From an uncultured Pirellulaceae bacterium (GTDB lineage: Bacteria > Planctomycetota > Planctomycetia > Pirellulales > Pirellulaceae), in contig CALKXO010000258.1 of assembly GCA_938003615.1 (NCBI GenBank), forward strand, positions 1 to 40,149: a stretch of DNA of 40,149 bases. Direction: 5' to 3'. Position numbers and translations under genes: made by a program. Of this stretch, positions 1 to 40,149 are shown in pieces; within the stretch, counting starts at the first letter, position 1; every line of letters begins with the position of its first letter. The notes beneath the pieces are model-generated. The model was not told the DNA's origin and did not search any database. It worked only from the letters and a program-made list of their open reading frames with translations.

Positions 1-344
1 CTGTCATCGCGGTTCCAAGCCATGCCTGTTTTGGCTCCGATCCAATCGGTGATTCCATGACGCGCCGTTGCTTTTCCCGTCATGATGCTCGCGCGCGATG
101 GGCTGCACACTCGGCACGCCGCGTAGCCTTGGTTGAATCGCATACCGCTGGCGGCGAGCGCATCGATGTTCGGGCTTTCGTAAAACTGACTGCCCGCATA
201 GCCCAAGTCCTGCGAGCCAAGGTCGTCAACAAGCACAAACAGAAAGTTAGGGCGCTCTGCTTGAGACACTGACGCAAATGGCAGAATCGCAAAACAAACC
301 AACGTGAGAAGTCTTGCAAAATTTGGTGAAGGTGATTTGTTCAT
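1..344 (-). CDS. Secreted sulfatase, N-terminal part (runs off left edge)
   Basis: The reading frame from the ATG at 344 stays open to base 1, so only about 114 N-terminal residues are visible. It starts with a signal peptide (hydrophobic [18 protein letters not shown]) and continues into the alkaline-phosphatase-like sulfatase fold with [13 protein letters not shown], whose aspartates bind calcium. The CSPSR at residues 80-84 is the C-x-P-x-R signature whose cysteine is converted to formylglycine. The protein would hydrolyse sulfate esters, probably on algal polysaccharides, outside the cytoplasm (family inference). It was missed by the ORF track because it is open at the edge. No break is seen in the visible part, but two thirds of the gene lies outside the window. 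Confidence 0.88.
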
Positions 345-422
345 TGGCTATCAAAACCTGTTGCGAGTTGTGTGTTGTTGTAGTGTGATATTGTGCTGGA
401 CGTGCCGGCCCCGACTCGGGAA

Positions 423-991
423 CTATCCTACATAGCCACTTTGGGCGGCGAGGCTTTCTTGTCGTGTTTTGTGGCCTTTTTCTTCTCTTCCCACATACGG
501 GATGATCGGACGAGCCGCCTCGTCTTCGGTCTTCCGAAAGACGTACCGCTCCCGTTGAGAGCGCACTTGCTTCCACTCTTCCAAGTTGCGAGTTGGATAC
601 CAAGCCGGCCAGCCAGTGACTTTGAAATCGTACTTCTCGGCGTTTACCTTAGCCCATTCTCCGGCAGTCGTCATCGGGTTTTCTTTTGGATAGGTGCTTG
701 CGGCGCGGAACAGTTCCGAGACCCCTTGGTCTTGAATTACCGTCTCCCGCCAATTGACGAACTCCGAAAGAAGCTCTTTTTTCGTGGAAGCGAATTTTGT
801 ATCGTCGGCAAGATTCTTTAGCTCATGAGCATCGTTTTTAAGATCGAACAATTGTCCATCTTGTCCCGTGCCGAAAAAATGTACTTGCGGTTCTTTACTT
901 CATCAACGTTTTCATTCAATTTCTCTTTGTCGCTCGATTTGCGGTTTGGTGTCTGAATGGCCACTGAAAAAATTGTCCTTTGTAATCGGGG
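423..991 (-). pseudogene. Sulfatase C-terminal remnant with two frameshifts
   Basis: The 142-aa ORF ending at 423 begins with GQLFDLKNDAHELKNLADD, the usual C-terminal stretch of sulfatases. Its listed start is a TTG inside that motif. Reading upstream, the same protein continues in two other frames: DEVKNRKYIF, then NPDYKGQFF. Each frame change falls in a run of six T (coding strand), and adding one T at each site gives a continuous sequence from about 988 to 423. No catalytic N-terminal half is present; the intact sulfatase upstream ends at 992. I read it as the tail of a separate sulfatase that lost its front. It could alternatively be a C-terminal extension of the 992-2506 gene cut off by a third frameshift. 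Confidence 0.65.
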
Positions 992-2506
992 TTAGTGTGG
1001 CATCAGTGGCCGTTGTTCCTGACCTTCAATGACGGGGTAAAGCGCGTCCATCTCTTCGAGGCTTGTTATCATCGCTGCCATCAGACGACCGACTTCTTTA
1101 GGTTTGTCTTGGGATAAGTTGTTAGATTCCGAAGGATCGTTACGTAGATTATACAGCGCGTACCTGCCTGATTCTTTGCCCGATTCTGGAAAGTAGCGAT
1201 AGATGACTTTCCAATCTCCGTCACGGTAGGTGGTGAAGTAGTTGCTCGTGTGATCATGAGGGAAATGAGATAGAAAAACGGCGTGTTCTTCCTCTGGCTC
1301 TTTGCCACATAAAAGGTGCTTTAAGTCACGGCCATCAACAACATGATCGTGCGGGATTTTTGCACCTGCAATCGCAGCAATGGTTGGGAAGACGTCGTAG
1401 CAAATTCCAATATGAGTCTGAATGTCTCCGGGGTTGATTGGCGTTTGTTCTTGCAATGCATGGCCCGACAACGGTTTGCCCCAAGCAACGATAAACGGAA
1501 CGCGTGTCCCGCCCTCCCACAGTGACCCTTTTTTGCCTCGCAGCGGGGCGGAAGAAGCAATCTCATTTCCGCTGCCAGCGGGGCATGCAGACCCGTTATC
1601 GCTCATGAAGATGATCAGCGTGTTTTCGGCAATGCCTTTGGCGTCGAGATGGTCCATGAGATCACCGAGCGATTTGTCCATTCCTTGAACCAGCGTCGCA
1701 AACGCTTTGTTTCGTTTGTCTTTGTGGGATCCGGCGTAATTGTCACAAAAACGAGGATCAGATTGAAACGGGGAATGAACCGCATAATGTGACATGTAGA
1801 GATAGAAGGGTTGTTCAGAGGAGAGTGATTTGTCGATCTCGGCTTTGGCTTCGATCGTAAGTGCTTCGGTCAGAAAGGTGTTGGTCTTGTGGTATTTTTC
1901 CAATCCCGGGACTCCGCGCTGCTCGCGCTTTGGGTTCAAGTTTCCGTATCCGTCTTCGCCAAAATAGCTACCGGGTCGCCCGTAGGCGCAGCCCGCAACA
2001 TTGACATCGAAACCAAGGGCCGTGGGGTTCTCCCCTTGGTGGCCCGGCGGTGCGAAATGAGCTTTCCCGATGTGGATGGTTCGATAACCCGCCTCACGCA
2101 TCAATGCGGGTAAAGTCACATCGGTGGAACGAAGCCCTTCCCAATTCCATGCTGCAGGACCGTGTTCTCCCGTATTCTTCTCTTTAGGACTGATGAACTG
2201 AGTGGTCCGATGCCGCGCCGCATTTTGGCCCGTCATAATCGATGTGCGCGTTGGTGAACAAACGGTGTGCGCATAGAAATTACTGAAGCGCACACCCCGA
2301 GCGGCAAGTCGTTCCATGTTGGGCGTGCGATACCAAGAGTTAAGCGCTTGATGTACGGGATTACCCTCACCGTCAGTGAACATTGGCACCGAAGTATCCA
2401 TCAGCCCCATGTCGTCGACGAGGAATAGGATGAAGTTAGGTTTTTGCGCTTCGGCCGATGAGTTCGAAAACAAAGCTAACAGAAGGAAGAGCAACGTGTA
2501 TTTCAT
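992..2506 (-). CDS. Secreted sulfatase (arylsulfatase family)
   Basis: The 504-residue protein has a short signal peptide (MKYTLLFLLLALFSNSSAEA) and the full sulfatase layout: metal-binding PNFILFLVDDMG at about 23-34, the formylglycine signature CSPTR at 83-87, IHIGKAHF (substrate-pocket lysine and histidine region), FMSDNGS as the second metal-binding block, LRGKKGSLWEGGTRVPF, and a C-terminal YNLRNDPSESNNL. All key motifs are present, so it is probably an active extracellular sulfate ester hydrolase that needs a formylglycine-generating enzyme encoded elsewhere. It is the only sulfatase here that is whole. It sits in a tandem of broken relatives downstream of the DUF1549 and DUF1501 genes. 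The substrate cannot be read from the sequence. Confidence 0.93.
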   Translation of the reverse strand: MKYTLLFLLLALFSNSSAEAQKPNFILFLVDDMGLMDTSVPMFTDGEGNPVHQALNSWYRTPNMERLAARGVRFSNFYAHTVCSPTRTSIMTGQNAARHRTTQFISPKEKNTGEHGPAAWNWEGLRSTDVTLPALMREAGYRTIHIGKAHFAPPGHQGENPTALGFDVNVAGCAYGRPGSYFGEDGYGNLNPKREQRGVPGLEKYHKTNTFLTEALTIEAKAEIDKSLSSEQPFYLYMSHYAVHSPFQSDPRFCDNYAGSHKDKRNKAFATLVQGMDKSLGDLMDHLDAKGIAENTLIIFMSDNGSACPAGSGNEIASSAPLRGKKGSLWEGGTRVPFIVAWGKPLSGHALQEQTPINPGDIQTHIGICYDVFPTIAAIAGAKIPHDHVVDGRDLKHLLCGKEPEEEHAVFLSHFPHDHTSNYFTTYRDGDWKVIYRYFPESGKESGRYALYNLRNDPSESNNLSQDKPKEVGRLMAAMITSLEEMDALYPVIEGQEQRPLMPH

Positions 2507-2572
2507 GGGCGGGAATGCGGGAGGAATGCGCGGGACAGGACAGAATTGGGAGGTCGGGGCGTAAACAAGTGA

Positions 2573-3314
2573 TCAGCGCACCTTCGATACTGGTGGCAGT
2601 GAAACATCGTTTTGGGTACGCCAGTCAACCAGCGCCTTCAGTAGAGCTTGAGTTTGTTCAGGGGGCGATTGCGCGAGATTGTGTTCCTCACGCGGATCAT
2701 TCTTTAAGTCGTACAATTCTAGTTTTCCATCAGCAAGGAATTGAATCAGTTTCATGTTGTCCTTGCGGATTACCGAGCAGGCTCCATTTCTGTAGCAGCT
2801 GGCCAAGTGCCAAAACAATGGGCGCGTCTGCAATGGGGCGGGCTCATCCTGAAAAAGCCCAGTGATCGAATTGCCGTCTAGTACGCCGTTATACTCAATT
2901 CCGGCGACGTCCATGAATGTTGGGAACAAGTCGAGTCCGGTCTGCGTGCGTTTCGCGTCGATTTTTCCCGGCCAGTTAATACAAGTTGGGACGCGGATAC
3001 CGCTTTCGTAGATAAAGCCCTTCTTACCTCGAAGGGTGTCGTTGCGACCGACGTTTTGCCCATTATCCGATGTGAAAACAATCATCGTATTTTCACGCAA
3101 GTTGTTGTCGTCCAAGAATTTCACAATTCGTCCGACGTTGTTATCCAACGTCTGCATTGCCGAGTTCGTCCACCAAGATAAAGACGATGTTCGGTTTGGC
3201 ATCACCGCTAGTTTCACCAACCGCATCGGCACTGCCTCCTATGACTAGGGCGCTGATCGCAAGAGTGAACGGTAGCAACCCTGTGAGCGCGAGTTTCAAA
3301 AAGTCGTTGTTCAT
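2573..3314 (-). pseudogene. Sulfatase with internal deletion, catalytic cysteine lost
   Basis: From the ATG at 3314 there is a signal peptide and the sulfatase opening KPNIVFILVDELGNADVG, followed at once by TAA. The next frame then carries the second half of a sulfatase: QTLDNNVGRIVKFLDDNN, FTSDNGQNVGRNDTLRGKKG, and the C-terminal ELYDLKNDPREEHNLA. About 200-250 residues normally between these blocks, including the C-x-P-x-R formylglycine motif, are missing. The junction lies near 3150-3160 in GCAGACGTTGG, which fits both the N-terminal (ADVG) and C-terminal (QTL) reading frames, consistent with a short-homology deletion. The 219-aa ORF in the track is only the back part with an artificial start. 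It is almost certainly inactive. Confidence 0.85.
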
Positions 3315-3319
3315 TTAAG

Positions 3320-3600
3320 TTACGGTCTCGGTGAATTGAGTTCGCATTTAAGAACTTGGTTGAAATGCTCGGATTTCTTTGGGTGCTTTGCGGCCAGTTC
3401 AATTCGTTCTTTGTTGTCGTCTAGCATATTGTACAGTTGAAAGCCGCTCTTTTCATTTCTGCCTTGTCGTATGCTTCGACGAGTCTAAATCCCTGACGCG
3501 TGATCAGGGCGTCGCTGCCCATTCGTTTGTTGCGATTATAGGTGACAATATGTTCATGTTGTTTTATTTGCGGCTTGCCAGGTAGCGTCGGTAAGTTAAG
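3320..3600 (-). pseudogene. C-terminal remnant of a sulfatase-like gene
   Basis: Directly after the DUF1501 stop a frame reads LPTLPGKPQIKQHEHIVT and then DALITRQGFRLVEAYDKAEMK. After an apparent frame change near 3450 it continues as GFQLYNMLDDNKERIELAAKHP and ends at the TAA at 3320-3322. The LYNMLDDNKERIELA stretch resembles the C-terminal 'LYDLENDP-E--NLA' region of secreted sulfatases. No start codon, signal peptide or catalytic half exists. A two-base AG repeat (AAAAGAGCGG) at the frame break could explain the shift. I see this as the tail of a deleted gene. The family assignment is less certain than for the neighbouring remnants. Confidence 0.55.
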
Positions 3601-5083
3601 CAATCAGATCTTCGATCACTCGGGCGGGGAGTACACCTGTCAATTTTTGGTCGAGTCCTTGGAATGGAACAGATAGTTTTTGTGGGTCGAACCCGAGCAA
3701 TCGTAACATCGTTGCGTGAAAGTCTCGTAGGTGGACCGGATTCTCGGCAGCCGTATAGCCAACTGAATCCGTCTCACCGTAGCTGAACCCACGCTTCACT
3801 CCTCCACCTGCCATCCAAGTGGTGAACGCGGACGGGCTATGGTCTCGGCCGACAAACTTCATCTCCTTGCCGCCTCGGTTTTCACGCATCGGTGTGCGGC
3901 CGAACTCTCCGCTCCAAACGACAAGCGTATCGTCGAGCATTCCCTGTTGCTTTAGGTCCTTCAGCAATGCTGCGATCGGCTGGTCGACGGACTTGCATTT
4001 GTTTTTGAATCCGTCATTCAATGCTTCGTTTTTGTTGGTGCCGTGCGAATCCCAACCCCAGTCGAACAATTGAATGTAACGAACGCCCTGTTGAGCGAGT
4101 CGCCGCGCGAGCAAACAGTTATTCGCAAAAGATTCTTTACCGGGTTCGGCCCCATACATTTCGACAATATGTTTGGGTTCCTTGGTGATGTCCATCACTT
4201 CGGGCACTGCAGTTTGCATTCGAAACGCCATCTCGTACTGAGAGATACGCGTCAACGTTTCTGGATCGCCAAACTCGTCGTAGGAGCGTCGGTTGAGTTC
4301 ACCGATTGCTTCGAGCATTGCCCGTCGATCATCGCGCGATGTGTCTTTCGGATTGGCGATATTAAGAATCGGACTACCTTTGGCCCGGCATTGAACACCT
4401 TGGTAGACCGACGGCAACATTCCAGCACTCCAAAGTGCTTTTCCAACGCGCGGTTGTCGGCCGCCCGAGAGCAGTACCATATAGCCCGGCAAGTTTTCGT
4501 TCGCGCTTCCGAGCCCCCAAGTGACCCACGAGCCAATCGACGGGTAACCCATACGCGATTGCCCGGTGTGGACCATCAGTTGAGCCGGTCCGTGATTGAA
4601 CTGGTCCGTCTGCATCGTTTTGATGAAGCACACGTCGTCAACGTGCTCAGAGAATTTCGGCAGGCGATCCGAAACCCACATGCCACTTTTGCCGTGTTGT
4701 TTGAAAGGGTATTGTGGCCCCAGCATTTTCGGCGTCCCTTGAATAAACGCAAAACGCTTGCCCTCGAGAAATTCCTGCGGGCAATTCTTGCCATCTAGTT
4801 TGACAAGATCGGGTTTGTAGTCGAACAACTCAAGTTGGCTTGGAGCGCCAATCATGTGCAGAAAGATCACGCGCTTCGCCGTTGCAGGAAGCGGCGGGTC
4901 AACAGCGCTCAGTGGATTGTCTCCAGTCCGTTTCTTCGATGGAGCATCGTTGGCGAGTGCTTGCTGTTGGCTTGCCAGCCAGATTGCACCGAGACCCGTT
5001 GCACTTCCCTGTAGGAAATGACGTCGGGTTGTTTGGCGCAATCGACCAATTTCAAGTTCAGCTTTTAATTTGTCATGGTTCAT
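3596..5083 (-). CDS. DUF1501 family Tat-exported protein
   Basis: The 495-aa protein has a twin-arginine signal (TTRRHFLQGSATGLGAIWLA) and then the DUF1501 core, distantly related to the alkaline phosphatase/sulfatase fold: RVIFLHMIGAPSQLELFDYKP near the start, HGPAQLMVHTGQSRMGYPSIGSW in the middle, DWGWDSHGTN, and VVWSGEFGRTPM towards the C-terminus. In planctomycetes this family is nearly always encoded beside a DUF1549/DUF1553 protein. Here the partner lies 5 bp upstream, so the two are surely cotranscribed. The function is not established; a periplasmic role in handling complex (sulfated) organic matter is inferred from the sulfatase neighbours. The start at 5083 places the RR motif about 19 residues in, which suits Tat export. 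Confidence 0.93.
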   Translation of the reverse strand: MNHDKLKAELEIGRLRQTTRRHFLQGSATGLGAIWLASQQQALANDAPSKKRTGDNPLSAVDPPLPATAKRVIFLHMIGAPSQLELFDYKPDLVKLDGKNCPQEFLEGKRFAFIQGTPKMLGPQYPFKQHGKSGMWVSDRLPKFSEHVDDVCFIKTMQTDQFNHGPAQLMVHTGQSRMGYPSIGSWVTWGLGSANENLPGYMVLLSGGRQPRVGKALWSAGMLPSVYQGVQCRAKGSPILNIANPKDTSRDDRRAMLEAIGELNRRSYDEFGDPETLTRISQYEMAFRMQTAVPEVMDITKEPKHIVEMYGAEPGKESFANNCLLARRLAQQGVRYIQLFDWGWDSHGTNKNEALNDGFKNKCKSVDQPIAALLKDLKQQGMLDDTLVVWSGEFGRTPMRENRGGKEMKFVGRDHSPSAFTTWMAGGGVKRGFSYGETDSVGYTAAENPVHLRDFHATMLRLLGFDPQKLSVPFQGLDQKLTGVLPARVIEDLIA

Positions 5084-5088
5084 GATGG

Positions 5089-8022
5089 TTACTTTGTGAG
5101 AACCTCGTCTAGATTTAGTAGCACAGTGGCCACTTGTTTCATACCCAATTCGACGTTTTCGCTCCCGTGACGTTCGAACAGCTTCACTAATTGATCCACC
5201 TCTTCTTGATCGGGTGTTCGATAAGTTGCCATTACGAATCCACTTTTAATTTGCTCCACCGGTTCTTCACTCGAATCCATCATGCGCTGCGCTAATGCCG
5301 CCGCACACTCTGATAGGCATTGGTCGTTGAGCATCATCAGCGACTGCAGTGGCGTGTTGGATTGGAGACGCCGCGGAGTACAAAACTCGCGTGAGGGGGC
5401 ATCGAATGCCGCAAACATAGGGTAGGGGATGCTCCGTTTGGTATACGTGTAAATCGAACGGCGATAACGATCTTCTTCCCCCACTTGAGCCACCTCCCAT
5501 TTGTCTTTCGCTGCGAAGGGCTTCCAAACACCTTCGGGAATTGTTGGACGTACTGGAGGCCCAAACTGCTTTTTGCTCAGCAGACCAGAAATGGCTAACG
5601 CTTGATCACGAACCATCTCAGCAGACAGACGCCCCCGTGGCCCGCGCGCTAGCAACCGATTGGCGGGGTCTCGTTCGAGTAATTCCGGAGTCGATTTAGA
5701 GCTTTGCCGATACGTGCTGGAGAGAACCATTTCTCGAAGTAGAGATTTGACGCTCCAGTTGAGCTCGGTTTGAAATCGAACGGCCAAGAAATCCAATAAC
5801 TCGGGATGGGTTGGTGCTTCTCCAGAAGAGCCAAAATCTTCTTCGGTTCTAACGATCCCCGCGCCAAAGAGTCGAGCCCAAAAACGGTTTACCGCCACAC
5901 GCGCTGTTAGAGGGTTCTCCGAGCTGACCAACCACAGGGCGAGGTCCAATCGATTGGGCTCCTTGCCGACGAGCAATGGCGGGAATGATGCTGGAGTATC
6001 CGGTTCGACAAGCTTGTCTTTTGTAAGGAAGTTTCCTCGCGCGAAGACGTGGGAAGGACGTCTGAACTTCTCTGGCCGTTCTTGAAGGATGGGTAACGGC
6101 GTCGATTTGATTTCCATACGCTTCTCTGAGAGCGTCGCGCGTTTGTTTCGTAAGTCCGTTACCGCGCTGCTACGACCCAAACTTATAATTTTCAGATCGT
6201 CAGAAACGGAAATGCTGCCTCGACGGGTAACCAATGAAAAAGCCGAAAGAAGATGAATTTGATGTTTCAGTGTCACTCTTAGTTTGGCATGCTCGGGAAC
6301 TGCCAGCGGTTCCTTCAAAACGAAAGCAGCCGACCTCGGATAGTGGATTCTGCTATAGGCTGCGAACCCTCTGTTCGATTCAGGGTTTAGGCTCTCGTTA
6401 GGATCGAAAAAAGGTTCCAGTTCATCGACCATCACGCGAGCGAGTTCGATTTTCTGCGGCTCCTTATCACCGGGGACGGTTAGTGAAGCTTCAAAGTGAG
6501 AAACGCAAAATCCCCACTCGGAATCGATAACGGCTTTGGCAGGATCCAGCGGCAACGCGTCAAGGCGAATGGCGGTCAGTTGCTCAAGGCTCTTGGGCAG
6601 TTTCGATTCGATGGTGATCGCAGTGTCTTGGCTGATTGTTCCGGTGGTGTAGAACTCTTCTCTGTCATTATTTTTTTCGATCTCTAGCTTCGTCGCGTTG
6701 TTGGAAGACACAGATGTTCCATGCAAGGGTTGCCACAGGCTTGCATCTGCAAGCAAAGTGTTTTCTGGTTCCCAGATCTTTTGATTCAGATCCGAAATGT
6801 CGTCGTCCAGCCGTTTTGCTTTTTTGTAATCATTGGTGTCGAGAGGCACGTTGATCGTCGGCCATTCTTCATTGATGTCGCAGTCCGCCGTATTGTTGAA
6901 AAAGGCAGCGAACTTGTAGAACTCATCATGTTCAAACGGGCCGTACGGATGACTGTGACATTGCACACAACCAAACGTTACTCCCTGCCATGTTTGCCAA
7001 GTTGTACTAACGCGATCGAGAACGGCAGCAACGCGAAACTCTTCATCATCGGTGCCGCCTTCCTCATTCGATTGACTCAAGCGATGCGCCGCTGTCGCGA
7101 TCAGGTCTTCCATCTTGGGTTCGGAAAGCAAATCCCCTGCGATCTGTTTGATCGTAAATTGGTCAAAGGGAAGATCCCGATTCAGCGCATCAATGACCCA
7201 GTCGCGATACTTCCACGCATTGCGTCGCCCATCCACGCCAAGCCCTTTCGAATCCGCGTACCGCACTTGGTCGAGCCAAACGCTGGCCCAGCGTTCGCCG
7301 AAACTGGGTGACTCCAACAGACGATCAACAGCGTTTGAGTACGCTTCGTTTGACCACGCTTCGTTTGACCACGCTTCGTTTGGGTGTGCGACCGCAGGCT
7401 GACTGTGTAGATCATTGATGAACTGATCGAAGTCAGCTTGGTTGGGCGGAAGCCCGGTCAAATCAAGGCTGACACGGCGTAGCCACCGGGCTGGTTTTTC
7501 TTTCGCCGATGGGCGCAGGCCTTTTTGTTCTAATGTTGCTAGGACAAAGTCGTCAATCGGTTGGTTACTCCAATCCTTTAGTACGACGTTTGGCGACGGG
7601 GGCGCGACGGGTTTTTCGTATGCCCAATGTTCTTGCCAGTGGGCTCCTTGGCGGATCCACTCGGCCAGCAGTTTGACATCTTCTTCAGAGAGCTTACTGC
7701 CATGCTCGGGCGGCGGCATAACAGATTCGGGATCGTCTGAGGTGACGCGCTCTATCAAGATTGAGTCTTCAGGATTTTCGGGCTCAACGATCCAGCCGTT
7801 GGGTGGCAGCACGGATTCACGATACACGAAGGAAATGTCAGCCGCTTGTTTGACCCCACCGTGGCAAGCCGTGCAGTGCTTGTTGAAGATAGGTCGGATC
7901 TGTCGGTTGAACTGAATCGATTTGCTATTCAGTGTTGGTTCGTCTGCCGATGCAAATGGACCGCTGGCAATCGAGACTGACGCGACGATCAAGCAAGATA
8001 GGAGGAATGGACGTGTATACAT
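5089..8022 (-). CDS. DUF1549/DUF1553 (PSD1) protein with planctomycete cytochrome-c-like domain
   Basis: I place the start at the ATG at 8022 (977 aa) rather than the longer 8163 start, because the protein then opens with a clean signal peptide (MYTRPFLLSCLIVASVSIAS). Next comes the planctomycete cytochrome C domain: FNRQIRPIFNKHCTACHGG with a CxxCH haem motif, and VMPPPEHGSKLSEEDVKLLAEWI. DUF1549 follows (WLRRVSLDLTGLPP, ERWASVWLDQVRYADSKG), with a second CxxCH (GCVQCHSHPYGPF) and a middle carbohydrate-binding-like segment. DUF1553 ends the protein (NPLTARVAVNRFWARLFG, STYRQSS, RGPRGRLSAEMVRDQAL, LNDQCLSE). It probably acts in the periplasm. The biochemical role of the family is unknown. It is cotranscribed with the DUF1501 gene 5 bp downstream. 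Confidence 0.93.
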   Translation of the reverse strand: MYTRPFLLSCLIVASVSIASGPFASADEPTLNSKSIQFNRQIRPIFNKHCTACHGGVKQAADISFVYRESVLPPNGWIVEPENPEDSILIERVTSDDPESVMPPPEHGSKLSEEDVKLLAEWIRQGAHWQEHWAYEKPVAPPSPNVVLKDWSNQPIDDFVLATLEQKGLRPSAKEKPARWLRRVSLDLTGLPPNQADFDQFINDLHSQPAVAHPNEAWSNEAWSNEAYSNAVDRLLESPSFGERWASVWLDQVRYADSKGLGVDGRRNAWKYRDWVIDALNRDLPFDQFTIKQIAGDLLSEPKMEDLIATAAHRLSQSNEEGGTDDEEFRVAAVLDRVSTTWQTWQGVTFGCVQCHSHPYGPFEHDEFYKFAAFFNNTADCDINEEWPTINVPLDTNDYKKAKRLDDDISDLNQKIWEPENTLLADASLWQPLHGTSVSSNNATKLEIEKNNDREEFYTTGTISQDTAITIESKLPKSLEQLTAIRLDALPLDPAKAVIDSEWGFCVSHFEASLTVPGDKEPQKIELARVMVDELEPFFDPNESLNPESNRGFAAYSRIHYPRSAAFVLKEPLAVPEHAKLRVTLKHQIHLLSAFSLVTRRGSISVSDDLKIISLGRSSAVTDLRNKRATLSEKRMEIKSTPLPILQERPEKFRRPSHVFARGNFLTKDKLVEPDTPASFPPLLVGKEPNRLDLALWLVSSENPLTARVAVNRFWARLFGAGIVRTEEDFGSSGEAPTHPELLDFLAVRFQTELNWSVKSLLREMVLSSTYRQSSKSTPELLERDPANRLLARGPRGRLSAEMVRDQALAISGLLSKKQFGPPVRPTIPEGVWKPFAAKDKWEVAQVGEEDRYRRSIYTYTKRSIPYPMFAAFDAPSREFCTPRRLQSNTPLQSLMMLNDQCLSECAAALAQRMMDSSEEPVEQIKSGFVMATYRTPDQEEVDQLVKLFERHGSENVELGMKQVATVLLNLDEVLTK
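7333..7390. repeat. 15-bp in-frame tandem repeat inside the PSD1 gene
   Basis: Three consecutive 15-bp units (gtttgagtacgcttc, then gtttgaccacgcttc twice) plus a degenerate partial fourth lie within the DUF1549 region. On the coding strand they give the peptide repeat NEAWS-NEAWS-NEAYS. Because the unit is a multiple of three, copy-number change by slippage would keep the frame. Confidence 0.9.
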
Positions 8023-8188
8023 TTGTGATTGATTCAGCAGGACGCTCACCGAGAAATCGCTTGTGTTTGGTGTTTTGACATCAACCGCTACTAAAAAATG
8101 CGGTTGGTATGAACGCAAACAAAAGCAATTACAAATTATAAAGGCTTGGGGCCGCAACCCCAATCCTATTTTAGTAGCCTCAGATCAA

Positions 8189-8210
8189 CGCAACCCAAAA
8201 AAAAGTTGCG
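8189..8210 (-). terminator. Stem-loop just downstream of tRNA-Arg
   Basis: A perfect 6-bp stem, CGCAAC/GTTGCG, encloses a 10-nt loop that on the minus strand is mostly T. It lies 17 nt past the 3' end of the tRNA and before the PSD1 gene. It could end the tRNA transcript, but the T-run is in the loop rather than after the stem, so it is not a canonical intrinsic terminator. Confidence 0.35.
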
Positions 8211-8226
8211 GAACCAAGATAAGATG

Positions 8227-8300
8227 TACCCCCAGCAGGATTCGAACCTGCGACCTATTGATTAGAAGTCAATTGCTCTATCCAGCTGAGCTATGGGGGC
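8227..8300 (-). tRNA. tRNA-Arg (anticodon UCU)
   Basis: The minus strand folds into a full cloverleaf of 74 nt. The acceptor stem is GCCCCCA/TGGGGGT (first pair G-U), the D-arm is GCTC-AGCTGGATA-GAGC, and the anticodon stem is ATTGA/TCAAT with loop CTTCTAA, giving anticodon UCU. The T-arm is GCAGG-TTCGAAT-CCTGC and the discriminator base is A. CCA is not encoded. It reads AGA (and AGG by wobble) arginine codons. No integrase or att-like duplication is visible beside it. Confidence 0.97.
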
Positions 8301-8435
8301 AAAGGTCAACCTGCCTCAAAAATTTCGTTCGTTAGCAAATGACCAGTGGGGTATTTTAGTGGTTCGCGCTAAAGCTGGATACCCATTTTAATGGGTGCTT
8401 ATTTCGCCCCGTATTGATAATCGTTGATGGTGTCG

Positions 8436-8750
8436 CTATCGATCGCTTTTTCCAGCCTGATTCTTATTTTGGGCTTCGTTAGGGACGTCCTCCAAAACGT
8501 ATTGGCGAAAAGATGTTTCGTCATCGTCGTCCCAACCAATGAATCCGTAATGGGCAGAAAACCCCCAGTCTTCAGGCGATTTTAGGACCCCCAGAGGATC
8601 CGGACTGACATATCTCTTCTCTTTCCATGTCTTCTTTGGGAGGGGACCGTAACATGTTGGAATTTCAGCGGCTCGTCATTTTCGGGCGTCAGTTTCGTTC
8701 ATCAGCCAAGAAAAAATTTCATCTATCGCACTTAATACGCGTTCTGCCGT
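8436..8750 (-). pseudogene. Decayed small hypothetical gene (C-terminal part)
   Basis: Three minus-strand frames join into one protein-like sequence. The first reads ERVLSAIDEIFSWLMNETDA (overlapping the end of the sugar transferase gene), the second PENDEPLKFQH, and the third CYGPLPKKTWKEKRYVSPDP followed by GWDDDETSFRQYVLEDVP to a TAG at 8436. The third frame is open for about 75 codons but has no ATG. The amino-acid make-up (W, Y, P, charged residues) looks coding rather than random. Two single-base shifts, one near the GCCCGAAAATGA and one at CAACATGTTACGG, break it. I do not recognise the family. It may be the tail of a gene whose front was lost. Confidence 0.45.
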
Positions 8751-10141
8751 GAAAATACGACCAAGAACGTTTTGAGGATAATTTTGATGTCCAACCAAAT
8801 TGACCACTCGCGAATGTACTGGTGATCGAAGAAGACGCGCTTCTCCATCTTGTCCAGCGTTTCGGTCTCGCCGCGGCAGCCATTGACCTGAGCTAGACCT
8901 GTCATGCCGGGTTTGACTTTGTGCCGCAACATGTATCCGTCGATCTGGGTGCGGTAGAATTCGTTGTGCGCGTTGGCATGTGGACGAGGTCCTACCAGTG
9001 ACATTCTACCGGCCAGCACATTGAAGATCTGTGGCAGTTCGTCCAGTGAACTCTTTCGCAAAAATCCGCCAATCGCGGTCAGGCGACTGTCATTTTTTTT
9101 CGCCTGAGTCACCTTCGCACCGTTTTCGCAAACTTTCATGCTGCGAAACTTCCAAACATCAATCTCGCGCCCGTCAAGTCCGTAACGCTTCTGTTTGAAG
9201 AGGATCGGTCCCTTGGAGGTTAGTTTCACGGCGGCGGCGATGATTGCCATTGGAATTGCGGCCACCAACAATGCGGCCGTTGCGATCCCAACATCCAAAA
9301 CGCGCTTCATCATACCATCAACGCCAAACAGCGGATTTTCAAAAACGCTGACAACGGGAACACCTTCGATATCTGACCACCGTGAATTGAGTAACTGAAA
9401 CACGAACAGATCGGGAACAATGTAAACCGATGCGGTCGTGTCAGCCAATTCTTGGATGACAGAACGAATTCGCGCTTCTGCTCGCATCGGCAGCGTGATG
9501 AAGACAACTTGAACCTTACCCGCTTTTGCCGCGGTGATGAGGTTTTCGATTATCCCTAATTGCTTTTCAACATCGTCGGGCAGTGTTGAAGTTCTTGCTT
9601 CAGGGCGATCATCGTAATAACCCAACAATTTTAAACCCAACGAGGGTGTTTTCCTAATGTTGCGGGCAAGTTGAATACCCAGCTCATTAACCCCAACAAT
9701 CGCGAAAGACCGGACGTTGAATCCTTTTTCAATCATCACACGCGAGTACCAGCGATACATCACTCGTACTGAGAGCGCGAAAACGGGTGTCACGATTAAC
9801 CAGATCCCCAACGCCGGCGCGGAAAGTTCGGTCGAATAGACTGTGAACAGTCCGAGTGCTTTGAGCAGTACGAGCGTCGTTGCCCACGACATCAATAGAG
9901 TCACAGATTCTCGAGTGAACGCGATGCCGTTCCATTTTCGGTAGACACCGAACAATTCGGCCAGCATATGGAAGACACCGATCGCTAACAGCGCGACAAC
10001 AATGGTCGACTTGCTGTTGAACTCAGGTATCTGATTGACGATTAGCAGTAGACCTGTGCCTATCGCTAAAGCATCGGCTAATTTGAGCAAAGCTATTGAG
10101 AAATCTACGGTGGGACGGACTTGCGTCGGTGTTTGATTCAT
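8732..10141 (-). CDS. Undecaprenyl-phosphate sugar phosphotransferase (exopolysaccharide initiation)
   Basis: The 469-aa protein has the WcaJ/polyprenyl glycosylphosphotransferase layout: four N-terminal membrane helices (about residues 15-115), a CoA-binding-like Rossmann segment (SFAIVGVNELGIQLARNI, about 145-175), another helix near 280-310, then the bacterial sugar transferase domain with KRYGLDGREIDVWKFRSMKV, KSSLDELPQIFNVLAGRMSL, VGPRPHA and GMTGLAQVNGCRGET. It transfers a hexose-1-phosphate to undecaprenyl phosphate at the inner membrane, the first step of an exopolysaccharide or capsule repeat unit. Which sugar is used cannot be told. No other polysaccharide genes are adjacent, so it may work with a remote cluster. 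The length is normal for the family. Confidence 0.92.
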   Translation of the reverse strand: MNQTPTQVRPTVDFSIALLKLADALAIGTGLLLIVNQIPEFNSKSTIVVALLAIGVFHMLAELFGVYRKWNGIAFTRESVTLLMSWATTLVLLKALGLFTVYSTELSAPALGIWLIVTPVFALSVRVMYRWYSRVMIEKGFNVRSFAIVGVNELGIQLARNIRKTPSLGLKLLGYYDDRPEARTSTLPDDVEKQLGIIENLITAAKAGKVQVVFITLPMRAEARIRSVIQELADTTASVYIVPDLFVFQLLNSRWSDIEGVPVVSVFENPLFGVDGMMKRVLDVGIATAALLVAAIPMAIIAAAVKLTSKGPILFKQKRYGLDGREIDVWKFRSMKVCENGAKVTQAKKNDSRLTAIGGFLRKSSLDELPQIFNVLAGRMSLVGPRPHANAHNEFYRTQIDGYMLRHKVKPGMTGLAQVNGCRGETETLDKMEKRVFFDHQYIREWSIWLDIKIILKTFLVVFSRQNAY

Positions 10142-10462
10142 ATCGAATTAGAGGAGTTTCGGCAACGGGTGGGAGTGTCCACGCAGCCTTGGTTTCGGCT
10201 TAGATGAGACCTATAAGAGTAGATTGCAGCCTTCCGATGTGAATCAGATTGCGCGAAATGTGCCAGAACAATCTGCAAAGCTGTGCGCGTTTTACCGGTT
10301 GTCCGTGTGAGGTCGATCGTGACGATCGACGCTTTTAGCAGTCAGAAGCAAAGAACATTCGCCAATCGTGTCCATCACCAGCGTGTACCGCCGGAGCTCG
10401 CGCGTAACTCTGGCAGGCGCGTCAGGAAAGAGCCCCGTGATTAGAAGGTATTACGCGACAAA
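10142..10462. other. Intergenic region with a 19-bp palindrome
   Basis: There are 321 bp between pdxA and the sugar transferase gene, both on the minus strand. The one clear element is the perfect 19-bp palindrome GTCGATCGTGACGATCGAC at 10312-10330 (9-bp arms, one central base), about 170 bp upstream of the transferase start. It could be an operator for the exopolysaccharide gene or a stem in the pdxA 3' region. No T-run suited to a minus-strand terminator follows it. No ORF with coding character is seen. Confidence 0.5.
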
Positions 10463-11473
10463 TTAGGTATCGCAAAGTGCCATGGCAAGCCGGACTGCTG
10501 AGTAGAGGCTGGCGGGATCAGCGATGCCTTGCCAAGCGATATCATTGGCCGTGCCGTGATCGACGCTGGTGCGGACCATGGGAAGGCCGAGCGTTACGTT
10601 CACGCCACTGTCAAAGTTAAATGCTTTGAAGGGGATCAGTCCCTGATCGTGGTACATGCAAATATAAACGTCGGTGGCGTCGCGTTTCTTGGGAAGGAAA
10701 CCGGTGTCCGGTGGCAACGGTCCAGTAGTGACAATCCCACGTTCTTTGGCGGTTTGCATCGCAGGAACAATCAGTTTTTCTTCTTCTTGATTCCCAAAGA
10801 GCCCGTGTTCACCGGCGTGCGGGTTAAGCCCTAACACTGCAATCTCCGGCGTACGTTGCTCAATGCGTTTGATGGCGTCGTGCGAGAGTTCGATCACCTC
10901 GACGATCCGGTCTTGCGTCATTTCCTCTGGTACCGAGGTGTAGCCCGTGTGAGTCGTCACTAGCGAACAGCTGAAATCGGGCGAATACATCATCATGCAA
11001 AAACGTTCGCACTGGCAGCGGTCGGCGAACAGTTCAGTGTGTCCCGGGAAAGGAATGCCAGCCGCGTCCCAAGCTTCCTTATTGATTGGGCCTGTGACGA
11101 CGGCATCGATGTAGCCTGCATGAGCGGCTGCAATGGCGGCTTCGATGAAATCAAAACTACCCTGCCCTGTGTTGGCGTCCATCTGTCCGGGTTCGACCGA
11201 CGCAACATCGAGTGAACGGATATGCGCGATCGCCGGTCCGTCGATGCCCTCAAGACGTTCGAGAGATAGATGACCTATAGAGCCGGCCTCGATCCATTGA
11301 AAATCAGACTCGAGGCCAATGGCGGCGCCGACTTGCTCTAGCAGATCCCGATCGCCAAAAATGATCGGGCTGCAGGATGAGCAGATTTCTTTGTTGGCAA
11401 GAAGTCGGAGACACAGTTCGGGGCCGACGCCAGCGGGGTCGCCCATCGTGATTGCGATGCGTGGTTTGGACAA
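10463..11473 (-). CDS. pdxA: 4-hydroxythreonine-4-phosphate dehydrogenase
   Basis: The 336-aa protein matches PdxA over its length: ITMGDPAGVGPELCLRLL at the N-terminus, GPINKEAW with the conserved lysine, GHTELFADRC (first metal-binding histidine), GLNPHAGEHGLFGNQE (second) and YHDQGLIPFKAFNF (third). It oxidises 4-phosphohydroxy-L-threonine with NAD(P)+ in the DXP-dependent pyridoxal phosphate pathway, in the cytoplasm. It starts 9 bp after the stop of the giant membrane protein gene, so it looks like the last gene of the TPR-exbB-exbD-giant run. This is an unexpected place for a cofactor gene. Confidence 0.95.
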   Translation of the reverse strand: MSKPRIAITMGDPAGVGPELCLRLLANKEICSSCSPIIFGDRDLLEQVGAAIGLESDFQWIEAGSIGHLSLERLEGIDGPAIAHIRSLDVASVEPGQMDANTGQGSFDFIEAAIAAAHAGYIDAVVTGPINKEAWDAAGIPFPGHTELFADRCQCERFCMMMYSPDFSCSLVTTHTGYTSVPEEMTQDRIVEVIELSHDAIKRIEQRTPEIAVLGLNPHAGEHGLFGNQEEEKLIVPAMQTAKERGIVTTGPLPPDTGFLPKKRDATDVYICMYHDQGLIPFKAFNFDSGVNVTLGLPMVRTSVDHGTANDIAWQGIADPASLYSAVRLAMALCDT

Positions 11474-11482
11474 AGTTGTTTC

Positions 11483-14400
11483 TTACTGATTGGTTTTTCG
11501 ATATAACGGCAGCAATCGGTGCCGCACTTCAAGAGACAACAGATTCATCGTTGTCACGTATAAGCGGCCACCATAAGTGCCCCAGCGATCAGGGACTGGT
11601 TCATAGGGATGCCAACTTCCCGCCTGATCGCCTTTTCTTTCTTGCGTGTTGATCAACATCGGCCGGAGTGTGCTGTTCCACTGATTCCATTGCTCGCCGC
11701 CGACATGTTTTAGCACCTGAGTCGCGTAGTACCAATAATAAGTGTCACGCGTTTTGCGGGTGGTCATGTTGGGCAACTGCTGCATCAAAAGATAGTTGGT
11801 CCCTTCCAGCAGGCGCGGATCATTTCTGTCCCAACCACTATAAATCCGCATCAATAGTCCCACCGAAGTCATCGAGGGCGATGGTTTGAGGCCCCGCACG
11901 CGCGAGACGCCCTGCGAGTTGACGGCGTAGGGATTGTAGCGAAAGGTTGATTGATTGTTCGGGTCAGCGGCAATATCCAGCCATTGAGTCAACCTCTGCT
12001 TCATTCCTTCATCAACCTGCAAGTCGGCCAGCTGAGCACTTTGAATCGCCATCATCATCCAGCCAGATACCGAGGTGTCAGTGGATTGCTTCTTCACCGA
12101 GGCAAAGTAGCGCCAACCCCCTTTTGTCGAGTGCTGAGTCTTTGCCAGATAGTCAATCGCTTTTTGTGCTGGCCCTTTGAGCGCGGGGTCCTGCGTCATG
12201 CCGTAGGCCTCGGTCAACGCCAATGTGGCAATGCCATGACTGTACATTCGACAAGCTTCATCGGATCGCTTGTCCGATTCCAAATACAACCCTCCATCTG
12301 CGGACTGGTGTTCTATTAGCCAGTCAATCGCCTGTTTTAACTGCCCCGCGTATCGGTATTCTCGATGGTTGTATCCGCCGCCCTGAAACGCTAACAGGAC
12401 CAACCCTGTCGCCGCGGTGTCACTGTTGAGCTGACGTTTGGACATTGGGTGGCCTGGATCAAATCCTGCAAGCGCCCAACTGCCATCGGGTTTCTGGTGA
12501 CGCGCAAGAAACTCTAGCCCTAAGTGGATTGCCGCTTCGGTCGAGGGTTCGGAGATCGCTTTGACGGCTGACGGATTGCGTTGGCGAAATGCCTCTTTGG
12601 CAAGTACTACATCTGGTGAGACCGCCAACATGCCGCCAAAGTCGCGGCGCTCGAACCGTTGTTCAATAGTCGGCTGAATCTGCAGGCTGGTTTGGGAAGA
12701 CGGACGTGCATCTGACCCAGTTCGCAGATCCGGGCGTGTGCTCAGCCCCGCTGGCCCTGTATCGGCTTCCACGTCCAGTCTGAAATCAGCCGGTTGGACT
12801 TGGCGGTCAACCCCTACATTCTCGAGTACCGCCATCTCTTCTAACGAGCCGTTTGCTGACTCGTCGGCAATCGTGTCGGTTGCCGATTCGCCGGATGGAG
12901 AAGGTTGATTGATGCGGCTGCTGATGTTGGGGACAACTTGAGAAGTCGCCTCATCAGCCGCAGGAAGTGCTGGAATCAAATCGGCCAGTTGATCACTCTC
13001 ACTCTCACTTGGCTTGGCTCTCTCGCTTGGCTTTGATTTGCCCGGTTCGATCAGCGGCAATGAAGCGGCGGCTGTCATCATTAATCGTGTTGCAGCGGTC
13101 CCAAGTGCAGACGAAGGTGCGACTGTCCTTCTGGCGATTTTGCCCATCAATGAATCAGATAATGCATCGGCGTCGCCCGTCTCGGCCTCGTCAATCCCAC
13201 GCCGCTTGTTGGAGGAATCAGTGAAAACAGGTTCCGCTCGGCTATCGGCGAACAACGCTTGAGAGACCGTTGTCTTACGATTCCCAGCGGCCAGTTTTTC
13301 CAGTTCCTCCTCCAACAACTCTTCGATCAATTTTGAAATTGGATCGCCAGCGAGCATGCGGTCGCTACGTTGATCACTAAAGAGCCTAGCAAATGGATTT
13401 TCTCCGCTGTCGGATTTCGCGCCCTTGGTGATGGCCGACACAAAGTCCATGGTTTCCGATGAATCGCCGCCACGATGAGTCGCCATTTTCGCCAGTTCAT
13501 TTGGACGCAGCTCATCGGAACGAGTGGGTTGGGAAGTCATCGAGGCCGACGAAGCCGTTTCAATCGTCACCTCGGCCATTAGCGACGGTAAAACGTCTGC
13601 CGTTTCAGAAGAACGCTTGGTCAATTCCGTTTTGATAGGTCCGATTTCTGGCATGCCGCCTCCGGAACGCCGTTTGGAGGTTTGGTCAATCACAACTTTT
13701 GTCAGTCCAAGATCTGCCGATGCCTCTCCTTTGGCTGCCGCGATCCTATCACGATTGATGGCCAATGCAGAATCAACTCGAGCAGCCGCCGATTCTAGTG
13801 ATTGTTCTTCCGTCTTTCGTGCCCCCGATAGCTTGGCAGATTTTCTGGTGTCCGCGCGGAGGCTGCTGATGGGGCGCGAGGAACGCGCAAGCGTCCGCGC
13901 CCGTTTGGATTTTCGGCTGGTCGCCATCAAAGTTTCTAGATTCGGCAGGTTGAATGCGCGTTCTCGTTTGGCTGAATCAGAGGCGCGCGGTGCCGGTGTG
14001 GCGATGCCGCCGGTGGCGTTGGAGACATTGTTAGATACACCGACTCCCGAAGTACCTTTTGTGCTGCGCGTCAGCGCGGTAGGTTTCGGATTGAGCGTTG
14101 TCGCATTTGATTTTGCTCCAGGCCGTCGAGATGGCGAGTCCTTGGCTTTGACGGTGACGTCAATTAAGCTTGGGCTGGTGGAGCGTCTAGGTTTGACGGG
14201 AGTTGCCTCTGGGCTAGAGATCGTCGGAGTCAGAACTTTTGTTTTCTTGCGGGTGGATCGTGCCAGTTCCGATGTGGGGCTGCGTTTTTGGTTGGCCGAT
14301 GCGATGGGCGCAATACTGGTGATGTCGGATTTTTGCGGCCGGCGCGTTATCTTTCCGGCGGCAGCTGATAGCTCCGATTGACGAGCGTTTGGCTGTTTGG

Positions 14401-15430
14401 CCGTTTGCGAAGTGGCCATTTGTTTGGAGCTAGTTGGCAAGGGCACGATATTTCGTTGCCGCTTTTTAATGGCGGTGGAGCGTTGCGCTGCCGCCGTCTG
14501 ATCTACCTGTTTCGCAAGGGCGGTGGATGTCTTGATGGAAGTCGTTTTTTGCCGCACTTGTCGATCGGGATTTGCTTGGCCCGTCGTTGGAGCGGAATCT
14601 GGAGCGGAAGCGATGGGCGCTGCCGCAGATTCAGTTGGCTTACGTTTAACAGACGCATTAAGAGAGGCAGTCAGTTGCTGCACAGGCTGCGCGGGCGCAG
14701 TGGGTTGATTGGTGGCCTTTGCAACAGGTTCCTTTTGCCCTGTTGCCACCGAAGCGGTGGACGGCTCAACCTTTGGCGTGACAGACGCGCGTCTGCGTTG
14801 GGCCGGTTCGGTCTGGGAGTCCGTATTGATCACCGACCGCTTCAACTCCGACATGGATTTGGAAAAACGCGGGATCGATTTTCGCGTGCGTTTCTGTCGG
14901 ACCAACTGTGGCTGAGGGGTGGGCGTGACCTCGATCGTGGGCAGTGTTTGCGGTTTCACGTCTGTTTGTGGCGTGTCTTTTTTCTCGATCCTGATATCGG
15001 GTTCAGGAACTGGCTGGGAAACCACTTTTTGCCATGGAAAAGGATTGGAGCGGCGGGTGATTTCGATCGACCGACTGCGGCGCTGAACGACCTTCTGTAC
15101 CGGCAAGGGGTCGGCCCCATGGAAGATGCTGATCGCGGACGTGAAGATCAGGATCGCCAAGTGAACCGATAACGATGTCAGCGCGGCCAGTTGCAAGGAT
15201 CTTTTGAGTTTGGAGTCGTCCATTTGCAGGAGCGCAAAATGAGCTGCCGCAGCAAGCGCTGGCAATAGCAACAACATCGTCCACATCCATGCGCCGTCCA
15301 ACAAAGTGGCGACTGCACCAACAGCCAAGGCGCAGGAAATTGCCAGCGCAACCACTACCGGCCAGACCTGTTCGTCAAACGGCTGGTCCTCGTAGTGGTT
15401 AAGTCTTTCGATAGCACGTCGAATTCTCAT
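11483..15430 (-). CDS. Giant membrane protein with disordered linker and squalene-cyclase-like C-terminal domain
   Basis: The protein has 1315 residues. It begins with about three membrane helices (roughly residues 23-102: VWPVVVALAISCALAVGAVA, MWTMLLLLPALAAAAHFALL, LTSLSVHLAILIFTSAISIF). Residues about 105-950 are low in hydrophobics and rich in S, T, K, R, A, P and Q, predicted to be disordered and strongly basic in the first half. From about 962 to the end lies an alpha/alpha-toroid of the prenyltransferase/squalene-oxidase-repeat type, with QW-like turns DGSWALAG, ADGGLYLE, KGGWRYFAS and QAGSWHPYE. The cyclase DxDD acid motif is not seen, so enzymatic cyclisation is doubtful. It follows exbD by 21 bp, the position a TonB- or TolA-like partner would hold. 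The large linker could span the periplasm. The function is unknown. Confidence 0.88.
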   Translation of the reverse strand: MRIRRAIERLNHYEDQPFDEQVWPVVVALAISCALAVGAVATLLDGAWMWTMLLLLPALAAAAHFALLQMDDSKLKRSLQLAALTSLSVHLAILIFTSAISIFHGADPLPVQKVVQRRSRSIEITRRSNPFPWQKVVSQPVPEPDIRIEKKDTPQTDVKPQTLPTIEVTPTPQPQLVRQKRTRKSIPRFSKSMSELKRSVINTDSQTEPAQRRRASVTPKVEPSTASVATGQKEPVAKATNQPTAPAQPVQQLTASLNASVKRKPTESAAAPIASAPDSAPTTGQANPDRQVRQKTTSIKTSTALAKQVDQTAAAQRSTAIKKRQRNIVPLPTSSKQMATSQTAKQPNARQSELSAAAGKITRRPQKSDITSIAPIASANQKRSPTSELARSTRKKTKVLTPTISSPEATPVKPRRSTSPSLIDVTVKAKDSPSRRPGAKSNATTLNPKPTALTRSTKGTSGVGVSNNVSNATGGIATPAPRASDSAKRERAFNLPNLETLMATSRKSKRARTLARSSRPISSLRADTRKSAKLSGARKTEEQSLESAAARVDSALAINRDRIAAAKGEASADLGLTKVVIDQTSKRRSGGGMPEIGPIKTELTKRSSETADVLPSLMAEVTIETASSASMTSQPTRSDELRPNELAKMATHRGGDSSETMDFVSAITKGAKSDSGENPFARLFSDQRSDRMLAGDPISKLIEELLEEELEKLAAGNRKTTVSQALFADSRAEPVFTDSSNKRRGIDEAETGDADALSDSLMGKIARRTVAPSSALGTAATRLMMTAAASLPLIEPGKSKPSERAKPSESESDQLADLIPALPAADEATSQVVPNISSRINQPSPSGESATDTIADESANGSLEEMAVLENVGVDRQVQPADFRLDVEADTGPAGLSTRPDLRTGSDARPSSQTSLQIQPTIEQRFERRDFGGMLAVSPDVVLAKEAFRQRNPSAVKAISEPSTEAAIHLGLEFLARHQKPDGSWALAGFDPGHPMSKRQLNSDTAATGLVLLAFQGGGYNHREYRYAGQLKQAIDWLIEHQSADGGLYLESDKRSDEACRMYSHGIATLALTEAYGMTQDPALKGPAQKAIDYLAKTQHSTKGGWRYFASVKKQSTDTSVSGWMMMAIQSAQLADLQVDEGMKQRLTQWLDIAADPNNQSTFRYNPYAVNSQGVSRVRGLKPSPSMTSVGLLMRIYSGWDRNDPRLLEGTNYLLMQQLPNMTTRKTRDTYYWYYATQVLKHVGGEQWNQWNSTLRPMLINTQERKGDQAGSWHPYEPVPDRWGTYGGRLYVTTMNLLSLEVRHRLLPLYRKTNQ

Positions 15431-15451
15431 GCGGTTCCATCGGTACCGTAA

Positions 15452-15865
15452 TTAGGGATCGTCCATGGTGGCGGTGTATTCAAAAATACCGACTTTCTTG
15501 CAAATGCTCATCGCCGTCGCGACCGATTCCCAATTTGACTTGCGGTCGCCGCGAATAACCACAGTCTGCGTTAGCGGATTGTTGGCTTGGGCGCGGCGGA
15601 GCATTTGTTCCACCTGTTCGGCTTGTCGAAAAGCTCCATCGATAAAGAACCGTCCTGCGCTGTCAATGTTGATCACCAGTTCACTCGGTTCGATCGTCGC
15701 CGGTAGCGCCTCACTCACACTGGGCAAATTTAGGTCCAACTCGCGTTCTTCCTCGGAAAAACGTGACGACACCAAAAAGAAGATCAGCAAGAGAAACACC
15801 ACGTCGATTAACGGCGTGACACTCAGCGATCCAATGGCCGAAGAACGTTTTATTTGAACAGGCAT
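15452..15865 (-). CDS. ExbD/TolR-type biopolymer transport protein
   Basis: The 137-aa protein has a short cytoplasmic N-terminus, one membrane helix (VTPLIDVVFLLLIFFLVSSR, about 17-36) with the conserved proton-coupling aspartate at residue 21, and a periplasmic ExbD/TolR domain ending VVIRGDRKSNWESVATAMSI. It pairs with the channel protein encoded 3 bp upstream to form a proton-motive-force stator. The downstream gene encodes the giant membrane protein, probably the mechanical output of this complex (inference from gene order). Which of ExbD or TolR it resembles more cannot be settled by eye. Confidence 0.93.
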   Translation of the reverse strand: MPVQIKRSSAIGSLSVTPLIDVVFLLLIFFLVSSRFSEEERELDLNLPSVSEALPATIEPSELVINIDSAGRFFIDGAFRQAEQVEQMLRRAQANNPLTQTVVIRGDRKSNWESVATAMSICKKVGIFEYTATMDDP

Positions 15866-15868
15866 GGG

Positions 15869-16927
15869 TCAGTTTGACTTTGGTTTGAAAAACTTTTCCG
15901 GAGCTGGAACAGCCAGTGATCCTGCTGGCCCAGAAGGCGTATTTGAATTTTCCATCGCTCCATTGGCGGGTTGAGCCCGATTGCTGCCGGTTGCCGAAGG
16001 CATCTCGGTCTCGGTTTCTTTTGGCTGTAAGCCTCCAACGGTGAATCGGACTTGCCCTTCATATTTTTCAAGTTGAGGTAGCAAGTGGTACGCCATTTCT
16101 TCGATCTCGTTGATCAATTGCACAATTCGGGTTTCGTAGAAGTGCGAAAGGATGGCGGCGGGAATCGCAATCAACAGTCCTGTCATGGTCGTCACTAGCG
16201 CCGTGTAAATTCCTTGAGCCAGTGCCTCGGCGCGGTTTTGGCCAACGACAAGTTGCGTCGTATCGTAGAACGCTTGAGTGATGCCCCACACTGTTCCCAA
16301 TAGTCCGATCAAGGGCGCGATTGCTGCAGCCAATGTCAGCCAAGATGTCATCCGGGACAACCGGGTCGCCTCACGTTGTGCGGCTTCGGAGACGGCGTTC
16401 TCCATTTCCGATTGAGGTCGACCGACTTTCATCAGCATGGTGCGAAGAACGTAGGTCGCCGAAGAAGGATTGATTTGGCAAAGTTGATAGACACGACGCG
16501 GATCGAGTCCGCCTTTCTGGGCACTCAGCATGGAGATCTGATCGACCAGTTCTGGCGGAAAGATTTTTTCTCGCCGCAGCGCCAAAAATCGTTCCACGCC
16601 GATGGTGACCACTAGGATCGACAAAACCAACAACGGCAACATGAACCAACCGCCGCGCGTCAGTAAAGTCAGAAAGTTGATGCCAGGGCGTCGCTGGGAA
16701 GTTTCGACTTCGATTGCTCCGTTGGGCTGCGCTTGCAGGGCGGTTGCATTAACGATTCCGGTTGAGGTCGACAGCCACTGATTCTCGGCAGGCGCAGCGG
16801 CGCAGGTGTCAATCGACAGCCACGTGAAGGCAATTGCCAATAGCAATAGCAATAGCAATAGCAAAGGCAACCATTGCCGCAATGATGGCGATGGTGAGCG
16901 AAACAGAATTAGCGAAGCGCGAATCAT
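15869..16927 (-). CDS. MotA/TolQ/ExbB proton channel family protein
   Basis: The 352-aa protein starts with a long leucine-rich signal or anchor segment (residues about 17-35), then a short exported stretch. The three family helices follow: GWFMLPLLVLSILVVTIGVE (about 92-112), LTLAAAIAPLIGLLGTVWGI (about 197-216) and TALVTTMTGLLIAIPAAILS (about 242-262). GLLGTVWGI and TTMTGLLIAIP are the channel's conserved ion-path segments. The C-terminal tail is polar. With ExbD it forms the inner-membrane stator that uses proton flow to do work in the periplasm. An extra N-terminal exported segment is common in planctomycete versions. It lies 72 bp after the TPR gene, in the same operon. Confidence 0.93.
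   Translation of the reverse strand: MIRASLILFRSPSPSLRQWLPLLLLLLLLLAIAFTWLSIDTCAAAPAENQWLSTSTGIVNATALQAQPNGAIEVETSQRRPGINFLTLLTRGGWFMLPLLVLSILVVTIGVERFLALRREKIFPPELVDQISMLSAQKGGLDPRRVYQLCQINPSSATYVLRTMLMKVGRPQSEMENAVSEAAQREATRLSRMTSWLTLAAAIAPLIGLLGTVWGITQAFYDTTQLVVGQNRAEALAQGIYTALVTTMTGLLIAIPAAILSHFYETRIVQLINEIEEMAYHLLPQLEKYEGQVRFTVGGLQPKETETEMPSATGSNRAQPANGAMENSNTPSGPAGSLAVPAPEKFFKPKSN
16838..16861. repeat. Hexanucleotide microsatellite (CAATAG)4 in the exbB leader helix
   Basis: Four perfect CAATAG units occur, with a degenerate fifth (caaagg) following. On the coding strand each unit is CTATTG, giving Leu-Leu, so the repeat builds the run of nine leucines in the N-terminal hydrophobic segment of the ExbB protein. 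Gain or loss of a unit would lengthen or shorten the helix by two leucines without breaking the frame. Confidence 0.9.
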
Positions 16928-16999
16928 ACAGAGGCTTTTTTCGAACAGAAGTTTGTTCCGATAGTGGGAAAGAAAAGGTGGTGAGGGGCGCGAAGTGTT

Positions 17000-19900
17000 T
17001 TATTTTAGTTGCCGGAGAGAGTTGTTTGGATTGTTTTCAATTCTTTTGAGTGTTTCTAGTTGTTTTCTTGCGTCTTTGACAAGACTTTGATTCGGATAGT
17101 TTTTAACCAGATACGTGAAATGCTGGATTGCATCCTTGACCAACTGTGGTTTCATTCTTTCGGACGCCTCGGAGATGCGAACGTAACTGCAGCGGGCCGC
17201 TTCATACACCGCATAAGCCTGCAACGAACGAATCTCCGGCGGCGACTCGGTGCCACCGTGCCCATAAAAGACAAGCTTGAATTCGTCGATGGCCTCGTCG
17301 AATTGCTTTTGTTTGAACAACAAGTCGCCTTTCATCAGACGGGCGCGGGCACCTGTTTTTCCAGTGTTGGCTGCAGCTCGTTGCCACGCATCGATCGCGC
17401 CGTCTTCCTGATTCAGTCCCATTCTCGCCTGACCGATTTCAAACCACGCTTCGTGCTGCGTTGCTTCGTCGGCTTCGATCGTGGTCAGTGGCGTGGCGAA
17501 ATCAATTGCCTGTTGCCACTGCTCCTGCTGGTTCGCACTTTTGGCACCGTTGATCATCGTCAACCACTTCAGCCGATCGGGTGTGCTTTTGGATTGCAGC
17601 ACGATCGGTTTTGCAACTATGTATGCTTCGAGTGCCTTGGCGTAGTTTTCATTTTCGAACCACGATTGAGCCAGCATGAAGCGCCCGTCGACAGCGAGGC
17701 TCCCTTCAGGGAATCGCGCGGTCTGTTTGTCAAACACCTCGGCGGACTGTTCAAAACGGTTCTGTTTGTAGCTTGACCAAGCAAGTTTATAGAGGGCTTT
17801 CTCCATCAATTCGTTGGATACGTTTGGACCGTCAATCACGTTGTTATAGAAGGTCGCCGCATCGTCGTATTTTTTCTGATCGTAGAATGCTGTGGCAACT
17901 TTGAAGTGCGCTTCAGCCGCTAAAGGACTTGCTGGAAACGTATCGGCCAAATCCCGGAACTGCGCAGTTGCGTCATCAAGTCGATTGAGCGACTCCAGCG
18001 TCCAAGCTAATTCATAGCGCGTCCGGTCGGCCAGACGATTCTCATTCGGCAGATTGAGTAAGCTGCGGAAAACTTTTTCTGCTTCCTCCCAGTTTTCATT
18101 TTCGACGTAGGCCAACCCCAGTTCAAAGAGGCTGCTGTTTTTTGTATCGCCCTCAGGGGCAGTTTCGAGGAATTGCTTGAGTGCTTCAATCGCCTCACCG
18201 GCCTTACCCAACTTTCGATGTGCGACGCTTCGCGCCATGCGGGCCTGAGAAGCCATTTGATGGTCAGGGAATCGCTCAATAAGTGAGTTGAAAGATTTTT
18301 CAGCCTCGTCAGCTCGATCTGTTCTCAGCAGCGCCCAACCCTGCCCCAACAACGACGCTGGAACGAATTCTGATTTCGGGAATTTATTTAGTAACAGCTG
18401 ATACTGGCTTAACGCGTCTTCAAGTTCATTGTCGTCGTAGAGCGTCTCGCCGATTCGGAAAACAGATTCTGCGACTGCCGGTGACTGCGGGAATTGGCTG
18501 GTGATTTTGGCGACTGTCAGACGGGCTTCGTCGATCGAGTCAGTCGCCAGCTGACAACGTAGAAATGCCAATAGCGTTTCGTCCGCGCGTTCCCATTGCT
18601 GAACTGAATCGATCGAGTTCTGCAGGGAGACCATTGCGTCTGCATATTTGTTCTGTTGGTACTGACTTGCACCAATCCAGTGTCGCGCTTCTGAAGCGCG
18701 TTTTGGCAGCTTGATCGAATCTAACCGTGCGGTCAGCCACGCTTCGGTTTCAGGATACTTCTTCTGAAGATAGAGTGCCCATCCAGTCCTCAATGTCCAA
18801 TGAGATTGTCGCTTGCTTTTTGGAAAATTCTCGGCCAGCGTGCGAAAGGTTTTCTCTCCAGCGGCATAGTCCTCTTTTACCAGTTGGGCATCTCCCAATA
18901 TGTCCTGCACATCCATTGCTAAAGGATGAGCTGAGTGGTTTTTCATGAACCGCTTTGCTGTTTCAATGGACTTGTCCGTTTCGAAAGACTCCCACCATGC
19001 TGCGGTCGCGTTGAATAGCGCTTCAGGTGCAGCACGGTCTTGAGGGAACTTGTCTGCGATTGCAAGAAACCGCTCTGCGGCCTTGGGTTTCATTTTTGGC
19101 GTGGCGTAGGCCGCTTCCGCATTTTCCATCAACAGGGCGACGTGCAGTGGAGCTTCGGCTGACTTTTCGATCCAAGCCTCTGTCAGCGCGTTTGCTTTTT
19201 CTGGCACGCCGCTGCTGCGGTAGGCGTTGGAAAGTAAAATGACCGCTTCGAGACCGAAACCCGAATCGCCACGGGTCAGAGGTTCTAGTGTCTTTATCGC
19301 GACGGGATATTTTTTGGCCCGTATCCACTCGCGTCCAGCCATCACCATCGCCTGATTGGCATTGGGCGAATCTTTATCCGTCGCTGCTTGTTCAAATAGT
19401 TTGGCCGCGCGCGAAAATTCCTCTAGTTCTCCCGCAACCATTGCTTGGCGGAAACAGGCGTCCGCGTAAAACGCTGAATTCGGATTGTCCGAAATTCGAC
19501 GAAGACGTTGGTCAGCTTTCTTCAATAGTTCAACCGCTTGCACCGATTCTTGCCGACCTCGCGCGGCGGCAGCAAGAAGCATATTTAGTTTGGCGATCTG
19601 AAGATTGATGTCATCGATCGCTTCCGCGTCATCAGTCGGTACGGATCTAAGATACTGTTCAAAAGCCGACAACGCCCGATCGAATTTCCCTGTTTGTTGG
19701 TAAGCGCTTGCGAGATCGTATTGAGCAACCTCTTTGAATTTTGCGTTGTCAAAGGTGTCGAGGCCTTCAAACGCCGCGACCGCTTCGTCATATCGCCCAA
19801 GTTTGTAGAAAGCCTGTCCCTGAAAATATAGGGCTTGATCGGCATCAGGGTAGTCAGGATATTCCTTAACGATTTTGCCCAGTGTTCGGGTGGCTGTTGT

Positions 19901-20377
19901 GAGAAACATACCGCCTTGGGTTTGCTCCTGTTCTGTCTTCGAAAGCGCCAGTTGGTCGCCATGTTTCATTTGAGAGAATCCGAGAAACAGCAGCGACTTA
20001 GGAACGTTAAGCGACTTGTCGCCGGCCTCTATTGCCGCGCGGATTGGTGCAATCGCCTCGGCATATTTATTTTGTTGGAACAAGCAGATACCAAGGTTCA
20101 ATTTCGCAGTTGCAATTTTGGACCAATTGGGGTGCTGCTTGACCAAACTCTCCCATTGTTTCTGAGCGAATTTGAAATCATCGTTGTTCTGCGCATTGCT
20201 GGCGCTGGTTGCAATTTTTTCGGCGGACGCGTTGCCGGCTGTTTCATCGGCTTGCGGCCGCGCAATGAACGCGGCATCGGCCGGTAAAATGACAGAAGCT
20301 GATACGATGAAGGCTGCGACCATCACAGTCGTCTGCCAAGCAGAAGCAGTTCGATTGAAGCGCGGAACGTTTGACAT
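17000..20377 (-). CDS. Large periplasmic tetratricopeptide-repeat protein
   Basis: The 1125-aa protein starts with a signal peptide (WQTTVMVAAFIVSASVILPADA, about 14-35). Almost all the rest is TPR-type helical repeats with recurring A-[FWY]-x-L...FP-x-S...A spacing, such as DADQALYFQGQAFYKLGRYD, AEEALLWQG-like ALLRTDRADEAEKSFNSLIE and DDAATFYNNVIDGP. Several repeats resemble the CpoB/YbgF and BamD-like outer-membrane TPRs ('FP-S--A--A---'). It probably acts as a periplasmic scaffold. It is the first gene of the run leading to the ExbB, ExbD and giant-toroid genes, so it probably serves the same machine. No catalytic motif is seen. Confidence 0.9.
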   Translation of the reverse strand: MSNVPRFNRTASAWQTTVMVAAFIVSASVILPADAAFIARPQADETAGNASAEKIATSASNAQNNDDFKFAQKQWESLVKQHPNWSKIATAKLNLGICLFQQNKYAEAIAPIRAAIEAGDKSLNVPKSLLFLGFSQMKHGDQLALSKTEQEQTQGGMFLTTATRTLGKIVKEYPDYPDADQALYFQGQAFYKLGRYDEAVAAFEGLDTFDNAKFKEVAQYDLASAYQQTGKFDRALSAFEQYLRSVPTDDAEAIDDINLQIAKLNMLLAAAARGRQESVQAVELLKKADQRLRRISDNPNSAFYADACFRQAMVAGELEEFSRAAKLFEQAATDKDSPNANQAMVMAGREWIRAKKYPVAIKTLEPLTRGDSGFGLEAVILLSNAYRSSGVPEKANALTEAWIEKSAEAPLHVALLMENAEAAYATPKMKPKAAERFLAIADKFPQDRAAPEALFNATAAWWESFETDKSIETAKRFMKNHSAHPLAMDVQDILGDAQLVKEDYAAGEKTFRTLAENFPKSKRQSHWTLRTGWALYLQKKYPETEAWLTARLDSIKLPKRASEARHWIGASQYQQNKYADAMVSLQNSIDSVQQWERADETLLAFLRCQLATDSIDEARLTVAKITSQFPQSPAVAESVFRIGETLYDDNELEDALSQYQLLLNKFPKSEFVPASLLGQGWALLRTDRADEAEKSFNSLIERFPDHQMASQARMARSVAHRKLGKAGEAIEALKQFLETAPEGDTKNSSLFELGLAYVENENWEEAEKVFRSLLNLPNENRLADRTRYELAWTLESLNRLDDATAQFRDLADTFPASPLAAEAHFKVATAFYDQKKYDDAATFYNNVIDGPNVSNELMEKALYKLAWSSYKQNRFEQSAEVFDKQTARFPEGSLAVDGRFMLAQSWFENENYAKALEAYIVAKPIVLQSKSTPDRLKWLTMINGAKSANQQEQWQQAIDFATPLTTIEADEATQHEAWFEIGQARMGLNQEDGAIDAWQRAAANTGKTGARARLMKGDLLFKQKQFDEAIDEFKLVFYGHGGTESPPEIRSLQAYAVYEAARCSYVRISEASERMKPQLVKDAIQHFTYLVKNYPNQSLVKDARKQLETLKRIENNPNNSLRQLK

Positions 20378-20767
20378 TTTTGATGGAGTGATTCGTGTTC
20401 TCTGATTTGTGTTCTCAAAACGGCGAAGTTACCAGTCTTCAGTCTATACATCCCCATGCCAGCGGGCCAGAAAATACGCATTGCCAACGGCGCAAAGCGG
20501 TTTTTTACCTCTAGATAGCTTTGTCAGTTTTTGCGGGCCTTCAGCTTTCCTTGCTTGACAATCCAGAGTGAGTTTTCCCCTAAATCGCAGGGATATATGA
20601 CACCGGCGACTCTGCCGGGTGGGCAGTTTGTTTGTTCTGGGGGTGTATGGTTTGGCAATTTGGCTTGCCAGAGTGCGCAGGGGTTACTTGAGTTTTTGCT
20701 GGCGATTTTTGGAAGAGAAGTCTTGGGTGAGTTCGCGGTCGGGCACTCGATCGTCGACGGTAAGTGG
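20378..20767. other. Intergenic stretch without a convincing gene
   Basis: The 390 bp lie between the DUF4105 remnant and the TPR gene. Overlapping ORFs of 95-120 codons exist on both strands (20524-20823 minus, 20531-20818 and 20619-20990 plus). None has a recognisable motif, an appropriate start context or coding character clearly better than its antisense. The TPR promoter probably lies in 20380-20470, but I see no reliable -35/-10 pair. Confidence 0.4.
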
Positions 20768-21790
20768 CTATTGGTTGCTGGACGTGAGAGATCGTATTGC
20801 TGCGGAAAAAGTTTCTGAGACACCTGATCGACGCGCTCGAATATCGATACGTGAGTCGTCTTTGATTTCTTCGAAGCTTTGCCTTTTTAGACCGCCGATT
20901 AATCCATTTTCAAACGCGAACCAATCGCTGAACCCCGGCAGAACGATACGCGGGTCGAGCCAATTGATCGGCTCGGGCGTTAATTCGTAAGTCTGCCGAG
21001 TGATGCCGTTGGCACAGTTATTGAGAAACGTGTGATAGAACTCTGGATTTGATTCCAAATGCTTTATCCGATCAACGAAGCCCAGAAACAACTTTTACAC
21101 TTGTTGCGGAGTGGCGTTGAGAGGGTACAGCCAAACCCGATCCTTAGGCCGATGAACGGTCCGCACTCCGATTAAGTCACGCTCATCGCCGATCACATGA
21201 GTTACCTCATAATTTCGGTAGACACCTTTGAGAGGGCCGTAAAACTCTCCTTTTTCTCGTCGCACTTCGATCGAAAGACAGAAGTAGTCCTCCTTTGATT
21301 GGGGGAGTTCTCCGGCAATGCCGAAGCTCAGCATGACATGGGCCAGCCCTTCGAAAGGTGTGAACTTCTGAACGATCAATGAAACGGAATTGAGGTCGTC
21401 CAACCGAAACGTCTTGGTTTCAAAGATAGAGTCGAAGTCGGCTTCGCTGCGATAGTGGAAGTTGCGAAAGTTGTGCAGCGTCACGATACCGTCAGCCACT
21501 TCAGCTTTGGCAACGCGCGTCTGATCTTCCGCCCAGTGGCGATCATTGGACGGCCGAATCAGTAGCGTTAGTAGATAGATCCCAACAATGGACGCGGCAA
21601 GAATTCCGCGCGTTTTGTTTCGATGTTTGGATCGCCAAATCCAAACGATGAAGCCAACAACAAAGCTCAAGCAAGCCACTGGTCGCAGCCACGCCGGCAA
21701 CCAGTGCATGTAGTAAATTGCTCCCGCAGCCCACAGGAAAAAGATGGCAACGGAGAACCAGATCAGACCTTGGAGGCATATTCTCAGCAT
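20768..21790 (-). pseudogene. DUF4105 membrane protein gene interrupted by an in-frame stop
   Basis: From 21790 the gene encodes three N-terminal membrane helices (residues about 5-80), then the DUF4105 region: NFRNFHYRSEADF, LIVQKFTPFEGLAHVMLSFG and LYPLNATPQQV. A TAA at 21097-21095 follows. After it the very same frame continues as KLFLGFVDRIKHLESNPEFY, HTFLNNCANGI (the family's 'Y-TL-NNCT' motif with its cysteine), PRIVLPGFSDWF, and ends normally at 20768. A single nonsense change (for example AAA or CAA to TAA) accounts for the break. DUF4105 is an uncharacterised family with a papain-like cysteine/histidine arrangement. The truncated 231-aa product would lack the NNC segment. It is otherwise undamaged, so the mutation looks recent. 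Confidence 0.8.
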
Positions 21791-22255
21791 CTAGAGGTAC
21801 TTTTGATAGGCGGCTACAGCCAGTTCGTCGACGCGATCGTTTTCTTTATGGCCGCTGTGGCCAGCAACGCGCGTGTACTTCACTTTATGCCGCGCAATTT
21901 GCTCATCAAGCCGTTTCCAAAGATCACAATTTTTGACCGGAACGTTCTTTCCTTTTTCTTTGCGTTGCCAACCGTTTTTCTTCCACTTAATCATCCACTC
22001 GGTCATACCTTTGCCGACGTAGACACTGTCGGTAAACAGCTCCACGTGACAGGGACGCTTGAGTGCTGCCAGCCCTTCGATAACGGCCATCAATTCCATC
22101 TGGTTGTTGGTGGTGTGTTCCATCCCGCCCGACTTTTCTGCTTCTTTGCCTGAGGGTAGGTGCCGCATTAGGTACGCCCATCCGCCGGGCCCTGGATTGC
22201 CACTGCAACCGCCGTCAGTGTAAAGATGAACCTCGATGTTGGATGACTCAGACAT
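21791..22255 (-). CDS. rnhA: Ribonuclease HI
   Basis: I use the ATG at 22255 (154 aa). The longer 22273 start is a TTG and adds only six non-conserved residues. The family's active-site acids are visible: YTDGGCSGNPGPGGWA (first Asp), NNQMELMAVIEGL (Glu), LFTDSVYV (Asp), VAGHSGHKENDRVDELA (His and final Asp). It cleaves the RNA strand of RNA:DNA hybrids in the cytoplasm. The length is typical. It lies between recG and the DUF4105 gene, with only 1 bp to the latter's start, so cotranscription is likely. Confidence 0.96.
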   Translation of the reverse strand: MSESSNIEVHLYTDGGCSGNPGPGGWAYLMRHLPSGKEAEKSGGMEHTTNNQMELMAVIEGLAALKRPCHVELFTDSVYVGKGMTEWMIKWKKNGWQRKEKGKNVPVKNCDLWKRLDEQIARHKVKYTRVAGHSGHKENDRVDELAVAAYQKYL

Positions 22256-22334
22256 GTTGGAAGACGCATGCAAGCGCGGAACTTTGCGGGCAATGAATAG
22301 GTAAACTGAAACTCAAATTCGTGCCGCTATCGTA

Positions 22335-24476
22335 CTACCCTACGTCGCTGATCGAAAGGGCGCGGCCGTATCTGGCGAAAACTAGTTGTCGCAAACGGGA
22401 GTAGGTTGCGTTTTGCAAGTCCGGGTCAGCATCGATCAACTTTCGCGCGTCTTCCCGCGCACGCACTAAGACTTCTTCGTCCCTGACCAGATCGGCGATC
22501 ATCAATGGAGGAAAACCGCTTTGCTGCGTACTGAACAGATTGCCCGGACCGCGAATCTGTAAGTCAATCTCCGCCAATTCAAACCCGCTATCGGTTTCTG
22601 AAAATGCCGTCAGCCGTTGATTGGATTCCGGATCGTCGCTGGAGGCAAACACACAGACGAACCCCGGATGCTGTCCACGACAGACACGACCGCGCAACTG
22701 GTGTAGCTGGGAGAGCCCAAATCGCTCGGCAGATTCGATTGTCATCACGGTTGCGTTACCCACATCGATACCAACTTCCACCACGGTTGTCGATACGAGG
22801 ACCTGTGTCTTGCCATTGGCAAAATCGGCCATCGCCGCGTCCTTTTGCTCGGCCGTCTGCCGGCCGTGCAGCAGATCGACACGAAAGTCACTAAACGGCC
22901 CGTTGGCCAGCGACTCAAACATGCGCTCGGCACTGCTCAACTGCTCGTCATCATCGCCCTCAACCAGCGGAGCAATCACAAACGCTTGCCGCCCCTCACG
23001 CAATTTCTTGCTGACAAACGCCCACCATTTTTCGCGACTTTCTTCTTTACCCAGATAGGTGTTCACTTTCTGGCCGATGCCGCTGCTGCGTTTAAGCGTC
23101 GACACATCCAGATCACCAAACAGCGTCATCGAGATCGTTCGGGGAATTGGCGTCGCTGTCATCACCAAGTAGTGCGGATCGAATCCAGATTGTTTCAGTG
23201 TGGCGCGTTGTTTGACCCCAAATTTGTGTTGTTCGTCGATGACGACCAGCCCCAGCTGTTTAAATGGAACCTTGGATGCGACGATAGCTTGCGTGCCAAT
23301 GACAATATCGACTTCGCCATTTTCAATGCGCTTCGCCGTTTCTTTGCGTGCCTTCCCTTTTACGCCGCCAGTCCATAGTGCAAAACGGACGCGCGTATTA
23401 CTCAGCAGTTTCTGGATGGTGTTGAAATGTTGGTTGGCCAGCACCGCAGTTGGCGCCATCAGTGCGGCTTGATGACCATGGGCGACTGCCAGCAGCATCG
23501 CGGAAACGGCCACGACCGTTTTTCCACTTCCGACCTCACCGTGAAGCAACCGGTTCATCGGCCAAGGCTGATTCATGTCGGCCGCAATTTCGGTCAATGC
23601 CTGTGATTGTGTGTCAGTCAGCTCAAACGGCAGTCGTCCAAGAATTCGAGCGCGGATCTTGGGCGTCATCTCGATTTCAGGCGCTTTGTTTTCGGCTCGA
23701 ATGCGATGTCGCCGAATCGACAACGCTAGCTGCAGAATGAACAGCTCCTGATAAACCAGTCGGGCTCGCGCCGATTCGACCTGTTCTTGATTTTTTGGAG
23801 CGTGGATCTGGCGGATTGCATCGGAGATTCCACACACGTCCAGACTTTTCCGCAATTCATCAGGAAAGGCCTCCGTTACTATGTCGGCGCATTGCTCGAC
23901 GACGGCACCTGCGATCTTGCGCATTTGTTTCTGGTTGATACCGTCAGTCAATTTGTATACCGGCATCAGACACTGCTGCTGTTGGACCGAATCTTCGGTG
24001 TCTAGCCAAGTAACTTTGGGGTGGTTCATCTGGAACCGACCGCCTTGCCATTTGGCTTTTCCCTGAAACATTACTTTTTGACCGGGCCAGAACTTGCGCA
24101 TCAGGAACTGCTGGTTGAACCAGACCGCGCGCAGATACCTGTCCTCCTGCTTGATCAAGACATAGCAAATGTGCACACCCGATCGGCCAATCTGTTGATC
24201 GACGTCATCGACGACTCCTACGACGTTAGCCAATTGCTCGTTGGCCATTTCGCCAAGGTGATGCAGTTGCGTGAAGTCCTGATAACTGCGTGGGAAGAAG
24301 AATAGGACATCCGCGGCGTTTCGCAGGTGAAGTTTCTCCAGCATTTCAGCCCGGGCTGGCCCAACGTCTTTGAGAAATTGGATCGGCTGCGTCAGCAACT
24401 CCATCGGCGACCGCTGGTCAGCAGCTTCTGCTGGCGAGGCAGGGTTGGGGGGCGGTTTGGAAGACGCGTCTGACAT
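22335..24476 (-). CDS. recG: ATP-dependent DNA helicase RecG
   Basis: The 713-aa protein is slightly longer than E. coli RecG. Its wedge/OB-fold part lies at about residues 40-200 (FLKDVGPARAEMLEKL, VVGVVDDVDQQIGRSG). The superfamily 2 helicase motor follows, with Walker A GEVGSGKTVVAVSAML, Walker B-type DEQHKFGVKQR and VMTATPIPRTISMTLFGDLD. The C-terminal half has QVLVSTTVVEVGIDVGNATV, HQLRGRVCRG and the TRG-like ending. It reverses stalled replication forks and branch-migrates recombination intermediates. It is the last strongly conserved housekeeping gene before the AT-richer deaminase island, which lies upstream of it on the same strand. Confidence 0.97.
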   Translation of the reverse strand: MSDASSKPPPNPASPAEAADQRSPMELLTQPIQFLKDVGPARAEMLEKLHLRNAADVLFFFPRSYQDFTQLHHLGEMANEQLANVVGVVDDVDQQIGRSGVHICYVLIKQEDRYLRAVWFNQQFLMRKFWPGQKVMFQGKAKWQGGRFQMNHPKVTWLDTEDSVQQQQCLMPVYKLTDGINQKQMRKIAGAVVEQCADIVTEAFPDELRKSLDVCGISDAIRQIHAPKNQEQVESARARLVYQELFILQLALSIRRHRIRAENKAPEIEMTPKIRARILGRLPFELTDTQSQALTEIAADMNQPWPMNRLLHGEVGSGKTVVAVSAMLLAVAHGHQAALMAPTAVLANQHFNTIQKLLSNTRVRFALWTGGVKGKARKETAKRIENGEVDIVIGTQAIVASKVPFKQLGLVVIDEQHKFGVKQRATLKQSGFDPHYLVMTATPIPRTISMTLFGDLDVSTLKRSSGIGQKVNTYLGKEESREKWWAFVSKKLREGRQAFVIAPLVEGDDDEQLSSAERMFESLANGPFSDFRVDLLHGRQTAEQKDAAMADFANGKTQVLVSTTVVEVGIDVGNATVMTIESAERFGLSQLHQLRGRVCRGQHPGFVCVFASSDDPESNQRLTAFSETDSGFELAEIDLQIRGPGNLFSTQQSGFPPLMIADLVRDEEVLVRAREDARKLIDADPDLQNATYSRLRQLVFARYGRALSISDVG

Positions 24477-24641
24477 GCCATCATTCTATGGCAACTTACT
24501 ACACGACGAAATCAGCAGATTGAACTTCTTGCTTGCCTGCTGTCTTGGTGAACTCAATAGTTTCTATGAGCTACGTCGTCCATAATGTTCCTAGCATTTT
24601 GTTACGTGAAATTTTAAAGGCAGTCGAAATTACTTCTACTT

Positions 24642-24833
24642 CTACTTCTCGCTTGACACTATTTTTGTTTTACACCGACCACCTTTTGAAGAAACGTCTC
24701 GAGGTGTCAATACCTTTCCTCGCATACTGTCACGTAGAACCGTTTGCTTCCATTTTGGCCATTTCGAAAAAGTGATTTCAGCTTTTGCAAGCTTTGCTCT
24801 CAAATCATTGGTTGTCATCATGCTATTTTCCAT
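24642..24833 (-). CDS. Small charged protein coupled to the deaminase gene
   Basis: The ORF encodes 63 residues from the ATG at 24833, or 59 from the ATG at 24821. The first start overlaps the deaminase stop by 11 nt and the second begins 1 nt after it (TAGCATGATG), so translation is probably coupled. The core, TNDLRAKLAKAEITFSKWPK, WKQTVLRDSM and then TPRDVSS, resembles a set of short conserved bacterial proteins with a 'W--WK---L--S-------PR-P' pattern that I recall but cannot name. No membrane segment is seen. The ORF ends in a (TAGAAG) repeat giving three in-frame stops. A role with the deaminase is suggested only by position. Confidence 0.6.
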   Translation of the reverse strand: MENSMMTTNDLRAKLAKAEITFSKWPKWKQTVLRDSMRGKVLTPRDVSSKGGRCKTKIVSSEK

Positions 24834-25383
24834 TCCTTGGTTCTAAAAGATCTTGGTAGATTTGACTTGCTTCAAACTCTAAATCCAAATAAGAACTGGG
24901 TAGCATTTGTAGACGAAGTTGTGATTCTTCGATATGCCATTCTTTTTTCACACCGGTTTCTTTTTCTTTCCGTGTCATTTTGTACGAAGATCCATGACGC
25001 ATTGAAAATAAGTCAAAGAACTTTCGCGGTCCTACTCCGACAAATGGCTCAAAACAAACTTTATCATATTCAAAGTCATCTGGTTCGACTTTTGCGATTG
25101 AATCGGTATGAAACTCAAATGCTTTGCTTTTAGCGTAAGGTTCAATGTAGACGACGCGATTAATCCCGACAGCTACGATGTGCTTCGCACAATTGTGGCA
25201 CGGGAAAGTCGTAGAGTAAAGAGTAGTGCCAACGGTACCGATGCCGTTTCTAGCACACGAGAGCATTGCTTCCATCTCGGCATGTACAACACGACCGTAC
25301 TCCGTTAGGTCCGCAATAGAACTCGATTCAAGCAAAGTTAAAAGCTCATCACGTTCAATCCCTGAATAATTGTTGAGAACCAA
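24823..25383 (-). CDS. C-terminal deaminase fragment of an AvcD-like anti-phage dCTP/dCMP deaminase
   Basis: This 186-codon ORF has no ATG start (TTG at 25383) and overlaps the upstream ORF by 46 nt in the -1 frame. It holds the zinc-deaminase signature, HAEMEAML (His34 ligand, Glu36 proton shuttle) and PCHNCAKH (Cys62, Cys65), plus VGINRVVYIEPYAKSKAFEF, which is typical of the deoxycytidylate deaminase domain of AvcD-type defence proteins. The start of that domain, usually a segment with LRSA-L-RQVGA and G-NDVP-GGG motifs, is missing. Intact relatives are one protein of about 500 aa; here the two ORFs total about 410. I infer an internal deletion with frameshift and probably no activity. Confidence 0.75.
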   Translation of the reverse strand: MVLNNYSGIERDELLTLLESSSIADLTEYGRVVHAEMEAMLSCARNGIGTVGTTLYSTTFPCHNCAKHIVAVGINRVVYIEPYAKSKAFEFHTDSIAKVEPDDFEYDKVCFEPFVGVGPRKFFDLFSMRHGSSYKMTRKEKETGVKKEWHIEESQLRLQMLPSSYLDLEFEASQIYQDLLEPRNGK

Positions 25384-26066
25384 ATCCGAACCATGCGTTC
25401 CAAGTCACAATCTAGCCGCGAAAGATCTTTGGTGCTGTGGACGAAAAAATCAGCCTTCTGAAATGAGTTGCGTACCCTCTGGCCGTAATCTTCTTTCTCT
25501 TCGCCTGCATCACGCGCAATCAACTTTTCCGCCGATTCGCGGTCCATGTTTTCATGATATGGTCCACATAGATTGTCTATCCGATCTTCTTCGGTTTCGT
25601 ACACTCCAACCAGAACAAACCCGTGCGGGTAGGTGGCTCGCAAGAAGTCAATCTCTTCCGGCCGTTTAATTGAGTCAATAACGAAAGCGGACTTAAAACT
25701 GGGAACCTTCTGTGTCGTGGTTGGGCCAACTTTAGCCTCGTCTCGATTTGCGAAAATCACAGCCGCCGCTCCACATGCAAGTACGGCATTGCCACCATGG
25801 AGTCCATCAACAGATTTGGCTGACTCTCTCGCCTCATTCCCTGCCTTGATTAATCTATCGTAGCGATCGAATCTATTTAATTCAGAAACTTCAACCTCAA
25901 CCAAATCAGGAATTACGTCTCGAGAGAGCTTAATTTCTTTGACGCAATATCCAGTACTTTCAACATGTTTTTTCAGAACATGCTTGACACCTTTGAGGTT
26001 CGTGCCAATTGGACCAACCAAACCAATGACTAGTTCAGTGTTTCCACTAATGTTTTGAATTGCCAT
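25338..26066 (-). CDS. P-loop domain of AvcD-like anti-phage dCTP deaminase (N-terminal part)
   Basis: The 242-aa ORF begins ELVIGLVGPIGTNLKGV, the modified P-loop that opens AvcD-type defence proteins. It continues with FKSAFVIDSIKRPEEIDFLR and GFVLVGVYETEEDRIDNL, the KTI12-like P-loop NTPase core, and ends DLERMVRIWF just before the point where the deaminase domain normally starts. After that the frame runs out (STIIQGLNVMSF-stop). In Vibrio and E. coli such proteins deplete dCTP/dCMP during phage infection and are held in check by a small RNA (established for AvcID). The local DNA is visibly AT-richer than trpA and recG on either side, consistent with horizontal transfer. Confidence 0.78.
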   Translation of the reverse strand: MAIQNISGNTELVIGLVGPIGTNLKGVKHVLKKHVESTGYCVKEIKLSRDVIPDLVEVEVSELNRFDRYDRLIKAGNEARESAKSVDGLHGGNAVLACGAAAVIFANRDEAKVGPTTTQKVPSFKSAFVIDSIKRPEEIDFLRATYPHGFVLVGVYETEEDRIDNLCGPYHENMDRESAEKLIARDAGEEKEDYGQRVRNSFQKADFFVHSTKDLSRLDCDLERMVRIWFSTIIQGLNVMSF

Positions 26067-26092
26067 GTTGTTTCGTTGCTCTTTTTTCCAAT

Positions 26093-26113
26093 CCCGACGG
26101 ACGAAGAGTCGGG
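26093..26113 (-). promoter_or_regulatory. Hairpin in the leader of the deaminase operon
   Basis: A perfect 6-bp stem, CCCGAC/GTCGGG, with a 9-nt loop lies 26 nt upstream of the AvcD-like start, in the 170-bp gap after trpA. On the minus strand it is followed by ATTGG and a run of A, not T, so it is not an intrinsic terminator. It could be part of a 5' leader structure or of a short regulatory RNA, the position where avcI lies in characterised avcID loci. Sequence similarity to AvcI was not assessed. Confidence 0.4.
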
Positions 26114-26237
26114 TGAGACAGATATTTGGACAACTACCGAATTGTTAGAGGATGGCAAAAGCCCCGCGTGGTTTCAAACTAAATTTTCATGCCTTGTTTT
26201 GGTCCTAGCAATCCAGCGAAGCGAAAATGCCCTATTC

Positions 26238-27047
26238 TCAGCCGTTAATTGCTGCCATCATCTCTTTGGCGAATTCTGTGACGTCGTCGATGACTTCTTG
26301 TCGGCTTTCGCTGTCTTCTTCGACCGAAGCAATTCGTCGCACGATTGCTGAACCGACGATCATCCCGTCGGCAACTTCCTTGAGAGCGACCGCATGTTTG
26401 GGCTGGCTGATGCCGAAGCCGACGCAGATTGGCAGGTCCGTCTGCGTCTTTAGCCAACGTAAATTCTCAATCAACTCTGGCGGCAACTCGTTACGCTCGC
26501 CAGTAATTCCAGCGATCGATACGTAGTAGATAAACCCGCTTGCCTGTTTGGCGATTTCGATAGCGCGATCCCGGTCGGTCGTCGGCGTGATCATTTGAAT
26601 CAGGCTGAAGTCGAGGGCGCGGCACTTTTCAGCAAACACGGCTGATTCGTCGACCGGCATGTCGGGAACGATCGCTCCGGAGATTCCAGAGGCGATGGCG
26701 TTTTTTAAATAGTTGTCCATGCCTTGGCGGTAGATGATGGCGTAGCTGACCATCGATACGATGGGCATCTTTAGCTTTGGTGTAATCGCTGCCGTCATGT
26801 CGAGAATGGATTCTAGCTTGATCTTTTTGTTCAAGGCGCGCGTGTAAGAAGCCTGAATGACGGGGCCGTCGGCGATGGGGTCGCTGTAGGGGATGCCCAG
26901 TTCAGCCAAGTGGCATCCGGCTTCATCAAGCGACTCAAGCAGCGCGCTGCTAAATTCGACGTCGGGATCGCCGGCAGTGATAAACGGCATGAATGCCTTT
27001 TTGCCCTCGGACTTTAGTTGAGCGAATAGATCGTCGATTGCGGACAT
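26238..27047 (-). CDS. trpA: Tryptophan synthase alpha chain
   Basis: The 269-aa TIM-barrel protein has MPFITAGDPDVEFS near the N-terminus, the catalytic segment LAELGIPYSDPIADGPVIQ (glutamate and aspartate that cleave indole-3-glycerol phosphate), GISGAIVPDMP, FIYYVSIAGITGER and VGFGISQPKHAV. It makes indole and passes it to TrpB through the complex's tunnel. It lies downstream of trpB with a 126-bp gap holding a strong hairpin, which is wider than the usual close or overlapping trpB-trpA spacing. All family landmarks are present. Confidence 0.97.
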   Translation of the reverse strand: MSAIDDLFAQLKSEGKKAFMPFITAGDPDVEFSSALLESLDEAGCHLAELGIPYSDPIADGPVIQASYTRALNKKIKLESILDMTAAITPKLKMPIVSMVSYAIIYRQGMDNYLKNAIASGISGAIVPDMPVDESAVFAEKCRALDFSLIQMITPTTDRDRAIEIAKQASGFIYYVSIAGITGERNELPPELIENLRWLKTQTDLPICVGFGISQPKHAVALKEVADGMIVGSAIVRRIASVEEDSESRQEVIDDVTEFAKEMMAAING

Positions 27048-27107
27048 GAGTTTGGTGTGGTTGTGGGTAAGTTGGGTGTTTCGAAAAATTGGCCTTCCCG
27101 TCGTTGG

Positions 27108-27148
27108 CCCTCCCCGTCGGTGGGCCTCCGGCCCTCCTGACGGGAGGG
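27108..27148. repeat. Nested GC-rich inverted repeat between trpB and trpA
   Basis: The outer arms CCCTCCCCGTC and GACGGGAGGG pair over 10 bp with one bulged C. Inside them GGGCC-TCC-GGCCC forms a second perfect 5-bp stem. No T-run follows on either strand. In mRNA it would form a very stable structure between trpB and trpA and may stabilise the upstream message or reduce read-through. The neighbouring 27091-27107 (ggccttcccgtcgttgg) repeats parts of the same motif, so this could be a member of a dispersed GC-rich repeat family. Confidence 0.7.
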
Positions 27149-27173
27149 TGACAGGTGTCGGAGTCTATCCTGC

Positions 27174-28400
27174 TTAGGCCTGCTCTGATCGTAGGCGTTG
27201 GATTTCGTCGGCGTCTTTGTCTCCACGTCCCGATAGGCAGACGACTACGATTTCATCTTTGCCGCGTTCTGATGCGACCTCCATCCCTTTGGCGATGGCG
27301 TGTGAGGATTCGAGGGCTGGCAGAATGCCTTCTGTTTTGGCGATCAAATCAAACGTATCGAGCGCCTCGTCATCGCGGCAACTGCGATATTCGACGCGCC
27401 CCGTTTTCTTCCAGTGACTGTGCTCGGGACCGACGCCAGGATAGTCTAAACCTGCTGATGCAGAATGCACGTCGTCTGTCTGACCGTCTTCGTCCTGCAG
27501 AACGTAGCTGAAACTTCCGTGCAGCACGCCCGGTTTCCCGTAGGTGAGGCTCGACGCGTGGTGGCCGGGTTCGTCATCGTAGCCGCCCGCTTCGACGCCG
27601 ATCAGCGGCACATCGGTTTGAGCGACAAACGGAAAGAACATACCTGCCGCGTTGCTGCCACCGCCGACGCAAGCCACCACCGCATCGGGTAGTCGTCCAA
27701 AACGATCTTGCGATTGAACGATCGTTTCGCGCCCAATGATGGCTTGGAAGTCTCGGACGATCATCGGAAACGGATGCGGCCCGACAACGGATCCTAGGAT
27801 GTAGTGGGTGTCTTCGACGCTGCCCATCCAATCACGCATGGCTTCGTTGACGGCATCCCGCAAGGTGCGCGATCCGGTTGTGACCGGTCGGATTTCGGCG
27901 CCCATACTGCGCATCGATCGAACGTTAGGAGCCTGTCGGCGGACGTCCTCTTCGCCCATGTAGACGATACAAGGCAAACCGAAATGAGCACATGCGGTGG
28001 CGGTTGCCACTCCGTGTTGACCAGCACCTGTTTCGGCGATCACGCGCGTCTTTCCCATGCGGAGCGTCAACAGCGCTTGACCGATGGTGCTGTTGATCTT
28101 GTGAGCACCGGTGTGGTTGAGATCTTCTCGCTTAAACCAGATCTGAGCGCCACCGCATTTTTCGGTCAAGCGTTTGGCAAAATAAAGCGGGGAGGGTCTG
28201 CCCACGAAGTCTCTCAGCAGCACATCCAGTTCAGCCTGAAATTCCGGATCCTGTTTGGCTTTGTGGTATTCCTCTTCCAGTTGATCGAGTGCGGCGACGA
28301 GCGTTTCAGGAACGAAGCGTCCGCCAAATTCACCAAACCGCCCTTGGCTATCGGGTAGAGCGGCGTCGGGGTTGGGTTGTTTTAAAAATGAAGTCGTCAT
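27174..28400 (-). CDS. trpB: Tryptophan synthase beta chain
   Basis: I choose the ATG at 28400 (408 aa). The listed 28556 start adds 52 residues with no family counterpart. Landmarks are [16 protein letters not shown] at the N-terminus, [20 protein letters not shown] with the PLP-binding lysine, [20 protein letters not shown], the PLP-phosphate loop [44 protein letters not shown] and the closing CLSGRGDKD. It condenses indole with serine to tryptophan in complex with TrpA. The 260 bp between its start and mutM is a divergent promoter region; no Trp-codon leader peptide is evident. Confidence 0.97.
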
Positions 28401-28660
28401 GAAAGTCTCGTAGTGCAAACCTATCAGATCGTCGTGTCCTGAGGATGGACCGGCGACCGATCCTCGGGGCAACAGTCTAAACGCCAGCGGGCCAATCGAA
28501 CATACTTGGCCTAGGAAAATGGCCCGGGAAAAAGCTTCAGAAAACCGGGTGAGCAATTTTGTAGCACCTTGCAGGACCGGACCTGCCGGAGAGACAATTG
28601 GCGGCTCCAGTTTGATCCGCGATCCTGATTTCCCATCACCATTTTCTCAATCGCTCCACT

Positions 28661-29500
28661 ATGCCCGAATTACCCGAAGTAGAAACGATGCGCAGGGGGA
28701 TTTTGAAGATCGAGGGTTCGATTGTCGTGAGCGCAGATCGTACGGCTTGCTCAAAACGCCCGATCGCGATCACGCCTCGTATCGATCGACTGAACAAACG
28801 AGTCTCAGGGCAGAAAGTGCTGCGCGTGGACCGGCTTGGCAAGCGTGTCGTGGTCGTGATGGAAAATCTGGATCGGCTGATTTTTGAGCCGAGGATGACG
28901 GGGCTGGTTTTGATCGCCGACCCGCCATCGGATGAGCATCTGCGATTTCGATTGACGTTGAAAAAATCTCCGGTGAAAGAGGTGCTGTTTTGGGACCGTC
29001 GAGGTTTGGGAAATGTTAGCCTGCTGTCGGATAAGGAGTACCAAGAAAAACTGACCAACGGGAAGCTTGGCCCAGACGCGCTGGAAATTACTGCATCGGA
29101 ATTTGTCGAGGCGTTTTCAAAGAAGCAGCGCGAGATCAAAGTTGCGCTGTTGGATCAGGCGGCCGTTGCTGGCGTCGGTAATCTATACGCCAGTGAGATT
29201 CTACATTTGGCCGGCGTCCACCCGCAAGCTAGATGCAATCGTCTGTCAAAGAAACAGTACCAACGCATTCATGCGCGTATGGTCGAAGTGCTGGAGATAG
29301 CGATTGAGCATGAAGGTTCCACGCTCTCCGATGGAACCTACCGCAACGCACTCAACGATCCCGGCGGCTATCAGAACCAGCACCGAGTGTACGATCGCGC
29401 CGGAGAAAAATGCCCTACCTGTCAAAACCAAACGATCGAACGTATTGTTCAGTGCCAGCGTTCGACGTTCTTCTGTAAGAAGTGTCAGAAGAAGCGATAA
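28661..29500 (+). CDS. mutM: Formamidopyrimidine-DNA glycosylase (Fpg/MutM)
   Basis: The 279-aa protein begins MPELPEVETMRRG, giving the catalytic proline and glutamate at residues 2-3. It has RLGKRVVVVMENLD and FEPRMTGLVLI in the N-terminal domain, the helix-two-turn-helix LLDQAAVAGVGNLYASEILH, YRNALNDPGGYQNQHRVYDR and a C-terminal zinc finger (CPTC...CKKC). It removes oxidised purines such as 8-oxoguanine and nicks the abasic site. It is transcribed away from trpB and converges on the histidine kinase gene across a strong inverted repeat. Confidence 0.97.
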   Translation: MPELPEVETMRRGILKIEGSIVVSADRTACSKRPIAITPRIDRLNKRVSGQKVLRVDRLGKRVVVVMENLDRLIFEPRMTGLVLIADPPSDEHLRFRLTLKKSPVKEVLFWDRRGLGNVSLLSDKEYQEKLTNGKLGPDALEITASEFVEAFSKKQREIKVALLDQAAVAGVGNLYASEILHLAGVHPQARCNRLSKKQYQRIHARMVEVLEIAIEHEGSTLSDGTYRNALNDPGGYQNQHRVYDRAGEKCPTCQNQTIERIVQCQRSTFFCKKCQKKR

Positions 29501-29583
29501 TCGTTGATCGCGCCGCGGATAGTCGTTGATCGCTCCGCGATCTTATCGTTGCGCGTGGTGATTGCGGAGCAATCAACGACTAT
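29497..29583. terminator. Long inverted repeat between convergent genes, bidirectional terminator-like
   Basis: Arms ATAGTCGTTGATCGCTCCGC (29519-29538) and GCGGAGCAATCAACGACTAT (29564-29583) pair over 20 bp with one mismatch around a 25-nt loop. A third, direct copy of the left arm (ATAATCGTTGATCGCGCCGC) overlaps the end of mutM at 29497, exactly 22 bp before the first. Placed between convergent mutM and a histidine kinase gene, it probably terminates both, though no clear T-run follows. The repeated core GTTGATCGC-CCGCG looks like a mobile-repeat remnant. Confidence 0.7.
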
Positions 29584-29586
29584 CTT

Positions 29587-30432
29587 CTATCGCGCTTGAG
29601 CTGCCGCGTTCATCTGCGTGACGGCTCCGGCGATGCCGCGTGCTGCCGGGACGGGAGATGACTGCCGTTCCATGGGGAGCTTCAACGTGAAACAGGTTCC
29701 CTTACCTAATGAACTTTCCAAGCGGATCTTACCACCGTGGGCTTCAATGATATTCTTGCAAGTGGCCAGTCCCAAACCGGTGCCGCCTTTGCCCGATTCG
29801 TCTGGACCATTCTTCGTGCTGTAGTAGGGCTCGAATATCTTTCGCATAGTGGCTTCATCCATGCCGCTGCCACAATCACGTACGCTTAGGTCGACTGTTT
29901 TCGCTTGTTCGTCACGGGCAATCCGAATTTGCAGCTGGCCTCCCTCAGACATGGCTTGACGAGCGTTGATGACCAAGTTCATTAGGACTTGTTGGATCTG
30001 GTTACCAATCACCGACGCGGTCGGCAGATTGTCTTCGACCTGAACTTCGACCGAGATACGGTACTTTTGTAGCTCGCGTTCTAGCAAAACCATGGTCTCA
30101 TCAACCAGTTTTGCAACGTCAGTCTGTTCGAAATGTTCGCTGCGATTGCGAGCCATGCCTAGAACGGCGTTGGTGATTTTGGCGGCTCGGTTGCCGGCTT
30201 GGTTGATTTTGTCGAACGCCTTATCACGTGTTGGCTTGTCTTCGTAACGGATGCCCATTTTGGCATAGTTGATGATCGTCATCAGGACGTTGTTGAACTC
30301 GTGCGTTGTTGTGCTGACCAATTCGCCAAGGGCCGTCATGCGCTGGCATTCGTTGAGCCGCTTGGTGAGTACCTCGACTTGGGCGCGAAGTTCATTCAAT
30401 TCGTTTTCGTGGTTGGTTTGATTGGCGCTCAC
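29587..30432 (-). CDS. Soluble sensor histidine kinase
   Basis: I prefer the GTG at 30432 (281 aa): upstream residues of the 365-aa ORF show no domain, while after GTG a coiled-coil-like segment (ENELNELRAQVEVLTKRLNE) leads straight into the kinase. The H-box is MTALGELVSTTTHEFNNVLM with the phosphorylatable histidine. HATPase motifs are NLVINARQAM (N), DCGSGMD (G1), FEPYYSTK (F) and GKGGTGLGLAT (G2). There is no membrane segment or input domain, so it is cytoplasmic and perhaps regulated through the coiled coil or a partner. No response-regulator gene is adjacent, so it is an orphan. The C-terminal tail is Ala-rich. Confidence 0.88.
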   Translation of the reverse strand: MSANQTNHENELNELRAQVEVLTKRLNECQRMTALGELVSTTTHEFNNVLMTIINYAKMGIRYEDKPTRDKAFDKINQAGNRAAKITNAVLGMARNRSEHFEQTDVAKLVDETMVLLERELQKYRISVEVQVEDNLPTASVIGNQIQQVLMNLVINARQAMSEGGQLQIRIARDEQAKTVDLSVRDCGSGMDEATMRKIFEPYYSTKNGPDESGKGGTGLGLATCKNIIEAHGGKIRLESSLGKGTCFTLKLPMERQSSPVPAARGIAGAVTQMNAAAQAR

Positions 30433-30893
30433 GCAGGAACCCTTTTTAGGATGCAGTGTTGGATGGATGTTTGGCTTGAGATGAGGCTCACCGATGTGTT
30501 TGCCATCGCACGTTTGTTGCCTAGTGGAGAGGATCGGCAGTTTCAGGAAGTGGATTGACGATTCAATTGTTGGAAAAGAACGTTCACCCACGTCTCCCAT
30601 TTTGAACCCCGAAACCACCTGCCCTGCCCAGCCATACAGAAGACCCTGCTGGCGAGGTAGAAATGCTGATAGCTGCAAGCACAAGTGACAGCATCGGGGT
30701 GATCCTTTTCCCCGTGGTTAGCAAAGCCACGCAATGACAGCGGTGGAGCGTAAGGTCTCTCTGCCCCTTAAGTAGGGAAAAGGCCTAAGTTCCCCTCTAA
30801 GTTGGACCGAAGAGAAAGCATAGCCGTCGTTGCGGCTACGATTCTCGGGTCAATTGACCTGAGACCTTCCAACCTTTTAAGTGGGCCAAGTCC
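30433..30893. other. Divergent upstream region with palindrome and repeated TAAGT motifs
   Basis: The 461 bp lie between the kinase gene (minus) and the glycosyltransferase-like gene (plus). No convincing gene is seen. The part nearer the plus-strand gene is structured. The perfect 12-bp palindrome GGTCAATTGACC (30848-30859), extended by CTC/GAG, lies 34 nt before the ATG. A TAGCCG/CGGCTA stem lies just upstream. Related motifs (cttaagtaggg, cctaagttcccc, tctaagttgga, tttaagtgggcc) recur four times between 30765 and 30885. Together they suggest an operator or a structured leader. I could not match any known riboswitch. Confidence 0.5.
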
Positions 30894-31874
30894 ATGAATG
30901 GGACTCACTCTCGTTATTCCGTTATTGTTCCGGTCGTCGGTCAGCCCTCTGCGGTCGACGATACACTTGCATCGATTCTTCGTGACATGCCCGATGAAAG
31001 CGAAGTAATTCTGGTGCACGATGGAACTTTCGAAGACACCTATAACATTGGCGAAGAGCTAACGCTGGTTGATGCGAGGACAAAGCGTCTGTCGTTTCAG
31101 TTTGCCGCAGCTCTCGATCAGGCAGATGGAGACATCATTGCGTTGGTCCGACCGGGGGTTGAGCTTCCAGAGGGGTGGAGCACGATCGTAGAAGATAAGT
31201 TCTCTGATGCTTCCGTTGCGTCCGCCGCGCCCATCATTGCGGGTCAGGCCAAGCCCGATCAAATTGTTGCTGCTGGTGTCAAGACAAACTATCACTATCG
31301 CCGGATCTTGGTTGGGCAGGGAAACAAAATGGCCCAGCGTGTCTTGGGCCGGCTCAATCCACTCGGGCCAACCAGTTGGGCCGGTTTCTATCGCCGCAGC
31401 ACATTGGCGATGTTTGTGGGATTGGATTTCAAGCTGGAAGACCAGTATCTTGATTTGGACTTAGCCTTGACGCTCAACGCGATGGGCTATTCAAGTGTTT
31501 CTGTGCCGGAGTGTGTCTGTCAGGTAGATCGACCGGCGACAGTCATTAGGGAAGCTGAATCGACACATGGCCAGTCAGCTCAACGCTCGATTGCCAGACA
31601 TGCCAGCCACGAATCCGTGTTTAGTCGCGGTTGGGTTTCCTTCGCCGCAGAGTTGCTTTCGGGCATCATTTCGCCCGGTTCGTTTCAACAAGCAATGGGA
31701 CGATTTGGGGCATCTCGATTTCGGGTAGAAGATGCAGCGTTTGCGGATCGCATTACCGAGATTATCCGTCGCAAGAAAGCGATAGAGAAAACAGGTTTGC
31801 AGGTTCACGAAGAAGAGTTGTCGACTGACGTTAACGCTGCGATCAAGCATCGTCAGCAGCAACGAGCAGCCTAG
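30894..31874 (+). CDS. Glycosyltransferase family 2-like protein
   Basis: The 326-aa protein opens RYSVIVPVVGQPSAVDDTLA and SEVILVHDGT, the GT-A nucleotide-sugar binding fold of family 2. The expected DxD is replaced by LVRPGVELPEGW, and a later SWAGFYRRSTL with GLDFKLEDQYLDLDLALTL matches the acceptor-side 'G--E-F--ED-DL--R' region. The C-terminal 80 residues are helical and charged. It probably transfers a sugar at the cytoplasmic face of the membrane, but altered metal-binding residues leave activity open. The gene stands alone on the plus strand, converging on the DUF2927-like gene 17 bp away. Confidence 0.75.
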   Translation: MNGTHSRYSVIVPVVGQPSAVDDTLASILRDMPDESEVILVHDGTFEDTYNIGEELTLVDARTKRLSFQFAAALDQADGDIIALVRPGVELPEGWSTIVEDKFSDASVASAAPIIAGQAKPDQIVAAGVKTNYHYRRILVGQGNKMAQRVLGRLNPLGPTSWAGFYRRSTLAMFVGLDFKLEDQYLDLDLALTLNAMGYSSVSVPECVCQVDRPATVIREAESTHGQSAQRSIARHASHESVFSRGWVSFAAELLSGIISPGSFQQAMGRFGASRFRVEDAAFADRITEIIRRKKAIEKTGLQVHEEELSTDVNAAIKHRQQQRAA

Positions 31875-31891
31875 GCTTGGTGACCGGGGCT

Positions 31892-32668
31892 CTAATTTTC
31901 GGTCGGCTTGTTGGACCGCCAGTGCCGTTCGGCCAGTGCGCCAAGTTCGATTGGAAACGAACCAGCGGGGACATGTTCGTAAAGAAATTTGATCAATCGT
32001 CGATCGACGGCTGTTAAATGCGTGGCATCGCCATATTGATTTGTCGCAGGATTCTCATAAAAGAGACTGGCCGGGATTCGTGCCGAGTCTCCGACAAGCC
32101 CCATGACCTGCGTTAATTCTTCCAACAAAAAATTTGACAGGTGTTTTCCGGACAGCTGATCTTCGGCGATCAAAACGACTGCGGTTTCGATTTCATATTT
32201 GTCATTCCAGTCGACGCTGAAGAAACCACGGTTTCCTTTGATGATACTGAAGCCGTGTGCCCGGCCGACTTCAGAAAATTTGTTGGATGCAATAAAGTAG
32301 ATTTTGATTGACGCCGAATCCGTTTCATCGGGCAGCTGTACAATTTTTCTTTTCTCTGGGAGTACTTTATTGATCTCTTTGATCGAACGCCGTAAGAGGA
32401 CTGAATGTCGGTTGCGATCCCCGAAGACCGACAGTTCGGGAACTTTTTCCCAACGCACGGTTCGCGCTTCATTGGAGTTGTCGTACTCCGTTTTTGCCAA
32501 CACATCTGATATGAACAGTAACGTGTTACGGCTGTCTTTTGGTGAGGTTGGTTGAGCAAGGACCGCGACCGTAGATATCCACGACCATGCAAGGAACGCT
32601 ATGAGTGCAAATGGTATGCGAAAATATCGTTGTTTCGGTGCAGAACGTCGGCGAGAATAGTGTTTCAA
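31892..32668 (-). CDS. Secreted DUF2927-like protein
   Basis: I suggest the TTG at 32668 as start (258 aa): it gives a basic N-region (KHYSRRRSAPKQRYFR) followed by the hydrophobic IPFALIAFLAWSWISTVAVLA, a good signal peptide. The 32737 ATG adds 23 residues without character. The mature part contains SVFGDRNRHSVLLRRSIKEI, a central strand-rich part and LLEELTQVMGLVGDSARIP, SLFYENP, HLTAVDRRLIKFLYEHVPAG, which fit DUF2927, an uncharacterised family of secreted proteins with metalloprotease-like features. The usual 'EE-TQ' helix is present but no HExxH. The function is unknown. Confidence 0.72.
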   Translation of the reverse strand: MKHYSRRRSAPKQRYFRIPFALIAFLAWSWISTVAVLAQPTSPKDSRNTLLFISDVLAKTEYDNSNEARTVRWEKVPELSVFGDRNRHSVLLRRSIKEINKVLPEKRKIVQLPDETDSASIKIYFIASNKFSEVGRAHGFSIIKGNRGFFSVDWNDKYEIETAVVLIAEDQLSGKHLSNFLLEELTQVMGLVGDSARIPASLFYENPATNQYGDATHLTAVDRRLIKFLYEHVPAGSFPIELGALAERHWRSNKPTEN

Positions 32669-33049
32669 TGTTGTCTCAGCATGGGTCGGCTGGCACTGGC
32701 GGCGGGACGAGCAAACGGTGGGAAGCGCTCCAAGCATAAGGCATTTCCGGACTCGCGGTGGTCACCAACGAGAATTTTTCCGAAAACAACTGGCATTGGC
32801 GCCATCAGCGATAAGACATGCTGGATGAACCGCCGTATTGATCGAGCGCGTTGGCTTGTGCGGCGTTTGATGCGCCTTCCTGACTTGGTTGCCGGGAAAT
32901 GTTATCAAACGCAGGGAGAAAACGGTCCTATTTCGGGTACGTTTTCGTTTGTCAGCAGCGTAAAATTGGAGCTTGGAGCAACGCAGGAAACCTCCCACGT
33001 ACGAACCGCCGCATCCCTTACTTTTTCCAAGCACGACTTCAGGATCACG
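32669..33049. other. Divergent promoter region, no gene seen
   Basis: This region lies between the DUF2927-like gene (minus) and the radical SAM gene (plus). The 599-aa ORF of the track extends through it, but that N-terminal part shows no family similarity and is a chance extension. I see no strong hairpin, repeat or credible small ORF. Promoters for both genes should lie here. A ribosome-binding-like AGGA precedes the radical SAM ATG. Confidence 0.5.
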
Positions 33050-34351
33050 ATGTACTTTCGACTTGCCAAACGGATGCTGATGGAAACCGACAAACGCCTG
33101 TTGTGGAAACTGGCGTGGAACATGGGCGTCAAAGGACTTGTCAGTGTGCAGAAGCACAAGAGCCGCCTCGCCAAAGGAAAGTTTTTTCCTCCTTACTTGT
33201 ACATCTCGATCATCAACAGTTGCAATCTGCGCTGCCAAGGTTGTTGGGTAGATGTAGCTCACAAGCAACAGAAGATCGATGTAGAAGCGATGAACCGGAT
33301 GATCAATCGCGCCAAAGAAATGGGCAACTCATTTTTCGGATTGCTTGGTGGCGAACCGTTCATGCACAAAGAGCTGTTCGAGATTTTAGAGGCGCACCCG
33401 GATGCTTACTTTCAGGTTTTCACAAACGGACATTTCATTACCGACGAAGTGGCCAAACGCTTACGAAAGTGCGGCAACGTTACACCCTTGGTTAGCGTCG
33501 AAGGATCGGAAATTATCAGCGACCAGCGCCGCGGCAAGGCGGGAGTGCTGTCGGCGACGATGGAAGGGCTGCAGAATTGTCTCAATAACAAAGTCATGAC
33601 TGGCGTCTGTACCAGTCTCTGTCAGAGCAATATTGACGATCTGCTAACGGAGAAATGGGTCGACCGTCTGATTGATATGGGCGTGATGTACACTTGGTAT
33701 CATGTCTTTCGTCCGGTGGGGCCCGAGGCGTCCCCCGAACTGGTGCTAACACCTGAACAGACCCGAAAAGCGCGTCAGTTCGTGGTTGACATGCGTTGTA
33801 AGAAGCCGATTATCTTCATCGACGCGTACTACGATGCCGATGGCCAAGCGCTGTGTCCGGCGGCGACAGGATTTACACATCACATCAATCCGTGGGGCGA
33901 CATTGAACCGTGCCCCGTGATTCAAATTGCAAGTGAATCGATTCACGACAGTCGGCCGCTGGACGAGGTGTTCAATGAATCTGATTTCCTGCGCGACTTC
34001 CGCAAAACGGCGGCTCAACATACGCGCGGATGCATTGTGTTGGAGCGTCCGGACCTAATCGAGGCGCTGGCTGATCGCCACGGTGCCAAAGACTCAACAG
34101 CGCGCAAGACGGCGATTGCAGAACTTCAGGCAGCCAACGCGCATCGTTCTCAGTATGACCCGGACGCCGTTTCGATTCCAGAAAAGAGCTGGGCTTATCG
34201 AATCGCCAAGAAGATTGCCTATCATGATTACGGCGTTTATGAAGAGCATTTCGAGCGTGAGAACTGGGCTGATCCAGAACTGGAGCAATCTCATCAGGCA
34301 GGATCCCAAGCATCCAATCGGGGCGACGGCGATTTGATCCAGCTGAAATAG
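33050..34351 (+). CDS. Radical SAM protein with SPASM-like C-terminal cysteines
   Basis: I place the start at the ATG at 33050 (433 aa), preceded by AGGA at a suitable distance and followed at once by family-like sequence (MYFRLAKRMLMETDKRLLWK). The radical SAM signature is NSCNLRCQGCWV (CxxxCxxC for the 4Fe-4S cluster). The glycine-rich SAM motif is FFGLLGGEPFMH, and VFTNGHFITDEVAKRL follows. A C-terminal stretch ALCPAATGFTHHINPWGDIE then CPVIQ and RGCIVLERPD carries further cysteines like SPASM/twitch auxiliary cluster domains. It should generate a 5'-deoxyadenosyl radical for a modification reaction; the substrate is unknown and no small precursor peptide gene is seen nearby. Confidence 0.9.
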   Translation: MYFRLAKRMLMETDKRLLWKLAWNMGVKGLVSVQKHKSRLAKGKFFPPYLYISIINSCNLRCQGCWVDVAHKQQKIDVEAMNRMINRAKEMGNSFFGLLGGEPFMHKELFEILEAHPDAYFQVFTNGHFITDEVAKRLRKCGNVTPLVSVEGSEIISDQRRGKAGVLSATMEGLQNCLNNKVMTGVCTSLCQSNIDDLLTEKWVDRLIDMGVMYTWYHVFRPVGPEASPELVLTPEQTRKARQFVVDMRCKKPIIFIDAYYDADGQALCPAATGFTHHINPWGDIEPCPVIQIASESIHDSRPLDEVFNESDFLRDFRKTAAQHTRGCIVLERPDLIEALADRHGAKDSTARKTAIAELQAANAHRSQYDPDAVSIPEKSWAYRIAKKIAYHDYGVYEEHFERENWADPELEQSHQAGSQASNRGDGDLIQLK

Positions 34352-34376
34352 ACGGCCTCTTCGCTGAATGTTATGC

Positions 34377-34450
34377 TCAGTAGCAGTCGCTTATTAGTAG
34401 ATCCCTCTCTCCCAGAGGGACACGCTTCTCGGGAGAGAAGCGGCTACTGA
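34377..34450 (+). terminator. Three-stem (cruciform-like) RNA element after the radical SAM gene
   Basis: An outer 8-bp stem, TCAGTAGC (34377-34384) with GCTACTGA (34443-34450), encloses two perfect hairpins: TCCCTCT-ctccc-AGAGGGA (34402-34420) and CGCTTCTC-ggga-GAGAAGCG (34423-34442). The whole 74-nt unit folds as a three-way junction. It lies 25 bp after the radical SAM stop, so it may terminate or stabilise that message. It lacks a T-run, and the precision of pairing suggests a dispersed structured repeat or small RNA. Confidence 0.7.
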
Positions 34451-34487
34451 TGCGCTGTGATCGACAACCCTGTTTTGGGGAAACGCA

Positions 34488-34840
34488 ATGGGATTCATTT
34501 GGTTCGTCGTCTTCGGCATTGTTGTGTTTGGCGGGCTTCCTCGTTTTCAATGCGTCAGCAGGGCTTCTTTGATAAATTCGGGAAAGCGTTGGGATTTCAG
34601 GATATCGATTTTACCAGCCACCCAAAGTTCTCGAAGATGTTCGTACTTCAAGGCCCCAATGAAGAAGTCGTACGCAAGTTTTTCACGCCGAGCTTGCTTG
34701 AGTTTTTTGAAACGCAAGACAATGTCAGTGTCGCAGGTGGTTTCGGGCGCGTGATGATGTACAACGGCCGCAAGCTGTTGCCGCCCGAAGAAGTCAAGGA
34801 CGCTCTTGCCAAAGCCTATGAGGTACGGGCACATCGTTGA
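34488..34840 (+). pseudogene. Membrane protein gene with internal deletion and frameshift
   Basis: The ATG at 34488 starts a membrane helix (MGFIWFVVFGIVVFGG) that joins directly to LPRF and, after a one-base shift at TTTTCAATGCG, to MRQQGFFDKFGKALGFQDID, SHPKFSKMFVLQG and RVMMYNGRKLLPPEEV, ending at 34840. The latter blocks are the C-terminal half of a conserved family of about 200-aa membrane-anchored proteins (recognised from the 'GFQDIDF-SHP-FSK' pattern; family name not recalled). Restoring one A (TTTTCAAATGCG) makes the frame continuous, but roughly 100 residues between helix and C-terminal block are missing. Function unknown; inactive as it stands. Confidence 0.7.
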
Positions 34841-34879
34841 TGGAGCGTAGAGCATCAACCGCGCCCTCCAACCGGTCTT

Positions 34880-35155
34880 TTAGGCAAAGTGGTTTGTGCG
34901 CATGGTCATCGCAACGGCCTCAAGAAATTCACGCAGTGTCGCCTCTTCGCATTGAAATTGTTTTTGATGTTGGAGTATTCTCGACTCGTACAAAAATTGC
35001 GATTGTTTGGCAGTGATTGGGTCACTTGCTTTAATGGCCTTTAACTCCGATGATTGATTCTCCTGCTGGCGCGAGTGCCTCACTTCGGTCAATATCCTCA
35101 GGAAGCTCAGTTGTCGCAAAGAATTTTGTATCTGGTATCTCATACAAGTCCACAA
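34880..35155 (-). CDS. Hypothetical ORF, possible remnant
   Basis: The ORF has 91 codons. Its first 40 residues overlap a better-supported frame of the decayed gene beside it and are probably shadow. The last 50 (DPITAKQSQFLYESRILQHQ, then EEATLREFLEAVAMTMR) look like a real amphipathic helical segment and may be the tail of another lost gene. No domain is recognised, and no start codon with a ribosome-binding context is seen for the second part. Confidence 0.3.
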   Translation of the reverse strand: MWTCMRYQIQNSLRQLSFLRILTEVRHSRQQENQSSELKAIKASDPITAKQSQFLYESRILQHQKQFQCEEATLREFLEAVAMTMRTNHFA

Positions 35156-35573
35156 TTTGCTCAGCGGTGATCGATTTCCCTTTGCCTAGTTCATAAAAGC
35201 GCATGGACGTGTCATTATTTGCCCTCTACTGGATAATGCCTGCCTCGTTGCGGATGTCTATCATCGCTACCCAAGGTTGATAGGTGATCGGCTCCTCAAT
35301 CGGATAATTGTGAATATCGTTTGGTTTGATCGTACGAAGTTCTGCGCGAGACAACTGCGCGTTTAAAACTATCGCTGCATCTTCCTTCAGCACCCAGCCG
35401 TTGGCCCGACAGCGCGGTCTTCCAGCACCTTTTTCACCTCGGCTTCATGCTCTGCGGGAACCTTGAGCTTGACTGAAACGGCTGTTCTCCTCTTGAGCAG
35501 ATGCAGTAGAAACGAAGAGGGCCGTCACAAAAAAAATTAACACCATTTCAAACAACGATAGTTGGGCGCGCAT
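35031..35573 (-). pseudogene. Decayed secreted protein gene
   Basis: From the ATG at 35573 there is a good signal peptide (FEMVLIFFVTALFVSTASAQ). The protein then continues through several frames: SVKLKVPAEHEAEVKKVLED, next NGWVLKEDAAIVLNAQLSRA and IHNYPIEEPITYQPWVAMID, a TAG at 35228-35226 without frame change, then MRFYELGKGKSITAEQIVDL and EIPDTKFFATTELPEDIDRS to TAA at 35031. At least two frame changes and one nonsense codon are needed to read it through. I do not recognise the family. The ORF track misses it because each piece is short. Confidence 0.6.
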
Positions 35574-35746
35574 TTTGAAAATTTTATCAATTCCACGCGT
35601 TGGGTCTTAAACCCATTCTGATTGATTCAGACAACGGGAGCAACATTGGACGAGTGTTTTTTACCGAAGCCTAGGACGGCGAATGGAATGATTCGTTTTA
35701 TTTTCAGTGCCGGTAAAAAGCGAGGATAGCGCACCTAGGACAACGT

Positions 35747-36802
35747 CTATTTCGTCATGGCGTACGCGTGAGCCAAAGCGCCCAGCACTGGCGCATCGTC
35801 GCCGCACGCTGAAAATTCGAACTGGGTGAGGTTTTTGAATCCGTCTAAACAGTACGTGCGGTAGGCATCTTCGGCCGCTTTGCGATAACGCTCGCGCACG
35901 GATTCGCTAAGGTCGCAGACGCCGCCGCCAATGACTACCAAATCGTAGTCGCCTAAATAATTGATGCTTAACAGACCAATCCCAAGTGCTTTCGCTTGGT
36001 CGTCAAACAATTCTAGCGCCAACGCATCGCCACCATCGGCAAGGTCGCGCAGTTGCTTGGCCTTGTCTTTGAAGCTTCCTGATTGCTGATTGAGAGCGTG
36101 GTCTTTCCAATCTGGCAGCGACAGACGATATTCAAGCTGATGGGTCAGTCCGGTTAGCGACACTGCCGATTCGATTGTCGCCATCGCGTTACCGACGACC
36201 AATTGTCGGTCGTGTTCATGCCGAAAAGCGAACTCGGGAAGCAACACATGTCCCGCATGCCCTGCCCTGCCCTCAAGTCCACGTACCACTTGGCCATTGC
36301 GAACTTCACCACCGCCAAGTCCGGTTCCGACGATCACCATAAACAAAGACGAAACGTTCTCCACACTGCGCTGCCCAAGTTTTGCTTCCCAGTTGAGATC
36401 ACCCTTGCGGATCACGTATTCGCCAAGTGCGGCGGCTTGTCCATCCCCGACATAGTGAACATTAATTTTTGGGTTGAGCTTTTGCAATTCCTTTTCCAGC
36501 TCAAGACGAATCGGGTAACGATCCCAAATGGTTGGATCAAGGTTGGGCGTTTTTAGCAGAATTCCGTCAAGCGTTGCCGGGCCAGGGGTGGCGAGTCCCA
36601 AAGCGCTAATTTGATCTACGGTTCCGCCGAGCCCCTGTATCCCTTGTTGGACTTGTTCAACAATCGCACTGATCGTTGCCTGAGGACCGTCTGACGCGCG
36701 CGTGGCAAACTGGTCTGAGACAAAAAGAACATTCTGCTCGTTTCCGCCAATCGTAACGGTGGTGGTTGTTCCACCAACATCTACACCCACATAAAATGTC
36801 AC
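35747..36802 (-). CDS. ROK family sugar kinase
   Basis: The 351-aa protein has the ASKHA-fold kinase motifs: FYVGVDVGGTTTTVTIG (phosphate-1 loop), LGLATPGPATLDG, VGDGQAAALGEYV (catalytic aspartate region), IVGTGLGGGEVRNG (phosphate-2) and VVIGGGVCDLSES (adenosine loop). It resembles glucokinase-type ROK proteins, which phosphorylate glucose, N-acetylmannosamine or related sugars in the cytoplasm. After EGRAGHAGHVLLPEFAF the usual zinc-binding C-x-C-G-x-x-G-C-x-E loop is replaced by RHEHDRQLVVGNAMATIES, so it belongs to a zinc-less subgroup. No helix-turn-helix domain is present, which argues for an enzyme, not a repressor. Confidence 0.88.
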   Translation of the reverse strand: MTFYVGVDVGGTTTTVTIGGNEQNVLFVSDQFATRASDGPQATISAIVEQVQQGIQGLGGTVDQISALGLATPGPATLDGILLKTPNLDPTIWDRYPIRLELEKELQKLNPKINVHYVGDGQAAALGEYVIRKGDLNWEAKLGQRSVENVSSLFMVIVGTGLGGGEVRNGQVVRGLEGRAGHAGHVLLPEFAFRHEHDRQLVVGNAMATIESAVSLTGLTHQLEYRLSLPDWKDHALNQQSGSFKDKAKQLRDLADGGDALALELFDDQAKALGIGLLSINYLGDYDLVVIGGGVCDLSESVRERYRKAAEDAYRTYCLDGFKNLTQFEFSACGDDAPVLGALAHAYAMTK

Positions 36803-37035
36803 GGATCTCTTCCTTGATTGTATTGGAATTTTTCAAGACGCGTTTGAACACGATTGTAATGTGCAAATCGTGAATTGTCGCCATCCCATTGCTGAATCGA
36901 TAGGTTAACACACACGAACTATCGGAAGCCGGCGGAATCACAAAGACTCGGGTCCTGTTTGCCGATGGAGTTCAATGCCATAATTCCGACTTGAATGTTG
37001 TCTTCTGTACAAACTAGTTTTTGCAACGATCTGCC

Positions 37036-37593
37036 ATGATTTTTAAGACCTTCCGCTACCTTGAAAACGGTGAACTGGATTCTACAGCATCGATCGACAC
37101 TCAGGATCTGGATCAGACCATCGTTGGTCATTTTACTGGCGATCTAAAGTCACTTTCTGGCGATCTTGAATTGCCGATGGAGCGCCCCGTTCCGGATGTT
37201 GGACATCTTGAGTACAGAATAGGATCAGATCTCAAGGGCGGCGCGTTTGTGCTTTACTACTTTCACGACGAACTGATGATAGCTTCGTTAATGCTGCAGG
37301 GCGTCAACGACCGGCCCGAAATGGATCTCCTGCAGGTCTTTAAGTATCTGCTTTTGGAGCCCGAGGGGATCGACGAAGAAGAGGGGCCTACCGACGAGGA
37401 AATCGACGAAGTGCTCGCCATGGATGCGTTTCAGTTCGAAAGCGTTTCGGAACGACCTGCCCTGCTGTCGGTGGTCTACGAGCTTGAGCCAGACGCGCAT
37501 GAAGAAACGAAGCATGTGGAAAACATGAACGCCCATTTGGCAGCGGCTTTCTTTGGTCTACCGGTCGAGAAGGTCGACGATGACGAATCTTAA
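37036..37593 (+). CDS. Acidic conserved hypothetical protein
   Basis: I choose the ATG at 37036 (185 aa), as the 37021 start is a TTG adding five residues. The protein is acidic, without signal peptide or membrane segment: MIFKTFRYLENGELD, a strand-rich middle (GGAFVLYYFHDELMIASLML), the glutamate-rich DEEEGPTDEEIDEVLAMD, and a C-terminal helix (NMNAHLAAAFFGLPVEKVDD). The composition and even codon use suggest a real gene. I do not recognise the family. Its stop overlaps that of the convergent hybrid kinase within the shared four bases TTAA (37590-37593). Confidence 0.75.
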   Translation: MIFKTFRYLENGELDSTASIDTQDLDQTIVGHFTGDLKSLSGDLELPMERPVPDVGHLEYRIGSDLKGGAFVLYYFHDELMIASLMLQGVNDRPEMDLLQVFKYLLLEPEGIDEEEGPTDEEIDEVLAMDAFQFESVSERPALLSVVYELEPDAHEETKHVENMNAHLAAAFFGLPVEKVDDDES

Positions 37594-39851
37594 CTTTTCA
37601 CGTGCTGCGCAACGATCTGAAACAGATCATCTAAGTCTAGTGGTTTGACTAGATGGTGATCAAATCCGGCAGCCATGATGGCCTGATGTTCGTGGTCCTG
37701 GCCATAACCCGTCAGCGCAACAAATAGCGTGTCGTTCAAATCTTCGTGTTGTCGTAGTTCTTTGACCAAACTCATTCCGTCCATGCGTGGCAAACCAATA
37801 TCGATCAGGGCTATATCGGGACGCAGCAAAGGTAGTTTTATCGCAGCCGTTTCGCCATCGGAAAAAGTCTGCACTTCAAAATTGCGAGCCGAGAGTGCAA
37901 GTGAAAGTGCAACCCGAGAATCGTCGTTATCTTCCACCAGAACCAACTGACGAAGCGTAGGGCTGGTTGGTTGGTTTGACTCAGGTTTTTGACCGGGACG
38001 TGCGCGAGGAAGACAAACTTCAAAATCACTACCGCCTTGGTTGCCGGGGCTTACAACTCTTACTTTGCCATAGTGCGCTTCAACAATTCGCTTGACCAAA
38101 TACAAACCAATTCCAAGACCACCGGTGGAGCGATCAAGTTCAGGGTCCTCTTGAAAGAACATCTCGAAAATACTTCGTTGCGACTCTGACCTGATGCCCT
38201 GCCCTTGATCGGAAACAACCGTCACGAAATCGCCTGATTTCGGATCGATCCGACAAGTAAGTGTGGTGGTTGTATTGGATGGTGAGTACTTGGAAGCGTT
38301 GTCTAGCAAATTGGTGAACACTTGGTGCAGGCGCACCTCATCGCCGCTAATCATGAACTCGGCGACCTCGAAATGAACGACTAGACGTTGCCTTTTTTCT
38401 GCGAAACGCGGGACGCTGACTTCGGCGATTTCGCGGATCAGCTTAACAAGACAAACTTGTGTGTCTTCAAACAGAATTTCGTTGGAACTGATGCGGTTGA
38501 CATTTAGCAAATCCTTAAGCAGACGTGAGATGATATTGGTCTGCCGCGCGATAATGCCGATGGAGTTTTGGTGGTCTTCGGGAAGTTTGATCGTTTCGTC
38601 AGCTTGACGCTGGAAAATATCTAGAGCGTATTTGATTGCCGAAACCGGATTTCGCAGTTCATGCGACAACATCGATAAAAACGAATCTCGGTGCCTGACT
38701 TGTTCGGCGGCCAGTATCTCGGCCGTTTTAAGTTGGTTGATGTTCGCGATGGTGCCCGCGAGATAAATAACTTCTCCATTGGCATCTAATTCTGATCGTC
38801 CAATGGATCTAAGCCAGCGGTACTCGCCGGAGCGATCCTTCATGCGGAATTCATTGACGTAGAGCGTGCCTGCGCGCAGATTCAGTTGACGATTTCGCAG
38901 TACCCCAGGTAAATCATCCGGATGAATATTCTTAAACGTCAACGATTCCGAGTTCGCGAGATGTCCGGCAGGCAACTGCAACAGTTTTTCAATGTGCTCC
39001 GTCAGAAGCCAATCGTCACGATCTGGATCGACTTCCCAGATGCCTACCATTTGCCCTTGGAGGGCCAAGTCTACATTGCGTTCCCGGCGACGGAGACGCT
39101 GCCGTCCCAATTCCAACTCGGCTTCATCGAAGTTCAGGCAGTAGACACCATTGATGTCTTGAGGATTCTTGGCTCGATCGGGAATCAGATAAACCATGAC
39201 ATTGGTTATGCTGCCATTACGGTCAATAAACTTCTCGCGGTATCTGACAAAGTTACCAGCAAAAGCTCGGTCGATATGTGGCTTTCCAGACTTCCACAGA
39301 TCCTTGCCTACGATATCGGCTAGGCTGACGCCTTTCAAATCACCTTCGGCACGGTAGTCTTCTTGAAATCGACGGTTGGCGTAGGTAATCGCATAGTCGC
39401 GGTTAACCAAGCAGATTCTTCCGGGAGCACTGGCCAAGATCAAAGACAGCGCCTGTTGGCTGGCGCGTTTCCCGGTCACTTCGTTGGAAAGGCAATAGAA
39501 ACCTTTGCTTTTCTTTTGACCGGTTGAGTCTGGAGTTGACTCAAAAAACGGTACCAGCCGAGTCGCAAGAACCACGGACCGTTGGCCGACGCAAAACTCG
39601 GCTTCGTAATTGACCGTTTCTCCGCTGATTGCATCGACGAAACTGTCGAGCGAATTCTCAAAACCTTCGGCCCCCATGATTTCCTTGACGGGTTTCCCGA
39701 TCAGGTCGTCCGGCCGTTTGTTCCACTGATCAGCGTAGGCTTCATTGGCGTACAGAAAAACAAAATCATTGCTGATGGCCGCAAAGCATGCCGTTGTTGC
39801 GGCAAGCATCTCTCGGAAACGATTTTCAGATTCAAAAGGTTCGTGAGGCAC
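37590..39851 (-). CDS. Hybrid histidine kinase with three PAS domains and a receiver
   Basis: The 753-aa cytoplasmic protein has PAS1 at about residues 10-115 (FVFLYANEAYADQWNKRPDD), PAS2 at about 130-235 (ICLVNRDYAITYANRRFQED) and PAS3 with PAC at about 245-375 (GIWEVDPDRDDWLLTEHIEK, FRMKDRSGEYRWLRSIGRSE). HisKA follows with SMLSHELRNPVSAIKYALD (His near 396). The HATPase domain has NLLDNASKYS, VVSDQGQGI and TGGLGIGLYLVKRIVEAH. A C-terminal receiver (LVLVEDNDDSR, ALIDIGLPRMDG, ALTGYGQ, LVKPLD) ends the protein. No membrane helix is seen, so it senses an internal signal. Phosphorelay from the kinase to its own receiver and then to an unlinked phosphotransfer protein is likely. Confidence 0.93.
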   Translation of the reverse strand: MPHEPFESENRFREMLAATTACFAAISNDFVFLYANEAYADQWNKRPDDLIGKPVKEIMGAEGFENSLDSFVDAISGETVNYEAEFCVGQRSVVLATRLVPFFESTPDSTGQKKSKGFYCLSNEVTGKRASQQALSLILASAPGRICLVNRDYAITYANRRFQEDYRAEGDLKGVSLADIVGKDLWKSGKPHIDRAFAGNFVRYREKFIDRNGSITNVMVYLIPDRAKNPQDINGVYCLNFDEAELELGRQRLRRRERNVDLALQGQMVGIWEVDPDRDDWLLTEHIEKLLQLPAGHLANSESLTFKNIHPDDLPGVLRNRQLNLRAGTLYVNEFRMKDRSGEYRWLRSIGRSELDANGEVIYLAGTIANINQLKTAEILAAEQVRHRDSFLSMLSHELRNPVSAIKYALDIFQRQADETIKLPEDHQNSIGIIARQTNIISRLLKDLLNVNRISSNEILFEDTQVCLVKLIREIAEVSVPRFAEKRQRLVVHFEVAEFMISGDEVRLHQVFTNLLDNASKYSPSNTTTTLTCRIDPKSGDFVTVVSDQGQGIRSESQRSIFEMFFQEDPELDRSTGGLGIGLYLVKRIVEAHYGKVRVVSPGNQGGSDFEVCLPRARPGQKPESNQPTSPTLRQLVLVEDNDDSRVALSLALSARNFEVQTFSDGETAAIKLPLLRPDIALIDIGLPRMDGMSLVKELRQHEDLNDTLFVALTGYGQDHEHQAIMAAGFDHHLVKPLDLDDLFQIVAQHVKS

Positions 39852-39927
39852 TCGGGTCTACTTTAAATTCACTTAGAGAAAATTCACTTAACGTGATTTG
39901 GGGCTGGACGCGTGACGTCCGGTCTGG

Positions 39928-40149
39928 CTACAGCGACGAATAGGCCGTCGGTTTGAGGAACCAGTTTCGGATTTTGGATACGGTATCCTTATATTGCGGC
40001 AAGCCCTTCATCCCCTTCCATCGCGCGGAATCAAGAAACGCCTTGAAGTGATTCTTGTGTTCTTCCTCGTTCTTGGCCCACAACATATAGACAAGATTGG
40101 GCATGTCGGCCCCAACAATGGTCTCGCCAAAAAATACGGGTCCCAATTC
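39928..40149 (-). CDS. NIPSNAP family protein, C-terminal part (runs off right edge)
   Basis: The frame is open to the right edge, and the listed start (TTG at 40146) is artificial. The visible 73 residues, GADMPNLVYMLWAKNEEEHK then FKAFLDSARWKGMKGLPQYK and the closing FLKPTAYSSL, match the end of NIPSNAP proteins, small alpha/beta-barrel (ferredoxin-like) domains common in planctomycetes and often secreted. The function of bacterial members is not established. The remaining N-terminal part and any signal peptide lie outside the window. Confidence 0.85.
   Translation of the reverse strand, partial: ELGPVFFGETIVGADMPNLVYMLWAKNEEEHKNHFKAFLDSARWKGMKGLPQYKDTVSKIRNWFLKPTAYSSL

Follow-up and report, generated by a model that had tools for sequence, protein, structure and literature searches.

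The association of an ExbB/ExbD-type motor with a protein ending in a squalene-cyclase-like fold raises the question of what such a motor would drive. The arrangement lies in what we call the window, that is, the whole stretch of 40,149 nucleotides analysed here (contig CALKXO010000258.1 of assembly GCA_938003615.1, an uncultured Pirellulaceae bacterium). Genes for a TPR protein, ExbB, ExbD and the toroid protein follow one another with gaps of 72, 3 and 21 bp (Table 1), and the open reading frames together with Pfam bear out the lengths, order and spacing given in an earlier sequence-only reading. Elsewhere in the window (992-8163), sulfatase, DUF1501 and PSCyt1/DUF1549/DUF1553 genes form a gene set familiar from planctomycetes. 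The downstream PdxA was rejected as a cluster member, since it adjoins the cluster only in the nearest relatives and is kilobases off or absent elsewhere.

Table 1. Coordinates of the four genes and of the segments of the toroid protein in the window
Feature	Position	Strand	Remarks
TPR protein, 1125 aa	17000..20377	(-)	TPR repeats by Pfam
ExbB/TolQ-like motor subunit, 352 aa	15869..16927	(-)	Pfam PF01618, 4e-26
ExbD/TolR-like subunit, 137 aa	15452..15865	(-)	Pfam PF02472, 4e-23
Putative toroid transducer, 1315 aa	11483..15430	(-)	3 predicted TM helices, disordered linker, C-terminal alpha-toroid
TM3 with TonB/TolA-type S86-x3-H90 (about aa 78-102)	15124..15199	(-)	
Juxtamembrane D-box-like segment (..RRSRSIEITRRS.., about aa 116-127)	15050..15085	(-)	D-box pattern incomplete in the window (SIEIT)
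Disordered basic linker, 852 aa	12569..15121	(-)	conserved PR......L.R element near aa 187-198
Alpha/alpha toroid domain, aa 955-1315	11486..12568	(-)	AlphaFold2 pLDDT 92.9; Foldseek

The four genes are not a chance neighbourhood of one genome. The complete TPR-ExbB-ExbD-toroid order was recovered in 64 deduplicated loci of Planctomycetota, with median gaps of 48, 21 and 39 bp, and 10 further loci are cut by contig ends; this is far beyond chance, and the concern that the order might not extend past the genome of the window fell away. Named records with the conserved cluster include MAGs labelled Mariniblastus and the cultured Stieleria tagensis. Relatives of the toroid protein occur in 60 of 60 related genomes and in 228 of the 244 genomes sampled across the phylum. 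In Blastopirellula marina, as in a related family within the class, ExbD and the toroid gene alone were found together, which makes this pair the tightest core of the system, and ExbD-toroid pairs are also seen in other lineages with ExbB and TPR genes not adjacent. One orthologue of the main toroid type (type 1), at locus L061, has no adjoining motor genes.

How the toroid protein might be connected to the motor is suggested by its N-terminus. A membrane anchor had been proposed there and is indeed present, albeit as three predicted helices (aa 25-43, 50-68 and about 78-102) and not as a single one. The third, TM3, reads SLSVH at S86 to H90, and T97 and S101 stand at the L and S positions of the full SHLS motif; in structures of the known systems, the equivalent Ser and His (S16/H20 of TonB, S18/H22 of TolA) contact ExbB or TolQ (PMC12215075). 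SxxxH is present in 97 of the 129 toroid proteins for which a helix is predicted, against 25 of 1339 TM segments (1.9%) from other proteins of the same loci, a few of those 25 looking like real relatives, including a vWA protein in L139. An alignment of type-1 proteins (66 rows) gives 92% for His90, 94% for Gln80 and 71% for Ser86 (otherwise C, G or A), members without His90 carrying N or Y; since these rows were gathered with a motif-like pattern, 97 of 129 is the less biased figure. Beyond the helix, TonB possesses a D-box, a strand alternating hydrophobic and polar residues directly after the membrane segment (PMC10907165). Of 67 motor-linked toroid proteins, 53 show a hydrophobic-polar-hydrophobic triplet within His+22 to +49, versus 27% of other linker windows, and in locus L055 the segment REITVSMVAPD is close to QPISVTMVTPAD of E. 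coli TonB. As a mark of a transducer, for which the alternation should have Pro on its flanks, this D-box-like pattern may be taken as supportive, not as proof.

The motor itself looks intact. As matched by eye to E. coli positions on the alignment, the ExbB of the window keeps the TM1 Ser (Ser34 equivalent, conserved in nearly all rows), the channel Thr (GLLGTVWG, ALVTT) and the Pro residues, while ExbD has TPLID with the proton-path Asp, and this TM Asp is present in every ExbD aligned. The equivalent of Trp38, which belongs to a contact network in E. coli ExbB (PMC12215075), is not conserved and is Val in the window. Genetic linkage of ExbB/ExbD to the toroid gene and an intact proton path are thus both present. 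These features bear on whether the toroid protein is merely a passive tether joining the inner membrane to the wall or the outer membrane, with ExbBD as its anchor. Such a tether would account for the TPR partner and for the long linker, which, as claimed for its roughly 850 residues, is basic (K+R 129 vs D+E 94, an excess of 35); membrane contact sites have also been described in planctomycetes (PMC5394234). A conserved proton-path Asp and channel Thr would, however, be superfluous for an anchor, and we regard a tether as improbable.

At the other end of the protein, where TonB or TolA carries its own C-terminal domain, Pfam gave no TonB_C or TolA C-terminal match, and the AlphaFold2 model (54 aligned sequences) is a toroid that is alpha-helical almost throughout. 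The proposal of a squalene-cyclase-like toroid without an evident DxDD holds in both its parts: the motif was not found in the window toroid and is absent from 143 of 149 domains of the family, being present in 6, and a terpene cyclase identity was rejected on this ground. The match to SQHop_cyclase_C is sub-threshold (9e-6), the toroid scoring weakly and under curated cut-offs with squalene-hopene cyclase models, and among solved folds Foldseek places nearest to it small terpene cyclases, AprG, epimerases and GH76 enzymes, at a TM of about 0.6 and mostly 5-7 A. With squalene-hopene and other class II terpene cyclases the toroid thus shares the fold and a weak sequence match, but it lacks DxDD, is membrane-anchored and is fused to a transducer-like N-terminus. 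One could still argue for a periplasmic enzyme acting on terpenoids or polysaccharides that is anchored beside ExbBD and not driven by it. The best named toroid matches are cyclases, pectate lyase and other alpha/alpha-barrel enzymes, and some 40 polar or aromatic positions of the toroid show conservation of 85% or more, as in a binding or catalytic pocket. Nevertheless, the lack of DxDD in nearly all domains and the modest structural matches speak against an enzyme of this kind, which also leaves the SxxxH helix and the pairing with ExbD unexplained; we give it little credence. Given the conserved positions, the toroid likely holds a pocket for a ligand or a peptide, and catalysis and force coupling may coexist in the same protein, the two not being mutually exclusive.

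Taken together, the SxxxH helix, the D-box-like strand, the conserved ExbD-toroid pair and the intact motor residues support, at the level of sequence, the force-transducing arm that had been suggested for this protein, and we consider it probable that the cluster encodes a trans-envelope force transducer that is driven by protons, bears a toroid as its tip and works like TonB or TolA. In this mechanism, ExbB and ExbD would form an inner-membrane motor powered by proton flow, and the toroid protein, with its three helices placing the N-terminus inside and the C-terminus in the periplasm, would dock on ExbB through S86/H90 of TM3 and on ExbD through the juxtamembrane strand. Proton flow would then move the protein by these two elements, the disordered linker would extend into the periplasm and carry the pull, and the toroid would grip a partner on the far side. 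The best candidate for this partner, or for its scaffold, is the TPR protein, which would be secreted: a Sec-type signal peptide (..SVILPADA|AF) is recognized by eye and no lipobox was found in it. Counting against a force transducer are the unconserved Trp38 equivalent of ExbB, the type-1 members without His or Ser, L061 and the standalone toroids without an adjoining motor, and TM and linker features unlike those of TonB.

Comparison with the classical systems indicates what the transducer may serve. The cluster shares with TonB-ExbBD and TolA-TolQR the ExbB/ExbD motor, the Ser-x3-His helix, a D-box-like strand that is partial in the window, and a disordered linker, but TonB has a single TM helix and some 100 aa of linker, against three helices and 388-1815 aa here, and both the TonB_C or TolA end domain in the cluster and a TonB-dependent receptor set in the genus are missing. 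TonB_C is absent in 28 of 28 genomes of the genus and the receptor Plug domain in 26 of 28 (present in 2), some of these genomes being incomplete, and Plug was not found in the genome of the window (87% complete); it follows that the cluster does not serve classical TonB import in this genus. A likeness to Tol-Pal lies in the TPR partner, whose repeats resemble YbgF/CpoB and BamD, and in a toroid variant bearing a PD40 beta-propeller, the repeat type of TolB; tolA, tolB and pal were not among the neighbouring genes scanned. Tol-like envelope maintenance and Ton-like uptake of macromolecules seem about equally likely.

The toroid protein of the window belongs to a wider family. In its tree, the type-1 toroids group as a single clade (SH-aLRT 93) whose sister is the PD40-propeller variant, and secreted helix-less toroids are the outgroup. 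In this variant (L240, L242, L245, L250 and L069; the propeller tested by Pfam in L240 and L250 only), the TolB-like propeller lies N-terminal to the SxxxH helix. A second motor-linked type branches deep: the same genome as the window encodes a paralogous TPR-ExbB-ExbD-toroid cluster (L080, G000 contig C84, 4669-11958) whose toroid protein has 707 aa and two TM helices with SxxxH in the second, and its ExbD has relatives in 59 of 60 genomes. Standalone toroids of 500-800 aa (L078, L079, L005 and others) keep the SxxxH helix with no motor beside them, and toroids of L068 and L177 have an N-terminus that is also cysteine-rich and zinc-ribbon-like. Among 94 neighbours of the standalone toroids, no conserved partner gene was found, the commonest being GyrA, in four. 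Conversely, the ExbB-ExbD-ExbD sets of L121, L124, L125 and L127 have no adjacent transducer with an SxxxH helix; TPR-like neighbours lie beside those of L121, L125 and L127. Since the former have the helix without a motor and the latter motors without an obvious transducer, it is a reasonable hypothesis that motors are supplied in trans. The several toroid paralogues per genome, like the conserved toroid positions, would also fit a complex that serves regulation or sensing, with the toroid signalling a ligand to the motor (for instance by gating proton flow) and doing no work on a partner. This requires extra assumptions, however, and Pfam found no signalling domain in the cluster, so that we deem a sensor very improbable.

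Is the machine then undescribed? We found no paper linking ExbB/ExbD with such a toroid in the open-access literature, subscription papers and supplements lying outside the search, and in this respect the sequence-only reading stands. It needs a qualifier, since Williams-Jones et al. (2025) described in PVC bacteria vWA force transducers with adjoining TPR, TolQ-like and TolR-like genes, that is, the same principle with another end domain (PMC12204202). Common to both are the TPR and motor-gene neighbours, the Ser-x3-His helix, a disordered linker and an end domain other than TonB-C. In the vWA transducers the TM helix bears the SHLS motif, the linker measures about 100 aa and there are usually two TolR-like genes (PMC12204202), whereas the window cluster has one ExbD, three TM helices, a far longer linker and an alpha-toroid, and Pfam, the AlphaFold2 model and Foldseek found no vWA C-terminal domain in its toroid protein. 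A 323-aa vWA protein of relative G041 (L139, 6695-7666), with the helix SWALSLVIHLLILCLLAIGL close to that of the toroid proteins, likely belongs to the 2025 family.

Planctomycetes take up dextran and GFP, which reach a large periplasm, and cells treated with CCCP showed no uptake of dextran (PMC5394234). The toroid machine may possibly have a role in this uptake, and it offers a testable candidate for how both molecules cross the outer membrane. More speculatively, and with considerable doubt on our part, the toroid proteins of Planctomycetota, motor-linked and standalone, could all be proton-driven transducers, a large family whose tips are interchangeable and whose standalone members are served by motors in trans, and which replaces TonB/TolA and powers CCCP-sensitive macromolecule uptake into the enlarged periplasm. 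If the force-transducer reading is true, a phylum-wide family matching squalene-cyclase models (those 228 of 244 genomes) would be reassigned to mechanical work in the envelope, and the end domain of transducers would prove modular (TonB-C, vWA, toroid). The pairing of a proton motor with a toroid-tipped arm suggests an undescribed mode of trans-envelope mechanical work.
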